A stretch of DNA of 64,000 nucleotides, taken from assembly GCF_002327105.1 (NCBI RefSeq), contig NZ_CP023406.1:434001-498000 (forward strand), written 5' to 3'. The stretch comes from Luteimonas chenhongjianii (GTDB taxonomy: Bacteria; Pseudomonadota; Gammaproteobacteria; Xanthomonadales; Xanthomonadaceae). Below, in pieces: positions 1 through 64,000 of the stretch (positions are counted from its first letter, which is position 1; every line of letters begins with the position of its first letter). The notes under the pieces were generated by a model. The model did no database searches and was not told where the DNA came from. It was given only the letters and a program-made list of their open reading frames with translations. Position numbers and translations under genes: made by a program.

Positions 1-132
1 ACCTCGCCAACACGCGCATGCGCATGGTCGGCAGGTGGGCTGCGGTGTATCGCCCGGTCTGGAGGGCGCGGGGTCACAGTGCGCGGTCCACCGCTTCTGC
101 GCGCATCGCCGACGCGCAGACCGGCCTTCAGG

Positions 133-1314
133 TCAGGCCCGCTGCCGCACCGGCATGGTGAAGGACAGGCGGCCGCCGGGGCTGTCGAGCTCGGCGGTCA
201 GCTGGCCGCCGTGCGCACGGGCGATTTCCCCGGCAGTGAAGAAGTTCCAGGCGTCCTGCCGCCCGACGCCTGCAGGTCGGACCAGTGAACCGCTGACCGA
301 ATCGAGCACGTGGACGGGCAGCGACAGTCCCGTCGCGCGCACATCCATCCGCAGGCGGTCGCCGGCGGTTCCGATGTCGACGCTGACCGTACTTTCCGCG
401 TCGCTGTGGCGCAGCACATTGACCACGAGGTTGGCGAGCAGCTGGGCAAGCGGTCCGGGCGCACAGTCGACCGTGCCGTCGATGCGGCACTGGGTTGCGA
501 TCGGACGTCCCGGATGCTGCGCGGCCAGCCGGTTCAGCATGCGCGTGAGCTCCGATGTCAGTGCCGCCGCCCCGACGGCGGTCAGCTCGGCGTCCGCGCT
601 GATCTGGTCGTGGTTGAAACTGGCCAACTCCTCGATCACGTCCGCCATGCGCCACGCGCTGTGTTCGATGGAGCGCGCGAGCGCCTTCGCCTCCTCGCCG
701 AGGCCACGCGAAGTGCGCAACGCGTGCGCGTCCATGACCACGGCCTGCAGCGGGTCGCGCAGCCCGTCGCTGACCTCGCCGATGAACTGTTCGCGCGCGC
801 CCGCCACGTCGAGGGCGCTGCGCAGCGCCGACTGGCTGAGCCGCAACCGGTCCACCGATTCGAGTTCCGAGCCGATCAGCTGCGCGAACAGCTCGAGCAT
901 GTCGACCATGCCGCGGGCCTCGACACTGGACGGCTCCGGATCGATCGCACACAGGGTGCCGAAGAACTCGCCATTGACGGCGTAGAGCGGCACCGAGATG
1001 TAGCTCTCCAGTCCGTAACGCAGCGGCGTGTGATGGTTCGCGTAGACGGGATGCGCACTGGCGTGTTCGAACACGACCGGGCGCCGGTGGTCGCGGATCT
1101 CGTTGCAGATCGTCGTCTCGAGCGGCAGCTCGCTGCCGGGCACCAGTCCGAACTCGATCCCGTCGCGCACCGCGCAGGTGATCCATTGCGTATCCGTCAC
1201 CCGCGCCACTGCCGCGAACCGCAGGCCGGTGAGCCGGGTGACCACTTCCAGCAGCTTGGGGACGAACGCGATCCGGCTGATGGCCGCGACATCGGGGTGA
1301 TCGGAGCCGTCCAT
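133..1314 (-). CDS. GAF domain protein with degenerate histidine-kinase module
   Basis: The 393-aa protein has an N-terminal GAF-like sensor domain (about residues 15-155) followed by a region arranged like HisKA plus HATPase. The dimerisation-helix motif reads VSDGLRDPL (181-189), where active kinases have SHELR-xPL, so the phospho-accepting His is replaced by Asp183. An N-box-like NLVVNVLRHS (295-304) is present, but the usual DxGxG box is not recognisable (VRATGLSLP appears in its place). No signal peptide or membrane segment is visible. I infer a sensor-type pseudokinase rather than an active two-component kinase. The ATG at 1314 was chosen because the GAF domain follows it directly; the frame stays open upstream to 1536 but with unconvincing composition. 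Confidence 0.75.
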   Translation of the reverse strand: MDGSDHPDVAAISRIAFVPKLLEVVTRLTGLRFAAVARVTDTQWITCAVRDGIEFGLVPGSELPLETTICNEIRDHRRPVVFEHASAHPVYANHHTPLRYGLESYISVPLYAVNGEFFGTLCAIDPEPSSVEARGMVDMLELFAQLIGSELESVDRLRLSQSALRSALDVAGAREQFIGEVSDGLRDPLQAVVMDAHALRTSRGLGEEAKALARSIEHSAWRMADVIEELASFNHDQISADAELTAVGAAALTSELTRMLNRLAAQHPGRPIATQCRIDGTVDCAPGPLAQLLANLVVNVLRHSDAESTVSVDIGTAGDRLRMDVRATGLSLPVHVLDSVSGSLVRPAGVGRQDAWNFFTAGEIARAHGGQLTAELDSPGGRLSFTMPVRQRA

Positions 1315-1550
1315 CCTTGTCTCCCGCCGCGCCCCGGAAGCGGGCCATGGCCATTGTCGGCCATCCGTTGGCCGGGGGCCAAGACAGCGGTCGTCGCGGC
1401 GGCCGCGATCATCGGCGCGCATCGACGGTACCGCGACGAAGCTGCGTGGCGTGCAGAACCGGCAGGGTGCCTGCACGGCATCGACACGGCGCGCGCCATG
1501 CTCGCACAGCGCGGCCGCACTGCGCGGACGCCCCACACGCGAGGCATGAC

Positions 1551-1739
1551 ATGCACACCAACAAGACCGGCAACGAAGGCGCGTTCGCGGATCAGACCGC
1601 GCAAGGTGAATCCGACCACAGCGAAGGCCGCCGCAATCCGGGTCAGGGCAGCGAGCCGCTCGGCGGGCAAGACGGCGACGGCGGCCACGACGCCGACGGC
1701 AGCCCCTCCCGCCAGGGGCCGCGCCCGGGCAAGGGCTGA
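1551..1739 (+). CDS. possible small hydrophilic protein, 62 aa
   Basis: A 62-residue frame starts at ATG 1551 with GAGG at 1541-1544, a plausible ribosome binding site. The product is rich in Gly, Asp, Gln and Ser, has no hydrophobic segment, and should be disordered. It lies alone between the divergent GAF protein gene and the end of bioC. I do not recognise the family. Composition and length resemble small stress-type glycine-rich proteins, but that is only a resemblance, and the frame could be chance in such GC-rich DNA. Confidence 0.35.
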   Translation: MHTNKTGNEGAFADQTAQGESDHSEGRRNPGQGSEPLGGQDGDGGHDADGSPSRQGPRPGKG

Positions 1740-1761
1740 CGCAGGCTGCGGCGTCGCCGGC

Positions 1762-2661
1762 TCAGCCGTCGCGACGCCGTACCGGAATCGCACTGGCAGG
1801 GAACCGTGCCAGCTCGCCGTCGGCCTCGCGGATCGGCGCGCCATGGGCCGGCGACCATGCCATCGCGGTGATCCACTCCCAGCTTGCCGGCAGGCCTGCC
1901 TCGGTGCGGAACTGCTCGTAATGCGCGGCTGCGGCCGCGAAGCGCGCACGCCCGGTCAGCGCGCGACGACGGCTGGCAAGCGCATTGGTCGCGCCGGTCG
2001 CACGCTGCTCGCGCATCAGCGATTGCATGTCCGGATGCCAGTGCACGGCCACGTCGCGGTCGAGCACCGGATTGCGGAAGCCCGCGCGCATCAGCGCGTC
2101 GCCGAACTCGGCGATCGACGCGAACGGGCTGACGTGCGGCTCGGCGTCGGCGACGCCGAACGACTCGCGCAGTTCGATCAGCGTCTGCGGGCCGAAGGTC
2201 GACACCAGCAGCAGGCCGTCGGGCTTGAGCACCCGGCGGAAGCCGGCGAATGCCGCGGGCAGGTCCTCGACCCATTGCAGGCACAGATTGGAGAACAGCA
2301 CGTCGACGCTGTTGTCGGCCACCGGCAGGGCGCGCAGATCCGCGCACACGCGATCGACGGGTCTGTGCAGGCCCAGCCGGTCACGCCAGCCCGTCCTCAC
2401 GGGCGCCTGCTGCAGCATCGACAGCGAGAGGTCCATCGCGATCACGCGCGATTTCGGCCAGCGCTGGTGCATCGCCAGCGCTGCATGCGCCGGGCCGCTG
2501 CCGACGTCGAGCACGACCGCCGGCACGCGGTCGTCGAGGTATTCAAGCGATTCGAGCAGCTGGGCCTCGACGCCGCGCTGCAGCGCGGCGGCGGCGGTGT
2601 AACTGGCCGAGGCGCGCGAGAACGCACGGCGCACCTGCCTGGAATCGAAAACGGACATCAT
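1762..2661 (-). CDS. bioC: malonyl-ACP O-methyltransferase BioC
   Basis: This 299-aa class I SAM-dependent methyltransferase should methylate malonyl-ACP, starting pimeloyl formation for biotin. SAM motif I reads LDVGSGPAH (about residues 50-58). An acidic residue ends the next strand (VIAMDLS), and motif FSNLCLQW is typical of BioC. It is the last gene of the biotin operon. Two ATGs are adjacent; the first, at 2661, overlaps the bioH stop as ATGA, so translation is probably coupled. BioC and its esterase partner BioH are adjacent, as in several gammaproteobacteria. Confidence 0.9.
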   Translation of the reverse strand: MMSVFDSRQVRRAFSRASASYTAAAALQRGVEAQLLESLEYLDDRVPAVVLDVGSGPAHAALAMHQRWPKSRVIAMDLSLSMLQQAPVRTGWRDRLGLHRPVDRVCADLRALPVADNSVDVLFSNLCLQWVEDLPAAFAGFRRVLKPDGLLLVSTFGPQTLIELRESFGVADAEPHVSPFASIAEFGDALMRAGFRNPVLDRDVAVHWHPDMQSLMREQRATGATNALASRRRALTGRARFAAAAAHYEQFRTEAGLPASWEWITAMAWSPAHGAPIREADGELARFPASAIPVRRRDG

Positions 2662-3446
2662 CGGTCTGCCGTGAACTGGAGCAGCCGCGCGGCAACCGCG
2701 TCGGCGTGGGTGAGGAACGGGGCGTGGCCGGCGTGTTCGATGGTCTCGGCGAGCGCACCCGGTGCCAGGGCTGCGGCGGCCCGCATCGCCCGCGGATCGA
2801 CGAGGCGGTCGCGTCGGCCAGACAACCACAGGCTCGGCACGGTCAGCGACGGCAGCAGCGCGCGCAGATCGCTGCGCTCGAGCAGGCCCAGGCCATCGGC
2901 GAGGACATGCGCGGCCGGTTCACCGCGTGCGAAGACCTCGGCGCGCAAGGCGCGCAGTTCACCGCGGGCATCATCGGAGCCGAACGCCTCCAGCGCAAGA
3001 AAGCGATCGAGCGTGGCGCGGTAGTCGCTGCGCAAGCCCTGGGCGAAGTCGCGGAAGATCTCCGCCGACATGCCGTGCGGCCAGTCCTCGCCGCGCACGA
3101 AGCGCGGCACCGCGCACAGCATGCCGAGCGCGGGGACCCGGTGCGGATGCCGCGCCGCCGCCTGCAGGGCGAACAGACCGCCGAGCGACCAGCCGACCCA
3201 GGGCGCTGCCGGCAGCGCATCGGCCAACGCGTCGACGACGGGGCCCAGCGCGAGCGGCAAGGCGGCGTCGCGGCTCAGGCCGTGGCCCGGCAGGTCGACC
3301 AGATACAGCGTGCGCTGCGCCTGCAGGCGTTGGCGCAACGGCGCGAACACGCCGCCGTGCATCGCCCAGCCATGCAGCAGTACCAGCGGCGCGCCCCGGC
3401 CTGCCACTTCGATGTGCACTCCGTGCGGCATGTCCAATGTGCTCAT
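2658..3446 (-). CDS. bioH: pimeloyl-ACP methyl ester esterase BioH
   Basis: This 262-aa alpha/beta hydrolase should remove the BioC-added methyl group from pimeloyl-ACP methyl ester, releasing pimeloyl-ACP for BioF. The oxyanion-hole motif LLHGWAMHGGVF lies near residue 22-33, and the nucleophile elbow is GWSLGGLFA (Ser near residue 81). A late Asp (GRRDRLVDP) and His (EHAGHAPFL) complete the triad. Length matches the family. The start ATG overlaps the stop of the upstream transporter gene by ATGA, and its own stop overlaps bioC, so it sits in a tightly coupled operon. Confidence 0.9.
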   Translation of the reverse strand: MSTLDMPHGVHIEVAGRGAPLVLLHGWAMHGGVFAPLRQRLQAQRTLYLVDLPGHGLSRDAALPLALGPVVDALADALPAAPWVGWSLGGLFALQAAARHPHRVPALGMLCAVPRFVRGEDWPHGMSAEIFRDFAQGLRSDYRATLDRFLALEAFGSDDARGELRALRAEVFARGEPAAHVLADGLGLLERSDLRALLPSLTVPSLWLSGRRDRLVDPRAMRAAAALAPGALAETIEHAGHAPFLTHADAVAARLLQFTADR

Positions 3447-4443
3447 GCGCCCCTGTCTCCCCGCAGCGCCCGGGTGCGCCGCGCGCTGCCAGCCGCGGGA
3501 CGGGCGACGACGATCGCGAACGCGACGATTCCAAGCGCCACCACGACCGCGCCGAGCAAGGCCTGCCCGCGCGGCCAGGCTTCCTGCAGGAACAGCGCGC
3601 CGAGTCCCGCCGCGAACAGCAGCTCGGCAGCCTGCATCCCTTCGACCGCGCCCAGCGCGAGCGGATTGTTGCGGACCATGCCGGTCGCCTGGAAGAACAG
3701 GATCGTCGCGATCACGCCCGCGCCCAGCGCCACCCCGGCCGCCAGACCCAGCTGCGACATCGACGGCAGGCCGGCCTCGTACCAGGCGAAGGCCGCGACG
3801 GGTATCCACAGCGGCTGGCTGGCCAGCGTCATGCCGAACACGCGCTGCGTGGCATTGAGGTCTTCGCCGGTGCGCTCGAGATGCAGCAGCAGCAGACGGT
3901 TGCCGAGCGGATATGCAACTGCAGCGGTCAGCACGCAGGCCAGCGCGATCCACCCGGCCCGATCGAGACCGCTGCCGCCGTAGCCCAGCTGCATCAGCAG
4001 CACGCCTGCCAGGATCATCGCCGCGATGCCGAGCGCCGCGCGCGGTATGCGCCGGCGCGCATCACGGTAGAGCAATGGCGCGCACAGCATCCCGGCGATC
4101 ACGGTGAACTGGAAACTGCCGGCCACCAGCCACGCCGGGCCGCTGGACGCGGCGAACGTAAGCATGCAGCAGAACAGCACGAAGCCGATCGCGCTGCAGC
4201 GCAGCCATGCCCAGGGATGCGCGGCGATCGCGCGCAGCACCGGAGCGGTCCCGCCCTGCATCGGCATCAGCGGCAGCAGGAGCGGCAGGGTGATGAAGTA
4301 GCGCAGGGACGCGATCCACGCCCAGTGCCCGCCACCGCTCGCGCTGGCGCGGTTGAGCACGTAGGTCAGGCTGAAGAACAACGCCGAAGCGAGCGCGAGG
4401 CCGACCGCGAGCAGCGCGCGACGCGCCTCGGGTTGTGCGACGG

Positions 4444-4447
<4 letters not shown>
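3443..4447 (-). CDS. DMT-superfamily (EamA/multidrug-efflux type) transporter inside the biotin operon
   Basis: The 334-aa protein has about ten hydrophobic segments in the pattern of drug/metabolite transporters of the multidrug-resistance-efflux branch. Examples are the N-terminal [20 protein letters not shown] stretch and a C-terminal [20 protein letters not shown] helix, ending in a basic tail. It lies between bioF and bioH with 4-bp ATGA overlaps on both sides, so it is co-translated with them. Substrate is unknown. Position suggests, but does not prove, transport of a biotin precursor or related metabolite. The ATG at 4447 is preferred over the upstream in-frame start at 4477 because of the overlap with the bioF stop. 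Confidence 0.8.
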
Positions 4448-5656
<1,209 letters not shown>

Positions 5657-5667
<11 letters not shown>

Positions 5668-6019
5668 GGCCGGTCCCGATCACGAGCGCGCCCATCGCGA
5701 TGGCCGGCAACATCAGCAGGCCATTGATCGCCACGCCGACGCGCGCCGGGCGGGGCAACGCCATCTGCGCAGCATCGCGCGCATCGACTGCGCTCTTGTG
5801 CGCGAGCAGCGCGGCCGCGGCGAGCAGCGCCGCCGCAAAGCCCAACCCCGCGCCGGAGTCGCGGCAGAACAGCACTACCGCCCAGACGTGCACGCCGACA
5901 GCGGCGAGCCTGGCGATCGCCCAGGGCAGCGATTGCCGATGCCGCAGGGCGAGCACGAATCCACTCAGGCCCACCAGTGCCAGCAGCAGGAGATAGGCCC
6001 AGCCCAGCGTCGGAATCAC
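5657..6019 (-). CDS. small membrane protein of unknown function between bioB and bioF
   Basis: This 120-aa protein appears to have four hydrophobic segments: [20 protein letters not shown] near the N-terminus, [27 protein letters not shown] and a C-terminal [16 protein letters not shown]. It starts at GTG 6019, overlapping the bioB stop as GTGA, and ends 11 bp inside bioF. It is therefore translationally embedded in the biotin operon. I recognise no catalytic motif and no named family. Conservation of this gene beside bioB in relatives would be needed to tie it to biotin metabolism. Confidence 0.7.
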
Positions 6020-7104
6020 GCGACGCAGCTCCGGGGATGCTGCGGCAGCTCGATGATGTCGTGGCCGGAGCCGCCGCCCGCATGGGCCGCGCCGTGCCCG
6101 TGTGCGGCATCCACCCGCACCTGCATCGGGCGCAGGCCCAGGCGCGCGAAAAGGGCCATGTCACGTTCGGTGTCCGGATTGCCGGTGGTCAGCAGCTGTT
6201 CGCCGTAGAAGATCGAGTTGGCGCCGGCCAGGAAACACATCGCCTGCAGCTCGTCGCTCATGTCCTGTCGGCCGGCCGACAGCCGCACCATCGATCGCGG
6301 CATCAGGATGCGGGCCACCGCGATCGTGCGGACGAAGTCGAACGGATCGATCTCCTGCGTGCCGTGCAGCGGCGTGCCTTCGACCTGCACCAGACGATTG
6401 ATCGGCACCGAATCCGGATGCACCGGCAGGTTCGCCAGCGTGCGCAGCAGGCCGGCGCGCTGGCGGCCGGTCTCGCCCATGCCGACGATGCCGCCGCAAC
6501 AGGTCTTGAGCCCGGCGTCGCGCACGTGTTCGAGCGTGGTCAGGCGGTCCTGGATCTCGCGGGTGTGGATGATCGAATCGTAGAACTCGGGATCGGTGTC
6601 GAGGTTGTGGTTGTAGTAGTCGAGGCCGGCTTCCTTGAGCGCGTGCGCCTGCTCGCCGGTCAGCATGCCCAGCGTGGCGCAGGTCTCCAGACCGAGCGCT
6701 TTGACCTCGCGGATCATCGCCGCCACCTTCGGCACGTCGCGGTCCTTGGGCGAACGCCAGGCCGCGCCCATGCAGAAGCGCGTGGCGCCGGCGGCCTTGG
6801 CCTGGCGGGCCTTCTCCAGCACCGCGTCGGTCTCCATCAGCTTGGTCGCCTGCACCCCGGTCTGGTAGCGCTGCGCCTGCGGGCAGTAGCTGCAGTCCTC
6901 GGGGCAGCCGCCGGTCTTGACCGACAGGAGCGTGCTGACCTGCACTTCGGCCGGATCGAAATGCTGGCGATGCACGCTCGCGGCGCGGAACAGCAGCTCG
7001 TTGAGTGGCAGCGCAAACAGCGCCTCGATCTCGGCGCGCGCCCAGTCGTGACGGACGGGCGCGGACTGGCCGGCGGCTTCGCGGGCGTGACTGACAACGG
7101 ACAT
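6016..7104 (-). CDS. bioB: biotin synthase BioB
   Basis: This radical-SAM enzyme (362 aa) inserts sulfur into dethiobiotin. The CxxxCxxC cluster motif is [12 protein letters not shown] (Cys67, 71, 74). The other conserved BioB segments are present: [30 protein letters not shown], and [15 protein letters not shown]. The C-terminus carries an unusual extension rich in His, Gly and Ala ([15 protein letters not shown]) after the conserved core. It is the first gene of the operon. The divergent comF-like gene starts about 50 bp away, so the bio promoter must lie in that gap. I see no convincing BirA operator. Confidence 0.95.
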
Positions 7105-7153
7105 GGCGATCTACCGACGGTGAAGGCGTGACTGGCCCGGCAGTCTGGAAAGC

Positions 7154-7882
7154 ATGCCCGATGCTGTCAACCTGGAGCCCCCGACGCAGGTTGACGGCCG
7201 CTGGCGACGCCTGCTGCGCAGCCTGCTGGCCACGCGATGCCTGGTGTGCCGAGAGGCGGGCATCGACGGTCGCGACCTCTGCGCCCCTTGCACTGCCGCG
7301 TTGCCGTGGATGCCGCACGCCTGCAGCCGGTGCGCGCAGCCGGTGCCGTCCGGCGATCCGTTGTGCGGACGCTGCCTGCGCCGGCCGCCCCCGCTGGGCG
7401 CCGTGGTCGCCGCGTTCGATTACCGCTTTCCGGTCGACCGCCTGTTGCCGCGCTTCAAGTTCCATCGCGATCTCGCCGCCGGGGCGCTGCTCGGCGATTG
7501 CCTGAGCCACGCGACGCAGCACGCCGAACGCCCGGATGTCCTCGTGCCGGTCCCGTTGCACGTCGCCCGCCTGCGCGAGCGCGGCTACGACCAGGCACTC
7601 GAACTTGCGCGCGTGCTGGCGCGCGGTCACGGCCTGCCCTTGCGCGCCGACCTGCTGCGCCGGGTGCGGGCGACCGCGCCGCAGTCACGGCTGGCCGCAA
7701 AGGCGCGGCGACGCAATCTGCGCCATGCGTTCGCTGCCGCCGCATCGGGCGGCGCACCGGCCCACGTCGCCCTCATCGACGACGTCATGACCACCGGCGC
7801 CACCCTGCATGCCGCCGCGCATGCCCTGCGCCGCGCGGGCGTCGCGCGTGTCGATGCCTGGGTATGCGCGCGGGTGCGCTGA
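7154..7882 (+). CDS. comF: ComF family phosphoribosyltransferase-like protein
   Basis: This 242-aa ComF-type protein has an N-terminal double zinc-finger region (CLVC..CAPC and CSRC..CGRC, residues 29-75). It is followed by a type I phosphoribosyltransferase domain with the PRPP loop VALIDDVMTTGAT. ComF proteins take part in DNA uptake during natural transformation, and their enzymatic substrate is not established. The gene is divergent from bioB with about 50 bp between them. Start ATG 7154 gives the expected short leader before the first Cys pair. Confidence 0.85.
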   Translation: MPDAVNLEPPTQVDGRWRRLLRSLLATRCLVCREAGIDGRDLCAPCTAALPWMPHACSRCAQPVPSGDPLCGRCLRRPPPLGAVVAAFDYRFPVDRLLPRFKFHRDLAAGALLGDCLSHATQHAERPDVLVPVPLHVARLRERGYDQALELARVLARGHGLPLRADLLRRVRATAPQSRLAAKARRRNLRHAFAAAASGGAPAHVALIDDVMTTGATLHAAAHALRRAGVARVDAWVCARVR

Positions 7883-7953
7883 GGCGTGGATGCGGGTCGG
7901 CAAGCGGGTCCGGGCTTCGCCACGATGCCCACGGCCCCGGCCGCCGAGGCTGA

Positions 7954-8871
7954 TCAGCCCGGTGCGAAACCTGTCGGCAACGCGTAATCCGCGGCGATGC
8001 CGGCGAAGATCGCCATGCCGACCCAGTGGTTGTGCAGGAAGGCGCGGAAGCAGGCCTCCCGCTCGCGGTGACGCGCGATGACGAACTCCCAGACCACGAG
8101 CGCCAACGCCAGGCCCAGACCCAGCCAGTAGTAGGCGCCCAGCCCGGCCTCGCGGCCAACCAGCGCCAGCGCGACGAACGCGAGTGCATACAGCACACCC
8201 TGGGCGACGAGATCGAGATCGCCGAAGAGGATCGCAGTCGACTTCGACCCCGCGCGGATGTCGTCCTCGCGGTCGACCATCGCGTACCAGGTGTCGTAGG
8301 CGGTGGTCCAGAAGATATTGGCGACGAACAGTACCCAGCCGATCGGCGGCACCGTGCCCTGCACCGCCGCGAACGCCATCGGTATTGCCCAGCCGAACGA
8401 GATGCCCAGATACACCTGCGGCAGATAGGTGTGGCGCTTGAGATAGGGATAGCTTGCCGCGAGGAAGACACCGACGACGCTCATGGCGATCGTCAGCGGG
8501 TTCATCGTCAGCACCAGTGCGAAGGCCACCAGCATCAGCGCCGCGAACAGCAGCAGCGCCTCGCGCCCGCGGACCGCGCCGCTGGCCAGGGGGCGGTCCT
8601 TGGTCCGTTCGACGTGCGGGTCGAGCCAACGGTCGGCGTAGTCGTTGATCACGCAGCCGGCCGAGCGTGTCAGCCAGACGCCGGCGCTGAACACCGCCAA
8701 GGTCCACAGCGGCGGCACGCCCTCGGCGGCGATCCACAGCGCCCACCAGGTCGGCCACAGCAACAGCAGCCAGCCGATCGGCCGATCCCCGCGCATCAGC
8801 TTCCAGTACTGCCGCAGGCGCTCACGCCGGGGCGGCATGGCGGGCTGAGTGAAACGTTCGTAGTCGTGCAT
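7954..8871 (-). CDS. ubiA: 4-hydroxybenzoate polyprenyltransferase UbiA
   Basis: The 305-aa integral membrane prenyltransferase attaches the polyprenyl tail to 4-hydroxybenzoate in ubiquinone synthesis. The first Asp-rich motif is NDYADRWLD (Asn76, Asp77, Asp80, Asp84), followed by the conserved KDRPLASG. The second Asp motif is in [15 protein letters not shown]. Multiple hydrophobic helices fit the UbiA fold. ubiJ-ubiB lie 50 kb away in the same window, and no other ubi gene is adjacent. The ATG at 8871 gives the standard family length. Confidence 0.93.
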
Positions 8872-9335
8872 GGCTGCGGGGAGGATATCAGCGGGGCTGG
8901 GGCGGCGCGGTGGTCAGCAACTCCGGGAACGGCCCGCGCCCCGCTCGGTCTACTCTCTTCCTCACTCCAGGCGCGATCAAACCGCACCGGATCGAGGGTC
9001 TCGAAGTGGTCGCCCAGTAGCCGTACTCCGCATAGTTCGACCGCCCCCGCCCGGGCAAGCCCCGTGCACTCAGGACCCGACCTCATGGCTACCGAGCGCA
9101 TGCCCCGGAGACCCGCGACACCAGTCGGTACGTCATGATCTGCTGGTGGCGACCGGATGGCGCTGTCGGGCAGGACACACTCCGATCTCCTGAGCCCTGG
9201 GTTCACTGCGGGTTTCACGGCTTCACCGCGGGCGACACACTATGGCTGTTCGCCCGTCCGCCCGCCTTGCGGTACATCGTGGCGAACGTGGCGCATCGGC
9301 GCGCCTGCCGGGACAACTTTTTTCGGGGACTCACG
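8872..9335. other. intergenic stretch without a supported gene
   Basis: These roughly 460 bases separate ubiA (minus) and galE (plus). Several frames stay open, but none has the third-position GC bias of neighbouring genes or a recognisable product. A short T-run with GGGGAC precedes galE. I see no tRNA, hairpin-terminator or repeat of the 11-15 kb family here. Confidence 0.5.
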
Positions 9336-10310
9336 ATGCGCATTCTGGTTTGCGGCGGCGCCGGCTACATCGGCAGCCATATGGCGAAGTGGCTCGGCGC
9401 ACATGGCGCCGAGGCCGTGGTGCTGGACAACCTGTCCACCGGCCATCGCGAGGCAGTGCGATTTGGCAGGTTGATCGAGGCGGATCTGCTCGATCCCGCA
9501 TCGCTGGACACGGCGTTCGCGCTGGGCCCGTTCGATGCGGTGATGCATTTCTGCGCACGTTCGCTGGTGGGCGAGTCGGTGCAGAAGCCCTACGACTATT
9601 ACGACAACAACGTCGTCGGCACGCTCAACCTGCTGCGGGCCATGCAGCGGCATGGCGTGGGGAAGATCGTGTTCTCCTCGACCGCTGCGATATTCGGTGA
9701 GCCGGTGTCTGCACGCATCAACGAGACGCATCCCAAGACGCCGATCAATCCCTACGGCGCCAGCAAGCTGATGGTGGAACGGGTGCTGGCCGACGCGGGC
9801 GCGGCCTACGGTCTGCGTTCGGTGTGCCTGCGCTACTTCAACGCGGCGGGTGCCAGCCCGGATGGCGACATTGGCGAGGCGCATACGCCCGAGACGCATC
9901 TGATTCCGAACGTGTTGCGTGCAGCCCTGGGCAATGGCGAGCGGCTGAAGGTATTCGGCGATGACTGGCCCACGCCCGATGGTACCTGCGTGCGCGATTA
10001 CATCCACGTCGACGATCTGGCCCAGGCCCATTGGCAGGCGCTGGCCTACATGGAGACACATGCAGGCGCGCACGCATTCAACCTCGGCAACGGCCAGGGA
10101 TTCTCGGTGCGCGAGGTGATCACTGCGGCGGAGGCGGTGAGTGGCCACGAAATCCCCTGGGATATCGCGCCGCGACGCGCGGGCGATCCCGCTGTGCTGG
10201 TGGCCTCGAACGACCTCGCTCGCCGCGAGTTGGGCTGGACCCCGCGCTATACCTCGCTGCCCGAGATTATCGAGACGGCGTGGCGCTGGCATTGCGCGCC
10301 GACGTTCTGA
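9336..10310 (+). CDS. galE: UDP-glucose 4-epimerase GalE
   Basis: This 324-aa short-chain dehydrogenase-type epimerase interconverts UDP-glucose and UDP-galactose for surface polysaccharides. The NAD-binding motif GGAGYIGSH begins at residue 8. The catalytic SSTAAIFG and YGASK motifs (Tyr-x3-Lys), the RYFNAAGA segment and GTCVRDYIHVDDL are all typical of GalE. The start at ATG 9336 places the nucleotide-binding strand at the N-terminus; the frame is open further upstream but without family similarity. It appears monocistronic. Confidence 0.93.
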   Translation: MRILVCGGAGYIGSHMAKWLGAHGAEAVVLDNLSTGHREAVRFGRLIEADLLDPASLDTAFALGPFDAVMHFCARSLVGESVQKPYDYYDNNVVGTLNLLRAMQRHGVGKIVFSSTAAIFGEPVSARINETHPKTPINPYGASKLMVERVLADAGAAYGLRSVCLRYFNAAGASPDGDIGEAHTPETHLIPNVLRAALGNGERLKVFGDDWPTPDGTCVRDYIHVDDLAQAHWQALAYMETHAGAHAFNLGNGQGFSVREVITAAEAVSGHEIPWDIAPRRAGDPAVLVASNDLARRELGWTPRYTSLPEIIETAWRWHCAPTF

Positions 10311-10644
10311 GTCCTGACTGCTGGAGCATGCCGGCTGGTCGGATTGCCCCGCGACCTCGACCATGCATCCGCCCCCGATGCGCCGCATCGCGTGTCCATG
10401 TGCGGCCGCCGCGTGCGACCTCGATGTGGTCGCATGCGCTGCCGCGCGAATGTGACCGGCTCGGCTCGGGCCCGGAGGTGCATGGGATGCAGCAAACAAT
10501 GCTCCGCTCCTCCGAAGCCGGCCCAAGCGAGGCCTTGGACATCGCCCGCGATGGAGTGCGTAAGAGCTACCTCTCCCGACTCGCTTCCGGGGAGAAAAGC
10601 CTGGGCGTGGCGCAAGTTTTGGGGTGTAGCGTCCGGACGTCGGG
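10311..10644. other. intergenic stretch between galE and crcB
   Basis: These approximately 330 bases lie between the convergent galE and crcB genes. No open frame here looks like a protein, and I see no strong T-tailed hairpin. A chance frame from about 10488 lacks family similarity. Confidence 0.45.
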
Positions 10645-11043
10645 CTACGCGGCGCCGCGGCTCGTGATCCACCAGCCGAGTGCGACCAGAGCCAGCCCGC
10701 ACAGCACGCTGGCGGCGATGTAGAGGCCGGCCATTGCGATGTCGCCCCGTCGCAGCAGCGCCAGGGTGTCCAGCCCGAACGCGGAGAACGTGGTGAAGCC
10801 GCCCATGACGCCGACGAGGAGCATCACGCGCACGTCGGGGGTGAACCACTCGTGGCGGACGATGCCGCCGGCCAGCAGGCCCGCGACGAAGCAGCCCAAC
10901 AGGTTCACCGCCAGCGTGCCGAGCGGGAAGCGCAAGGGCGTGGACGCATTGGCGCCAGCCAGCTGCAGTGTCCAGAGCGAAAGGCCATAACGGCAGACCG
11001 AACCGAACGCGCCGCCGAGCGCGACGAGCATCAGGCGTTGCAT
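10645..11043 (-). CDS. crcB: fluoride efflux transporter CrcB (Fluc)
   Basis: This 132-aa membrane protein has four hydrophobic helices and the Fluc family signatures GGAFGSVCRYGLS near the N-terminus, GTLAVNLLGCF, and GFTTFSAFGLDTL. Fluc channels export fluoride as dual-topology dimers. The start ATG at 11043 gives the usual length; the frame continues upstream to 11151 without family features. A tRNA-Arg gene lies upstream on the same strand. I looked for a fluoride riboswitch in the leader and saw none. Confidence 0.92.
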   Translation of the reverse strand: MQRLMLVALGGAFGSVCRYGLSLWTLQLAGANASTPLRFPLGTLAVNLLGCFVAGLLAGGIVRHEWFTPDVRVMLLVGVMGGFTTFSAFGLDTLALLRRGDIAMAGLYIAASVLCGLALVALGWWITSRGAA

Positions 11044-11160
11044 GCACACGTGCGCGAATGCATAGGAGCGCGGGACTGCGGAGTGGCGGAACAGCAGCTG
11101 GTCTGCGGCATGGTGTCCTCGAATGCGAAGCGCAGCGGCCGCACGGAACATCGCAGAAGA

Positions 11161-11237
11161 TGGCGCGCCTGGAGGGATTCGAACCCCCGACCAATGGCTT
11201 CGGAAGCCACTACTCTATCCGGCTGAGCTACAGGCGC
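11161..11237 (-). tRNA. tRNA-Arg (anticodon CCG)
   Basis: The reverse complement folds as a standard cloverleaf of 77 nt. The acceptor arm is GCGCCTG paired with CAGGCGC, followed by discriminator G and an encoded CCA. The D-arm is GTAGCTCAGCCGGATAGAG, and the anticodon stem GTGGC/GCCAT has loop TTCCGAA, giving anticodon CCG (Arg, codon CGG). The T-arm contains GGGGGTTCGAATCCC. A TACAAT -10 motif lies 44 bp upstream. Confidence 0.95.
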
Positions 11238-11280
11238 ACGGTGCAAGCGCCGCACCACGATCGTGGCGGGGCGGCCGCAG

Positions 11281-11286
11281 ATTGTA
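11281..11286 (-). promoter_or_regulatory. -10 element (GCTACAAT) of the tRNA-Arg promoter
   Basis: The minus strand reads CGCTACAATCTG, a TACAAT -10 with the extended GC context seen before several other units in the window. No good -35 is visible at the expected spacing. The tRNA 5' end lies 44 bp downstream. Confidence 0.5.
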
Positions 11287-11468
11287 GCGGAAACGGCCGG
11301 CGGGGAGAGATGCGTGATGGGCGCGATGGCGGTGGAGAGACGAAGGCGGCAAATCGCGGCCCCCGGCGTTACCGGGACGACGGTGAAGGCGGTGGCAGGT
11401 CGCGGTCACGCCTTGAGCCCAGCGACGCGCAGTGCGTCGTGGGCTTCGGCTGGCCCGCTTGGAACGCG

Positions 11469-11506
11469 CCCTCACCCCAACCCCTCTCCCGGGGGAGAGG
11501 GGCTTG
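11469..11506 (+). repeat. palindromic intergenic repeat, copy 1
   Basis: CCCTCACCCCAACCCC followed by TCTCCCGGGGGAGA and GGGGCTTG. The CCCCTCTCCC and GGGAGAGGGG arms form a GC-rich hairpin. This is the family consensus found in nine or more places between 11.4 and 15.3 kb. Confidence 0.85.
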
Positions 11507-11710
11507 AAGCGGCGCTTCGGGCCCGCGCGGCGTGTCTTGTCGCCTGCCTGGCCACAGCTCGCTTTCTTGCTCGTGCCTCGGCGACAACTCGTTCCCTACT
11601 CGGCGCGGCTCATGTCCGTGAGGGGGCACCGGCTGGTTGAGCGGAGTGCGGAGCCCTTCGGTGAGGTGGCGTTTGCCGGATCGGCTGGTGGGTCTGGCGC
11701 GCGGAACGTG

Positions 11711-11749
11711 CCCTCACCCCAACCCCTCTCCCGGTGGGAGAGGGGCTTG
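11711..11749 (+). repeat. palindromic intergenic repeat, copy 2
   Basis: Same element as at 11469, with one base different at the hairpin centre (CCGGTGGGAG). The AAGCGGCGC flank is shared with copy 1. Confidence 0.85.
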
Positions 11750-11910
11750 AAGCGGCGCAGCAGGCGGGGCGCGGCGTGTCTTGTCGCCGCCTTGTCTCCG
11801 ACCTGTTTGTTACTGGCTGACCCCAGCTCGCCGCCGGGGATGCGAGGCGCGATACAGGCTTGGCGTCGGGCGCCCGTATGTCCCTGGCTGCAGCCCGATG
11901 CGGCGGCGCG

Positions 11911-13614
11911 TTAGCGCGAGGGCGTGGCCGATGGCGTGGGCGCCGCCTCGGGCGCAGGGGCTACCGGCGCGGGTGCCGCCGGGGCCTGGGGATCATCGGC
12001 CGGTATGGAGGGAGGCGAGGCCTGCCCCCGCTCGTCCGGACTGCTCGCAGGCGCGGTGGCGCCGGATTCGCCAGGCGTCGCTCCGGAAGACGCGTCTTCG
12101 GGCCCGGTGGGCGCGGACGCAGGCGGCGTGCCGTTCGATTGGACCGGCGAAGCCCCGGGCCGGGCAGTGGCCCGAGGGGTCGGCGTGGTTGCAGGCGGCG
12201 CGTCCTGCACGCGTCCCTGCGCGGCCGGCACCCAGGGCTTCTTCAACTCTGCCAGCGCGGCGCTGATCGGGCCCTCGCCGGGCAGGGCCTCGCCGCCGGT
12301 GGAGCCGTCTTCCTCGTCGCCCTGCAGATGGCCCGGCAGGTTGGCTTCGGTGTACATGGTGGCGGCGCGCGGTGCATCGGGGTCGGCGCTGGCCGCGCCA
12401 TCCGGACGCAGGGTGACATCGGGATCGATGCCGCGGGCCTGGATCGAGCGGCCGCTCGGCGTGTAGTAGCGCGCGGTGGTGAGCTTGACCGAATCGCCGT
12501 TGTCGAGCGGCAGCACGGTCTGCACCGAGCCCTTGCCGAAGGTGCGGCTGCCGATGACGCGGGCACGGTTGTTGTCGCGCAGGGCGCCGGCGAGCACTTC
12601 GGAGGCACTGGCCGAGCCGACGTCGACGAGGACGACCACCGGTGCGCCGTCGAGCAGGTCGCCGGGGGATGCGCTGAACTCGGCATCGCTGATCGGGATG
12701 CGGCCGCGGGTGCTGACGATCTTGCCCTCGTCGAGGAGGTCGTCGGCGATCTGCACCGCGGAGGTCAGCAGGCCGCCCGGATTGCTGCGCAGGTCGATGA
12801 CCAGGCCGCGCAGTTTGCCGCCGGCCTGCTGCTTGAGTTCGCTGACGATGCGGCTGAAGTCCGCGGCGGTATCCACCTGGAACTGGCTGAGCCGGACGTA
12901 GGCATACCCGGGCTCGAGCATGCGGCCGCGCACGCTGACCACCCGGATGGTCTCGCGGTCGACGCGGATCTCCAGCGGCGCGGTTTCGCCATCGCGGAGC
13001 ACGCCGATCATTACCGAGGTGCCCGGCGCGCCGCGCAGTGGGCCGGGGCCTTCTCTGTCGGACGGGGTGAGCGTACGACCGTCGACACTGATGATCACGT
13101 CGCCCGCGCGGATGCCGGCCTTGGCCGCCGGCGTGCCGTCGATCGGCGCGATGACGCGCATGCTGCCGTCGCCCAGATACATCACCTCGACGCCGATGCC
13201 GTCGTAGGCGCCCTCGGTGCCTTCGTCGAAGGCCGTCGCGGTGTCCTTCTCCATGTAGACGCTGTGCGGATCGAGATCGAGCAGCAGGCCGCGGATCGCC
13301 GACGTCATCAGCTTGCGGTCTTCGACCGGCTCGACATAGGCCTCGCGCACGGCGTTGAACACGCCGACGTAGCGGCGGATCTCCTGCAGCGGCACGCGGC
13401 TGGAGGCGTGGTCGATGGCGGCGGGATCATCGCTCGCGGCGACGTCGGCCTCTTCATCGGAACCCGCCATCGGGGCATCGCCCGGGCTCTGGACCTGTGG
13501 TGGTCCGTCGGCCTGCGGGGACGGCGCCGGCTGCGTCTGGTCCTGCGCGGTCTGCGCGAACGCGGCCGGCGCCAGCAGTGCAAACAGGGCCAGCGCCAAT
13601 GAATTCGCGCGCAT
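11911..13614 (-). CDS. ctpA: S41 family C-terminal processing peptidase (CtpA-type)
   Basis: The 567-aa protein has a signal peptide (residues 1-20, cleavage after AFA), an N-terminal helical region, a PDZ domain (about 135-205) and an S41 protease domain. The catalytic Ser lies in GSASASE and the Lys in TFGKGSVQT. Such periplasmic proteases trim lipoproteins and peptidoglycan hydrolases. The C-terminal 120 or so residues are low-complexity Pro/Ala/Gly/Glu, longer than in most homologues. Neighbours gpmI and envC are the usual partners; here about 1.9 kb of repeats and a DUF559 gene separate envC from ctpA. Confidence 0.9.
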   Translation of the reverse strand: MRANSLALALFALLAPAAFAQTAQDQTQPAPSPQADGPPQVQSPGDAPMAGSDEEADVAASDDPAAIDHASSRVPLQEIRRYVGVFNAVREAYVEPVEDRKLMTSAIRGLLLDLDPHSVYMEKDTATAFDEGTEGAYDGIGVEVMYLGDGSMRVIAPIDGTPAAKAGIRAGDVIISVDGRTLTPSDREGPGPLRGAPGTSVMIGVLRDGETAPLEIRVDRETIRVVSVRGRMLEPGYAYVRLSQFQVDTAADFSRIVSELKQQAGGKLRGLVIDLRSNPGGLLTSAVQIADDLLDEGKIVSTRGRIPISDAEFSASPGDLLDGAPVVVLVDVGSASASEVLAGALRDNNRARVIGSRTFGKGSVQTVLPLDNGDSVKLTTARYYTPSGRSIQARGIDPDVTLRPDGAASADPDAPRAATMYTEANLPGHLQGDEEDGSTGGEALPGEGPISAALAELKKPWVPAAQGRVQDAPPATTPTPRATARPGASPVQSNGTPPASAPTGPEDASSGATPGESGATAPASSPDERGQASPPSIPADDPQAPAAPAPVAPAPEAAPTPSATPSR

Positions 13615-14352
13615 GCATGGACTCCGGGAAAGGCGGGAAACACGCGTGGATGCGTGCCAATCGATTATGCGGGCAGCCTGTGTGAATGGGTTGAACGGTG
13701 CTCGGGATGTTCAGTTCTGCGGTAAGTGGCGCGCGCCGCGGGCGCTGCGGATTCGGGTCGGTGGTTGCGAAGGGGTGATGCCGGGTTGGCACGTGTGGAT
13801 CGTCTTCGCGCTGACACCGCTGTGCCGCGCGATCGAAGGCGCGTGGTGGGGAGCTGCGGTCGGCTGCCCTCACCCCAACCCCTCTCCCGGAGGGAGAGGG
13901 GCGTGCATGGCGCGCGGTGAGGGGGCTGCGGTCGGCGGCCCTCACCCCAACTCTTCCGGGGGAGAGGGGTCTGGATGGCGCGTGGGCGGGGCGGGCTGCA
14001 AACGGCTGCCCTCACCCCAACCCCTCTCCCGGGGGGAGAGGGGCTTGCATGGCGCGCGGTGAGGGGGCTGCGGTCGGCTGCCCTCACCCCGCCCCTCTCC
14101 CGGAGGGAGAGGGGCTTGGATGGCGCGCGGTGAGGGGGCTGCGGTCGGCTGCCCGCACCCCAACTCTTCCGGGGGGAGAGGGGCTTGGATGGCGCGTGGG
14201 TCGGGTGGACAACAGTCGGCCAACCCCTCTCCCGGAGGGAGAGGGGCTTACATACGCGCGGGCTGGAAGGACAGCGGTCGTGCGCTCGCTCCAGCCCCTT
14301 CTCCGAAGGCGGCTGTCACGCGAGGCGCATAGCGGGGCTGGAACGCGGGCTG
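13615..14352. other. non-coding, repeat-filled stretch between ctpA and the DUF559 gene
   Basis: Apart from the tandem palindrome array, I see no gene. The approximately 250 bp next to ctpA should contain its promoter if it is transcribed separately from envC. Frames open through the repeats encode only translated repeat. Confidence 0.6.
13867..14260 (+). repeat. tandem array of six palindromic repeats, period about 71 bp
   Basis: Palindrome starts fall near 13867, 13939, 14009, 14081, 14152 and 14212 (the last lacks its first bases). Each unit is CCCTCACCCC...CTCTCCCGG.GGGAGAGGGG followed by a conserved spacer containing GGATGGCGCGCGGTGAG and GGGGGCTGCGGTCGGCTGC. Because the spacers repeat as well, this is a tandem duplication of palindrome plus flank, not a CRISPR. 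Two units carry a shortened left arm (CAACTCTTCCGG). Confidence 0.9.
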
Positions 14353-14742
14353 TCAGCGCAGCTTGGGGTAGGGCTTGAGCCCCTCTCCCTCCGGGAGAGG
14401 GGTTGGGGTGAGGGCGATCGTGGCCAGGATCTGTTCGAGCACGGTCTCCGTGCGCACCAGCAGATCGTGGTTCCAGAACCGCAGGACGCGGTGGCCGCGG
14501 CGCTCCAGGAACCGGGTGCGGTCGGCGTCGCGGTGGGGCTGGTGCTGGCAGCCATCGAGCTCGATGACGAGTGCGGCCTCGATGCTGAGGAAGTCGACGA
14601 TATAGGGGCCGATCGGGTGCTGGCGGCGGAACTTCACCCCCAGGCGCCGGTCACGCAGGTGGAACCAGAGCAGGCGCTCGGCGTCGGTGGATTCGCGACG
14701 CAGGCTGCGGGCAAAGCGCAGTTTCGCGGGTGTGGCGCGCAT
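14353..14742 (-). CDS. DUF559 (Vsr/restriction-endonuclease fold) protein with repeat-encoded tail
   Basis: The 129-aa protein matches the DUF559 pattern. It opens with a basic helical region (LRRESTDAERLLWFHLRDRR), then KFRRQHPIGPYIVDF. The PD-(D/E)xK-like core has Asp in YIVDF and Glu/Asp in VIELDGCQH, ending in RVLRFWNHDLL. DUF559 proteins are predicted nucleases related in fold to Vsr; their role is mostly unknown. The last 20 residues, beginning LTPTPLPEGEG, are encoded by an inverted copy of the local palindromic repeat, so the repeat supplies the C-terminus and stop. It sits alone inside the repeat cluster between envC and ctpA. Confidence 0.8.
   Translation of the reverse strand: MRATPAKLRFARSLRRESTDAERLLWFHLRDRRLGVKFRRQHPIGPYIVDFLSIEAALVIELDGCQHQPHRDADRTRFLERRGHRVLRFWNHDLLVRTETVLEQILATIALTPTPLPEGEGLKPYPKLR
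14371..14414 (-). repeat. palindromic repeat in inverse orientation, overlapping the DUF559 gene end
   Basis: GGGCTTGAGCCCCTCTCCC...GGGGTTGGGGTGAGGG is the reverse complement of the family consensus. Read with the gene it encodes LTPTPLPEGEG at the DUF559 C-terminus. Confidence 0.85.
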
Positions 14743-14980
14743 CGGCGGTTCCCTGTGACCCGAATGGAAGCGTGGGCGCGCGATGCGGGCGTGTCGCTCG
14801 GAAGGCGGTGGATGCGTCTGTGGGGGTGTGGCGCGTGTTGTATGGGAATAGTCGGCTGGGCGCCCGTGCTGGCACTTGGTCGCGACCGGGCGAGCGTTGC
14901 GGTGAGCTGCCCCTCCCCCGCTCGCAGGGGGGAGAGCGACTGGATGGCGCGCGGGGGGCCAGGCGCGCTGGGGGCGGTTG

Positions 14981-15017
14981 CCCTCACCCCAACCCCTCTC
15001 CCGGAGGGAGAGGGGCT
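14981..15017 (+). repeat. palindromic intergenic repeat, single copy
   Basis: A full copy of the consensus, preceded about 40 bp upstream by TGGATGGCGCGCGG, the spacer sequence of the 13.9-14.2 kb array. It therefore derives from the same duplicated unit. Confidence 0.85.
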
Positions 15018-15112
15018 TTCACGGCGTACGGGTACGTGGGCGGGGAGTTGCTCTGCCGGACGCGGGGCCGGGCGCGGCGACTTGCGCGGCGGAGACGGCC
15101 GGTGGGATCGGC

Positions 15113-15312
15113 GAGGCTTGAGCCCTCTCCCTCCGGGAGGCTTGAGCCCTCTCCCTCCGGGAGGCTTGAGCCCTCTCCCTCCGGGAGGCTTGAGCCCCTC
15201 TCCCTCCGGAGGCTTGAGCCCCCTTCCGGAGGCTTGAGCCCTCTCCCTCCGGAGGCTTGAGCCCCCTTCCGGAGGCTTGAGCCCCTCTCCCTCCGGGAGA
15301 GGGCTGGGGTGA
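15113..15312 (-). repeat. short tandem repeat made from half of the palindromic element (8 units of 20-24 bp)
   Basis: GGCTTGAGCCC(C)TCTCCCTCCGG recurs eight times. The first units are exactly 24 bp apart; later ones shrink to 20 or 23 bp through loss of CTCT. The last unit continues into a complete inverse element ending GGGAGAGGGCTGGGGTGAGGG. It looks like slippage or recombination expansion of the right arm of one palindrome. Confidence 0.9.
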
Positions 15313-15495
15313 GGGCGTCCGCTGTCACCACCGCGTTACTGACACGGCTCTGGCGGCCGCGTCAGGATGCTGGGACTTCAGGAAGCCTGCCCGCAGCCGC
15401 GAGCCGCGCCGTCATCCAGCCCGCGGCTGACCGGCTCGCAAGCGAATCGCCGATCCAGCGCGCGAGCGGCGCGCATGCCTGGCCTCAGCGGAGCG

Positions 15496-16743
15496 TCAGC
15501 GCCGCTGCAACCAGGTCGCCGGATTGACCGGCGTCCCGTTCTGGCGGAGTTCGAAGTACAGCCCGCTGCGGCCCTGCCCGCCGGAATTGCCGACGCTGGC
15601 CAGGGTGTCGCCGCGGCGCACCGTATTGCCGACGCTCTTGAGCAGGCCGTCATTGTGCGCGTAGAGGCTCATGTAGCCGTTGCCGTGGTCGACGATCAGC
15701 AGCATGCCGTAGCCGGTCATCCACTCGGCGAAGACCACGGTGCCGTCGGCGACCGCCTTGACCGGCGTGCCCGCCGGGGCACCGATCAGGATGCCGGTGC
15801 TGCTGCGGCCGTCGGGCAGCTTGCCGCCGTAGGGGGTGAGCAGGCTGCCGCTGATCGGCCAGCCCAGCCCGCCGACCTGGGGCGCGGCATTGCGCGCGAC
15901 CTGGGTGGGCGGACGCGGCGGCGGGCGGGGACGGCCCGCGGCTGCGGCCTCGCGGGTTTCGCGCGCTTCACGTTCGCGCGCGGCGGCTGCGGCGGCGCGA
16001 CGTTCGGCCTCCGCGCGGCGTGCGGCTTCGCGCAGCTGGGTAAGCACGCGCTCGAGTGAGCGCGCATCGCGACCCAGCGCCTTCTCGCGCGCGCTGCGGT
16101 CGTTGAAGCGCGATTCGATGCCCTTGACCGCCTCGGCACGTGCGATGCGATCGCGCTCGACCTTCTCCAGCTGCGCGCGTTGCTCGGCCTGCGTCGCCTC
16201 CAGTGCCGCGCGACGCTCCTGGATCGCGGCTTCGATGCCGTCGAGCTCCTGCATTTCGGCGCGCAGTTCGCCGATGCGCGTGCTGCGCTGCTGCTGCAGG
16301 TAGCGGTGGTAGGTCAGCAGACGGCCGGCGTCGGCCACGCGGTCCTGGGCGAGCATCAGCTTGAGCGCGGCTTCGTCGCCGACCGTGTAGGCCGCGCGCA
16401 GCAGCGAGGCGAGTTCCTGGCGGCGGGTCTCCACGGTGGATTCGAGTTCCACCCGGCGCGCCTGGAGCTTTTCCAGCGCGATCTGTTCCTCGGCGAGCCT
16501 GACCCGCGTCTCGCGCAGCGCGCGCGTGGACACATCGACCTGTTCGTCGGCCGCGCGCAGGTCCCGCGCGGCCTTGCCGCGCTGGCCTTCAAGCCGGCGT
16601 CGCTCGGCAGCGACATCGCGCAGTTCCTTGCGCACGCGCTCGAGCCGGCGCTCGGTCTCGCGACTGCTCTGCGCCGATGCCTCGAACACGGGCAGCGCCG
16701 CGACCAGCAGCGCGACCAGCAGCAGCGCGCGGCCGCGGGGCAT
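15496..16743 (-). CDS. envC: EnvC-type murein hydrolase activator (coiled coil plus degenerate M23/LytM domain)
   Basis: The 415-aa protein has a signal peptide (residues 1-24, cut after ASA), a long Arg/Glu/Ala-rich coiled-coil region (about 25-265), and a C-terminal LytM domain. In the LytM domain the first zinc-ligand pair is missing: the segment reads GRSSTGILIGAPAGTPV, where active enzymes have H and D. DHGNGYMSLYAHN and GLYFELRQNG remain. This is the pattern of EnvC, which activates amidases at the division septum rather than cutting peptidoglycan itself. It directly follows gpmI with a 1-bp gap. Confidence 0.9.
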   Translation of the reverse strand: MPRGRALLLVALLVAALPVFEASAQSSRETERRLERVRKELRDVAAERRRLEGQRGKAARDLRAADEQVDVSTRALRETRVRLAEEQIALEKLQARRVELESTVETRRQELASLLRAAYTVGDEAALKLMLAQDRVADAGRLLTYHRYLQQQRSTRIGELRAEMQELDGIEAAIQERRAALEATQAEQRAQLEKVERDRIARAEAVKGIESRFNDRSAREKALGRDARSLERVLTQLREAARRAEAERRAAAAAAREREARETREAAAAGRPRPPPRPPTQVARNAAPQVGGLGWPISGSLLTPYGGKLPDGRSSTGILIGAPAGTPVKAVADGTVVFAEWMTGYGMLLIVDHGNGYMSLYAHNDGLLKSVGNTVRRGDTLASVGNSGGQGRSGLYFELRQNGTPVNPATWLQRR

Positions 16744-16744
16744 G

Positions 16745-18295
16745 TCAGCCAGCGGCCTGCAGCAGGCTGCGGCCGGTCATCTCGGCTGGCGGTGCAACGC
16801 CCAGCAGATCGAGGATCGTCGGCGCGAGATCGCGCAGGGCGCCACCGCGGCGCAACGGCACGTCGCGGCTGCCCACATAGATCAGATCCACCGGACCCAC
16901 CGTATGCGAGGTATGCGGCTCGCCGGTTTCCGGGTCGCGCATCATCTCGACATTGCCGTGGTCGGCGGTGATCAGCAGCTCGCCGCCGCGCTCGCGCACG
17001 ACCTCGACGATCTCGCCCACCGCGCGGTCGACGGTCTCGACGGCCTTGATCGCCGCTTCCAGTATCCCGCTGTGGCCGACCATGTCCGGATTGGCGAAGT
17101 TGCAGATCACCACGTCGAAGCGTTCGTCGCGCACCGCCTGCACGAGCCGCTCGCAGACTTCCGGCGCGCTCATTTCCGGCTGCAGATCGTAGGTGGCGAC
17201 CTTCGGACTCGGCACCAGGATGCGCTCCTCGCCCGGATACGGAGTCTCGCGGCCGCCGCTGAAGAAGAACGTCACGTGCGCGTACTTCTCGGTTTCGGCG
17301 ATGCGCAGCTGGGTCAGGCCATTCGCACCGAGCACTTCGCCGAGCGTGTTGGTCAGGTTGTCGGGCTGGAATGCGAGCGGCGCCGGCAGGCGCGCGTCGT
17401 ATTCGGTCAGGCAGACGAACCGCGCGAGTTGCGGGCGGCGGGCCTGGAAGCCGGTGAACGCGGGATCGACGAATGCCGCGGTGAGCTGTCGCGCGCGGTC
17501 GGCGCGGAAGTTCATGAAGACCACGGCGTCACCGTCAGCCATCGGCGTTGCACCATCGATGACGGTGGGCATCACGAATTCGTCGTTCTCGTCACGCGCA
17601 TACGCCGCCTGCAATGCAGCAACCGCATCGGGCGCGTGATACGGGGACTCGGCCTCGACGATCGCATCCCAGGCCTTGCGCACGCGCTCCCAGCGCTGGT
17701 CGCGGTCCATGGCGTAGTAGCGCCCGGACACGCTGGCGACGTGGGCGTTGCCGAGCGTGGCGCAGCGCGCCTGCAGCGCGCGCAGGCTCGGTTCGGCCGA
17801 CCGTGGCGGCATGTCGCGCCCGTCGGTGAAGGCATGGACGGCAACGCGCGCAACGCCACGCCGCGCGGCCAGATCGAGCATCGCCAGCAGGTGCGCCTCG
17901 TGGCTGTGCACGCCGCCGGGCGACAGCAGGCCCATCACATGCAGGGTGCCGCCATTGGCGCGCACCGCATCGCAGGCGGCCAGCAGCTCGGCGTTGTCGA
18001 AGAAGCTGCCGTCCTCGATGGCCGCATCGATGCGGGTCAGGTCCTGGTAGACGATGCGGCCAGCGCCGATGTTCATGTGGCCGACTTCGGAGTTGCCCAT
18101 CTGCCCATCGGGCAGGCCGACATGACGGCCTTCGGTATGGATCAGCGTGCTCGGGTGCTGGGCGAGCAGACGCCGCCAGTTGGGAATGTCGGCGAGGGCC
18201 AGCGCGTTGTCGCGCGGATCGTCGCGGTGCCCCCAGCCATCGAGGATCAGCAGGACGACCGGGCGGGGACGGGAAGCGCTAGCGGCATGAGGCAC
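16745..18295 (-). CDS. gpmI: 2,3-bisphosphoglycerate-independent phosphoglycerate mutase
   Basis: GpmI interconverts 3- and 2-phosphoglycerate using two Mn ions. Signatures are [10 protein letters not shown] (metal Asp and substrate contact), [15 protein letters not shown] with the phospho-Ser in NSEVGH, and late [10 protein letters not shown] and EPHTSHT metal ligands. I chose GTG 18295 (516 aa) over the upstream TTG at 18316 because a TACAAT -10 at 18328-18333 would leave only about 5 nt of leader for the TTG. The gene heads gpmI-envC, an arrangement shared with pseudomonads, where ctpA follows. Confidence 0.9.
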
Positions 18296-18327
18296 GACGT
18301 TCGACCCAGTGACCAAAGACAGATGCG

Positions 18328-18333
18328 ATTGTA
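18328..18333 (-). promoter_or_regulatory. -10 element (GCTACAAT) upstream of gpmI
   Basis: The minus strand reads TTCGCTACAATCGC. Transcription would begin near 18321, which argues for the GTG start of gpmI at 18295. No strong -35 is visible. Confidence 0.5.
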
Positions 18334-18395
18334 GCGAAGCAGGGGCAAGCTACCGTCGACAGGCCACCGCCTGCCCTTTCACCCAGGAGATCCAC

Positions 18396-19139
18396 ATGTC
18401 CCGTTTCCAAGTCCGCGGTCGCTGCGCCCCCCTGCTGCTCGCGGCCGCACTCGCGCTGGCGACCGGTGCCGCGTTCGCGCAGTCGGACATCTCCAAGGTC
18501 AACGGCGCGGTGGAAGCCGAGGCGGGACAGACCTATCGCGACCTCAGCACGGTCAACGGTGGCATCCGGATCGGCGACGGCGCCACGGCGCGTGACGTGG
18601 ACACGGTCAACGGGGGCGTCCGCGCCGGCGACGACGTCACGCTCGGCCAGGTCGAGACCGTCAACGGTGCGATCGAGCTGGGCGCCCGCGCCCAGGCCCG
18701 CTCGCTGGAGAGCGTCAACGGCGGCGTCCGTGTCGGCACCGATGCGAAGATCGGCGGCAATATCGAGAGCGTCAGCGGCGGCGTATTCGTCGACCGCGGC
18801 GGCCGCGTGGACGGCAACGTCTCGACGGTCAACGGCGCCATCGGCGTGGTCGGCACCGAGATCACCGGCGACATCAAAACGGTCAACGGCGACATCACCG
18901 TCGGCGCCGGCTCGCACGTGCGTGGCCGGGTCGTGGTGGACAAGCCCTCCTCGAACTGGTTCCCGGTGACGATCAGCCGCCGCAGCCCGCGCGTGATCAT
19001 CGGGCCCGACGCGATCGTCGACGGGCCGCTGGAGTTCAAGCGCGAAGTCACGCTGTACGTGCACACCAGCGCCAGGACCGGCGCGATCAGTGGCGCCACC
19101 GCGGTGCCCTACGACAGCGCGCGCGCGCCGCAGGAGTAG
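18396..19139 (+). CDS. secreted beta-solenoid-like protein with VNG repeats
   Basis: This 247-aa protein has a clear signal peptide (residues 1-27, cut after AFA). About eight imperfect repeats of 17-19 residues follow, each with a core of (I/V/L)(S/D/E/K)(K/T/S)VNG(A/G)(I/V) and then an alternating hydrophobic pattern. The repeat geometry suggests a right-handed beta-solenoid, related in style to bactofilins or polymer-forming proteins, exported to the periplasm. The C-terminal 70 residues leave the repeat. AGGAGA lies just upstream of ATG 18396. The family name is unknown to me. Confidence 0.75.
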   Translation: MSRFQVRGRCAPLLLAAALALATGAAFAQSDISKVNGAVEAEAGQTYRDLSTVNGGIRIGDGATARDVDTVNGGVRAGDDVTLGQVETVNGAIELGARAQARSLESVNGGVRVGTDAKIGGNIESVSGGVFVDRGGRVDGNVSTVNGAIGVVGTEITGDIKTVNGDITVGAGSHVRGRVVVDKPSSNWFPVTISRRSPRVIIGPDAIVDGPLEFKREVTLYVHTSARTGAISGATAVPYDSARAPQE

Positions 19140-19212
19140 GACGCATCTCGGCGGGTGACCGGAAGGACGGAAGTCTTCGCCGCACCCGATACCGGTCGCC
19201 GCATGCGGACCG

Positions 19213-19608
19213 CTACTCGCGGAACAGCGGCTCCAGACTGGAACGCGACAGCGGCACGAAGCGGTAGCGCCGTTCGCCGTACCGCAGGCTGACCTCGTAG
19301 TCCTGCGGGTTCTGCCACAGGGCATCGTCGATCGGGGCGGGTGCGCCCTCGTCGCGTTTCGTCACATCGACCATCACCGGCGGCGCTCCGCCCTGCTGCT
19401 GGATGGCGAGGAACGCGTCGATTTCCTGCCGCTGCTGCGCAGCCGTCGTCGCCGTGGTGACCCGGGCCCATGCGGTGTCGGCTGCTGCATCGTGCGTCAT
19501 CTCGTCTCCGCTACGTCCGCTGCCACATGCGCTCGACAGCAGACCTGCCGCCAGCAGGCAGCCCGCGAGTGCCCTCCGGAAGATGCTGCGCTGGAGATCG
19601 GCCGGCAT
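19213..19608 (-). CDS. small lipoprotein downstream of a zinc protease gene
   Basis: The 131-aa protein has a lipoprotein signal with lipobox LLSSACGS (Cys about residue 28), then a mainly helical, Gln/Ala-rich region and a basic C-terminus (SLRYGERRYRFVP). The family is unknown. It starts 7 bp after the stop of the metalloprotease gene, so the two are almost certainly one transcript. A periplasmic lipoprotein paired with an unsignalled protease is compatible with an immunity or inhibitor role, but nothing in the sequence proves that. Confidence 0.65.
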   Translation of the reverse strand: MPADLQRSIFRRALAGCLLAAGLLSSACGSGRSGDEMTHDAAADTAWARVTTATTAAQQRQEIDAFLAIQQQGGAPPVMVDVTKRDEGAPAPIDDALWQNPQDYEVSLRYGERRYRFVPLSRSSLEPLFRE

Positions 19609-19615
19609 GATCGCG

Positions 19616-20428
19616 TCAGTTGTTCCGGTTGACCCACGCTTCCACGAGATCCATATGCCGGTCACGCACGTCCATGCCGGTGTGCATGATGCTGTCGGTG
19701 TCGTTCTGCGCCTCGGGACCACCCTTGCCATTGTATTCGTCGGGCAGGCCGATCATGTGGCCGAACTCGTGGGCTGCACCGACCTGCGGATCGCTGGCGC
19801 CCTTGCTCACCGGATTGACGTCCTCGCTGTCGAAGCGACCGGTGTTCTGGCCGGGAACGACGTAACTCTGGCTGAAGCCGCCGGCGTCGATCTTGACGAC
19901 CTCGATGCTCCAGTTCTCGCTGGTGTCGAGCACGTCGCGTACGCCGCCGAAGAAGCCGCCTGGGCGCTCGCCCACATCGAGTTTGATGTCCAGCGTGATC
20001 TGCTCGCCGTTGTCGTCGGTGAACGTATGGCCGTGCCAGGCGGCCTCGACCGCCGCCGTGTAGTCGTCGATGAACTGCTGCCTTTCCGCGGCGGTCCATC
20101 GTTGCCCATCCGGGCCTTCGGTGAAGTCGAACTCGATCTTCATGTCGAGTTCGAGCGCGAAGCTGCCGTCGGGCTCCCGGTACAGCTGCAGGTCGTACGC
20201 GTCGCGCACGCCGCCGGCGGTGACGCTGTCCTCCGAGGCCACCAGTTCGCGTTCGGCGGAGCCTGTTGCTGTGGCGCCCGCGATTGCCCCCAGCATGCGG
20301 CGGACGCCTTCCGACACCGATGTCCGGTCACTGGCGCAGGGCAGCGCCTGGAACGCTCCGGCCCGCAACAGCGAAGCTGCCGACCAGGCGCGCAGTTCGG
20401 GGTTGCGGGATGCGATGGCGTCCAGCAT
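19616..20428 (-). CDS. zincin metalloprotease (HExxHxxGxxD)
   Basis: This 270-aa protein carries the zinc motif HEFGHMIGLPDEYN (His220, Glu221, His224, then Gly227 and Asp230) and a downstream Met-turn-like SIMHTGMDV. That places it among metzincin-type proteases. No signal peptide is visible. The N-terminal 60 residues are helical and unlike a propeptide. The ATG at 20428 is the last plausible start before the conserved region; the frame is open far upstream antisense to the M28 gene. It overlaps nothing else and precedes a lipoprotein gene by 7 bp. Confidence 0.7.
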   Translation of the reverse strand: MLDAIASRNPELRAWSAASLLRAGAFQALPCASDRTSVSEGVRRMLGAIAGATATGSAERELVASEDSVTAGGVRDAYDLQLYREPDGSFALELDMKIEFDFTEGPDGQRWTAAERQQFIDDYTAAVEAAWHGHTFTDDNGEQITLDIKLDVGERPGGFFGGVRDVLDTSENWSIEVVKIDAGGFSQSYVVPGQNTGRFDSEDVNPVSKGASDPQVGAAHEFGHMIGLPDEYNGKGGPEAQNDTDSIMHTGMDVRDRHMDLVEAWVNRNN

Positions 20429-20575
20429 GGCGGAGCCTCGATCGCGGATGCGCGTGTCTACCGGGACGCTGCGCCCGACCCGCACTGCGGCCAAGCTGGG
20501 GCGCACCGAGGTGCGGGGGCGCCTCTGGCTGAACGCACGTATAGTGCGGCCTCCACGATTTTCGGAGGTTCCAGG

Positions 20576-22282
20576 ATGCGCAAACCCCTTCTTCTGCTGG
20601 CATTGCCGGCCGCGCTGGCGTTGGCCGGTTGCGGTGACCGGGATGCCGCGCAGACGGCAGCCACGCCCGCTGCCGACGCCCCGGCCGAACACACGTTCTC
20701 CCCCGCGATCAACGGCGAGGACTTCGGCGAGATGGTGCGCATGCTTGCCTCCGACGAGTTCGAAGGTCGCGCGCCCGGTACCGCCGGCGAAGACAAGACG
20801 GTCGAGTACATCAAGGCCCAGTTCGAGCGCATCGGCCTGCAGCCGGGCGGCGACAACAACAGCTGGTACCAGACGGTGCCGATGGTCGAGACCTCGGCCG
20901 ATCCCTCGACCGTGCTGCGCCTGAACACCAGCGCCGGCGCCCGGGAGCTGAAGTTCGGCGAGGACATGGTGATCGCCACGCGCAGCGGCCGCACCGACGT
21001 CAACGTCGCCGACAGCGAACTGGTGTTCGTGGGCTACGGCGTCGATGCGCCGGAGCAGAACTGGAACGACTACGACGGCCTCGACGTCAAGGGCAAGACG
21101 GTCGTCATGCTGGTCAATGATCCGGGCTTCCACGCCAACGACGCGACGCTGTTCGACGGCGAGAAGATGACCTACTACGGTCGCTGGACGTACAAGTTCG
21201 AGGAAGCCGCGCGCAAGGGCGCGGTGGCCGCATTGATCATCCACGACACCCCGGGCGCCTCCTACGGGTGGGATGTGGTGAAGAACTCCTGGTCGGGCCC
21301 GCAGTTCGACCTGCGCACCGAGGACGATCCCGAACCGCGCCTGCCGGCGCAGGGCTGGATCACCGGCGACGTGGCGAAGCAGCTGTTCGCCGATGCCGGG
21401 CTGGATCTCGACGCGCAGATCAAGGCCGCCAACACCCGCGGCTTCAAGCCGGTGCCGCTCAAGGCGACGGTCGGTTTCGACCTCAAGAGCACGATCGCCG
21501 AGAAGAGCTCGCGCAACGTGATCGGCATCCTGCCGGGCACCGAGGCGCCGGAGCAGGCGGTCCTGTACCTGGCGCACTGGGATCACCTGGGCAAGCACGA
21601 GGGCGAAGGCGCGGACGGCGACACGATCTACAACGGCGCGATCGACAACGCCACCGGCGTGGCCGGCATCATCGAGATCGCCGAGCAGTTCGCGACCACC
21701 GATCCCAAGCCCAAGCGCTCGGTGGTCTTCGTTGCGGTCACGCTCGAGGAATCGGGCCTGCTCGGCAGCAAGTACTACGTGGCGCAGCCGACGATCGATC
21801 TCGCCCAGACCGTGGCCGTGATCAACCTCGACGCCATGAGCGTTGCCGGGCCGTCGCGGGACTTCGTCGTGACCGGCCAGGGCAACTCGGAACTCGAGGA
21901 CATCCTCAAGACCTTTGCCGACCAGCAGAACCGCACCCTGGTGCCGGAAGGCAACACGGCCGGTGGCTTCTACTTCCGCTCCGACCACTTCAACTTCGCC
22001 AAGGCCGGCGTGCCGGCGCTGTATGCCAAGGGCGGCAACGACCTCGTCGACGGCGGCACCGCCGGTGGCAAGGCCGCGACCGACGATTACGCCAAGCGTT
22101 ATCACCAGCCCGGCGACGAGTACAACCCGGAGTGGAACCTCGACGGCGTGGTGCAGGATCTCGAGGCGCTCTACGGCGTAGGCCGCACCCTGGCCGATGG
22201 TGACCAGTGGCCGACCTGGTACGAGGGCAATCCGTTCAAGGCCGCGCGCGACCAGATGCGCAGCGAAGCGGGCGCTCCCTGA
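20576..22282 (+). CDS. M28 family metallopeptidase, lipoprotein
   Basis: This 568-aa aminopeptidase-type lipoprotein has signal LPAALALAGCGD (lipidated Cys near residue 20) and a PA insert around residues 140-260. Its M28 catalytic domain has zinc ligands in LAHWDHLG, GAIDNATG, TLEESGLLG, VINLDAMS and KRYHQPGDE. It probably degrades peptides in the periplasm or outside the cell. GGAGG lies 8 nt before ATG 20576, and a TATAGT -10 sits at 20540. A strong terminator follows at 22311. The gene is divergent from the zincin/lipoprotein pair. Confidence 0.93.
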   Translation: MRKPLLLLALPAALALAGCGDRDAAQTAATPAADAPAEHTFSPAINGEDFGEMVRMLASDEFEGRAPGTAGEDKTVEYIKAQFERIGLQPGGDNNSWYQTVPMVETSADPSTVLRLNTSAGARELKFGEDMVIATRSGRTDVNVADSELVFVGYGVDAPEQNWNDYDGLDVKGKTVVMLVNDPGFHANDATLFDGEKMTYYGRWTYKFEEAARKGAVAALIIHDTPGASYGWDVVKNSWSGPQFDLRTEDDPEPRLPAQGWITGDVAKQLFADAGLDLDAQIKAANTRGFKPVPLKATVGFDLKSTIAEKSSRNVIGILPGTEAPEQAVLYLAHWDHLGKHEGEGADGDTIYNGAIDNATGVAGIIEIAEQFATTDPKPKRSVVFVAVTLEESGLLGSKYYVAQPTIDLAQTVAVINLDAMSVAGPSRDFVVTGQGNSELEDILKTFADQQNRTLVPEGNTAGGFYFRSDHFNFAKAGVPALYAKGGNDLVDGGTAGGKAATDDYAKRYHQPGDEYNPEWNLDGVVQDLEALYGVGRTLADGDQWPTWYEGNPFKAARDQMRSEAGAP

Positions 22283-22310
22283 CCGGCCCGTAGGATTCGC
22301 TCATCGAAGA

Positions 22311-22342
22311 AGGCGGCGACAGCAATGTCGCCGCCTTTTTTC
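22311..22342 (+). terminator. rho-independent terminator of the M28 peptidase gene
   Basis: A perfect GGCGGCGAC/GTCGCCGCC stem with a 6-nt loop (AGCAAT) is followed by six T residues. It lies about 30 bp after the stop codon. Confidence 0.93.
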
Positions 22343-22653
22343 TTGGGTCAGCGACGCGCTCTCCGTATGCGGGCCTCGCCGAAGCGCCGTCGGTTCCGCC
22401 GCGTCGCCAGCATCCGCCCGACCCGCGCTTCTTCCGCGTGGCGAGTTCGAGCGGACTGTGGGCGCGCCGCTGCCGGAGGTTCCCGTCGTCGCCACTGCGC
22501 TCCGGAGAACGCGGATGCCGTGTCCCGCGCATTGGCCCGCTCCGGCCGGAGCGGCGCGCGGATCGGCAGCGCGCCGGGCGCGCCTGCCCCGGGGACGCCG
22601 CTCGCATCTTCGTGCGATAAGGCACCAGCCTCCATCCGACACGAGACCACCCG
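22343..22653. other. intergenic stretch between the M28 terminator and the MAPEG gene
   Basis: About 310 bp with no supported gene or repeat. The base composition is less codon-like than its flanks. The MAPEG promoter must lie here, but I cannot place it. Confidence 0.45.
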
Positions 22654-23049
22654 ATGACCCTGTCCACCGCCTACTGGTGCGTGCTGACTGCCGCACTGCT
22701 GCCTTACCTGTGGGTCGCGCTCGCCAAGGCATCGGCGCCGCGCTACGACAACCGCGATCCCCGTGGCTGGATCGCCCAGCAGCAGGCCCCCCGGGTGAAA
22801 CGCGCCTACAACGCCCACTCCAACGCCCTCGAGGCCTTCGCGCCGTTCGCGGCCGGCGTGGTGCTGGCGCAACTGGCGGGCGTGGCGCACGCGCATATCG
22901 CGGCGCTGGCGCTGGTGTTCGTGGCGCTGCGCGTGGTGCACGGCGTGGCCTATGTGGCCGATCTCGCGCCGCTGCGCAGCCTGGCATGGTTTGGCGCACT
23001 GGCCTGCGTCATCGCGCTGCTGGCCCAGGCGGCGCGGTCGATCGCTTGA
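22654..23049 (+). CDS. MAPEG family membrane protein
   Basis: The 131-aa protein has four hydrophobic helices and the MAPEG-like loop RVKRAYNAHSNALEAFAPF between helices 1 and 2, with RVVHGVAYVADL later. Bacterial MAPEG proteins are mostly uncharacterised relatives of microsomal glutathione transferases and eicosanoid enzymes. The stop codon overlaps the TTG start of the HAD phosphatase gene (TTGA), so the two are likely co-translated. Confidence 0.82.
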   Translation: MTLSTAYWCVLTAALLPYLWVALAKASAPRYDNRDPRGWIAQQQAPRVKRAYNAHSNALEAFAPFAAGVVLAQLAGVAHAHIAALALVFVALRVVHGVAYVADLAPLRSLAWFGALACVIALLAQAARSIA

Positions 23050-23672
23050 GCGGCGCTACCGACCCGCGCCCGGTGCTGGCGCTGTTCGATTTCGACGGCA
23101 CCATTACGACACGCGAGACCCTGCCCGACTTCCTGCGCCTCGCCACGCCTGCCCGGCGTCGCGCCTGGGGCGCGCTCCTGTTCGCGGTGCCGCTGCTGGC
23201 GTACCGGCTGAAGCTGCTGCCGGTGCACCTGTTTCGCGCCTGGCTGATCCGCTACGCATTCCGTGGCCTGCCGCGCGCGGACATCGAGCTGGCCGGATGC
23301 CGGTTCGCGCATGAGGTCCTGCCAGGGCTGGTGCGGCCGGACATGCAGGCCGCCATCGATGCGCATCGCGCGGCCGGCGATACCGTGGTCGTGGTGTCGG
23401 GCGGGTTCGACGTCTATCTGGCGCCCTGGTGCGCCGCGCAGGGGATCGAACTGATGTGCTCGTCGCTGGAATCGCGCGGTGGCGTGCTCACCGGCCGCTA
23501 CGCAGGCGCGCAGTGCGTGGCCGCGGAGAAGGCCCGACGCGTCCGCGCGCGCTACGACGTAGCCCGGTATCGCGAAATCCACGCCCATGGCGACACGCAC
23601 GAGGATCTGGCGCTGCTTGCACTGGCCCGGTACGCGACCTATCGCGGCGCGCCATGGATCGGGCGCGGATGA
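23046..23672 (+). CDS. HAD-IB family phosphatase
   Basis: The 208-aa protein has all HAD motifs: DFDGTIT (nucleophile and acid/base Asp), VVVVSGGFDVYL, EKARR and GDTHEDLALL. Subfamily IB includes phosphoserine phosphatase-like enzymes and lipid-phosphate phosphatases, and the substrate here cannot be told. The likely start is TTG 23046, overlapping the MAPEG stop; an internal GTG just before ALFDFDG is the alternative. Confidence 0.82.
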   Translation: MSGATDPRPVLALFDFDGTITTRETLPDFLRLATPARRRAWGALLFAVPLLAYRLKLLPVHLFRAWLIRYAFRGLPRADIELAGCRFAHEVLPGLVRPDMQAAIDAHRAAGDTVVVVSGGFDVYLAPWCAAQGIELMCSSLESRGGVLTGRYAGAQCVAAEKARRVRARYDVARYREIHAHGDTHEDLALLALARYATYRGAPWIGRG

Positions 23673-23800
23673 GGATCCGCCGGCTGCATCGATGCAGCGC
23701 CCGCCGGGTGCCCGACTGCTGATTCCTGCGCGGCACCAGATGCCGCCGGTTGTAGACGAACAGCACAAACATGATCGCCAGCTGCCCAAGACCAACGGCA

Positions 23801-23832
23801 ATGGAGGGCCCATAAAATGGAGGGCCCATAAA
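23801..23832. repeat. perfect 16-bp tandem duplication
   Basis: ATGGAGGGCCCATAAA occurs twice in direct succession. Each copy includes the palindrome GGGCCC. Confidence 0.9.
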
Positions 23833-23866
23833 AAGCCGCCCGCCCCCCGGGGGAGGGGCGGGCGGC
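23830..23866 (-). terminator. rho-independent terminator for the Pro-rich lipoprotein gene
   Basis: Read on the minus strand, a very GC-rich stem GCCGCCCGCCCC/GGGGCGGGCGGC is followed by TTTTT. It lies about 110 bp after the stop of the lipoprotein gene. Confidence 0.82.
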
Positions 23867-23976
23867 AAATGGACCGGCTCTGGAGAGAGAGAGAGCGACC
23901 GAACGCCCTCAAGGGGCTGGCGTTCGGGACGTCACCGGTCACATGGGCACGCGTGTCTTTCTGCGGATCAGTGGAT

Positions 23977-24318
23977 TCAGGTATCGCTTGCGGCACTGCC
24001 GGCGGTGGTCGGCGTTGACGCTGGGTCGGTGGTCGGATCGGTCGGCGGCTGCGGCATCGGATCCATCGTCGGATCGGTCGGCGGCGGCATGCTCGGGTTG
24101 GTGGGCGGCGGCATGCTCGGATCGACCGGCGTCGGGCTTGTCGGATTGGTGCTCGGAGGCGGCGTCACCGGCTCGTTCGCGGGGTGGGCCGGAGCGGGCG
24201 CGGAATCGGTTGTGGGCGCCGCCGGGGTGGTTGCCGGTGTGTCGGCAGGCCGGTTGTCGTTGCAGGCGGCAAGCGCGAGGCTGATCGCGGCTGCCATCGG
24301 AAAAAGAATATGCCGCAT
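23977..24318 (-). CDS. proline-rich lipoprotein
   Basis: The 113-aa protein has signal MRHILFPMAAAISLALAACN with lipobox LAAC (Cys19). The rest is almost entirely Pro, Thr, Ser, Ala and Asp, with repeats of the type (N/D)PSMPPPT and DPMPQPPTDP. It is therefore an extended, disordered outer-membrane or periplasmic spacer-like lipoprotein. GGAG lies 9 nt before the ATG. It is divergent from egtB. Function unknown. Confidence 0.75.
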   Translation of the reverse strand: MRHILFPMAAAISLALAACNDNRPADTPATTPAAPTTDSAPAPAHPANEPVTPPPSTNPTSPTPVDPSMPPPTNPSMPPPTDPTMDPMPQPPTDPTTDPASTPTTAGSAASDT

Positions 24319-24510
24319 CGGAATCTCCTCGTCTGATCTCGGCCCCAGCATGGCGGTGGACATGTAGCCCCTGTGTCGTGAGATACGTGCATTTTTCGTT
24401 ATCCGGTGCTCAGGAACGCCGATCCGATCGCAAATCTGGACATTGCCTGTCGCGGCGGAACTGCCGCTGCACTCGACAATGCCATCACACCAGGCTTTTA
24501 AGCTTGGGCG

Positions 24511-25809
24511 ATGGCCATGCGCGAACCTGCTCCCGCCGACGCACGTGTGGCACTCGATGCACGGCAACACGATCTTGCGCGGCGCTTCGATGCGGTGCGT
24601 GCCCGTACCGCCACGCTCGCCGCGCCGATCAGTGCCGAAGACGCGATGGTCCAGAGCATGGAGGACGCCAGTCCGACCAAATGGCACCTCGCGCACACCA
24701 CATGGTTCTTCGAGCGCTTCGTGCTGGCCGAAATGCCGGAACATCACGCCTTCGATCCGGCCTGGGACTACCTGTTCAACAGCTACTACCAGGGCGTCGG
24801 GCCGATGCATGCACGTCCCAAGCGCGGGCTGCTGTCACGGCCTACGCTGTCGCAGGTCGCCGCATATCGCGATACGGTCGAAACGCGGGTGCGCGAGCAA
24901 CTCCGGCGGGGCACGATGGCTGCGCACCTGCTCGATATCGTCGAACTCGGCCTGCAGCACGAACAGCAGCACCAGGAGCTGCTGCTGACCGACATCAAGC
25001 ACGCGTTCTTCAGCAATCCGCTGCATCCTGCCTATCGCGACGATCTGCCGGTGACGCGCGGCGAGGCCGCCGGCCTGCGCTGGATCGCGCGGTCGGAGTC
25101 CATCGCGCAGATCGGACACGCCCCGTGGCCCGGTGCTTGCGGATTCGCCAGCGACAACGAATCGCCCCGTCATCGCGCGCTGGTGCCGGCGCATGCGCTG
25201 GCCAGCCGCCCGGTGAGCAACGCGGACTTCCGCGCCTTCATCGCCGACGGGGGTTACCGCACGGCCGCCGTCTGGCTCAGTGCGGGCTGGGACACGGTAC
25301 GGGCTCGCGGCTGGTCGCGGCCGCTGTACTGGAACGCCGGGATGGATGCGGAGTTCACGCTCGCCGGCTGGCGTGAGCTCGACCCGGAGGCACCGGCCTG
25401 CCACCTGAGCTACTACGAAGCCGAGGCGTTCGCCCGCTGGGCCGGTGCGCGCCTGCCCACCGAGTTCGAGTGGGAACAGGCGGCGCAGGCGCTTCCGGTC
25501 GCCGGCAACTTCGTCGACAGCGATCATCTGCATCCCCACGCTGCACCATGCGCATCGACCGGCCTGCAGCAGATGTTCGGCGACGTGTGGGAATGGACAT
25601 CGAGTGCGTACACCGCCTACCCCGGCTATCGCCCATGGCCCGGCACGCTCGGCGAATACAACGGCAAGTTCATGGATGCCCAGTGGGTGCTGCGCGGCGG
25701 CAGCTGCGCGACGTCCGCCGACCACATGCGCGCCAGCTACCGCAACTTTTTCCCGTCCGACGCGCGCTGGCAGTTCGCCGGCCTGCGCCTGGCCAAGGAT
25801 TCCGCATGA
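24511..25809 (+). CDS. egtB: ergothioneine biosynthesis sulfoxide synthase EgtB
   Basis: This 432-aa non-haem iron enzyme joins a sulfur donor thiol to hercynine in ergothioneine synthesis. The N-terminal DinB-like domain has HxnH iron ligands in WHLAH (His59/62) and LQHEQQH (His150, His154). The C-terminal FGE-sulfatase domain contains RLPTEFEWEQAA, FGDVWEWTSS and VLRGGSCAT. Its stop overlaps the egtD start (ATGA). A second ATG two codons later is possible. EgtA and EgtC are absent here, as in bacteria that use free cysteine or another thiol. Confidence 0.9.
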   Translation: MAMREPAPADARVALDARQHDLARRFDAVRARTATLAAPISAEDAMVQSMEDASPTKWHLAHTTWFFERFVLAEMPEHHAFDPAWDYLFNSYYQGVGPMHARPKRGLLSRPTLSQVAAYRDTVETRVREQLRRGTMAAHLLDIVELGLQHEQQHQELLLTDIKHAFFSNPLHPAYRDDLPVTRGEAAGLRWIARSESIAQIGHAPWPGACGFASDNESPRHRALVPAHALASRPVSNADFRAFIADGGYRTAAVWLSAGWDTVRARGWSRPLYWNAGMDAEFTLAGWRELDPEAPACHLSYYEAEAFARWAGARLPTEFEWEQAAQALPVAGNFVDSDHLHPHAAPCASTGLQQMFGDVWEWTSSAYTAYPGYRPWPGTLGEYNGKFMDAQWVLRGGSCATSADHMRASYRNFFPSDARWQFAGLRLAKDSA

Positions 25810-26789
25810 ATGCCGCCATCGCGCGCGCCCGCGCGCAGGCCGCCCTGACCGATCTGCGTCCGCAACCCGACGACATCGCCGCCGATGCCATCAACGGGCT
25901 GTCACGCACGCCCAAGTCGTTGCCGTCGAAGTATTTCTACGATGCTGAAGGCTCGCGCCTGTTCGAGGCGATCACGCGGCAGCCGGAGTACTACCTCACC
26001 CAGGTGGAGCTGGCGCTGATGGAATCGCGCATGCCGTCGGTCGCCGCGGCAGTCGGCAGCGGCGCGCATGTGGTCGAGTTCGGCAGCGGCAGTGGGCGCA
26101 AGACCGAACTGTTGCTCGAAGGCCTGGAGGCGCCGGTCGCCTACACGCCGATCGAGATCTCGCGCACCGCACTGATGGACAGCGTGACCCGACTTGGCCA
26201 GCAGTTCCCGGAGGTCGAAATGCTGCCGGTCTGCGCCGACTTCACCGGGCCCGTCCCGCTGCCCCCCGCCTCGCGGCACGTGCAGCGCACCCTGGTGTTC
26301 TTCCCGGGCTCGACACTGGGAAACTTCTTCGAAGGCGATGCCGTGCGCCTGCTGGCTTCGATGCGCGGGACCATGGGCGAGAACGGCCGCGCCCTGATCG
26401 GTATCGATCTGGACAAGGATGCCGCGGTGCTGGACGCGGCCTACAACGACCGCGCCGGGGTCACCGCCGCCTTTACCCTGAACCTGCTGGCGCGGCTCAA
26501 CCGGGAGATCGGCAGCGACTTCGATCTCGACGGCTTCGGTCATCGCGCGGCCTATTCGCGCGAGCGCATGCGCATCGAGACCGCGCTGGTCAGCACACGC
26601 GCGCAGTCGGTGCGGATCGGCGAGCGGCGCTTCGACTTCGCGCAAGGCGAGGCGATCGAGGTCGAGATCAGCCAGAAGTACACCGATGCCTCGTTCGCGG
26701 CGTTGACCGTGCAGGCGGGGCTGGAGGTCATCGACGGCTGGAACGATGCGCAAGACCGCTTCGGCCTGCGTCTGCTGCGACCGCGCTGA
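25806..26789 (+). CDS. egtD: L-histidine N-alpha-methyltransferase EgtD
   Basis: The 327-aa SAM-dependent enzyme trimethylates histidine to hercynine. Family landmarks are KSLPSKYFYDAEGSRLFE, ITRQPEYYLT, the SAM loop VEFGSGSGRKTELLL, FFPGSTLGNF, and a C-terminal SQKYTDASF motif. ATG 25806 overlaps the egtB stop. The egtB-egtD pair is a self-contained ergothioneine operon. Confidence 0.93.
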   Translation: MNAAIARARAQAALTDLRPQPDDIAADAINGLSRTPKSLPSKYFYDAEGSRLFEAITRQPEYYLTQVELALMESRMPSVAAAVGSGAHVVEFGSGSGRKTELLLEGLEAPVAYTPIEISRTALMDSVTRLGQQFPEVEMLPVCADFTGPVPLPPASRHVQRTLVFFPGSTLGNFFEGDAVRLLASMRGTMGENGRALIGIDLDKDAAVLDAAYNDRAGVTAAFTLNLLARLNREIGSDFDLDGFGHRAAYSRERMRIETALVSTRAQSVRIGERRFDFAQGEAIEVEISQKYTDASFAALTVQAGLEVIDGWNDAQDRFGLRLLRPR

Positions 26790-27078
26790 GATCCCGGCCG
26801 TCGGCGATGCGACCATCGCCGCGGTGATCCGCGCCCTGCTGGCCGCGCGCGGACCCGCCGCATCGATCTGCCCGTCGGAGGTCGCCCGCCGCCCGCCTGC
26901 CGACGCCAACTGGCGCGATGCGATGCCCGAGGTGCGCCGGGTCGCGCGCGCGCTCGCGCAGGCAGGAGAAATCGTGATCACCCGGGGTGAGGCCGCCCTC
27001 GATCCTGCGGCCCCATTGAGCGGCCCGATCCGGCTGCGGCGCGGGCCGCGGGCAGACACGGGCGGCGCGGGGCGATGA
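26746..27078 (+). CDS. DUF3253 family protein
   Basis: This 110-aa protein shows the DUF3253 pattern: VIRALLAARGP, ICPSEVARR, WRDAMPEVRRVARALAQAG and GPIRLRRG. It is a small winged-helix-like domain of unknown function. The best start (ATG 26746) lies 44 bp inside egtD, in another frame. Other possible starts are non-ATG and closer to the domain. It probably belongs to the egtBD transcript. DUF3253 has no established role. Confidence 0.7.
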   Translation: MRKTASACVCCDRAEIPAVGDATIAAVIRALLAARGPAASICPSEVARRPPADANWRDAMPEVRRVARALAQAGEIVITRGEAALDPAAPLSGPIRLRRGPRADTGGAGR

Positions 27079-27108
27079 CCCCGGCAGGCGTGGCGTATCG
27101 TGTCGCAC

Positions 27109-27747
27109 ATGCCGCCTTCAGACGCCCCGCACGACCGCCCGTTCGCCCCTTCGTGCGAACGCAACCGGGCACCGATCCTCGAGGTCCTGCAGACGTACTT
27201 CCGCGACCGGCACGCGGTGCTGGAGATCGGCAGCGGCACCGGCCAGCACGCGGTGCATTTCGCCGAAGCGATGCCCTGGCTGCAGTGGCAGTGCAGCGAT
27301 CGCGCACAGCAGCTGGCGGGCATCACCCGATGGCTGGACGCGGCGGGGCTTGCGAACACGCCCGCGCCCGTTGTGCTCGACGTCGCCACCGGGCCCTGGC
27401 CGCGCCCGCCGGCCGGGCTCGCCGCATTCGACGCGGCGTTCACCGCCAACACCCTGCACATCATGTCCTGGCCCGCGGTCGAAGCCTGCTTTGCCGGTCT
27501 CGATACCGCGCTCGCGGCCGATGCGACGCTGGTGGTCTACGGGCCGTTCAACGTCGGCGGTACCTACACCAGCGACAGCAACCGCGACTTCGACGGCTGG
27601 CTCAAGGCCCGCGACCCCGACTCGGGGATCCGCGACCTCGAAGCGGTCGACGCCCTCGCCGCGAAGATCGGCCTGCACCTGCGCGACGACATCGCGATGC
27701 CGTCGCACAACCGCTGCCTGGTGTGGCGGCGGCAACCGATGCGCTGA
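27109..27747 (+). CDS. DUF938 class I SAM-dependent methyltransferase-like protein
   Basis: This 212-aa protein has SAM motif I VLEIGSGTGQHAVHFA (about residues 38-53). It also has the DUF938 segments FAPSCERN near the N-terminus, FTANTLHIMSW, YGPFNVGGTYTS and MPSHNRCLVW at the C-terminus. It follows the DUF3253 gene by 30 bp on the same strand. The GTG at 27100 gives three more residues and is a possible alternative start. Substrate unknown. Confidence 0.82.
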   Translation: MPPSDAPHDRPFAPSCERNRAPILEVLQTYFRDRHAVLEIGSGTGQHAVHFAEAMPWLQWQCSDRAQQLAGITRWLDAAGLANTPAPVVLDVATGPWPRPPAGLAAFDAAFTANTLHIMSWPAVEACFAGLDTALAADATLVVYGPFNVGGTYTSDSNRDFDGWLKARDPDSGIRDLEAVDALAAKIGLHLRDDIAMPSHNRCLVWRRQPMR

Positions 27748-27825
27748 AGCTGCGACGAGTTCCCGCGTCGTCGCGGGTGACGACGCCCGACCAGCGGGCG
27801 TCGCACGGTTAGTAAGGCGCGTGCC

Positions 27826-30800
27826 TCAGGCGGCCTGCACGATCCGCAGCGGATTCTTCCACTCGGCCAGCAGTTCGGCCTCGCGCGCCTTGGCAGACGC
27901 CAGGTGCGCCTCCTTGACGTGTCCGTAGCCGCGGATGTGTTCCGGCACACTGGCGATCTCCGCAGCCAGATCGACGTTGCCGCCGTCGAGTGCGTCGAGC
28001 AGACCGCCGACGGTCGCTTCGTACTCGCTGATCAGCCGCCGCTCCATCTTCCGCTCCTGCGTATAGCCGAAGATGTCGAACGCGCCGCCACGCAGGAAGC
28101 GCAGCTTCGCCAGCACGCCGAAGGCCTTGAACATCCACGGGCCGTATTCGCGCTTGACCAGCTCGCCCTTGTCGTTCTTCTTCGCCAGCAGCGGCGGCGC
28201 GAGATGGAAGCGCACGGTGTAGTCGCCCTCGAACTGCTGCTCGAGCTTTCGCTTGAAATCACCGCTGGTATAGAGCCGCGCGACCTCGTACTCGTCCTTG
28301 TAGGCCATCAGTTTGAACAGGTAACGCGCGGCGGCTTCCGACAGTGCGCTCGAGCCGGGCGCGCGGGCATGCTCGGCATCACGCACGCGCTGCACGAAAT
28401 CGGTGTAGCGCTTCGCGTAGGCGGCGTCCTGGTAATCGGTGAGGAACGCGCTGCGGCGCGCAACCAGTTCGTCGAGCGAACGCGACAGGCGCGCATCGTC
28501 GAGCGGCAGGAAGGCGACGTTGTCGTTGCCGCCGTGCTCGGGCACATGGCGCAGGTCGGACTCGTTGCGGGTCACGCGCGGCGCGGAGGTCGCGCCCCAT
28601 TCGCTGGTTTCCCATTCGCCAGGCGGCAGCACCGGCAGCTCGTGGACGGTGCGTTCGGCCGCGGTCGGGGCATTGCGCACCAGACCTGCGGCGGCGTTGA
28701 CCGCGTCGATGTCGACCACGGCCAGGCGGCCCCAGGCGAACGCGGTCTTGTTCATCTCGACCGCGGCGCCGTTGAGTTCGACCGCGCGCATGATCGCGTC
28801 CAGCGAGATCGGCACCAGGCCGCGCTGCCAGGCGAAGCCGAGGATGAAGAGGTTGGCCGCGATCGCATCGCCCATTAGTGCGGTCGCGATCTGGGTGGCG
28901 TCGATCTGCAGCGGCGCCCTGCCGCCGAGGGCATGCCCGATCGCAGCGACGATGTCGGCGGCCGGGAACTGCATGTCCGGGCGCGTGGTGAACGTGCCCG
29001 GCATCGCCTCGTAGGTGTTGAGCACGACCTGGGTGCGGTCGCCGCGGATCTTCGACAGCGTCCAGTAGTCGTTGACGACGACCATGTCGCAGCCGAGCAC
29101 GAGATCCGCCTCACCGGCGGCGATGCGCACCGCGTGGATGTCGGCAGGCGTCTTCGCGAAGCGGATGTGGGTGGTCACTGCGCCGCCCTTCTGGGCGAGG
29201 CCGGTCTGGTCGAGCACGCTCGAGCCGCGCCCTTCCAGATGCCCGGCCATGCCGAGCAGCGCGCCGATCGTCACCACGCCGGTGCCGCCGACGCCGGTGA
29301 TCAGGATGTTCCAGGGCTGCGACAGATCGCTGGCGAATGTCGGCATCGGCAGGTTGGCCAGCTTCTCGGCCGCCGACACCCGGCTCTTATCCGGCTTGCC
29401 GCCCTTGCGCGGCGCGCCGCCATGGACGGTGACGAAACTCGGACAGAAGCCCTCGACGCAGGAGTAGTCCTTGTTGCAGTTGCTCTGGTCGATCTGGCGC
29501 TTGCGACCGAATTCGGTTTCCTTGGGCAGCACCGAGACGCAGAACGACTTCTTGCCGCAATCGCCGCAGCCTTCGCAGACCAGCGAATTGACCACCACGC
29601 GCTTCTGCGGATCGGCGATCTTGCCGCGCTTTCGGCGGCGGCGCTTTTCGGTGGCGCAGGTCTGGTCGAAGATCAGCACGCTGGTGCCCTTCACCTCGCG
29701 CAGGCGCTTCTGCACCGCGTCGAGGTCGCGGCGGTCATGGAACTCGACGCCGGAGGGAAAGATCTCGGGCTTGGACCACTTGCCGATGTCGTCGCTGACG
29801 AGCGCGATGACCTCGACGCCCTCGCTGCGCACCTGGTGGGCGATCTGCGGCACGGTCAGCGTGCCGTCCACCGGCTGGCCACCGGTCATCGCGACCGCGT
29901 CGTTGTAGAGGATCTTGTAGGTGATGTTGACGCCGGCGGCGACCGACTGGCGGATCGCCAGCGAGCCGCTGTGGAAGTAGGTGCCGTCGCCGAGGTTCTG
30001 GAACACGTGCGGCGTATCGGTGAATCCCGCCTGCCCGCACCAGGTGACGCCTTCGCCGCCCATCTGGGTGAAGGTGTCGGTGTCGCGGTCCATCCACGTG
30101 ACCATGTAGTGGCAGCCGATGCCGGCCAGAGCGCGCGAGCCTTCGGGCACCTTGGTCGAGGTGTTGTGCGGGCAGCCGGAGCAGTAGTGCGGCACGCGCG
30201 GGAACTGCGCCCGCGGCAGCGCCAGCTCGCCCTCCTTGGCCTCCATCCACTGCAGCACGTCGTGCATCTTCTGCCGCTCGCTGCCCTCGCTGGGCAGATA
30301 GCGCAGGATGCGCCGCGCGATGACGCCGGCGATCGTCGCCGGCGTGAGCTCACCGGTGCTCGGCAGGATCCAGGCGCCGCTCTCGTCGTACTTGCCGACG
30401 ATGCTCGGACGGCTGTTGTCAGGATTGATGCCCTCGAAGTTGTAGAACAGCTCCTTCATCTGGCCTTCGATGAAGCCGTGCTTCTCCTCGACGACCAGGA
30501 TGTCCTGCAGGCCACGCGCGAAGCTGCGGATGCCGACCGGCTCGAGCGGCCAGGTCATGCCGACCTTGTAGACGCGGATGCCGAGCGCGCGGCACGCCGC
30601 CTCGTCCAGGCCGAGGTATTCGAGCGCGGTGAGCACGTCGAGATAGCTCTTGCCGGTGGTGACGATGCCGAAACGTGCGTCCGGCGTGTCGAGCACCAGG
30701 CGGTCGATCCGGTTCGCGCGCGCAAAGGCCTGGGCGGCCTTGACCGCATAGCGGTGCAGGCGCATCTCCTGGTCCATCGGCGGATCCGGCCAGCGGATGT

Positions 30801-31563
30801 TGAGGCCGCCCGACGGCATCTCGAAATCGTCCGGGGTGACGATCTCCAGCGCGAACGGATTCACGTCGACCGACATCGAGGATTCGACTGTCTCGGCAAT
30901 CGTCTTGAAGCCGACCCAGCGGCCGGTGTAGCGCGACATCGCCCAGCCGACCAGACCCATGTCGAGGATGTCCTGGACGCCGGCCGGATTGAGGATCGGC
31001 ATCATCGCGCTGGTGAACTCGCCCTCGCTGCCATGCGGCAGGGTCGAGCTGCGACAGGCGTGGTCGTCGGCCGCCAGCGCCAGCACGCCGCCGTGCCGGC
31101 CGGTGCCGGCCGCATTGCCGTGCTTGAACACGTCGCCGCAGCGATCCACACCCGGACCCTTGCCGTACCACATCGCATAGACGCCATCGACGTTGGCGCC
31201 GGGAAACAGGTTGGTCTGCTGCGTGCCCCAGACCATCGTCGCGCCGAGGTCCTCGTTGAGGCCCGGCTGGAACTTGACGTTGGCCTCGGCCAGATACTTC
31301 TTCGCGCGCCAGAGTTCGAGATCGAAGCCGCCCAGCGGCGAGCCCCGGTAGCCCGAGATGAAGCCGCCGGTGTTGAGGCCCGCGGCCGCATCGCGCAGCC
31401 TCTGCATCAACGGCAGCCGCACCAGCGCCTGCACGCCCGACAGGTAGATGCGCCCTTCCGTGCGGGTGTACTTGTGCTCGAGGCTGTAGTCGGTGTCGAG
31501 CACACCGTTGGTCAGACCCGTATGGGCCGAGGCGGGCGAGGACAGTTCGGCGGTGCTGGTCAT
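27826..31563 (-). CDS. fused indolepyruvate ferredoxin oxidoreductase (IorA-IorB type)
   Basis: The 1245-aa protein fuses thiamine-diphosphate subunits and the gamma-type domain of 2-oxoacid:ferredoxin oxidoreductases. It should oxidise indolepyruvate and other aryl 2-oxoacids from amino-acid breakdown. Visible landmarks are SGYRGSPLGGFD near the N-terminus, HYCSGCPHNTST, GGEGVTWCGQAG, an iron-sulfur region (VCEGCGDCGKKSFC and CNKDYSCVEGFCPS), and the C-terminal domain beginning ITGVGGTGVVTIG. The ATG at 31563 gives the standard start. A TACAAT -10 lies about 100 bp upstream. It is monocistronic. Confidence 0.92.
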   Translation of the reverse strand: MTSTAELSSPASAHTGLTNGVLDTDYSLEHKYTRTEGRIYLSGVQALVRLPLMQRLRDAAAGLNTGGFISGYRGSPLGGFDLELWRAKKYLAEANVKFQPGLNEDLGATMVWGTQQTNLFPGANVDGVYAMWYGKGPGVDRCGDVFKHGNAAGTGRHGGVLALAADDHACRSSTLPHGSEGEFTSAMMPILNPAGVQDILDMGLVGWAMSRYTGRWVGFKTIAETVESSMSVDVNPFALEIVTPDDFEMPSGGLNIRWPDPPMDQEMRLHRYAVKAAQAFARANRIDRLVLDTPDARFGIVTTGKSYLDVLTALEYLGLDEAACRALGIRVYKVGMTWPLEPVGIRSFARGLQDILVVEEKHGFIEGQMKELFYNFEGINPDNSRPSIVGKYDESGAWILPSTGELTPATIAGVIARRILRYLPSEGSERQKMHDVLQWMEAKEGELALPRAQFPRVPHYCSGCPHNTSTKVPEGSRALAGIGCHYMVTWMDRDTDTFTQMGGEGVTWCGQAGFTDTPHVFQNLGDGTYFHSGSLAIRQSVAAGVNITYKILYNDAVAMTGGQPVDGTLTVPQIAHQVRSEGVEVIALVSDDIGKWSKPEIFPSGVEFHDRRDLDAVQKRLREVKGTSVLIFDQTCATEKRRRRKRGKIADPQKRVVVNSLVCEGCGDCGKKSFCVSVLPKETEFGRKRQIDQSNCNKDYSCVEGFCPSFVTVHGGAPRKGGKPDKSRVSAAEKLANLPMPTFASDLSQPWNILITGVGGTGVVTIGALLGMAGHLEGRGSSVLDQTGLAQKGGAVTTHIRFAKTPADIHAVRIAAGEADLVLGCDMVVVNDYWTLSKIRGDRTQVVLNTYEAMPGTFTTRPDMQFPAADIVAAIGHALGGRAPLQIDATQIATALMGDAIAANLFILGFAWQRGLVPISLDAIMRAVELNGAAVEMNKTAFAWGRLAVVDIDAVNAAAGLVRNAPTAAERTVHELPVLPPGEWETSEWGATSAPRVTRNESDLRHVPEHGGNDNVAFLPLDDARLSRSLDELVARRSAFLTDYQDAAYAKRYTDFVQRVRDAEHARAPGSSALSEAAARYLFKLMAYKDEYEVARLYTSGDFKRKLEQQFEGDYTVRFHLAPPLLAKKNDKGELVKREYGPWMFKAFGVLAKLRFLRGGAFDIFGYTQERKMERRLISEYEATVGGLLDALDGGNVDLAAEIASVPEHIRGYGHVKEAHLASAKAREAELLAEWKNPLRIVQAA

Positions 31564-31660
31564 GACGGAAACTCTGGCTTGCGCGCACGGCGCTGGCGGG
31601 CCGCGGCGGACAGTGCCGGGCGGCATGCGGGAATGGGGAGGCCCCGGGGAAAACCGCGGA

Positions 31661-31666
31661 ATTGTA
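31661..31666 (-). promoter_or_regulatory. -10 element (TACAAT) upstream of the indolepyruvate oxidoreductase gene
   Basis: The minus strand reads GGTACAATTCC. It would give a leader of about 90 nt. No obvious -35. Confidence 0.4.
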
Positions 31667-31735
31667 CCAGCGGGGCCCCCAGCCGCCTGGCGCCGCGCGT
31701 GAACGTGGCCCCGGGACCTGCGACGCCGCGCTGGC

Positions 31736-31741
31736 TACAAT
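31736..31741 (+). promoter_or_regulatory. -10 element (GCTACAAT) upstream of the TPR-like gene
   Basis: TGGCTACAATCGGG lies about 45 bp before ATG 31785. It has the same extended form as the tRNA-Arg and gpmI promoters. Confidence 0.5.
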
Positions 31742-31784
31742 CGGGCGGGGCCGTCACTTCTAAGACGTACAGGGGAATATTGCG

Positions 31785-32420
31785 ATGGGATATCTGCGGA
31801 ACGGCGCATGCGCGCTGGCACTGTTGCTGGCAACCACGGCAGGGGCTCAGACGCTGCCGACACCGGCCGAGTTCTACTTTGATGCGGACACGCGAACCGT
31901 CACGCCACTCGTGGCGATTGAAGGGGACGACGACCAGACCCACGCGAAGCTGATGCAGCTCGTCGACCGCAACGGACGCAACGCCGAACAGGCGCGGGCG
32001 CAACTTGCGCGGGCCCTCATGCGCTCCGGCCGTGAAGAGACCGGCCGCGCGATGTATGCGCAGGCCTTCGACGCGACCTCGAATCGCTCGCCGCTGCGCA
32101 GCGCCCTGCACTGGCACTTTGCCTGGGACCTGTATCGCCTGGGGCACCATGCCGAGGCCCTCGACCAGTGGCGCCAGGCCCTCGACGGGCGCCTGGTGCG
32201 GCCCTCGTGGGCGCCGCCGACGCTGGCAATGGCCCTGTGGTCGAACGGTCGCCGCGACGAGGCGGTGCAGTGGTACGCGGCCGCGGTGCGGACCGAGCCG
32301 ACCCAGTGGAACGATCCGGCAAGTTATCCGGCGTTGTTGCCCGACTGGACTGAGGCCGAGCGCCGCACGCTCGCTGAAGTGTTCGCCGCATGGCGGGCCG
32401 CGCCGCCGGCCTGGCCCTGA
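31785..32420 (+). CDS. exported TPR-like protein
   Basis: The 211-aa protein has a signal peptide (cut near residue 21, TAGA/Q). Two or three TPR-like helix pairs follow, for example NAEQARAQLARALMRSGREETGRAMY and HWHFAWDLYRLGHHAEALDQW. It is probably a periplasmic scaffold, with unknown function. The start follows CAGGGGAATATTGCG. The gene is divergent from the oxidoreductase gene, and a 9-bp GC stem (32431-32458) without a T-tract follows it. Confidence 0.7.
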   Translation: MGYLRNGACALALLLATTAGAQTLPTPAEFYFDADTRTVTPLVAIEGDDDQTHAKLMQLVDRNGRNAEQARAQLARALMRSGREETGRAMYAQAFDATSNRSPLRSALHWHFAWDLYRLGHHAEALDQWRQALDGRLVRPSWAPPTLAMALWSNGRRDEAVQWYAAAVRTEPTQWNDPASYPALLPDWTEAERRTLAEVFAAWRAAPPAWP

Positions 32421-32825
32421 GGCTTCGCGGGCGGACGCTTCCATAACCAGCGTCCGCCATTGCCGTGCGCATCGCCATGTCCGCGCCGCGGCGGATCCCA
32501 CGAACCGCCACGGCGGATGGCATCGCCAGCTGCGCCACGCCCGATCCTTTGAGGGCCTGGCTGCTCATGACAACGGCGCACAGTCCGCGGGCCCTGGATG
32601 ACGGCGGTCGCAGCGCGCGGGCACCGGTCGTGCGAGTGCCGGGCATACGCGCGGACATGGGTGGCCTGCGAGATCCGGGTCGTCGGGGCGCCGGGCAGGT
32701 GTGTCGCTGCGCCGCCGAGCCGGCGCCGCCTGGACGGGCCGAGCTGCTGTCAGCGAAAGACGGGGGGCGCGAGACGCGAGGCAACTACGCGCCGAGCGGC
32801 TCGGCGGCGCAAGTCGCGCCTCATA
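32421..32825. other. intergenic stretch with a hairpin after the TPR-like gene
   Basis: The perfect stem GCGGACGCT/AGCGTCCGC (32431-32458) lies 11 bp after the stop but has no T-tract, so it may be a weak terminator or RNA-end hairpin. The remaining approximately 370 bp contain no supported gene. Confidence 0.5.
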
Positions 32826-33548
32826 TCACTCCGCGCCGGCCTCGAGCGGGACCTGGCGCGTGCGCAGCCAGGCGACCACCGCTTGCCGCTGACCTCTCGC
32901 GGCGTCATTGAGGCGGTTCGGCGGCGTCTTGAAGAAATAGCGCTGGAAGCTCGCATCCTGGCTGTTCTTCGCCAAAGGATCGGCGCCCGCTTCGAGCAGG
33001 GCCAGCACGTGATCGCCGGCGTTGATCATCGCGGCCTTGTGCAGGGGCGTGTTCCCGGTTCGATCGGGAGCGCCGGGATCGGCGCCGGCAGCGAGCAACC
33101 TGCGGAACTGCGCATCGGTGCGCGGCCCTGTCGCGCCGGCCAGTGGCGTGGCGCCGGTGATGCCGTGGCGCGCGTCGGGATCGCCGCGATTGGCGAGCAG
33201 GATCTCCAGGAATTCCGGATCGTCGGCGATTGCCGCGCCGTGCATCGCGGTCGCGCCGCCCAGTCCCGGCGCGTTGGGATCTGCCCCTGCCTGGAGCAGT
33301 GCGCGCAGCGCATCCTTGGCCTGCGCCAGCATGGCGAGCTGCAGCAGATTCACCCCCTCGTCGCCGCGCGCGTTGGGATCGGCGCCGGCATGGATCTGCG
33401 CACGCACTGCCACCGCATCGTCGGCGCCCACGGCCTGGGCCAATGCAGCGGCACTGGCATCTGAAAAAGCGGCACGAGCGTCCATGGCGTCTCCACTGCA
33501 GGCGGCGCCGGACAGCATCAGCAACAGGCTCAGGACCGCGGCGCGCAT
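32826..33548 (-). CDS. ankyrin-repeat lipoprotein, candidate immunity protein for the adjacent lipase
   Basis: The 240-aa lipoprotein has signal MRAAVLSLLLMLSGAACS (lipidated Cys near 17) and about four ankyrin repeats (NLLQLAMLAQAKDALRALLQ; AMHGAAIADDPEFLEILL; TPLHKAAMINAGDHVLALLE, with GADPN/GDPDA turns). Ankyrin lipoproteins paired with phospholipase toxins are a recognised immunity arrangement in type IV and VI systems. It follows the lipase gene by 51 bp on the same strand. The immunity role is inferred from context. Confidence 0.8.
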   Translation of the reverse strand: MRAAVLSLLLMLSGAACSGDAMDARAAFSDASAAALAQAVGADDAVAVRAQIHAGADPNARGDEGVNLLQLAMLAQAKDALRALLQAGADPNAPGLGGATAMHGAAIADDPEFLEILLANRGDPDARHGITGATPLAGATGPRTDAQFRRLLAAGADPGAPDRTGNTPLHKAAMINAGDHVLALLEAGADPLAKNSQDASFQRYFFKTPPNRLNDAARGQRQAVVAWLRTRQVPLEAGAE

Positions 33549-33599
33549 GCCGGCATTCTCACACAGCGGCGCCGGGCTTCCGTCGGCGCACCTCACCGA

Positions 33600-34544
33600 T
33601 CAATGCGTCCAGGGTTGCTGCTGCGCCAGGGCATCGAGCACCGCGTCCTGCATGTGCTTGGCGATGCTGTGCGAAACGATCGACACCGGGTTGAAGCGGT
33701 CGAACCCCGTCAGCGGCGCCGGATCGTCCAGCACGATCTCGTGCCCGGGCGCATCGGGAATGTTGTTGATCCCCCAGATGTCCTGCTGGGCCTTGGTCAA
33801 TGCCTCGCCCTCGACGTTGTAGCGCCGGATCTGACCTGCGGCGGCATCGGCCTTGGCGGCCTCGGGATCGAACCCGAGTGCGGCGACCGTGCGGTCGTGC
33901 ACACCGGACGCATTGAAGGTCACGGCCGCCCCATCGACGGCCATCGCAGCAGTTGCGGCGAGTCCGCCGCCGAGCGAATGGCCCGTGATCGCAAGATCCT
34001 CGCCGTAGGCGGCGGACGCCAGCTGCGCGATCTGGACGGCTTCGTCGTACTGCTCGGAATCCCAACCCACGCCCTGGCGGAAGTTGGCACCGGTCCAGTC
34101 CTTGAGCTCGTTCGAGCCGGCGAACGCGAGGACATGGTTGCCGTCACCGTCGGTATAGATGCCGGCGCGGAAGCCCGTCTCCGGGTTGCCCAGCAGCGCC
34201 GGATCGATACCTGCAGCCATGAGGTCGCCATCGCCGACGCGGGTCCAGTTCCCCACCTGCTGCACGGCGGGATCGTAGACCGCCGCCGAAATCTGCATCA
34301 GCTCGAGGTCGATGGATTTTGCGTCCTGGCCGCGGACCTGGGCATCGAAGGATGTGGCGTTCGCCGCGTTTCCGCCCGCGGCAAACAAGGCGCCGAGCTG
34401 CGGGTGATAACCCGGCTCAAGCCGGTAGCTGCCGGTCGGCGCGGGGGCGGCTCCGCCCGCCGGCAGCGCTCGCAACGCCTCGGATGGCGAGAACGCCTGG
34501 AGATTCGAATGCGAGACACTCGACGACTGCACGTTGAAGCTCAT
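33600..34544 (-). CDS. class 3 lipase-like alpha/beta hydrolase, candidate antibacterial effector
   Basis: The 314-aa protein has the lipase nucleophile motif AITGHSLGGGLA (Ser190), preceded by HVLAFAGSNELKDW (oxyanion/lid region, 138-150), and candidate Asp/His near 280-297. There is no signal peptide, so it is either cytosolic or exported by a dedicated machine. Organisation with an ankyrin lipoprotein matches phospholipase toxin-immunity pairs. I do not see the XVIPCD C-terminal secretion domain expected for Xanthomonadaceae type IV effectors; the protein ends shortly after the catalytic domain. ATG 34544 was chosen because upstream sequence lacks coding bias. Confidence 0.75.
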   Translation of the reverse strand: MSFNVQSSSVSHSNLQAFSPSEALRALPAGGAAPAPTGSYRLEPGYHPQLGALFAAGGNAANATSFDAQVRGQDAKSIDLELMQISAAVYDPAVQQVGNWTRVGDGDLMAAGIDPALLGNPETGFRAGIYTDGDGNHVLAFAGSNELKDWTGANFRQGVGWDSEQYDEAVQIAQLASAAYGEDLAITGHSLGGGLAATAAMAVDGAAVTFNASGVHDRTVAALGFDPEAAKADAAAGQIRRYNVEGEALTKAQQDIWGINNIPDAPGHEIVLDDPAPLTGFDRFNPVSIVSHSIAKHMQDAVLDALAQQQPWTH

Positions 34545-34797
34545 GATCCGCTCCGCCACACCGGTACATCGACGGTAGGCGGCGCGCGCGCGGATCGACA
34601 GCTGGGGCGAACCCGAGCCTGCAACAGCTGCGTATTCATATTGCTCGAGCGATCTGCGGCGCGATTCGTCAGTGATCCGAGATGCTTGTTCTTTCGGTCG
34701 AAGCATCCTGCGTGGGGATACAGACAGCTGGTCCCTCGCGCGAAAGCCGCGTGTCTATGAGAAGCGTCAGTTCGATGGAGAGATATTGCAGACAGGC

Positions 34798-35973
34798 CTA
34801 GCGTGGGTCGTACTCTGTCGGTTGGGGCGCGGCCAGTGTCGCGCCCTGCACCGCTTCGATGGCGTGGGCCGCATGCGCTGAGTGGAAGCTCCGGCCAATT
34901 GCAGTCTGGGAGAAATCGGCTAGTGCCGATTTGAGTGCCGCAGGATTGCCAGCCCGTGCGGCGGTGAGGAGCTCATCGAGTGCGGTTCCTGGCGGCGCAG
35001 TGGCTTGTTCGCTCGATTCGATCAGGGGCCTTGTCCGCGTTACGCGAGCAATCAGCTCACGGGTGTCCGGGCCTACGACGCCGTCGGCCGGCAGACCATG
35101 CTTCTGCTGCAACGTGCGCACTGCATCTGCAGTACGGGGCCCGAAGAGTCCATCCGCCTGCAGCGACGCGTTGCCGGCATCGGTCGACCCAAGTGCGGCA
35201 AGTGCTTGCTGGACAGCGCGAACTTCAGGTCCCCGATCGCCCTGACGCAGCAATCCGCCTGCTATCGATACATCAGCAGCTCCCCGCCTCGCAGTCTGAG
35301 TCTGACTCCAGAAAGCGTCCGGGGTCACTGGCGCCCCCCCATTAGGCGATCTGTCGCCTGACCTTTCTGTCGAAAGGGCCTGGATGCGCTCCGGCGTCAG
35401 CTCACGCACCCACAGCTCGAAGCGATGTGCGCGATCAGTGAGACCGTTGGGTGGATCACGACCGTTGATCGCAGCCCCGGCACCGCGCGCGTCATTGCGG
35501 ACCTCTCGTGGCACGTTCTGTTGCCAATACCACGTCGCGATGCGCGAGGCATGGTCGGGCTGTGCAGCGAGATCAGGCTGCCTGACGAGGTCCAGACCCA
35601 GCGCCTCGCCGGCGTCGGCATATTGGTTCTTGCCCGTCAGCTGTATGTAGCCACGCCCTCTATAACGATAGCCGTCGCCCGGATCATCGTTACCCATACG
35701 TCCGCCGTACATCAGCTCGGCAAGGCGCTCCGGGCGTCCTGCCAATGCATCGAGGCGCGCAGCTTCAAGTGGTTCCCGTCCCTCGCGTAACGCCGACCTG
35801 ACTTTTCCGCTGACCTGCTCGGCACTTCGCGTGTAACGGAAGCTCTCTTCGAGTTGCCGTAGACCGCCAGACTCGTGTCCGACCTGCGCCATGAAGTTCG
35901 CCAGTTCCCTAGGTTGGGTGATGCCGGCCGCGTAGGCATCGCGCAAGAGCTGGGCTTCCCGCTCCATGTTCAT
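34798..35973 (-). CDS. GH19 lysozyme/chitinase-like protein with peptidoglycan-binding domain, candidate antibacterial effector
   Basis: The 391-aa protein starts with a GH19 domain: HESGG (Glu34) and EESFRYT (Glu42/43) supply the catalytic acids, and YRGRGYIQLTGKNQY (about residue 103-117) is typical. A PG_binding_1 domain follows at about 235-310 (LRQGDRGPEVRAVQQAL, DGLFGPRTADAVRTLQ). No signal peptide is present. This is the domain order of the X. citri type IV effector XAC2609, and an XAC2610-like lipoprotein gene lies just upstream, but the XVIPCD domain is missing or reduced to a 60-residue tail. AAGGA lies 8 nt before ATG 35973. Third codon positions look less GC-rich than in neighbouring genes. 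Confidence 0.85.
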   Translation of the reverse strand: MNMEREAQLLRDAYAAGITQPRELANFMAQVGHESGGLRQLEESFRYTRSAEQVSGKVRSALREGREPLEAARLDALAGRPERLAELMYGGRMGNDDPGDGYRYRGRGYIQLTGKNQYADAGEALGLDLVRQPDLAAQPDHASRIATWYWQQNVPREVRNDARGAGAAINGRDPPNGLTDRAHRFELWVRELTPERIQALSTERSGDRSPNGGAPVTPDAFWSQTQTARRGAADVSIAGGLLRQGDRGPEVRAVQQALAALGSTDAGNASLQADGLFGPRTADAVRTLQQKHGLPADGVVGPDTRELIARVTRTRPLIESSEQATAPPGTALDELLTAARAGNPAALKSALADFSQTAIGRSFHSAHAAHAIEAVQGATLAAPQPTEYDPR

Positions 35974-36047
35974 CGTGCAGTTCCTTCTGCTGGTGCCTCC
36001 GACGAAGCGTCCGCTCCGTCAACTTCTGGCTTGCGTGGACTTCCTCG

Positions 36048-36728
36048 TCAATCGAAGACAGGTGCGGCGGGAAGCGTCGCAGGGTCAAAGTCTGCGAATC
36101 CGATATCGCCGAAATCCGCGGCGGTCAACACTGCCTGCTTCTGTTGTCCCGTCTGCGTGTCCGTGACGCCGCGGATAACCTGGTCGAGCTGCCAAGTCGC
36201 CCGTTCCGGCGCATACCGAAACACGTAATCGTGGAACCACCGCTCTCGAGAACCGCCGGCCACCGCCAGGGTCACAGTACCCGCCGCGATCCGGGCGTAG
36301 GCATAAGGATCGCCAGCAACCCCGCCGCAGCGCTCGCAGGGAACGATGCGCGCATTCTCCGCAGCGTTCTGCAAACGACCCGACGCATCTCGGACGAGCA
36401 GGATGACCGTGCGCGCGGAACCATCGCCTAGCGATTGCGGCCCCGTCGCGGCCGGCGAGAACACGATCAACGCGTCGGATGCGCCCCGGCCAGTCAGATC
36501 ACCGTGCACGGTGTCGACCAACGTCGCGCCTACCGGAGCAAAGGCAGCCGGATTATCCGCGGCCGACCTTGCGGCGACCGATGACGTTTCCTGTGTTGCC
36601 GATGCTTGCGGGGCATCCGCACCCCAGACGTTGTCGTCCGCAGTCTGAAGTGCGGACGGACCTTTCTTGGCGCCACATCCAACGAAGAGGACGGGGATGA
36701 GCAGTACAGATAGCAGCAGCTTGTGCAT
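36048..36728 (-). CDS. XAC2610-like lipoprotein, candidate immunity protein against the GH19 lysozyme
   Basis: The 226-aa protein has signal MHKLLLSVLLIPVLFVGCG with Cys18 as lipidation site. Its C-terminal domain carries features I associate with X. citri XAC2610: DLTGRGASDALIVF, RIVPCERCGGVAGDP, a basic/aromatic segment RERWFHDYVFRY and DFGDIGFADFDP. XAC2610 inhibits the GH19 effector XAC2609 in the periplasm. Here the gene lies 74 bp upstream of the GH19 gene on the same strand, the same order as in that pair. Function is inferred from these similarities. Confidence 0.8.
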   Translation of the reverse strand: MHKLLLSVLLIPVLFVGCGAKKGPSALQTADDNVWGADAPQASATQETSSVAARSAADNPAAFAPVGATLVDTVHGDLTGRGASDALIVFSPAATGPQSLGDGSARTVILLVRDASGRLQNAAENARIVPCERCGGVAGDPYAYARIAAGTVTLAVAGGSRERWFHDYVFRYAPERATWQLDQVIRGVTDTQTGQQKQAVLTAADFGDIGFADFDPATLPAAPVFD

Positions 36729-36780
36729 CGCTGTAATCCTTGCGAGAAAGAGACGCGCTCCAAGTCCAGCATCGGGAAGT

Positions 36781-37386
36781 TCAAACCGACTCGTCGACCA
36801 CGCGCTGCAACTGCCAGCACGGCGACTGCCTGAAGATGTAGCGCTGCTGGTCGCTGGTGTCGGGCCTGCGCACCTGCACTTCCATACCGCCACCTGCGAT
36901 CCGGATGATGTCGTAGGCGCGACCGCCTGGGTTCAACAGATCCAGACGCGGCATCACCGGCCAGACCACATCCGCCAGCGCCACTTTCTCCACGACACGA
37001 CGCGGCTCCGGTTCGGCCGCGCCGTCGCAGCGCTCGACGATAAGGGGATCTGCAGTGGTCAGTTCCTGGAAGGAGATCTCGCGGCCGAAGCGTTCGATGA
37101 AGGCGTCGAAGGTTGCGGCCGGGCATTCCGATATCGCGTACGTCGATGTCGACGGCGGCGCCGCCGAGGTCGGTGGGAGCGCGCAAGCTGCAAGTGCGAG
37201 CGCGAGGCAGCCCGGGATCACGCACTGTGCGTGCCTGAAGTAGGCAGCCGACCCGTGGTCGACGTCTTCATGTGTCCCGCCTTGACTCGCAGAACTGCTT
37301 GTACCCGCGAACCACTTCCCACTTGAATTTCGGGCATCCATCCTTGTGCCTCCTGCGTCGCTGTCGCGACCTCGCTGCAACGGCAT
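36781..37386 (-). CDS. candidate lipoprotein upstream of the immunity-effector genes
   Basis: The frame gives up to 201 aa. The recognisable part is a lipoprotein-like signal (VIPGCLALALAACALPP) followed by about 110 residues containing CPAATFDAFIERFGREISFQ and a C-terminal half with YIFRQSPCWQLQRVV. The true start is uncertain: an ATG at 37341 or 37386 gives a long hydrophilic leader, and a GTG shortly before the signal (about 37219) would give a normal lipoprotein. It lies 52 bp upstream of the XAC2610-like gene. It may be a second immunity or accessory protein. Confidence 0.55.
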   Translation of the reverse strand: MPLQRGRDSDAGGTRMDARNSSGKWFAGTSSSASQGGTHEDVDHGSAAYFRHAQCVIPGCLALALAACALPPTSAAPPSTSTYAISECPAATFDAFIERFGREISFQELTTADPLIVERCDGAAEPEPRRVVEKVALADVVWPVMPRLDLLNPGGRAYDIIRIAGGGMEVQVRRPDTSDQQRYIFRQSPCWQLQRVVDESV

Positions 37387-37634
37387 CTCTCGAAAGACGG
37401 AGCATCGGCCATTGCGTCTTGCGATGCGAGCGCGCGCGGCCGCATTTTGGTCAATGCGTCCGTCGGCGATCGCCGCGCGGAGATGTCCGACAATCGGTGA
37501 CGACGGGTCATTGCGGGAAACTCGAGCTGTTCACCCGGTCGGAGGCTGCACCCGGCGCGCAGTGCCTCGAAGCGCATGGCCCCGCACGCAGCCCCACGCT
37601 ACTGTGTGCGTCTCGCAAGTCCGGATCCACTGTG

Positions 37635-39350
37635 ATGCCCCGCCTGCTCCCGACCCTGCTCGCCACCGCGCTGCTCGCCCTGTCGTTGTCGACGACTGCC
37701 TCGGCCGCCGACCGCATCACCGGTCACCCCTTCGCCACCCGCAGTGAAGTCCACGCGCCGCATGCGATGGCCGCCACCTCGCATCCGCTGGCGACGCAGA
37801 TCGCGCTCGACACGATGAAGGCGGGCGGTAGCGCTGTGGATGCGGCGATCGCTGCGAACGCCGCGCTCGGGCTGATGGAGCCGACCGGCAACGGCATCGG
37901 CGGCGATCTGTTCGCCATCATCTGGGATCCGAAGACGAAGCGCCTGTATGGCTATGACGGCTCGGGGCGCTCGCCGAGGTCGCTGACACTGGCCGAGTTC
38001 CAGCGCCGCGGCCTGACCGACATTCCCTCGCACGGTCCGCTGCCGGTCACCGTGCCGGGCACGGTCGACGGCTGGTTCGCGCTGCACGGGCGCTTCGGCA
38101 GGCGCACGATGGCCGACAACCTCGCGCCGACGATCCGCTATGCGCGCGAAGGCCATCCGGTGCACGAAGTGATCGCCTACTACTGGGACCGCTCCGTGCC
38201 GCGGCTGGGCAAGTGGCCGGGTTTCACCGAGCAGTTCACGATTCAAGGCCGCGCGCCGCGCACCGGCGAGACCTGGCGCAACCCGAATCTCGCGAACACG
38301 CTGCAGGCGATCTCCGACGGTGGCCGCGATGCGTTCTACAAGGGCGACATCGCGCGGGTGATCGGCGACTACTTCGCCGCCAACGACGGCTTCCTCGCCT
38401 ACGAGGATCTCGCTTCGCACACGGGCAACTGGGTGGAGCCGGTATCGACGAGCTATCGCGGCGTCGAACTGTGGGAGCTGCCGCCGAGCGGACAGGGCAT
38501 CGCGGCGCTGCAGATTCTCAACCTGCTCGAGCCCTACGACCTGAAGTCCTACGGCTTCGGCAGCCCCGAGCACGTGCACCTGTTCGTCGAGGCCAAGAAA
38601 CTCGCCTTCGCCGACCGCGCGCGCTGGTATGCCGATCCAGAGTTCCACCCTGCCCCGGTCGCGAAGCTGATTTCGAAGGACTATGCGCGCGAGCGCGGCG
38701 CGCTGATCTCGATGGATACCGCGCTGCGCGAAGTACAGCCGGGCACGCCCAGGCAGCTGGACGAGGGCGACACGATCTACCTGACCACCGCCGACGCCGA
38801 CGGCATGATGGTGTCGCTGATCCAGTCCAACTACCGCGGCATGGGCAGCGGCATGGCGCCGCCTGGCCTGGGCTTCATCCTGCAGGATCGCGGCGAGCAG
38901 TTCGTGCTGCAGGAAGGCCACCCCAACAGCTTCGCGCCGGGCAAGCGTCCCTTCCACACCATCATTCCCGCGTTCGCGACGAAGGACGGCGAGCCTTGGC
39001 TGGCCTTCGGCGTCATGGGCGGCGCGATGCAGCCGCAGGGCCACGCCCAGATCCTGATCAACATGCTCGACTTCGGCATGAACCTGCAGGAGGCCGGTGA
39101 CGCGCCGCGGATCCAGCACGACGGCTCCACCGAACCCACCGGACAGAACACCGCGATGACCGATGGTGGCGAGGTGGACCTGGAAACCGGCTTCCCCTAC
39201 GAGACCGTGCGCGCACTGATGCAGAAGGGCCATTCGGTGCGCTTCTCGCACGGCCCCTACGGCGGCTACCAGGCGATCATGAAGAATCCCTACGGCGGCT
39301 GGACCGGCGCCAGCGAATCGCGCAAGGACGGACAGGCCGCCGGCTACTGA
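37635..39350 (+). CDS. ggt: gamma-glutamyltransferase
   Basis: This 571-aa exported enzyme has a signal peptide (cut after ASA, residue 24) and the Ntn-hydrolase features of GGT: NGIGGDLFAIIWD early, PVTVPGTVDGW, and the autocleavage site before Thr in EGDTIYLTTADADG. It ends with SNYRGMGSGMAPPGLGFILQDRG and FGVMGGAMQPQGH. It cleaves gamma-glutamyl bonds, for example of glutathione, in the periplasm. ATG 37635 directly precedes the signal peptide; the frame is open upstream but has no signal. Confidence 0.93.
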   Translation: MPRLLPTLLATALLALSLSTTASAADRITGHPFATRSEVHAPHAMAATSHPLATQIALDTMKAGGSAVDAAIAANAALGLMEPTGNGIGGDLFAIIWDPKTKRLYGYDGSGRSPRSLTLAEFQRRGLTDIPSHGPLPVTVPGTVDGWFALHGRFGRRTMADNLAPTIRYAREGHPVHEVIAYYWDRSVPRLGKWPGFTEQFTIQGRAPRTGETWRNPNLANTLQAISDGGRDAFYKGDIARVIGDYFAANDGFLAYEDLASHTGNWVEPVSTSYRGVELWELPPSGQGIAALQILNLLEPYDLKSYGFGSPEHVHLFVEAKKLAFADRARWYADPEFHPAPVAKLISKDYARERGALISMDTALREVQPGTPRQLDEGDTIYLTTADADGMMVSLIQSNYRGMGSGMAPPGLGFILQDRGEQFVLQEGHPNSFAPGKRPFHTIIPAFATKDGEPWLAFGVMGGAMQPQGHAQILINMLDFGMNLQEAGDAPRIQHDGSTEPTGQNTAMTDGGEVDLETGFPYETVRALMQKGHSVRFSHGPYGGYQAIMKNPYGGWTGASESRKDGQAAGY

Positions 39351-39369
39351 CGCGCATTCCCGGCCGGTC

Positions 39370-39375
39370 TATGCT
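39370..39375 (+). promoter_or_regulatory. -10 element (TATGCT) before the first paralogous secreted protein
   Basis: GGTCTATGCTCGCC lies 28 bp before ATG 39403. The second paralogue has TATGCT at exactly the same distance (40472-40477), suggesting promoter and gene were duplicated together. Confidence 0.4.
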
Positions 39376-39402
39376 CGCCCGACACGGACGTTGGAGCGGC
39401 AC

Positions 39403-40443
39403 ATGCGCGGATGGATTGCGGCAGGACTGGTCGTGCTGGCGATTGCCAGCACACGGACGGATGCGGGCGACCTGGAGAGCAGCGGGACCGACGGCTGGCT
39501 CCATCCGTCGGCCGGTGTCGAGGAATCCCACGCTGCGGCAGACCGCCGGGCAGCCCAGCAGGCCTATCTGCGACGCACCGCGGGTGCGCTCGCGCAGACC
39601 GACCGTCCACGCGAGCTGGCCCTGGCAGCACTGCTGCATCAGGCGGCTGCGCATCCTGCCCCGCCGCAACCCGGTGACGTCATCGATACCCCGGTGACCG
39701 GCGTGCAATCCGATGGCATCGCACGCGATTGGCGCGAGCGCGCCGCAGCGCGCGCGGGTGACGATGTGATCGCGAATGTGCTGCTCATCGCGGGCGCCGA
39801 CAAGATGGATGGCATCTCGCAGGACGCAGCGCAGCGCTGGGCGGATGCACAACCCGACAACAGGGCGCCGTGGTTGCTGCGCACCGATATGCCGGTGGAT
39901 GCCATGTTGCAGGCCGCCGCCGAACGCCGGCATTACGACAGTGTCCACTTCCAGACGCTCCGGTGGATGCGCGACGCATTGGCCGCGCATCCAGCCGACG
40001 CGCGAACGCGCGCATCCACGGGAGGCGGCGCGCCGATGGGCGAGCGCGTCTACGCGACAATGCTGGCGCTTGGCCTGTACAGCGCCAACGCCGCCCCCGG
40101 TTATTCCCGCCTCGCCGGAGGATGCACGTCGGCGACGCCTGAGCTCCAGGTCGCCTGCAGATCGCTTGCCGGGCAGCTGCTCGAATCGGACACGCTGATC
40201 ATGCGCAGCATCGGGAGCGCGATCGCATTGCGTCTCGACGCACCGGACGTGGAGGCCACCCGCGCCGTCGCCTGGCGGACACATGCGATGCAGCGCGCGA
40301 CCGCGCCCGACGGCGAGCGCCAGTTCATGCGCCTGCTCGACGACACATCGATCCGCACCGAGATCGAATTGCAGGCGCGCATGCTCAGCGATGCAGGCAT
40401 CCCGCTGGTGCCGCCCGCGGACTGGACGCCGCCGACGCACTGA
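39403..40443 (+). CDS. secreted alpha-helical protein, first of a tandem paralogue pair
   Basis: The 346-aa protein has a signal peptide (residues 1-22, cut after DA) and is predicted to be all helical. It shares with the next gene the pattern PRELA-AALL, WRERAAARAGDDVIAN-LL-GAD, AAQRWADAQPDNRAPWLLR, an LRWMRDAL segment and a C-terminal RFM/RLLDD-SIRTE-ELQARML-AGIP. GGAG lies 7 nt before ATG 39403. No catalytic motif is recognised. Function unknown. Confidence 0.7.
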   Translation: MRGWIAAGLVVLAIASTRTDAGDLESSGTDGWLHPSAGVEESHAAADRRAAQQAYLRRTAGALAQTDRPRELALAALLHQAAAHPAPPQPGDVIDTPVTGVQSDGIARDWRERAAARAGDDVIANVLLIAGADKMDGISQDAAQRWADAQPDNRAPWLLRTDMPVDAMLQAAAERRHYDSVHFQTLRWMRDALAAHPADARTRASTGGGAPMGERVYATMLALGLYSANAAPGYSRLAGGCTSATPELQVACRSLAGQLLESDTLIMRSIGSAIALRLDAPDVEATRAVAWRTHAMQRATAPDGERQFMRLLDDTSIRTEIELQARMLSDAGIPLVPPADWTPPTH

Positions 40444-40471
40444 CCTGCTACGCGGCCACGCGCGCGGTCGC

Positions 40472-40477
40472 TATGCT
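40472..40477 (+). promoter_or_regulatory. -10 element (TATGCT) before the second paralogous secreted protein
   Basis: GTCGCTATGCTGG lies 28 bp before ATG 40505, the same spacing as in the upstream paralogue. Confidence 0.4.
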
Positions 40478-40504
40478 GGCCGCATCCCGGTCCCGAGACA
40501 TCGC

Positions 40505-41542
40505 ATGATCCGTTTCCTGCTCGCGGCCGCATGTGCGCTCGTACTCTGCTCGCCAATCGCGCTGGCACAGGCGCCCTATGCGGACTTCGACGAGGCACCT
40601 GCCGAGCAGCCGGAAGACGCGGCTGCACAGGCTGCCTGGCGCAGCTGGTCGGCGCGCAGCGCCGCTGCGCTCGCGGAGACGGGCCAGCCGCGCGAGCTCG
40701 CGTTCGCTGCTTTGCTGCGCGGCCTCGCCAATGCGGATCCGGAAGGCGCGGCCGCCGGGTCCTCGCAGCCTGTAGCGCCCGATGGGGAGGCCAGCGCCTG
40801 GCGACGTGATGCAGCGGCACGCGCCGGCAACGATGCCCTCGCCAACGCGTTGCTCGCCTACGGCGCGGACGAAGCAACGCGCCTGCGCGCCGCGCAGCGC
40901 TGGCTCGGCGCCGATCCACAGAATCTCGCGCCGCTGCTGGTGCGTGGCGGCAGCGTCGATGCATTGCTTGCCGATGCGCGGGTCGCCACCCGCTTCGACC
41001 TCGGCATGCTCGAACAGGTGCGCTGGATGCAGGCCGCGCTGCTGCGCACGCCGCCGACCCCTGGAGAGCGGGCGGCACTCGCCGATGCGGACGAGTTCGT
41101 GCCGGCCGAGCATGCGGCGATCACCGCGATGGGGCTGTGGGCGGCGCTCGCCTTTCCGGCGCTGGAGCCGCTGATGCGGGGCTGCGACGCGGACGCGGCG
41201 GGCGCGAACGCCGCGCGCACGCGCGATTGCCGCCATGTCGCCAGCCTCATGGCGAACACCTCGGACACCCAGCTCGGCAGGATGCTCGGCCTCGCCCTGC
41301 TCGAACGCCTCGCCAGCACGCAGGCCGAGCGTGCCGACGTGCAGGCACGTCGCCGGATCTTCGACTGGCGCATGCTCCAATGGGGTCGGGCGAGCGCCAC
41401 CCTGCCCCGCGAGGGCGCCGCGCAGTTCGCACGCCTGCTCGCGGATCCGTCGGTCCGGACCGAAGCCGATCTCGTCGCACGCGCGTTGCAGGAAGCCGGC
41501 GTTCCATCCGAGCCGCCGGCGGGCTGGCAGCCAACGCGCTGA
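40505..41542 (+). CDS. secreted alpha-helical protein, second of a tandem paralogue pair
   Basis: The 345-aa protein has a signal peptide (cut after ALA, residue 21). It is homologous to the preceding gene along its length: PRELAFAALLRG, WRRDAAARAGNDALANALL, AAQRWLGADPQNLAPLLVR, VRWMQAALL, and C-terminal FARLLADPSVRTEADLVARAL. Helical repeats without catalytic motifs suggest a periplasmic binding or scaffold role. Function unknown. Confidence 0.7.
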   Translation: MIRFLLAAACALVLCSPIALAQAPYADFDEAPAEQPEDAAAQAAWRSWSARSAAALAETGQPRELAFAALLRGLANADPEGAAAGSSQPVAPDGEASAWRRDAAARAGNDALANALLAYGADEATRLRAAQRWLGADPQNLAPLLVRGGSVDALLADARVATRFDLGMLEQVRWMQAALLRTPPTPGERAALADADEFVPAEHAAITAMGLWAALAFPALEPLMRGCDADAAGANAARTRDCRHVASLMANTSDTQLGRMLGLALLERLASTQAERADVQARRRIFDWRMLQWGRASATLPREGAAQFARLLADPSVRTEADLVARALQEAGVPSEPPAGWQPTR

Positions 41543-41651
41543 GGGTTTGCCGGCACTTCGCGCGGCACCATGCGCTGGTCAGTACAAGCGACCTGCCGCA
41601 CACTTCCGCCTCCACCGGCAGCGCGCCGGTGTACGGGGACGGAGACTTCCG

Positions 41652-42473
41652 ATGCGGCATCTGCACACCGCCTGCGGCCTGTTGGCCGCGGCAACGCTCG
41701 TCTGCGCCAGCGGCCCTGCCGCCGCGCAGGCCTATAACAGCTTCACGCTCGGCGCGGGATTCACGCCTGATCCGCAGACCGGGACCGGCGAGACCGGCGG
41801 GCAGACACTGGCGAGTCGCTTCGGGCCGCAGTGCAGCGGTTTCATCGATGCCACGCCCGACCACACGATCCGGGTGACCTCGCCGCTCGACCTTCGCATG
41901 GCAGTCCAGAGCACCACCGATTCCACACTGGTCGTGGTCGGCCCGGCCGGCGTGTTCTGCGACGACGACAGCGGCGGCCAGCTCGACGCACAGCTCGATG
42001 CCCGCCTCACGCCCGGGGACTACGCCGTCTACGTGGGCCATGTCGAGCAATCCGGCCGCTACACGCTGACGCTTACCGAGGGCAGCGGCGTGGCCTCGGC
42101 CGGGGGGAACGCGCAGTACGCGAACTTCCGCCTCGGTGCCGGCTTCACCCCCGATCCGCAGACCGGGACAGGCGAGACCGGCGGCGCGGTGGATGCCCGC
42201 CGCTACGGCGCGCACTGCAGCGGCATGATCGATTCCACGCCCGACCATCGGCTGACGATCACCTCGACGGTGGCGCTGCGCCTCTCGGTCCGCAGCACCA
42301 CCGATTCGAGCCTCGTCGTGGTCGGCCCCGGCAAGGTGCTGTGCGACGACGATGGCGCCGGTGCGCTGGACGCCGCGGTCGTCGATACGTTCCGCCCCGG
42401 CGAGTACGAGATCTATGTCGGCCATCTCGGACAGGCGGGCAGCTACCGGCTGGAGATCACCGAGACCAGGTAG
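41652..42473 (+). CDS. secreted protein with two tandem beta-domain repeats
   Basis: The 273-aa protein has a signal peptide (cut after AAA, about residue 25) and two repeats of about 120 residues. Each starts with F.LGAGFTPDPQTGTGETGG, continues with CSG.ID.TPDH and STTDS.LVVVGP, then CDDD, and ends with PG.Y..YVGH...G.Y.L..TE. The conserved Asp and Gly residues suggest a calcium-stabilised beta-sandwich such as a pre-peptidase C-terminal-like domain, but no enzyme domain is attached. GGAGA lies upstream of ATG 41652. Confidence 0.7.
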   Translation: MRHLHTACGLLAAATLVCASGPAAAQAYNSFTLGAGFTPDPQTGTGETGGQTLASRFGPQCSGFIDATPDHTIRVTSPLDLRMAVQSTTDSTLVVVGPAGVFCDDDSGGQLDAQLDARLTPGDYAVYVGHVEQSGRYTLTLTEGSGVASAGGNAQYANFRLGAGFTPDPQTGTGETGGAVDARRYGAHCSGMIDSTPDHRLTITSTVALRLSVRSTTDSSLVVVGPGKVLCDDDGAGALDAAVVDTFRPGEYEIYVGHLGQAGSYRLEITETR

Positions 42474-42527
42474 TCCCCCGCGCATCCGGTCCGCGCGCGC
42501 GCAGGGCCGTGCTTTGGCCCTGCGCGG

Positions 42528-43082
42528 TCATCGCACCGATCCTGCCGGCGCACTGCCGGCAGTGTTCCGGGACACGCGCCCCCCGCGTTCGGACGAGAAG
42601 GTGAATGTGTAGCGCAGGCGGATCGGCACGGCGTCGACTGCGACCCCTGCGCCCTCGCAGCGCGGGTCGCGGTCCGGGTCCACGCCGGCGGGGAACGTGC
42701 AGACCGCCCCGCCGAAGTAGCGCCAGTTGCGCAGCGTCGCGGTGACGGCATCGACGAACGGGCGCGCGGCAGGATCGGCAGGATCCGCGCAGGCCTGCTC
42801 CGCGCGATCCGCAGCGACGTCCCGCACCGCGCCCTCGGCATCGACGACGAAGCCCACGCACAGCCGCAATTCGCCGTCCAGACGCGCGCCGGCCGGAAAC
42901 GTCGGGTCGGGATCATGGATCGGCGAGGCCATCAGGAACCGCTGATTGGATTCGACGCTGTGCACCTGCGCCATCGGTGGCAGCACCATCGCGCGCTGCA
43001 CCCCAGCGGTGCGATGGCTGCACGCCATCAGCGCCACGGCCAGGCACGGGAGGATGCAGCATGCGTAGCGTCGTGCGGTCAT
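42528..43082 (-). CDS. lipoprotein with TonB C-terminal-like domain
   Basis: The 184-aa protein has signal LPCLAVALMACS (lipidated Cys near 21). A domain follows in the style of TonB C-termini: PIHDPDPTFPAGARLDGELRL, FVVDAEGAVRDV, and VTATLRNWRYF..AV, ending in RLRYTFTF. It is probably a periplasmic protein related to TonB-family anchors and lacks the N-terminal transmembrane helix of true TonB. It faces the preceding beta-repeat gene. ATG 43082 was chosen to place the signal at the N-terminus. Confidence 0.65.
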   Translation of the reverse strand: MTARRYACCILPCLAVALMACSHRTAGVQRAMVLPPMAQVHSVESNQRFLMASPIHDPDPTFPAGARLDGELRLCVGFVVDAEGAVRDVAADRAEQACADPADPAARPFVDAVTATLRNWRYFGGAVCTFPAGVDPDRDPRCEGAGVAVDAVPIRLRYTFTFSSERGGRVSRNTAGSAPAGSVR

Positions 43083-43124
43083 CCGGCCTCCTGCCGATCG
43101 ATCCATCGAGACGTGGCGCCCCGC

Positions 43125-44609
43125 CTAGTCCGCGGGCACGGTCCGGTCGCTTGCCCAGTTGCGCAGCGCGTCGACCTGCTCGCGCATCATCACCGAAAGT
43201 GGTCGCGTGTCGCGCAGTGATTCGACGACCATCGGCTGCGACAGCGGCGCGCCGGCAGCATGCGCGGCATAGAGCGCGGCCACGATGGCCTGCTCGATCT
43301 CGGCACCGGAAAAGCCCTCTGCCTCGGCGGCCAGCCCGGGCAGGTCGAAGTCCGCAAGTGCGAAGCCGCGCCGCGCGAGATGCACCGAGAACACCTCGGC
43401 GCGCACCTCGGCGGTCGGGAGGTCGACGAAGAAGGTCTCATCGAAGCGACCCTTGCGCAGCAGTTCCGGTGGCAGGTCGTGGACCTGGTTGGCAGTGGCA
43501 ACCAGGAACACCTTCGACTTGCGCTCGGCCATCCAGGTCAGCAGGAAGCCGAGCACGCGGCGCGACACGCCGCCGTCGCTGTCGCCGCTGGAGGCGAGGC
43601 CCTTCTCGATCTCGTCGATCCACAGCACGCAGGGCGCGAGCTGTTCGGTGGAGGCGATCGCCTCGCGCAGGTTGCGCTCGGTCTCACCGTGGTACTTGTC
43701 GTAGAGGGTGCCGAAGTCCAGCCGTACCAGCGGCACCTGGAGACCGCCGGCGATGGCTTTGGCCAGCAGCGACTTGCCGCAGCCCTGCACGCCGAGCAGC
43801 AGCACGCCCTTCGGCGGATCCAGGCCCGGCGGGCCGTCGCCCTCGACGAACACCCGGCGGCGCTGTTCGATCCAGCGCTTGAGCCGCCGCGCGCCGGCCA
43901 CGTCGGCGAAGCCGGCGGTGTCGTATTCGTAGTGCAGATGCCCGCTCTTGTTGAGCAGCTCGAACTTGAGCTTGGCGAGCGCAGGCAGGTCGTCATGACC
44001 GAGCGCGCCGTCGACGTGGATCAGCTGGCGGGTGATGCGGCGCGCATCCCCGAGCGACAGCCCCTGGAGGTTGCGCACGATCTGGCGGACCGCATCGGCG
44101 TCGGCCTCCACCCGTCGGCCGCCGTGTTCCTGCTGGTAGAGGGTGGCTTCCTCGCGCACCAGTTTCAGCAGCGCGTCGGCGTCGGGCAGACGCGGGCGGA
44201 AACGCACGGCCATCGCCTCCAGGTCCGCCGGCAGTTCCACCTTGTGGCCGACCAGCACGATCACGTGCGGCAGGCTGTGGCGCCGCTGGATCAGGTCGCG
44301 CAGCTGACGCTGGGTGCCGGCATAGCCCAGGTAGGGATGGAAATCGAGCAGCAGATAGATGCCGCGCTGCTGGGCGTCGCGGATCGCGGCCAGGGTATTG
44401 CTGGCATCGGGGGCGGTATCGGTCTCCGACTCGCCGTCGAGATCGAGCCGGCGCAGACCCTCGGTGATCGTCCACCGGTACAGCGCGCGCCAGACCTGTT
44501 GCAGGGATTGCCGGAACAGCTCGACCACGCGCGGCTCATCGGGCGTTTCGACGACCACCAGCGGCGTGTTGGCACGGATCAGGGCGGCCAGGTCCTGCAG
44601 TTCGCTCAT
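43125..44609 (-). CDS. Ycf46-like AAA+ ATPase
   Basis: The 494-aa protein has an N-terminal ATPase-derived domain (about residues 1-230, with VVVETPDEPRVVELF and YLLLDFHPYL). The C-terminal AAA+ core has Walker A GVQGCGKSLLAKA, Walker B CVLWIDEIEKG, sensor 1 VATANQV, and an arginine finger in LLRKGRFDE. This layout matches the Ycf46/AAA group found in cyanobacteria and proteobacteria, with poorly known function. It is divergent from the ParA-like gene with about 107 bp between them. Confidence 0.85.
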   Translation of the reverse strand: MSELQDLAALIRANTPLVVVETPDEPRVVELFRQSLQQVWRALYRWTITEGLRRLDLDGESETDTAPDASNTLAAIRDAQQRGIYLLLDFHPYLGYAGTQRQLRDLIQRRHSLPHVIVLVGHKVELPADLEAMAVRFRPRLPDADALLKLVREEATLYQQEHGGRRVEADADAVRQIVRNLQGLSLGDARRITRQLIHVDGALGHDDLPALAKLKFELLNKSGHLHYEYDTAGFADVAGARRLKRWIEQRRRVFVEGDGPPGLDPPKGVLLLGVQGCGKSLLAKAIAGGLQVPLVRLDFGTLYDKYHGETERNLREAIASTEQLAPCVLWIDEIEKGLASSGDSDGGVSRRVLGFLLTWMAERKSKVFLVATANQVHDLPPELLRKGRFDETFFVDLPTAEVRAEVFSVHLARRGFALADFDLPGLAAEAEGFSGAEIEQAIVAALYAAHAAGAPLSQPMVVESLRDTRPLSVMMREQVDALRNWASDRTVPAD

Positions 44610-44716
44610 GGGCGCGTCGCGTCTGTCGTCGGGAACCCGGATGTTAAACGGGCGGCGCGGTCGCGGTGGTGGGGTCGCCGGTGTACGCTCGAACGCGAAC
44701 CCATCCGGAGGCTTCG

Positions 44717-45349
44717 ATGAAGACGGTACTGGTGGCCAGCTCCAAGGGTGGTGTCGGCAAGACCACGATCGCAACCCATCTCGCCGCGCATTCCGCGCTG
44801 GCTGGCGAGCCCACCGTCCTGATCGACGCCGATCCGCAGCAGTCGTCGACGCGCTGGGCCGAGCGCCGCGCCGGTATGGAGGCCGCGGTGTTGCCGCTCG
44901 ACGGCAGCGCGCGCCACAGGAAGGTCCTGGCATCGATCCCCGAGGGCGCGACGCGGCTGGTGATCGATGCACCCGCTGGCGCGATGGCCGAGGACCTCGA
45001 CGCCTACCTGGAGCTCGCCGAGGCGGTGGTGGTGCCGGTGTTGCCGTCCGCGCTTGACATCGAGGCGACCGTCGGCTTCCTCAACACGCTGGCCAGACAC
45101 CCGCGCATCCGCCGCGGCCAGACCCGCGTGGGCCTGGTCGCCAACCGCCTGCGGCCTCATACCAACGCCACGCAGCAGGCCTTGGCGCTGCTCGACCAGT
45201 GGCCGTCTCCGGTGATCGCGCAGCTGCGCGACAGCCAGGCGTACGTGATGCTGGTCGGGCTGGGTAAAAGTCTGTTCGATTACCATTCGGCGCAGGTCCG
45301 CGAGCACCAGGACGACTGGACCCCGCTGTTGAAATGGCTGCGGAAATAG
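44717..45349 (+). CDS. ParA family ATPase
   Basis: The 210-aa deviant Walker-A ATPase has SSKGGVGKTTIATHLA at residue 8-23, the switch VLIDADPQQSS and VIDAPAG. Such proteins position chromosomes, plasmids or protein clusters. No ParB or parS site is visible next to it, so it belongs to orphan ParA proteins. CGGAGG lies 6-7 nt before ATG 44717. Divergent from the AAA ATPase gene. Confidence 0.88.
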   Translation: MKTVLVASSKGGVGKTTIATHLAAHSALAGEPTVLIDADPQQSSTRWAERRAGMEAAVLPLDGSARHRKVLASIPEGATRLVIDAPAGAMAEDLDAYLELAEAVVVPVLPSALDIEATVGFLNTLARHPRIRRGQTRVGLVANRLRPHTNATQQALALLDQWPSPVIAQLRDSQAYVMLVGLGKSLFDYHSAQVREHQDDWTPLLKWLRK

Positions 45350-45425
45350 CCTGTCCCACGGCGTGTTCACCGCGACCGAACGCACCGCCCGTCATGAATC
45401 GATCACCCGAGGCCGCCAAAACCAC

Positions 45426-45902
45426 ATGCGCGAACTGATCCTGCTCCGCCATGCCCATGCCGAGCCCGCACTGCCGGGACAGGCCGACATCGATCGGCCC
45501 CTGTCCGCCGAGGGTCTCGCGGAGGCCGAGGCGGCCGGACGCTGGCTGCGCGACAAGCAGCTGGTGCCCGACTGCGTTCTGTGCTCACCGGCGCGGCGCA
45601 CGCGCGAGACCCTCGAAGCGGTGCTGGCCGTGATCGGCTATGTGGACCAGCGACTGGTGCCGGCGATCTACGAGGCCACACCGGGCACGCTGGCTACCGT
45701 GCTCGACGAGGATCGAGACAGCAGCCGGGTGATGCTGGTGGGCCACAACCCCGGCCTGGAACGGCTGACGGCCCTGCTGCACACCGGCCAGACGGGCGAG
45801 TACCGCGGCATGCCGCCGGCCGGGATCGCGGTCCTGAGCCTGCCGACCGGCGCCGCGGTGGAACCTGCGGCGGCAGAGCTGTCGGCTTTCTGGTGGCCGT
45901 AA
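45426..45902 (+). CDS. sixA: SixA-type histidine phosphatase
   Basis: This 158-aa phosphohistidine phosphatase has the catalytic RHG-like motif LILLRHAHAEP near the N-terminus, SPARRTRET, and the second catalytic His in VMLVGHNPGLERL. E. coli SixA dephosphorylates phosphohistidine on the nitrogen phosphotransferase protein NPr. It is the first gene of a close plus-strand run with the YceI and phospholipase D genes. Confidence 0.85.
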   Translation: MRELILLRHAHAEPALPGQADIDRPLSAEGLAEAEAAGRWLRDKQLVPDCVLCSPARRTRETLEAVLAVIGYVDQRLVPAIYEATPGTLATVLDEDRDSSRVMLVGHNPGLERLTALLHTGQTGEYRGMPPAGIAVLSLPTGAAVEPAAAELSAFWWP

Positions 45903-45939
45903 CGGCAGCTGCGCGGCGTCGCGCCTTGCCAGTCTGACA

Positions 45940-46533
45940 ATGATGCAGTTCGTATTCGTACCCCTGCTGCGGCGGCTCGTGGCCGCGGGCCTGCTCTGCG
46001 CGGTCGCCCCCGCCTGGGCGGCGATGGAACCCGGCAGCGCTTCGTCCATGGACATCGCGCGTTCGGAGATCGGCTTCAGCCTGCGCACCCGCTGGGGCCA
46101 GGAACTGGTCGGCCGGTTCGGTGACTGGCAGGGCGAGATCGCGGTGTTGCCGGATGGTCGCCACCAGGTGCGGCTGGCCCTCGCCGCCGACAGCGTGGAG
46201 ATCGTCGGCAGCCGCGTCTACACCCGCATTACCCGCGGCCCGGGCGTGTTCGACGTCAAGCGGTTTCCGCAGATCCTCTTCGTCTCCGATCCGTATCCCG
46301 CCAACCTGGCACGCGAGGGTGGCGAGATGACCGGCGTGCTGAGCATCCGTGGCGTCCAGCGCCGCGAGGCCTTCCGTATCGCCGCCTCGGAATGCGAGCG
46401 CCCGGCCTTCGATTGCGACGTGACCGGGACGGGTGATGTCCGCCGCAGCCAGTACGCGATGGACCGGTGGGACTATGCGCTCGCCGACCAGGTGCGTTTC
46501 AGCCTGCGGATCCGGGCCCTGGATCAGCGCTGA
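45940..46533 (+). CDS. YceI family protein, exported
   Basis: This 197-aa protein has a signal peptide (cut near residue 27, AWA) and a YceI lipocalin-like domain: FSLRTRWGQELVGRFGDWQGEI, PGVFDVKRFPQILFVSD, and a final DYALADQVRFSLRIRAL. YceI proteins bind isoprenoid-like lipids in a beta-barrel. Two adjacent ATGs (45940, 45943) are possible starts. Its stop overlaps the next gene by one base (TGATG). Confidence 0.85.
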   Translation: MMQFVFVPLLRRLVAAGLLCAVAPAWAAMEPGSASSMDIARSEIGFSLRTRWGQELVGRFGDWQGEIAVLPDGRHQVRLALAADSVEIVGSRVYTRITRGPGVFDVKRFPQILFVSDPYPANLAREGGEMTGVLSIRGVQRREAFRIAASECERPAFDCDVTGTGDVRRSQYAMDRWDYALADQVRFSLRIRALDQR

Positions 46534-48479
46534 TGCATGTCCTGACCCGTGCCGCCGTGCTGGCCCTGACGCTGGCCACCGCCGCCTGCACCACGCTTTC
46601 GCCGGCCCGGCGCGACGCGGCGGCGCACATCGCGGTGGAGGCACGCTCGACCGAAGTGGTCTGCGAGCGTGCGGACGCGTGCGCGACGCCCTCGCCGCTG
46701 CGCGAACTGGGCGAACGCGCACTGGCGCGCAGCACGCCGTCCGCGCCGCAGCACTATGCCCTGCTGCTCGAGTACGGCCAGGACGCGCTGCTCGCCCGCC
46801 TCGATCTGATCCGTGGCGCGCAGCGCACGATTGACCTGCAGACCTATATCTTCGACGAGGACGATTCCGGCCATCTTGTGCTCGAGGAACTGCTCGCCGC
46901 CGCGCGGCGCGGGGTCCAGGTGCGTCTGCTGGTGGACCAGCTCTCGGCGCTGCGCACGGTGGAAACACTGTCCGCGCTTGCCGGCGCCCACACCAACTTC
47001 GAAATGCGGATCTACAACCCCGTGCTCGGCCGTGCGCGCATCACCTACCCGCAGTACGCGCTGGCCGCGGCCTGTTGCTGGCGCCGGCTCAACCAGCGCA
47101 TGCACAGCAAGTCCCTGCTGGTCGACGGCGTGGTCGGCATCACCGGCGGCCGCAACTACCAGGACGACTATTTCGACTGGAGCGACAGCTTCAACTTCCG
47201 CGACCGCGATGTGCTGATCGCAGGTCCGGTGGTCGAGACGATGAAGCAGAGCTTCGTCGCGTTCTGGCATGCGCCATTGAGCACGCCGGTCGAGCAGCTT
47301 GCGGATGTCGGTCGCCATCTGCTGCGCGACGGCGTGCCGCCGGTGTCGTTCCAGAACTACCAGCGCCCCGCGCGCGTGGCGGCGATGTCGGCCGACGCCG
47401 AGGACGCGGACCTGGTGCGCCAGCGTCTGGCGGACCTGGCGCTGGCGGTGGGCCCCGTCGAATTCATTGGCGACCTGCCGGGCAAGCACCGCCGTGACCG
47501 CGAGGCGGCGCAGGCCTCGATCGCCGCGACGCCGCGCCTGCGCGAGCTGATCGAATCCGCGCAGGACGAGGTGCTGTTGCAGACGCCCTATCTGGTGCTG
47601 TCGAAGCCGGCCGAGCAGATGTTCGCCGAGCTGCATGCCCGGCCCGACCCGCCGCAGGTGCTGGTGTCGACCAACAGCCTGGCCGCGACCGACTCCTTCA
47701 TTACCTACGCGCTGTCCTACAAGTACAAGCGCCGGCACCTGCGCGATTTCGGCTTCCATATCTACGAGTACAAGCCGTTTCCGGAAGACGCGCCGATCGA
47801 CCTGGAAGTCACCGGCGCGGTGGACATCTCGTGGAACGCCGACGGCAGCGTCAATCTGGACGAGAGCGGAACCGAAGGCGCATCGGCCACGCGCGAGGCG
47901 GTGATCGCCGCGCGACCGGCCAGCGTGGCGCCGCTGACCCGCGAGTACTCCGCGCTGCGCTACGCCGGCATCGGCGTGAACCGTCAGGTCCCGCTCAACC
48001 GCACGGGCCTGCGTATGGGACTGCATGCCAAGTCGCTGGTGGTCGACACGCGCATCGGCGTGGTCGGCACCCACAACTTCGACCCCCGCGGCGATACCTA
48101 CAACACCGAGAACGCCGTCGTCATCGAGGACGCCCGTTTTGCCGAGCGCCTGGCGGCGAGCATTCGCCGCGACATGTCGCCCGCCAATGCCTGGACGATC
48201 GCGCGTCGTGATTCGCCGGCGGTGTTTTCGGGGCTGGACTATTCGATGGCGAAGGTGTCGGAGCAGCTGCCGATCTTCGACCTGTGGCCCACCCGCTACG
48301 CCACGAGTTTCGAGTTCCAGCCGGGGCCGGGCTGCCCGGAGCCGCTGCCGCCGGACGCGCCGGGCTTCCGCGCCTGTTATGCGCCGGTCGGCGACTTCCC
48401 GGAAGTGAGCCTCGGCTGGCGCAGCCTGATGACGCGGATCTTCACCGCCTTCGGCGCAGGCCTCGTCCCGATCCTCTGA
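46533..48479 (+). CDS. phospholipase D family lipoprotein (ClsC-like)
   Basis: This 648-aa protein has a lipoprotein-like signal (LALTLATAACTT) and two HKD catalytic motifs: MHSKSLLVDGVVGITGGRN in the first half and LHAKSLVVDTRIGVVGTHN in the second. Length and layout match ClsC, a cardiolipin synthase using phosphatidylethanolamine, although the usual ClsB/YmdB partner is not in the window. ATG 46533 overlaps the YceI stop, so the two are translationally coupled. Confidence 0.9.
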   Translation: MHVLTRAAVLALTLATAACTTLSPARRDAAAHIAVEARSTEVVCERADACATPSPLRELGERALARSTPSAPQHYALLLEYGQDALLARLDLIRGAQRTIDLQTYIFDEDDSGHLVLEELLAAARRGVQVRLLVDQLSALRTVETLSALAGAHTNFEMRIYNPVLGRARITYPQYALAAACCWRRLNQRMHSKSLLVDGVVGITGGRNYQDDYFDWSDSFNFRDRDVLIAGPVVETMKQSFVAFWHAPLSTPVEQLADVGRHLLRDGVPPVSFQNYQRPARVAAMSADAEDADLVRQRLADLALAVGPVEFIGDLPGKHRRDREAAQASIAATPRLRELIESAQDEVLLQTPYLVLSKPAEQMFAELHARPDPPQVLVSTNSLAATDSFITYALSYKYKRRHLRDFGFHIYEYKPFPEDAPIDLEVTGAVDISWNADGSVNLDESGTEGASATREAVIAARPASVAPLTREYSALRYAGIGVNRQVPLNRTGLRMGLHAKSLVVDTRIGVVGTHNFDPRGDTYNTENAVVIEDARFAERLAASIRRDMSPANAWTIARRDSPAVFSGLDYSMAKVSEQLPIFDLWPTRYATSFEFQPGPGCPEPLPPDAPGFRACYAPVGDFPEVSLGWRSLMTRIFTAFGAGLVPIL

Positions 48480-48687
48480 CCCCGCGGACCGAACGGGTGC
48501 GCCGAGCCGGCGCAGCGTCGTAGTTCGCCGCTGGCGGGCCTCCAGCAGCCCGCAACCATTGCGAATATTAATCCCGGCTGAACATTTTCAGCTGAATGCA
48601 CGGGCGTGACTTACGGCATGTGGTGTTCTTCAACAGTGGTGTTGTAGTCTACCAACACACCGAAGCACACCACCCACGGAGATCGCC
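48480..48687. promoter_or_regulatory. intergenic promoter/operator region upstream of the three small genes
   Basis: Two structures stand out. First, the perfect inverted repeat GCTGAA-CATT-TTCAGC (48577-48592). Second, the segment 48621-48661: two direct TGGTGTT copies 16 bp apart (48621 and 48637), and an imperfect palindrome GGTGTTGTAG-TC-TACCAACACACC (48638-48661). A -10-like TAGTCT lies inside the palindrome, so a repressor bound there would block transcription. The palindrome has the look of a GntR-type operator; no regulator gene is adjacent. Confidence 0.5.
48638..48661. promoter_or_regulatory. operator-like imperfect palindrome over the probable -10
   Basis: GGTGTTGTAG and CTACCAACACACC are inverted with one extra C. 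The site ends 26 bp before the first small gene. Regulation by a GntR-like repressor is inference. Confidence 0.4.
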
Positions 48688-48831
48688 ATGCAGACCCAGA
48701 CCCTCTCGACCCGTCAGTTCGCCGCCGTCTGTGCCCGCCCGTTCGGCACCGGCTACGGCCGCAGCAGCGGCTACGCCGCGCCGCGCAGCTATACCGCAAG
48801 CACCGTGCCTGCCCGCTTCCGCGTCGCCTGA
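48688..48831 (+). CDS. small basic peptide gene A (47 aa) of a three-gene tandem family
   Basis: ATG 48688 is preceded by CGGAGAT. The product contains GTGYGRSSGY, PRSY and ends VPARFRVA. It is Arg-, Ser- and Tyr-rich, has no hydrophobic helix and no signal peptide. It shares a 30-residue C-terminal half with peptide B, identical at most positions (GYGRSSGY..PRSY..S.VPARFR.A). Function unknown. Tandem duplication with diverged N-termini resembles leader/core organisation, but no modification enzymes are nearby. Confidence 0.7.
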   Translation: MQTQTLSTRQFAAVCARPFGTGYGRSSGYAAPRSYTASTVPARFRVA

Positions 48832-48855
48832 CCCACTACCCATCGGAGAGCCGCC

Positions 48856-49011
48856 ATGTCCCGCATGCACGCCATCATCAATGCCGCCGCCCACCTCGTC
48901 CCGTCCACTGCCCTGCGCCAGCCCGGCCCCGGCTACGGCCGCAGCAGCGGTTACTGCAGCCCGCGCAGCTACGCGTCGGCATCCGTCCCCGCACGTTTCC
49001 GCATCGCCTGA
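48856..49011 (+). CDS. small basic peptide gene B (51 aa)
   Basis: ATG 48856 has GGAGAG 8 nt upstream and lies 24 bp after the peptide A stop. The C-terminal half GPGYGRSSGYCSPRSY followed by SVPARFRIA matches peptide A nearly residue for residue. The N-terminal half (MSRMHAIINAAAHLVPS) differs. One Cys falls in the conserved core (two residues after GYGRSSGY); peptide A has its only Cys in the N-terminal half. Function unknown. Confidence 0.7.
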   Translation: MSRMHAIINAAAHLVPSTALRQPGPGYGRSSGYCSPRSYASASVPARFRIA

Positions 49012-49078
49012 TCACGATCGCCGATCACCGATCAACGCCGGCGCCTGAAGCGTTCCTCCGATCCTCAGGAGTTCAGCC

Positions 49079-49240
49079 ATGTTCCGCCCCGATGCCCTGC
49101 TCCATTTCGCCCCCACGTCGCCAATGACAACCTGCCTCGCACGGCCCGCCCGCTTCCACAGCCAGGCCCGCATCGCCCACAGCGCCTTTCGCCTGGAAGG
49201 TCGCGACAGTGCAATGCCGGAACGGTTCCGGATCGTCTGA
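49079..49240 (+). CDS. small basic peptide gene C (53 aa)
   Basis: ATG 49079 is preceded by CAGGAG with ideal spacing. The GYGRSSGY core is absent, but the end MPERFRIV matches the P(A/E)RFR(I/V) terminus of peptides A and B, and ARPARF occurs internally. It is therefore probably a diverged third member. It ends about 120 bp before the thioesterase gene. Function unknown. Confidence 0.62.
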   Translation: MFRPDALLHFAPTSPMTTCLARPARFHSQARIAHSAFRLEGRDSAMPERFRIV

Positions 49241-49363
49241 GCCGCGGCGCTCTCCGCCGCATCTGCGCGGCGATGCCCGGGTTCGCAATGCACCATTGCA
49301 CCGCCTCGCTGCGCGAGCGCGCATAACCGCCTAAGCTTTCGCGTTTCTCCAGAGTCCTGGCGC

Positions 49364-49780
49364 ATGTTCCGTAGCGACACCACGCTCGACCAGCTCAATA
49401 CGATGTCCGCCGGCACCGCGATCGCGACGCTGGGCATCGTCTTTACCGAACTGGGCCCCGATTTCCTGCGCGCGACGATGCCTGTCGATGCCCGCACCCA
49501 TCAGCCCTATGGCCTGCTGCACGGTGGCGCATCGGCATTGCTGGCCGAAACCCTCGGCAGCACCGCCGGCGGCCTGGCTGCACCCGACGGACACGGCGTC
49601 GTCGGTATCGAGATCAATGCCAACCATCTGCGCGGCGTCCGTGCCGGCAGCGTGACCGGGACGGCGCGCCCGCTGCATGTCGGGCGCAGTACCCAGGTCT
49701 GGGAGATCCGCATCGAAGACGTGGCCGGCAAGCTGGTCTGCATTTCACGGCTGACGCTCGCCGTCGTGCCGAAACCCTGA
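49364..49780 (+). CDS. hotdog-fold acyl-CoA thioesterase (MenI/YdiI type)
   Basis: This 138-aa PaaI-superfamily thioesterase has the signature [19 protein letters not shown], with the catalytic Glu in LLAETLGS, and [15 protein letters not shown]. Family members hydrolyse aromatic or acyl-CoA esters such as 1,4-dihydroxy-2-naphthoyl-CoA. The exact substrate cannot be assigned. A short gap separates it from the PlsC-type gene on the same strand. Confidence 0.88.
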
Positions 49781-49824
49781 GTGGGCGTCGACCGTCCAGG
49801 CCCGGGTTTGGGTATCGTGCACCG

Positions 49825-50634
49825 ATGACGTCTTCCCCCGACCACGCCGAAGCCGACGCCAGCGGCATGCCGGCGCGTGTGCTGCGTTACTGCGTGCGTG
49901 TCCCGTTGCTGATATGGCACCTCGGCGTGGATCTGCCGATCCTGCTGCTCTCGATGCTGCCGCCGATCGGACGGCGCCGCCTGCGCAGCGGCGAGCGCGT
50001 CGATCACCGGATGATCCGCTGGTGGCAGGGCGGGCTGATGCGCGTGTTCGGATTCTCGGTGCGCCGTGTAGGCACCCCGCTGCCGGGCGCGACGCTGTTC
50101 GTCGCCAACCACGTCAGCTGGATCGACATCGTGGCGCTGCACAGTCAGCGCATGGTCGGCTTCGTGGCCAAGCGGGAGATCGCCGGCTGGCCGGTGGTGG
50201 GGTGGCTGGCAGCGCGCGGCGAGACGATCTTCCACCAGCGCGGCAGCCGTGAATCGATGGGCGGCGTGCTCGACGAGATGGTCGCGCGGCTGCGCGAAGG
50301 CCGGCCGGTCGCCGTGTTCCCCGAAGGACGCACCCGCGGCGGCGACGTTGTCGGGCCGTTCCACGCCCGGATCTTCCTCGCCGCGGTCGAGGCCAATGTC
50401 CCCGTGCAGCCGGTGGCGCTGCGCTACGGCCGCGATGCGTCCGCGCAAGCGGTCGTAGCCTTCCGCGAGCACGAGTCGTTCATGGCCAATTTCCTGCGCC
50501 TGCTCGGCGAGGAGCCGCGCGAGGCCCAGGTGGTGTTTCTCGAGCCGATCCTGCCGGGCAGTTCCGACGGCCGCCGCGGCCTGGCCGAGGTCTCGCGCGA
50601 GCGCATCGTCGCCGCGCTGGAAACGCGCGCGTGA
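49825..50634 (+). CDS. lysophospholipid (1-acyl-glycerol-3-phosphate) acyltransferase, PlsC family
   Basis: This 269-aa membrane acyltransferase has the HxxxxD motif in VANHVSWIDIVAL (His96, Asp101), the acceptor motif FPEGRTRGGDVVGPF (about 169-183) and an N-terminal hydrophobic helix. It should acylate lysophosphatidic acid or a related lysolipid. The stop overlaps the following YheT gene as GTGA. Confidence 0.88.
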   Translation: MTSSPDHAEADASGMPARVLRYCVRVPLLIWHLGVDLPILLLSMLPPIGRRRLRSGERVDHRMIRWWQGGLMRVFGFSVRRVGTPLPGATLFVANHVSWIDIVALHSQRMVGFVAKREIAGWPVVGWLAARGETIFHQRGSRESMGGVLDEMVARLREGRPVAVFPEGRTRGGDVVGPFHARIFLAAVEANVPVQPVALRYGRDASAQAVVAFREHESFMANFLRLLGEEPREAQVVFLEPILPGSSDGRRGLAEVSRERIVAALETRA

Positions 50635-51752
50635 ACGGGCAGCGTCCGCGCGGGATGGCGGATGCGGCCGAGGATGCGCCGGGCGACATCTACGTGCGCG
50701 GCAGTGATTACGCACCGCCGATGTGGCTGCGCAGTCCACACGTGCAGACCCTGCTGGCCAGCAGCGACCTGCGTCGTCGCCGCAGCGCGCAGACCCTGGC
50801 GGCGACCGGCGCCGTCACCACCGCGCACCTCGTCGACGGCGGCGACGGTGTGCGCCTCCAGGGCCATCACAGCGTGGTGCCGGGGATCGAGCCGCGCGGC
50901 CTTGCCCTGCTCCTGCACGGCTGGGAAGGCAGTACCGAGTCGAGCTACATGCGCCTGACCGCTGCGCAGATGCTGGGGCTCGGGTTCGAGGTGTTCCGGC
51001 TCAACTTCCGCGACCACGGCGGCACCCACCACCTCAATCCGGCGATCTTCCATTCCAACCGCATCGACGAAGTGGTGCACGCGGCGCTCGACATCGCCGC
51101 CCGCTTCGCGCCCAGGCCGATGCTCGCGGCCGGCTATTCGCTGGGCGGCAACTTCGCGCTGCGCCTGGCATTGCGCGCGCCCGCAGCCGGACTGCAGCTC
51201 GCCGGAGTGGCCGCGGTGTGCCCGGTCATCGATCCCTCGCGCACGATGCTGCACATGGAACGGGGTCACCGCCTGTACCTGCGCCATTTCGAGCGCACCT
51301 GGCGCGCATCGCTGCGCCGCAAGCGCGAGCTGTTCCCGGAGCAGCTCGCCTTCGACGACGCGACCCTCGGCCTGGGGATGCGCGAGTTGACCGACTGGCT
51401 CGTGCGGACGCACACCGATTTCGGCTCGCTCGACAACTATTTCGATGGTTATTCCATCGCCGGCAACCGGCTGTCGTCACTGCAGGTCCCGGCCGACATC
51501 CTGATGGCGGCGGACGATCCGGTGATTCCGCTGGACGCCTTCCACGACCTGACGCTGCCGGCGCATGCGCGGGTCGAGATCAGCCGCTGGGGCGGTCATT
51601 GCGGGTTCCTGCTCGACCACTCGCTCGACAGCTTCGCCGAACGCTGGGTCGCCGGCCGGCTGTCGGGCCACGCCCGCGCCGCGCAGACGTCCTCGGAACG
51701 CACGCGACTGGCGGCCGCGATCCGCGCCCGCCCCCGTTCGCCGGAAGCCTGA
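50631..51752 (+). CDS. YheT family alpha/beta hydrolase
   Basis: This 373-aa hydrolase has YheT features: PPMWLRSPHVQTLL near the N-terminus, LLLHGWEGSTESSYM, FRLNFRDHGGTHHLNPAIFHS, and the nucleophile AAGYSLGGNFALRLA. Late Asp/His are in MAADDPVIP and RWGGHCGFL. Members are putative esterases of unknown substrate. GTG 50631 overlaps the PlsC stop; ATG 50655 is a possible alternative start. Confidence 0.88.
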   Translation: MNGQRPRGMADAAEDAPGDIYVRGSDYAPPMWLRSPHVQTLLASSDLRRRRSAQTLAATGAVTTAHLVDGGDGVRLQGHHSVVPGIEPRGLALLLHGWEGSTESSYMRLTAAQMLGLGFEVFRLNFRDHGGTHHLNPAIFHSNRIDEVVHAALDIAARFAPRPMLAAGYSLGGNFALRLALRAPAAGLQLAGVAAVCPVIDPSRTMLHMERGHRLYLRHFERTWRASLRRKRELFPEQLAFDDATLGLGMRELTDWLVRTHTDFGSLDNYFDGYSIAGNRLSSLQVPADILMAADDPVIPLDAFHDLTLPAHARVEISRWGGHCGFLLDHSLDSFAERWVAGRLSGHARAAQTSSERTRLAAAIRARPRSPEA

Positions 51753-51908
51753 GCGCCGCGCCCGTCCGGCGCCATCCATCTGTTCCGATTGGCCGGCCCG
51801 CGCCTCGTGCTCGGGCGCGCGCCGACAAGCGCGACCGGGATCGCCGCATGCGGGCGCAGGTCTTCCGCGTCTCCGATGCGCGGACGGCGGCCGCGGCGGC
51901 GCCCCCGC

Positions 51909-51914
51909 TACAAT
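51909..51914 (+). promoter_or_regulatory. -10 element (GCTACAAT) before the TPR/sulfotransferase-like gene
   Basis: CCGCTACAATGCCC lies about 43 bp before ATG 51958 and matches the extended -10 form found elsewhere in the window. Confidence 0.5.
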
Positions 51915-51957
51915 GCCCGGCCTTGCCTTTGGTCGGCTTCGCGCCGGGATGTCCGCA

Positions 51958-54027
51958 ATGTCGCAACAGATCTACCAGGCCCTGCAACGCGGCGCGAATG
52001 CCGAAGCCGCCGCACTGGCCCACCAGGCCATGGCCACCGCGCCCACCGACGTCGAGACCCTGAGCGCGGCCGCGCTGGCGTTCCGCTCGAACGGCGATCG
52101 CGACGCCGCGCTGTCGACGATCGATGCGGCCATTGCGCAGATGCCCGACAACGCGGAACTCCATTTCCTGCGCGCGGGCATGCTGCTCGACACGCGCGAC
52201 CTGGGCGGCGCGCAGGCCGCGCTCGCGCAGACCATCGCGCTCGATCCCAACCAGTACGGCGCCTATGTCGTGCAGGCGCAGATGGCGATCGGCCGCAACG
52301 ACCTCGCCGAGGCCGAACGCCAGAGCAAATTGGCCGCGCGCGTCGCCCCCGAGCACCCGTGGACGCTGATGCTGGAAGGCACCGTGGCCTCGCGCCGCGG
52401 CGATCACGATCGCGCCCTGTCGCTGCTGACGGCGGCGTCGCAGCGCGCGCCCGAGGATGTGCAGGTGCTCAATGCACTGGGGTTCGCCTATCTCGCCAAG
52501 GGCCATCTCGCGTTCGCCGAACAGGCGTTCCGGCGCATCCTGGAGAAGACCGGTCACGCGCCGCTGCGCGGGCTGCTGGCGCAGATCCTGTTCCAGCAGG
52601 GCCGCCCGGCCGAGGCCGCCGACGAGATCGCCGCGCTGATGACCGACCCGGCCCATGTCTCCCCGTCCATGCAGACCTTCGCCGGTGAGCTCGAGCTGCA
52701 GGCCCGGCGCTTCGACCGTGCCAGGCCGCTGCTGCAGGCCGCGTTCGCGGCCCACCCCGAATCACGCCGCGCCACCAACGGGCTGCTGCTGCTCTGGGAA
52801 GCCACGGGCAACACCGAGGACACCCGCGACACGCTCGACGCCGCGCTGGCACGCGATGCGCAGTGGGACCACCTGTGGCTGGCGCGCCTGGCGATGGAGA
52901 GCTTCGGCAGCGACGTCTCGCGCGAACTGATCGCGCGCTGGACCGCGGCGCGTCCGGAACATGTGCCGGCGCTGCAGGCGCAGCTGGCGCTCGAGGCCGG
53001 CACCGGCGAACTCGAGGCCGCGGAAGCCACCGCGCGCAAGATCGCCGAATTGCAGCCGGGCCACGGCAATGCCAACGAATTCCTGTTCAACCGGCTGCTC
53101 GGACGTGATCCCGATGCCGCGGTCGCCTTTGCCGAAGGCCTGCTCCCGGCCGCCAGTGCGCCTGCGCGCGTGATGCTGCGCCGCTGGATCGCGATGGCGC
53201 AGGACAAGGCCGAGCGGCCTGCCGACGCCATGGCCACCTGGATGGCGCTCAATGTCGAGGCGACCGCCAACGTCGGCGCCCCGCCGGCGCCCTCGGCCGC
53301 GCCGGCCAGCTGGCCGGAGATCGGCACCGTCGAAGGCACGGTGCGGCCCACGGTGTTCCTCTACGGTCCACCCGGCGCGCAGGCGGACCGCATCGCCAAT
53401 CCGCTGCAGCGCGCGCTGCCCGAATTCCGCAGCGACCGCTTCACCACGCCGATCCAGGATGCCTTCCAGGACACCACGGCGCCCGTGCGCCTGGCCGCTG
53501 GTGAATTCACCGGCGAACAGGTCGCCGACAGCTGGGTGGCGCAACTGCCCGCGCGCGGCATCGGCGATGGGGCGGTCATTGACTGGCTGCCGTTCTGGGA
53601 CAACGCCTGGCTGCTGGCGCTGCGGACACGGATGCCCCACGCACGGCTGCTGCTGGCGCTGCGCGACCCGCGCGACATGCTGCTCGACTGGCTCGCCTAC
53701 GGCACGCCGCTGGCGATGAAGATCACCGATGCCGACAGCGCGGCGACCTGGCTGGCCGCGCATCTGGCGCAGCTCGCCGACCTCATCGAGCAGGACCTGT
53801 TTCCGCATACCGTCGTGCGTACCGACGCCCCGGGCGAGGATCTCGAGCGCCTGGCCTCGCGCTTTGCCGAGGCACTCGGCGTGCCGACGTTCCCGACTCC
53901 GCCGCGCGCGCTGCTCGGCCCCGACCGGATCCCGGCCGGCCGCTGGCTCGCCTATCGCGACGTACTCGCCGGCCCGATCGCGACCCTGACCCCGGTCGCG
54001 GTCCGCCTGGGCTACCGACAGGACTGA
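51958..54027 (+). CDS. TPR protein with C-terminal sulfotransferase-like domain
   Basis: The 689-aa cytosolic protein begins with about ten TPR units (residues 1-410; e.g. VLNALGFAYLAKGHLAFAEQAFRRIL). The C-terminal domain (about 430-689) resembles nucleotide-dependent sulfotransferases: TVFLYGPPGAQADRI in place of the PAPS loop, LLALRDPRDMLLDWLAY and a terminal RLGYRQD. The PAPS P-loop is not canonical, so activity is uncertain. Starts at 51949 (MSAMSQQ) and 51958 are both possible; the latter directly follows GGGATGTCCGCA. Confidence 0.8.
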   Translation: MSQQIYQALQRGANAEAAALAHQAMATAPTDVETLSAAALAFRSNGDRDAALSTIDAAIAQMPDNAELHFLRAGMLLDTRDLGGAQAALAQTIALDPNQYGAYVVQAQMAIGRNDLAEAERQSKLAARVAPEHPWTLMLEGTVASRRGDHDRALSLLTAASQRAPEDVQVLNALGFAYLAKGHLAFAEQAFRRILEKTGHAPLRGLLAQILFQQGRPAEAADEIAALMTDPAHVSPSMQTFAGELELQARRFDRARPLLQAAFAAHPESRRATNGLLLLWEATGNTEDTRDTLDAALARDAQWDHLWLARLAMESFGSDVSRELIARWTAARPEHVPALQAQLALEAGTGELEAAEATARKIAELQPGHGNANEFLFNRLLGRDPDAAVAFAEGLLPAASAPARVMLRRWIAMAQDKAERPADAMATWMALNVEATANVGAPPAPSAAPASWPEIGTVEGTVRPTVFLYGPPGAQADRIANPLQRALPEFRSDRFTTPIQDAFQDTTAPVRLAAGEFTGEQVADSWVAQLPARGIGDGAVIDWLPFWDNAWLLALRTRMPHARLLLALRDPRDMLLDWLAYGTPLAMKITDADSAATWLAAHLAQLADLIEQDLFPHTVVRTDAPGEDLERLASRFAEALGVPTFPTPPRALLGPDRIPAGRWLAYRDVLAGPIATLTPVAVRLGYRQD

Positions 54028-54048
54028 CCCGCCCCGACAGGAGCCACC

Positions 54049-54666
54049 ATGCGTATCCACAGCGACAGTTTCGAACCCGGCCGGCCGATTCCGGCGACCT
54101 ATGCGGTCGGCACCAGGGATGGCTTCGGCGGCAACCGCAACCCGCACCTGGCCTGGGACGACGTGCCCGCGGGTACGCGTTCATTCGCCCTGCTGTGCAT
54201 AGACCCCGACGCGCCAACGGATCCTTCGCTGGCCGGCAAGGCAGGGGTCGAGATCCCGGTCGAGCATCCGCGCGGCAGCTTTGTGCACTGGGCGGTGGTC
54301 GACCTGCCGGCCGAGCTGCGCGAGATCGCCGAGGGCAGCGCCAGCGACGGCGTGACCAAGGGCGGCAAGCGCAATCCGCCCGGGCCGGCCGGCGCCCGCC
54401 AGGGCCTCAACGACTACACCGGCTGGTTCGCGGGCGACGCCGGACTCGCGGGTGACTGGTTCGGCTACGACGGCCCGTATCCACCGCCCAACGACCTGCG
54501 CACGCACCGTTATTTCTTCCGGCTGTTCGCGCTCGACGTCGCCCGGCTCGATGTTCCCGAGCGCTTCACGGCGGGCGATGTGCTGCGCGCCATGCAGGGC
54601 CACGTACTGGCCGAAGCGCTGGTCTGGGGCAGCTATGCGCTGCATCCGCAGGCTGCGGCGGTCTGA
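54049..54666 (+). CDS. YbhB/PEBP family protein
   Basis: The 205-aa phosphatidylethanolamine-binding-like protein has the family pattern NRNPHLAWDDVPAGTRSFALLCIDPDAP, FVHWAVVDLPAELREI, and GYDGPYPPPNDLRTHRYFF. PEBP proteins bind small anionic ligands; bacterial members are mostly uncharacterised. GACAGGAGCCACC precedes ATG 54049. It follows the sulfotransferase-like gene by 21 bp and may share its transcript. Confidence 0.88.
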   Translation: MRIHSDSFEPGRPIPATYAVGTRDGFGGNRNPHLAWDDVPAGTRSFALLCIDPDAPTDPSLAGKAGVEIPVEHPRGSFVHWAVVDLPAELREIAEGSASDGVTKGGKRNPPGPAGARQGLNDYTGWFAGDAGLAGDWFGYDGPYPPPNDLRTHRYFFRLFALDVARLDVPERFTAGDVLRAMQGHVLAEALVWGSYALHPQAAAV

Positions 54667-54933
54667 GGCCGCGACGCGGCGCTGACCGCTGTCCGCAGGC
54701 CCCGCGCTTGCAGTCGCGACCGGCCGGCGAGGTGGACAGGCCCTGAGCGGGTGCCCGGGTCGTTGACCGAGCCGCGCGCGGCGATGCTCGCGTTGCACCG
54801 TGGCCGCGAGGCCTGCTGCCCGCATCCGCAGGCAGTCCGCCTGGGCCCGGTCAGCCGGGCGGGCCGGAGGCTGCGGCCCCGGGGCCGAGCGTGACACGCC
54901 ATGCTCCGCGGCACCGCCCTGGCGCCGCGGCCG

Positions 54934-55755
54934 TCACTGCGCTGCGGTCTCCGACTCCACCACCGTGTCCAGCACATAGGCCTGCGCCGGCGCGTCGACC
55001 GCCGGCGCGGGCACGTCGAAGCGCTTCACGCGCACCACGCTGCGTACGCCATCCTCGAAGGTGAAGCCCTCGATCTCCTGCAACGGCGTCCAGTCCGCAT
55101 CGCCCGGCGTGCGGATGCCTTCGTCGTCGTAGCGCACCTCGCGCACCTGCAGGCAGCGTCCATCGGACGCGGGGTGCTCGCAGGCGATCCGCTCGGGCGC
55201 GACCTCGAGGAAGACCGTTTCGCCCGCGCCGCCGTAGCGCGTTGCCGCGGTCGGGGTGCCTTCGAACGTCAACACATCGCCGTTGTCGAGCGACAGCGTC
55301 AGCCGCGGCGGTGGTCCGACCGTAAGCGCGATGCGATGGGTACCGGGCAGTCGTTCAGCGATCGCCGATTCGCGCGCCGTCAGTGCCGGGTCGGCGCAGG
55401 CCATCAACGTGGAGATCACCTGGTCGACGGTGATGCGATCGTCGTCGAGGGCGACATTGCCCGCCATGTTGTTGCAGACATTGGACACCTGCACGCCACC
55501 GTCGGAGAAATCCAGCTGCAGCGCGTCTCCGCTGCCGCCGGTGAGCGCGTCGATGCCCGCCCCGGTTCCGGTCGTGGCCTCCACCAGACGCCAGTGGTAG
55601 GCCTCCAGGGCGGGGCGATGGTCGGCCGGCGCGGCATCCGGGATGGCTGCCGCTGCGTTGGATGGCGCTGTCGCGGCCGGGTCCGGCGATGACGATGGCG
55701 ACCCACCGCAGGCGGCCAGCGCCAGCGGCAACAGCAGGATCAGAGGGCGGTGCAT
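54934..55755 (-). CDS. lipoprotein with META (HslJ-like) and DUF4377 domains
   Basis: The 273-aa protein has signal MHRPLILLLPLALAACGG (Cys16) and a Ser/Pro/Ala linker. A META domain follows (residues about 50-165: YHWRLVEATTG, VSNVCNNMAGNV, MACADPALTARE), then a DUF4377 domain (about 180-270: CLQVREVRYDD, LQEIEGFTFEDGVRSVVRVKR, DAPAQAYVLDTVVE). These pairings occur in periplasmic or outer-membrane lipoproteins linked to stress or antibiotic resistance by name only. It stands alone between convergent and divergent neighbours. Confidence 0.85.
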   Translation of the reverse strand: MHRPLILLLPLALAACGGSPSSSPDPAATAPSNAAAAIPDAAPADHRPALEAYHWRLVEATTGTGAGIDALTGGSGDALQLDFSDGGVQVSNVCNNMAGNVALDDDRITVDQVISTLMACADPALTARESAIAERLPGTHRIALTVGPPPRLTLSLDNGDVLTFEGTPTAATRYGGAGETVFLEVAPERIACEHPASDGRCLQVREVRYDDEGIRTPGDADWTPLQEIEGFTFEDGVRSVVRVKRFDVPAPAVDAPAQAYVLDTVVESETAAQ

Positions 55756-55911
55756 GGCGTCTCCTCGCTCGGAACGGGCGGACCAGCTTAGCGGTGCGGA
55801 CGACAAGGTTCCGTTGCGCCCGGCCGGATGCGCGCCGGTCGATGTCGAGAACCGGCCTGCCGGATCGTCGTGATCACGAGACCGCCATCCCGGCGGCCAA
55901 GGAGACCCCCG

Positions 55912-56325
55912 ATGCGTGTCGATCCCTACCTCTATTTCGATGGCGACTGCGCTGCCGCGTTCCGGTTCTATGCCGGCCTGCTCGGCTGCACCGCACCGGT
56001 ACTGATGCCCTACGGCGACGATCCGACCTGCGCCGGGGGCGTTGCCGTAGCGCCCGACCGGATCATGCACGGCTGCATCGACATCGATGGCGGGTTCCTG
56101 ATGGGATCCGACGTGCCGCCGGGCACGCCGCTGCCACGTGCGCCACACGCCTTCGTCAGCCTGGGCGTGGACAGCGACGCCGACGCCGAGCGGATCTTCG
56201 CCGCGCTCGCCGAACGCGGCGAGATCCGCGCGCCGATGGCCGAGACCTTCTTCGCCCACCGCTTCGGCATGGTGGTCGACCGTTTCGGTACGGGCTGGAT
56301 GGTGCTGCGTAGCAAGCCCTGCTGA
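55912..56325 (+). CDS. VOC family protein, PhnB-like
   Basis: This 137-aa glyoxalase/dioxygenase-fold protein has the PhnB pattern: PYLYFDGDCAAAFRFYAGLLG, IMHGCIDIDGGFLMGSD, and RFGMVVDRFGTGWMV. GGAGA precedes ATG 55912. It is followed by a second VOC gene 29 bp later and then an ECF sigma factor, so the three probably form an operon. The function of PhnB-like VOC proteins is not established. Confidence 0.85.
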   Translation: MRVDPYLYFDGDCAAAFRFYAGLLGCTAPVLMPYGDDPTCAGGVAVAPDRIMHGCIDIDGGFLMGSDVPPGTPLPRAPHAFVSLGVDSDADAERIFAALAERGEIRAPMAETFFAHRFGMVVDRFGTGWMVLRSKPC

Positions 56326-56354
56326 TACACATGCCCCCGCACAGGAGACCCGCA

Positions 56355-56762
56355 ATGTTCCGTCCCCAGATCTACGTCAATCTGCCGGTCGAGGACCTCG
56401 ACCGCAGCGTGCGCTTCTTCACCGCGCTGGGCTTCGCCTTCGAACCGCGCTTCACCAACGAGAACGCGACCGCCATGATCATCGGCGAGGACAGTTTCGT
56501 CATGCTGCTGGTCAAGCCGTTCTTCCAGACCTTCACCAGCAGACCGCTGTGCGGGCGTGATCGCACCGCCGCGATCATCGCCCTGTCGCAGCCGGACCGT
56601 GCGAGCGTCGATGCGATCGTCGAGCAGGCCCGCGCGGCCGGCGCCACCGTACCCGGCCCGCCGGTCGACCACGGCCACATGTACCAGCACGCTTTCGAGG
56701 ACCCGGACGGACAGCTGTGGGAGGTGTTTTACATGGATGCCTCCGCATTCGACGCCGGATGA
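56355..56762 (+). CDS. VOC family protein, glyoxalase-like
   Basis: The 135-aa protein has QIYVNLPVEDLDRSVRFFTALGF at the N-terminus, FVMLLVKPFF in the middle and a C-terminal FEDPDGQLWEVFYMD, giving the paired beta-alpha-beta-beta-beta modules of the VOC fold with the usual metal-binding Glu. ACAGGAGACC precedes ATG 56355. Its stop overlaps an in-frame ATG of the sigma-factor frame (56759). Confidence 0.85.
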   Translation: MFRPQIYVNLPVEDLDRSVRFFTALGFAFEPRFTNENATAMIIGEDSFVMLLVKPFFQTFTSRPLCGRDRTAAIIALSQPDRASVDAIVEQARAAGATVPGPPVDHGHMYQHAFEDPDGQLWEVFYMDASAFDAG

Positions 56763-56848
56763 GCGCCGCCCCGTGCGCGATGGAGCGCCGACCGCGACGA
56801 CGCAGTGCGGCTTGCCCGGCCGCGGCTGCGGTGCTGTCATCGCCGGCG

Positions 56849-58129
56849 ATGGACACCGCCGCCCTGCATCGCACGATCGACCGCCTGTGCCGCGAGGAGC
56901 GGCCCCGGATCATCGGCGGCCTGATGCGCCTGGTCCACGATCTCGATCTCGCCGAGGAACTGGCCCAGGACGCACTGCTCGCGGCGCTGGGACGCTGGCC
57001 GCAGACCGGCCTGCCGGATAACCCGGGCGCCTGGCTGATGACCACCGCCCGCCACCGCGGCATCGACCGCCTGCGCCGCAGCCGCCTGCTCGATGCCCGC
57101 CATGCCGAACTCGCGCGCGAGATCGAGCAGGCGCAGCGCGATGCCGAAACGCGCGCCGAGGAGGCGCGCGACGATGTGATCGGTGACGACGTGCTGCGGC
57201 TGATGTTCGTGGCCTGCCATCCGGCGCTGACGATCGAATCGCAGGTCGCGCTGACCCTGCGCCTGATCGGCGGCCTGACCACCGACGAGATCGCGCGCGC
57301 GTTCCTCGTGCCCGAGGCCACGATCGCCCAGCGCATCGTCCGCGCCAAGCGCGGGATCGCGAAGGCCGGCACGCCGTTCGAGGTGCCGCGGCGTGCGGAC
57401 CTGCCGGCGCGGCGCTCGGCCGTGCTGCACGTGCTCTACCTGGTGTTCAACGAAGGCTTTGCTGCAAGCAGCGGCGCGCACTGGGCACGTCCGGACCTGT
57501 GCGCCGAAGCCCTGCGGCTGGTGCGGGTGCTGGCCGGGCTGATGCCGCGCGAGCCGGAAGTCCATGCACTGGAGGCGCTGATGGCGCTGCAGGCCTCGCG
57601 CCTCGCCGCGCGCACCGATGCCCACGGTCACCCGGTGCTGCTCGCCGAGCAGGACCGCGCGCGCTGGGACCACGCGCTGATTGACGCCGGTCTCGCCGCA
57701 TTGGCGCGCGCACAGGCCGTGCGCGGGCCGGCGGCGCCCGCCGCCTACGAGCTGCAGGCCGCGATTGCCGCCTGCCATGCCCTCGCGCCCGCGGCGGACG
57801 CCACCGACTGGACGCGCATCGCTGCGCTCTACGGACGCCTGCTGGCCCTGACCGGCTCACCGGTGGTCGCCCTCAACCGCGCGGTCGCGACCGGCATGGC
57901 CGCCGGCCCGGCGGCGGCGCTGCCCCTGGTGGACGCGCTCGCCGATGATCCTGCGCTCGCCAGCTACCACCTGCTGCCGGGGGTGCGCGGCGATCTGCTG
58001 GCGAAGCTCGGTCGGCATCCCGAGGCCGCCGCCGCCTTCGAGCGGGCGGCGTCACTGGCGCGCAATCCGCGCGAGCGCGACTGGTTGAGTGGCCGCGCGG
58101 CGGAATGTCGCGCGCAGGCATCTCCTTGA
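56849..58129 (+). CDS. ECF42-like sigma factor with C-terminal TPR-type extension
   Basis: The 426-aa protein has a sigma-70 region 2 (LVHDLDLAEELAQDALLAAL, PDNPGAWLMTTARHRGIDRLRR), region 4 (RLIGGLTTDEIARAFLVPEATIAQRIVRAKR) and a 200-residue extension beginning VLYLVFNEGF. This is the layout of the ECF42 group, which has no anti-sigma factor and usually lies beside DGPF/YCII genes; here two VOC genes take that place. ATG 56849 directly precedes the sigma domain. ATG 56759 overlaps the VOC stop, but the intervening codons lack the local GC3 bias. Confidence 0.85.
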   Translation: MDTAALHRTIDRLCREERPRIIGGLMRLVHDLDLAEELAQDALLAALGRWPQTGLPDNPGAWLMTTARHRGIDRLRRSRLLDARHAELAREIEQAQRDAETRAEEARDDVIGDDVLRLMFVACHPALTIESQVALTLRLIGGLTTDEIARAFLVPEATIAQRIVRAKRGIAKAGTPFEVPRRADLPARRSAVLHVLYLVFNEGFAASSGAHWARPDLCAEALRLVRVLAGLMPREPEVHALEALMALQASRLAARTDAHGHPVLLAEQDRARWDHALIDAGLAALARAQAVRGPAAPAAYELQAAIAACHALAPAADATDWTRIAALYGRLLALTGSPVVALNRAVATGMAAGPAAALPLVDALADDPALASYHLLPGVRGDLLAKLGRHPEAAAAFERAASLARNPRERDWLSGRAAECRAQASP

Positions 58130-58284
58130 GACGCCCTCGCGCGATACCTCGTCGGCCGGCGGCCAAGGTCCGACAGCGATGTGATCGTGGGCCACGGTCC
58201 CGCGACATTGCACGGGCGTGTCTTCATACATCCCGGACGGTGGCCTGCGCGCCGGCTCGACCACCAGACCTACCGCGGCGAACC

Positions 58285-59973
58285 TCAGTCGCGCAGATGC
58301 ACCAGGACGCGGCGCGGCCAGGCGGCCAGCAATGCCCAAAGGCCACCCACGCCTGCGACCCAGGTCGCGACCGGCAGACCGATGAAACCCGGGCCACCGG
58401 CTTCAAGCGCGTAGAGCACCGCGGCGACGATCAGCAGGCCGACGCCGAGGATGGCCGCGACCACGCGCTTCTGCATGCCCTGCATGGTCGCGGTCAGTGC
58501 GGCGAGATCGTCGGAGCGCATGCGCAGTTCGTGGCGGCCTTCGACCTGCTGCTTGAGCCAGCCGTGCAGCAGGCGCGGCATGTCGGGCGCCTGGGTGATC
58601 AGTTCCGGGAGGCGGTCGCGGAATTCGCGCGCCAGGCGCTGCGGGCTGTAGCGCTCGACGAGGATGCGCTCGAGCACCGGCCGCGCGACCGCCCAGATGT
58701 CGAGCTTGGGATCGAGCAGGCGACCGATGCCTTCGATGCTCAGCAGGGTCTTCTGCAGCAGGATCAGCTGCGGCTGCAGGGTCAACTGGTAGCGCTGCGC
58801 GGTGCGGAACAGTTTGCCCAGCACCTCGCCGAGCGAGATCTCCGACAGCGGCCGGGTGAAGTACGGCTCGCAGACCGAGCGCACCGCCGCTTCGAGTTCG
58901 TCGATGCGGATGTGCGAGGGCATCCAGCCGGCCTGGATGTGCAGCTCGGCGATGCGCCGGTAGTCCTGGCGGAAGATCGCCATGAAGTTCTCGGCGAGGT
59001 AGTACTGATCCTCGCGCGAGAGCTGGCCCATGATCCCGAAATCCAGCGCGATGAAACGCGGATTGGTCTTGCGGTCCGGGTCGACCCAGATGTTGCCCGC
59101 GTGCGCATCGGCATGGAAGAAGTTGTCGCGGAAGACCTGCGTGTAGAACACGCGCACGCCCTTGGCCGCGAGCGCCTTGCGGTCGATGCCCGCGGCATCG
59201 AGCGCGACGATGTCGTCGCTGGGAATGCCGTGCACCCGCTCGAGCGTGAGCACGCGCTGGGTGGTGCGCTCCCACACGGGGGCGGGCACGTAGAGATCCT
59301 GCGAGCCAGTCCAGAAGCGCCGCAGTACGGACGCATTCGCGCCTTCGCGCTGCAGGTCGAGTTCGGCGGCCAGCGTGTTCTCGATCTCGGCCACGACTTC
59401 GCGCGGACGGATCTTGTCGGCATTGGGATGGGTGCGATCGACCAGCGCGGCGAGGTTCTTCAGCAGGGCCACGTCGGCGGCGATCTGCTTCTCGATGGTC
59501 GGCCGCAGCACCTTGACCACGACGTCGCGGCGCGGATTGCGTTCGTCGGCGGGCAGCGTCGCCGCATGGACCTGGGCGATCGAGGCCGACGCCAGCGGTG
59601 TGGTGTCGAAGCTCTCGAAGGCCAGCGCGATCGGCAGGCCGAGCTCGCGCTCGATGATCGCCTGGGCCAGCGCGCCATCGAACGGCAGCACCCGATCCTG
59701 CAGCAGGGCGAGATCGTCGATGATGTCGGGCGGCACCAGGTCGCGGCGGGTCGAGAGGATCTGTCCGAACTTGACGAAGATCGGCCCGAGTTCCTGCAGC
59801 GCCAGACGCAGACGCGCGCCGCGCGACTGCGCGGCGATATCGGCCGAGGCGCGCGGCACGAACGGACGCGCGAGCTTGAGCCAGCGCTCGGCGGGGGTGC
59901 CGTCGAACAGGTCATCGAGGCGATAACGCAACAGCACCCGGCCGATGCGCGACGCGCGCAGCACACCTCTCAT
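58285..59973 (-). CDS. ubiB: ubiquinone biosynthesis accessory ATPase UbiB
   Basis: This 562-aa atypical kinase-like protein has the KxGQ motif ([19 protein letters not shown], about residues 68-86), the Ala-rich nucleotide loop [18 protein letters not shown], the [11 protein letters not shown] catalytic-loop equivalent and [10 protein letters not shown]. Two hydrophobic helices end the protein ([39 protein letters not shown]). UbiB supports ubiquinone synthesis, probably by extracting lipid intermediates. Its start overlaps the ubiJ stop (ATGA). Confidence 0.94.
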
Positions 59974-60611
59974 GCAGCAGGCCCGTGCTGCAGTCGCGAC
60001 ACGCGCGCCGACAGTCGTTCGACATCGTCGCGCAGGACATCGACATCGTCGTGGAACGCCGCCAGCTCGTCGCGGCCGAGGACATCGCGCGATTCCTCGG
60101 TGACGTATTCGACCGCGCTTTCGGTCAGCGTTCCGCCCAGATCCTTTGCCTGTCGCAGCGCCGCGGCGAACGCATTGGCCACCTGCACGCCGATCACGTC
60201 CCCGAACACGGCGACGAAGGGCTGCTGCCAGTCGGGATCGAAACTGCCCGCCAGCTTCTGCAGGCGACGCGCGAGTTCGGCGTCACCGGAAACGCGCACC
60301 TTGCCGATCGGCGGGGCATCGTCCCGGCGCAGGAATGGCAGCTGCGACAACATGCCGGCGAGCGTGGTCCGCACGGCGAGATCGGGCTCGAGCGCCGCGT
60401 CGACCGGGCCGACGCACAATCTCTCGCCTTCGACCCGCAGTTCAAGGGCAAGCGGCGGGGAGGCGAGCGTCAACGCGATGCGCTGGCCATGCAGGCCGAT
60501 CAATGCCGCACGTGTGTCGGCATCGAGTGCGAGCGCCCGGTTGAGCGCGGTTTCCAGCGCACGTCCGGCAATCGGCTTGAGCATCGCGAAAGGAGAAGGG
60601 AGTCCGGCCAT
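59970..60611 (-). CDS. ubiJ: UbiJ, SCP2-domain ubiquinone biosynthesis factor
   Basis: This 213-aa protein has an N-terminal SCP2-like lipid-binding domain ([28 protein letters not shown]) and a C-terminal helical segment ending with a coiled coil ([22 protein letters not shown]). UbiJ is a scaffold of the soluble Ubi complex. The downstream overlap with ubiB is typical (ubiE is not here). A TACAAT -10 only 6 bp before ATG 60611 implies a leaderless mRNA or a downstream start; ATG 60584 is the alternative but lacks a ribosome site. Confidence 0.88.
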
Positions 60612-60617
60612 GGCCGC

Positions 60618-60623
60618 ATTGTA
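60618..60623 (-). promoter_or_regulatory. -10 element (GCTACAAT) immediately upstream of ubiJ
   Basis: The minus strand reads GACGCTACAATGCGGCC followed by ATG. A start site 6-7 bp downstream would coincide with the ATG, suggesting a leaderless ubiJ-ubiB transcript. Confidence 0.45.
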
Positions 60624-60669
60624 GCGTCGGGCCGGCGAGCCCAGATGCGCCGGCCGGTACGGCGCGCGC

Positions 60670-60699
60670 AAAAGAAAACGCCCGCCAGAAGGCGGGCGC
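60670..60699 (-). terminator. rho-independent terminator after the DUF1328 gene
   Basis: On the minus strand CGCCCGCC-TTCT-GGCGGGCG is followed by TTTTCTTTT. It lies 25-30 bp after the DUF1328 stop and separates it from ubiJ. Confidence 0.85.
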
Positions 60700-60724
60700 T
60701 GGATCGATCTGGAGACGCTGACCG

Positions 60725-60883
60725 TTACGGGCCGCGACCACGCAGCATCGAGACCACAGCCAGGATCAGGAACACGACAAACAGGATCCAGGCGATATTG
60801 GTCGCGGCGCCAGCGACGCCGCTGAAGCCGAGTACACCGGCGATGATGGCAACGACAAGAAAAATAATGGCATAACGAAGCAT
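60725..60883 (-). CDS. DUF1328 small membrane protein (YtjA type)
   Basis: The 52-aa protein consists of two hydrophobic helices: [19 protein letters not shown] and [20 protein letters not shown], ending in a basic RGRGP. DUF1328 proteins are tiny, widespread in proteobacteria and of unknown function, often stress-induced. AGGAGA lies 8 nt before ATG 60883. An upstream in-frame start (60922) adds a non-conserved hydrophilic leader. Confidence 0.88.
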
Positions 60884-60944
60884 GGGTTGATCTCCTAGGT
60901 CCCGTGGCGGTTCGGGTGCCACCCTATGCGGCCGGAAGTCGCGA

Positions 60945-61952
60945 TCAGGTGACGGTCATGTACCTGACTTGCGAATTTTTCAGGCGGATGAGTCCGTCGT
61001 GAAGGGAAACCCTGGGGACATAGCCGAAATCGCGCGTCGCCGGCGCCATGTCGTACCAGTGCGTGGTGCTGAGCTGCTCGGCCAGGAAACGCGTCATCGG
61101 CGGTTCCCCGGACAGGCGCAGCACGGGCCACACCGCTTCGCAGATCGCGCCGATCGCATATGCCACGCCGAACGGCACCGTCCTGTCGACCTGCGGCGCG
61201 CCGGCCGCGGCCAGCAGCGCATTGACGATCTCGCGCACCGTCGTCGGTTCGCCATTGCTGATGAAGTACGCGCGGCCGGCGCAGGCGGCGCCGGGCGCCA
61301 GATGCGCGAATGCGTCGAAGTGCGCCTGCGCGGCGTTGTCGATGTACGTGGTGTCGATGCGGTTCTCGCCGTTGCCGACGAAGCGCAGACGGCCGGCCTT
61401 GGCGCGCTCGACCAGACGCGGCAGCAACTGCTGGTCACCAGGCCCCCAGATCAGCCGCGGACGCAATGCGACCGTCGCGAGCGTCGCATCGTTGGCCGCG
61501 AGCACCGCCTGTTCGGCGATCTTCTTGGTGGTCGCGTATGGCGCCTTGAAGTGTTCGCCGTATGGCACGGTTTCGGCCGTGCCGCCTTCGACCGGATGCG
61601 TCGCGCGATGGGTCACGCTGGGCGTGGAGGTATAGACCAGGCGCCCGATGCCGTGCGCCCGGCAGGCATCGAGCACGTTCTGCGTGCCGAGCACGTTGGC
61701 CCGGTGGTAGCTCTCGTAACTCCCCCAGGCGCCGGCCTTGGCCGCGTTGTGGAAGATCGCGTCCATGCCCCGCGCTGCATTGGCCACGGCCGCGCCATCG
61801 GCGAGATCGCCGCGCACCTGGCGCACGCCGATCGCGTCGAGTTCCGGATAGTGGCCGCGGTTGAAGCTGGTGACATCAAAGCCGCGCTCGACCAGGCCGC
61901 GACACAGCGCCTGCCCGAGGAACCCGCCGCCGCCGGTGACGAGAAGTTTCAT
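60945..61952 (-). CDS. oleD: 2-alkyl-3-oxoalkanoate reductase OleD (extended SDR)
   Basis: The 335-aa NAD(P)-dependent reductase has the Rossmann motif [38 protein letters not shown], the catalytic YATTKKIAE (Tyr-x3-Lys) and [11 protein letters not shown]. Adjacent to oleC, it should reduce the beta-keto acid made by OleA in long-chain olefin synthesis. Start ATG 61952 overlaps the oleC stop as ATGA. A steroid-dehydrogenase-like role cannot be excluded from sequence alone, but context favours OleD. Confidence 0.88.
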
Positions 61953-63622
61953 GCGATCTCCTGTGTGCGTTTTGCCGCCCACACGGCCAGCGCCTCACGG
62001 CCGATCTTCGCGTTGTGGCGGATGTCGACCGGGAACCCCGGATGGAACAGCACGCGCTCGATGCGCGCGGTATGCACATGGCCTTCGCCGATGTGCCGCA
62101 GCTCGTCGGCGATGCGCGCGTGCTCGCGCTTGGCGATGCCGGCGCGCAGTTCCACACACAGCACCGGCGTCTGCCGGCCCGCGGGGCCGACACCGACCAG
62201 CGCGGTGCGGCGTACTTCGGGATGCACGTTGAACACCGGCTCGACCTGTTCGGTGCACAGGGTCCCCTCGGCGGTCACGACGCGATGGCCCTTGCGGCCG
62301 CAGAACCACAGCCGGCCTTCCGCATCGAAATAGCCGAGGTCGCCCATGCGGTGGACGATGCGCGTGCTGCCGTCAGGCAACGTCTCGGTGATTTTCGCCA
62401 GCCGCGTCTGCGCGTCGCGGTTGAAATAGGTATCGGTGGCGCTGGGCCCGGCGACGGTGATCTCCCCGACCTGCGCGCCGGGCACGCACCGTGCGTCGGA
62501 CCAGACCGGAATCGCGCCGTCGTCGACGCGGATGATCCGCACCTCGTTCGGCGGCACCGGTCGGCCGACGCAGGTGCCGGCGCCCTGTTCGGTGCGCGTG
62601 CGCAGTTCCAGCAGTTCGCGGCCCTCGACCACCGCCACCGGCAGGCACTCGGTGGCGCCGTAGGGCGTCCAGAAGCGCGCATCGCCCGGCAGCAGCTCGA
62701 GAATCCTCGCGACCGTGTCCGGCGGCACCGGCGCGCCGGCCGAGGTCACCCGGCGCAGCGTCGGCAGCGGCCTGCCGTCCTTCGCAAGCACGCCCATCAG
62801 CGCCGGCGACCCGAACAGCTGGTCCACGCCAAAGCGTGCGATCGCCGCATGCAGCTTGTCGGGATCGGCATTCGCCGGGCGGGTGGGATCCATGTCCGGG
62901 ATGATCGAGGTGAGCCCGAGCGCGGGATCGAACAACGCGAACGGCGGGAACGTCGGCAGGTCGATGCCGCCGGCGGCAATGCCGAATGCGCCACGCAACA
63001 TGTCGATCTGGGCAACGAAATGCCGGTGGCGATAGACCACGCCCTTTGGCACGCCGGTCGAGCCGCTGGTGAAGAGGATCGCGGCGACATCGTCGGCCTG
63101 CGTCGCGGCCAACTGTGGCCCGGCGCCCGCGCCGGCGCGTTCCACCTGCGCCAGCGTGGCATCGGCCAGCCACGCGCGGTGACCGGTGGTGATGCGGATA
63201 CGCGCCGATTTCGCCCAGCCCAGCAGCGTGCGCGCGAACTGCGCCAGCGGAATGCCGATGAACGCCTGCGCCTGGGCTTCATCCAGGCACTGCTTGAGTG
63301 CGCGCCTGTCGATGCCCGGGTCCACCAGCACCGGCACCGCGCCGGCCTTGAACAGCGCGAACATCAACAGGAAGAACTCGGGTGTGGGGCGGACCATCAG
63401 CACCGCGCGCGTGCCGCGGACGATGCCGCGCCGGGCGAGGCCGGCGGCGATCGCATCGCTGCGTGCGTCCAGCGCGGCATAGGTCAGTGCATGCGCCTCG
63501 CCGTAGCGGCCGTCGGGGCCGGGACAACGCATCGCGATCCGGTCGGGTCGCTCGCGCGCGAGCCGCGGCAGGGCTGCGGCGATGTTGACCGCGTCCGCGG
63601 CCGGGGAGATGGGTGCTTGCAT
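61949..63622 (-). CDS. oleC: olefin beta-lactone synthetase OleC (AMP-binding enzyme)
   Basis: The 557-aa ANL-superfamily protein has the AMP-binding loop [31 protein letters not shown], and [24 protein letters not shown]. The C-terminal domain ends near [13 protein letters not shown] with the conserved Lys. OleC converts 2-alkyl-3-hydroxyalkanoates to beta-lactones, which OleB decarboxylates to olefins. oleD follows with a 4-bp overlap; oleA and oleB are not in the window. ATG 63622 begins just before the family-typical N-terminus. Confidence 0.9.
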
Positions 63623-63701
63623 CGGCGAGAGGATACCGGGCCGCCGCACGCGCACGGCCGGGGACGGACTAGGATGGCCGCTTTCCCGCACGGACACCGC
63701 C

Positions 63702-64000
63702 ATGCGCGTTCCCCGCTTCCCCGCTCCGCTGCTGCTCGTCCTGATGCTCTCCTTGTGGCTGCCGGGCTGTGCCAGCGCCGGCAAGCAGCGCAGCGCCCTC
63801 GAGAGCGCGCAGCATGCATGGTCGTCGGCGGTGCGCTGGAACGATCTGCACGGCGCCTGGCAACTGGTCGATCCGGAGTACCGCACCGCGAATCCGGCGA
63901 ACGCGCTGGACTTCGAACGCTACGCCCAGGTCCAGGTGACCGGTTATCGCGAGGTCGGTGGCCAAGCCGGGCCGGACGAGGCACTGCGCGAGATCCAGAT
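63702..64000 (+). CDS. lipoprotein of unknown function, truncated by the window end
   Basis: ATG 63702 opens a frame that runs off the window. The first 23 residues form a lipoprotein signal (LLLVLMLSLWLPGCAS, lipidated Cys near 23). The mature part begins GKQRSALESAQHAWSSAVRWNDLHGAWQLVDP. The spacing W...W.D...AW.LVDP and later FERYAQVQVTGY resembles small outer-membrane lipoproteins of xanthomonads, but I cannot name the family. It is divergent from oleC. Confidence 0.7.
   Translation, partial: MRVPRFPAPLLLVLMLSLWLPGCASAGKQRSALESAQHAWSSAVRWNDLHGAWQLVDPEYRTANPANALDFERYAQVQVTGYREVGGQAGPDEALREIQ

Follow-up and report, generated by a model that had tools for sequence, protein, structure and literature searches.

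Regulators of the YtrA subfamily of the GntR family are the closest described relatives of the system reported here. According to the parts of the literature cited, most of their regulons consist of a single ABC-transporter operon (PMC4494728). For the YtrA-like regulator of X. citri the motif is GGTG-N16-CACC, and for YtrA of S. acidocaldarius one further locus beyond its own operon is described (both in the cited part of PMC6746942). The X. campestris member HpaR1 activates gumB when bound from -21 to +10 (PMC4730234, in the part cited). The B. subtilis ytr operon responds to inhibitors that bind lipid-linked cell-wall precursors, to cold shock and to the growth transition, and operons of the YtrA type are markers of lipid II-cycle inhibition whose function is debated (cited part of PMC12772383). 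PmtR, another member, regulates an ABC exporter and is released by the exporter's peptides (PMC5080381, likewise in part).

The locus described here resembles these regulons (B. subtilis ytrGABCDEF, X. citri YtrA, HpaR1, S. acidocaldarius YtrA and PmtR) in its small GntR regulator and in an ABC-transporter operon with a small first gene. It shares the long-spaced palindrome GGTG-N16-CACC with X. citri, and a predicted second locus besides the regulator's own operon with S. acidocaldarius. Unlike in the known regulons, the predicted second target, far from the regulator's own operon, encodes several basic small proteins in a row, from a family that lacks a model. The window, that is, the whole 64-kb stretch of DNA analysed (G000:C1:434001-498000, in a genome of 3.35 Mb on a single contig), contains the following features.

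48607-48617, + strand: upstream box TGACTTACGGC, a possible activator site by inferred function
48638-48661, + strand: predicted YtrA operator GGTG-N16-CACC, unique in the window and with the top matrix score
48688-48831, + strand: gene A, 47 aa, GYG-RFR small protein
48856-49011, + strand: gene B, 51 aa, GYG-RFR small protein with the conserved B-type head
49079-49240, + strand: gene C, 53 aa, diverged relative with the PxRFR end only

The original prediction described three tandem ORFs of 47, 51 and 53 codons, each with a ribosome binding site, and GGAG is indeed found 6-7 nt upstream of the ATG in each of them. The near-identity that it claimed for the C-termini of A and B amounts to 20 of 28 residues (E = 2e-14, a single comparison). 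C, as claimed, retains only the PxRFR end: its match to B covers 10 residues, 5 of them identical, and ends in RFRI (E = 0.012). The three products have no lysine and a pI of 11.4-11.5. Their most hydrophobic 19-residue windows score 0.14, 0.71 and 0.55 for A, B and C on the Kyte-Doolittle scale, so that none contains a hydrophobic segment; all 127 relatives described below stay at or below 1.6 on the same measure. A weak AlphaFold2 model of B (pLDDT 63.8, pTM 0.24, 43 sequences) shows only a short helix at residues 3-12. We infer that the small proteins are mostly disordered, rich in arginine and aromatic residues, and cytoplasmic.

The three proteins had no match in Pfam at E<=0.1, PF06803 (DUF1232) included, and 27 aligned relatives had none in Pfam (0/27) or NCBIfam (0/27) at E<=1. 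PADLOC matched none of four queries. One of four queries was matched in PHROGs, namely A, by phrog_32629 (E = 0.0071), whose function is unknown. The PDB held no sequence relatives at E<=10. A phage or plasmid origin was dropped after tblastn for relatives there, with one query each, gave no match. A literature text search for the motif strings found no paper, and among the matches listed for DUF1232/YkvA no title concerned the GYG-RFR tail. Likewise, the titles and abstract starts among the matches listed for YtrA, Lysobacter, GntR and the small proteins of Luteimonas, Lysobacter and Xanthomonas describe none of these genes. The family thus has no model in the libraries searched, and we call it undescribed within the limits of these library and literature searches.

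Within the genus, 36 of 37 genomes (counting its own) have a match to B, as do 3 of 24 genomes of the same order but different families. With a profile built from 27 members, matches were found across the bacterial family (144 of 198 genomes sampled, in 42 of 54 genera). In an even sample of the order, a 31-column module was matched in 21 of 200 genomes, five of them weakly (E = 0.0015-0.009). Loci L003-L007 were excluded from the family's locus set as chance matches. By this conservation, A and B are established as genuine genes of a small-protein family in Luteimonas, Lysobacter and relatives, with C a diverged relative.

Conservation centres on a C-terminal module, about 30 residues long, that keeps a constant distance from the end of the protein: RxFGxGYGxSSGY...Y...RFRx[A]. 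We gathered 127 distinct proteins by the pattern GYGxS downstream of the promoter element described below. All 127 have G, G, Y, G and S at positions -2, 0, 1, 2 and 4; G0, Y1, G2 and S4 are invariant by construction because the proteins were collected by GYGxS, and G-2 is not. Serine at +5 was found in 121, tyrosine at +7 in 126, and the three residues of the RFR end in 104, 124 and 116, respectively. GYG lies 26 residues from the C-terminus in 113. Over the whole set, arginine outnumbers lysine by 1112 to 57 residues. Two of the sequences, L208_2 and L232_2, were retained although they probably derive from the ends of DUF1232 proteins. The original prediction was right about a duplicated family with its conservation concentrated in a C-terminal core.

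Within 1.3 kb at 88 named loci, one GYG copy was found in 47, two in 31 and three in 10; copies were counted by an ORF rule, and in a few cases the second copy is the end of a DUF1232 protein. C-type ORFs lie behind the same promoter in several relatives, some with a B-type head and an RFR end but no GYG (L019, L207). At L207 (Luteimonas deserti), five small genes stand in a row behind the operator. They comprise four copies, three with ASYG in place of GYG, plus one C-type gene, and the last of the row has a B-type head and an RFR end without GYG.

In ten comparisons of A or B with orthologues (290 codons), differences at the three codon positions numbered 50, 40 and 81. The codons for Ser +4 of GYGxS were AGC in 115 proteins, TCC in 11 and AGT in one. 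AGC and TCC are separated by a two-base switch that preserves serine, which argues for selection on residues. That the first halves differ was correct for A against B, but not among B-type copies, whose N-terminus (MSRMHAIVHAAAHL...) is conserved (pN 0.166, pS 0.329). The pair statistics, from which 14 of 129 sequences without the 29-codon core were left out, are weaker. In 42 of 57 greedy pairs pN was below pS, A-type heads showed no constraint (pN 0.264, pS 0.267), and the pooled core ratio was only 0.81 (6322 pairs with pS<0.6). These values count against the explanation that we favour.

The original prediction overlooked the YtrA-type operator upstream of A. At most of the loci inspected, the element GGTGTTGTA[GC]T[CT]TACCA[AG]CACACC stands before the first small gene and is itself preceded by a TGACTTnnGGC box. 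The window site is unique in the 64 kb, and in its own genome at <=3 mismatches. A -10-like TGTAGT (48643-48648) lies inside the operator, where it aligns with TATAGT, the -10 of the ytrA promoters. We trained a matrix on 23 ytrA promoters, with no small-gene promoter in the training set. This matrix ranked the window site first in the 64 kb at 23.5 bits, with a runner-up at 3.0; the site is an imperfect palindrome, and the mean of the training sites is 42. The small-gene promoter was ranked first by the ytrA matrix in 16 of 18 neighbourhoods. The exceptions are L163 (G037) and L167 (G096), where the gene lacks a site; at L164 the site is weak, with 5.1 bits. In its own genome, the pattern common to both site types occurs at <=2 mismatches in two places, the ytrA operon promoter and the small-gene locus. 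The reversed pattern, used as a control, gave no match in 8 of 10 genomes, the own genome among them, and one each in G186 and G233.

A scan for the element across genome contigs of 84,980 species returned 95 stretches. A GYG ORF starts within 140 nt of the element in 88 of them; this figure holds partly by construction, because the scan pattern was drawn from these promoters, and the ytrA matrix is the independent test. The seven others are L173, L175, L182, L195, L211, L225 and L242. L175 and L195 contain divergent relatives, L242 is truncated, and L211 contains the Pseudofulvimonas operon, in which a small first gene precedes ytrA. The box TGAC[CTG]TnnGGC was present 29-33 nt upstream of GTGTTG in 75 of the 95 sites, TGACTT alone in 14 and neither in 6. 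The spacing is 32 nt at the window locus, where the upstream box may be an activator site.

A good -35 was seen in 20 of 24 ytrA promoters and in none of the 95 sites of the small-gene type. A sigma-70 promoter was dropped as a candidate, with no match in 48300-49500 and no -35 at the 95 sites. A structured RNA was dropped as well after Rfam gave no match at the locus.

At <=2 mismatches the element was found in only 47 of 250 genomes. Sites of this kind outside the family often precede small GntR genes (L269, L270, L272-L275, L283, L285, L287). At L271, L277, L279 and L280, for example, the element had no evident YtrA or small gene alongside. The dyad TGTAGT/ACTACA resembles sites of the BlaI/CopY type, and a repressor of that type was dropped in favour of YtrA once the sites before GntR genes had been found. 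A similar element stands before membrane-fusion-protein genes in other families of the order (L276, L282, L284, L288-L293), and TGAC[CT]TnnGGC also lies upstream of it in L282 and L291-L293. These genes were called by reading translations; Pfam confirmed GntR for L269 and a biotinyl-lipoyl/HlyD-like domain for L284.

An operator of the YtrA type points to a regulator elsewhere in the genome. A candidate gene was found at G000:C1:2247262-2247591 (GntR domain, E = 1.7e-14), its subfamily being judged by size and similarity without a subfamily model. The sequence GGTGTTATAGTCACCTACAACACC upstream of its operon is of the GGTG-N16-CACC type. A ytrA orthologue was present in all 24 genomes searched (E<=1.1e-38), and GGTG-N16-CACC stands upstream of all 24; in G037 the ytrA operon has the small-gene type of element. 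As far as sequence can tell, it is strongly supported that the small genes are a target of their own YtrA-subfamily GntR regulator through the predicted operator. Binding of YtrA across the -10 would link their control to that of the YtrA/ABC-transporter operon, which lies in another part of the genome. Against this reading, several genomes have ytrA and no small gene. Repression at the small-gene promoter is likely but not certain, because HpaR1 activates gumB from -21 to +10 and the window site lacks the -35 of the ytrA promoters.

The first gene of the ytrA operon is an 88-aa ORF (L335 5375-5109, - strand, beside G000:C1:2247600-2247900) whose N-terminus looks hydrophobic and for which Pfam gave no match; its place in the operon is comparable to that of ytrG in B. 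subtilis. In 4 of 10 genomes (L350, L351, L352 and L355), none of which has the small genes, a further site of the YtrA type, GGTGTGGTAGTAAGGTAGTACACC, precedes an oppositely oriented gene that possibly encodes a secreted repeat protein.

The operator predicted for both the small genes and the ytrA/ABC operon could also mean that the peptides are leaderless substrates of that transporter, with the C-terminal module as export signal. Staphylococcal phenol-soluble modulins (PSM) offer a parallel: small peptides, a YtrA-type regulator and an ABC transporter, Pmt, whose regulator PmtR is released by the peptides (cited part of PMC5080381). The PSM differ in being exported toxins with an amphipathic helix, features that are hypothetical for the peptides here. 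A helix of the PSM kind is not predicted beyond residues 3-12 of B, in a low-confidence model, and ytrA is present in genomes without small genes (G066, G117, G123, G233, G366 and G145). DUF1232 proteins of about 200 aa end in the same tail as well. We regard export by this transporter as improbable.

In the window, 45363-54666 reads His-phosphatase, YceI, PLD, the small genes, 4HBT, PlsC, hydrolase, TPR and PEBP-like, and most of the 18 neighbourhoods keep this order, from His-phosphatase to PEBP-like, on either side of the small genes. In the neighbourhood comparison that had been proposed, 16 of 18 had both a PLD gene and a 4HBT gene near the small genes, and usually genes for YceI, PlsC and a hydrolase too. 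At L162 the PLD gene is about 7 kb off, and this gene order is absent at L163 and L164.

Since the 4HBT gene begins 124 nt after C and lies behind the small genes in 16 of the 18 neighbourhoods, translation of the small ORFs might control it, as in leader peptides or attenuators. This would hardly account for several tandem copies, each with its own start and Shine-Dalgarno sequence, or for selection on residues as seen in the AGC/TCC serine codons. A terminator-like site is absent from the locus, as is any Rfam match. We give this explanation almost no weight.

The original prediction had offered a modified peptide precursor, a secreted signal or a binding tag. Small tandem genes with a conserved core would suit either of the first two. 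In agreement with its statement that no modification or export gene is adjacent, the Pfam domains of the scanned neighbours (43260-54666, with no family in 43260-44720) include no modifying enzyme, export gene or processing transporter. A RiPP precursor is unsupported because none of the neighbours scanned encodes a modifying enzyme and because it is the C-terminus that stays invariant. A conserved end with a free head is the reverse of a leader with a variable core. The lack of a hydrophobic segment in A, B and C speaks against a secreted signal with a leader-type export. We consider a RiPP precursor or secreted signal very unlikely.

The binding tag is favoured among these options because the same module ends DUF1232 proteins. 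Proteins of this kind, of about 200 aa, end in relatives with a GYGxSSGY...F.[FV]R module, either at the small-gene locus or elsewhere. Four candidate frames were examined, of which two (L258, L263) were false, and one tail-bearing protein matched PF06803 at E = 1e-8. In G098 such a protein lies directly downstream of the PLD gene; GGTG-N16-CACC is absent from this 3-kb locus, and no stand-alone copy was found. In an AlphaFold2 model of a DUF1232 protein, weak as a whole (mean 60, 2 sequences), most of the tail has a pLDDT below 50. DUF1232 proteins, presumably including B. subtilis YkvA (PF06803), thus share in relatives the ending of the A/B-type module. Unlike them, A, B and C have no DUF1232 domain, and their own genome gave no DUF1232 match at E<=0.001.

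GYGxSSGY also occurs inside a low-complexity Gly/Tyr/Gln-rich region of BON-type proteins in three genomes (L145/L356, L152/L360 and L357). They make up 3 of 14 matches, which came from 10 of 24 genomes. One of the proteins has a confirmed BON domain (E = 5.8e-12), and chance convergence in such a Gly/Tyr-rich region is possible. With its presence at the end of DUF1232 proteins, and a similar motif in the interior of a few BON-domain proteins, the module behaves like a portable tail. C-terminal recognition tags are short conserved modules at a fixed distance from the C-terminus of otherwise unrelated proteins. The GYG-RFR module is like them in being short, conserved, at a fixed C-terminal distance and on unrelated proteins; set against such tags, A, B and C lack a hydrophobic segment.

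We propose, with a probability of about 0.6, that A, B and C are leaderless, largely disordered basic proteins under YtrA control that attach to one shared partner through their tail. At the small-gene promoter YtrA would occupy GGTG-N16-CACC, over the -10, and so tie the small genes and the ABC operon into a single response. If B. subtilis is a guide, the small proteins might be made once YtrA leaves the DNA under lipid II-cycle stress or at a growth transition. The tail would then dock on its partner, which might be anionic lipid, the acidic surface of a protein, or RNA; the tail of DUF1232 proteins may do likewise. Tandem copies could serve dosage, or combine one kind of docking tail with several heads. 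Both the docking and its partner are conjecture. Only charge and the lipid genes nearby speak for an anionic phospholipid, and RNA is a reasonable alternative as the tail's partner.

The small Arg/Tyr/Gly-rich proteins might instead bind RNA, DNA or the ribosome as such and, being controlled with envelope stress, act on translation or transcripts. The pI of 11.4-11.5, the great excess of arginine over lysine and an aromatic, glycine-rich core would fit this. They match no known RNA-binding family or PDB relative, however, and the tail on DUF1232 proteins gives no particular pointer to RNA. We think this rather unlikely, if less so than export through the transporter.

Returning to the docking tail under YtrA control, a bolder form of this proposal may be stated tentatively, as a possibility well short of even odds. 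In this bacterial family, GYGxSSGY...RFR would be a portable tail of a new type, serving recognition or condensation and carried by the YtrA-controlled small proteins, by DUF1232 proteins and by the Gly/Tyr/Gln-rich region of some BON-domain proteins. On release of YtrA it would gather them at a single envelope-linked receptor or assembly that they share.

YtrA regulons themselves were already known; what is added here is a predicted second target under YtrA control that is a run of arginine-rich small proteins. Co-controlled tiny proteins with a portable tail, found in 42 of the 54 sampled genera and covered by no Pfam or NCBIfam model, would give a direct handle on the debated YtrA-type operons.
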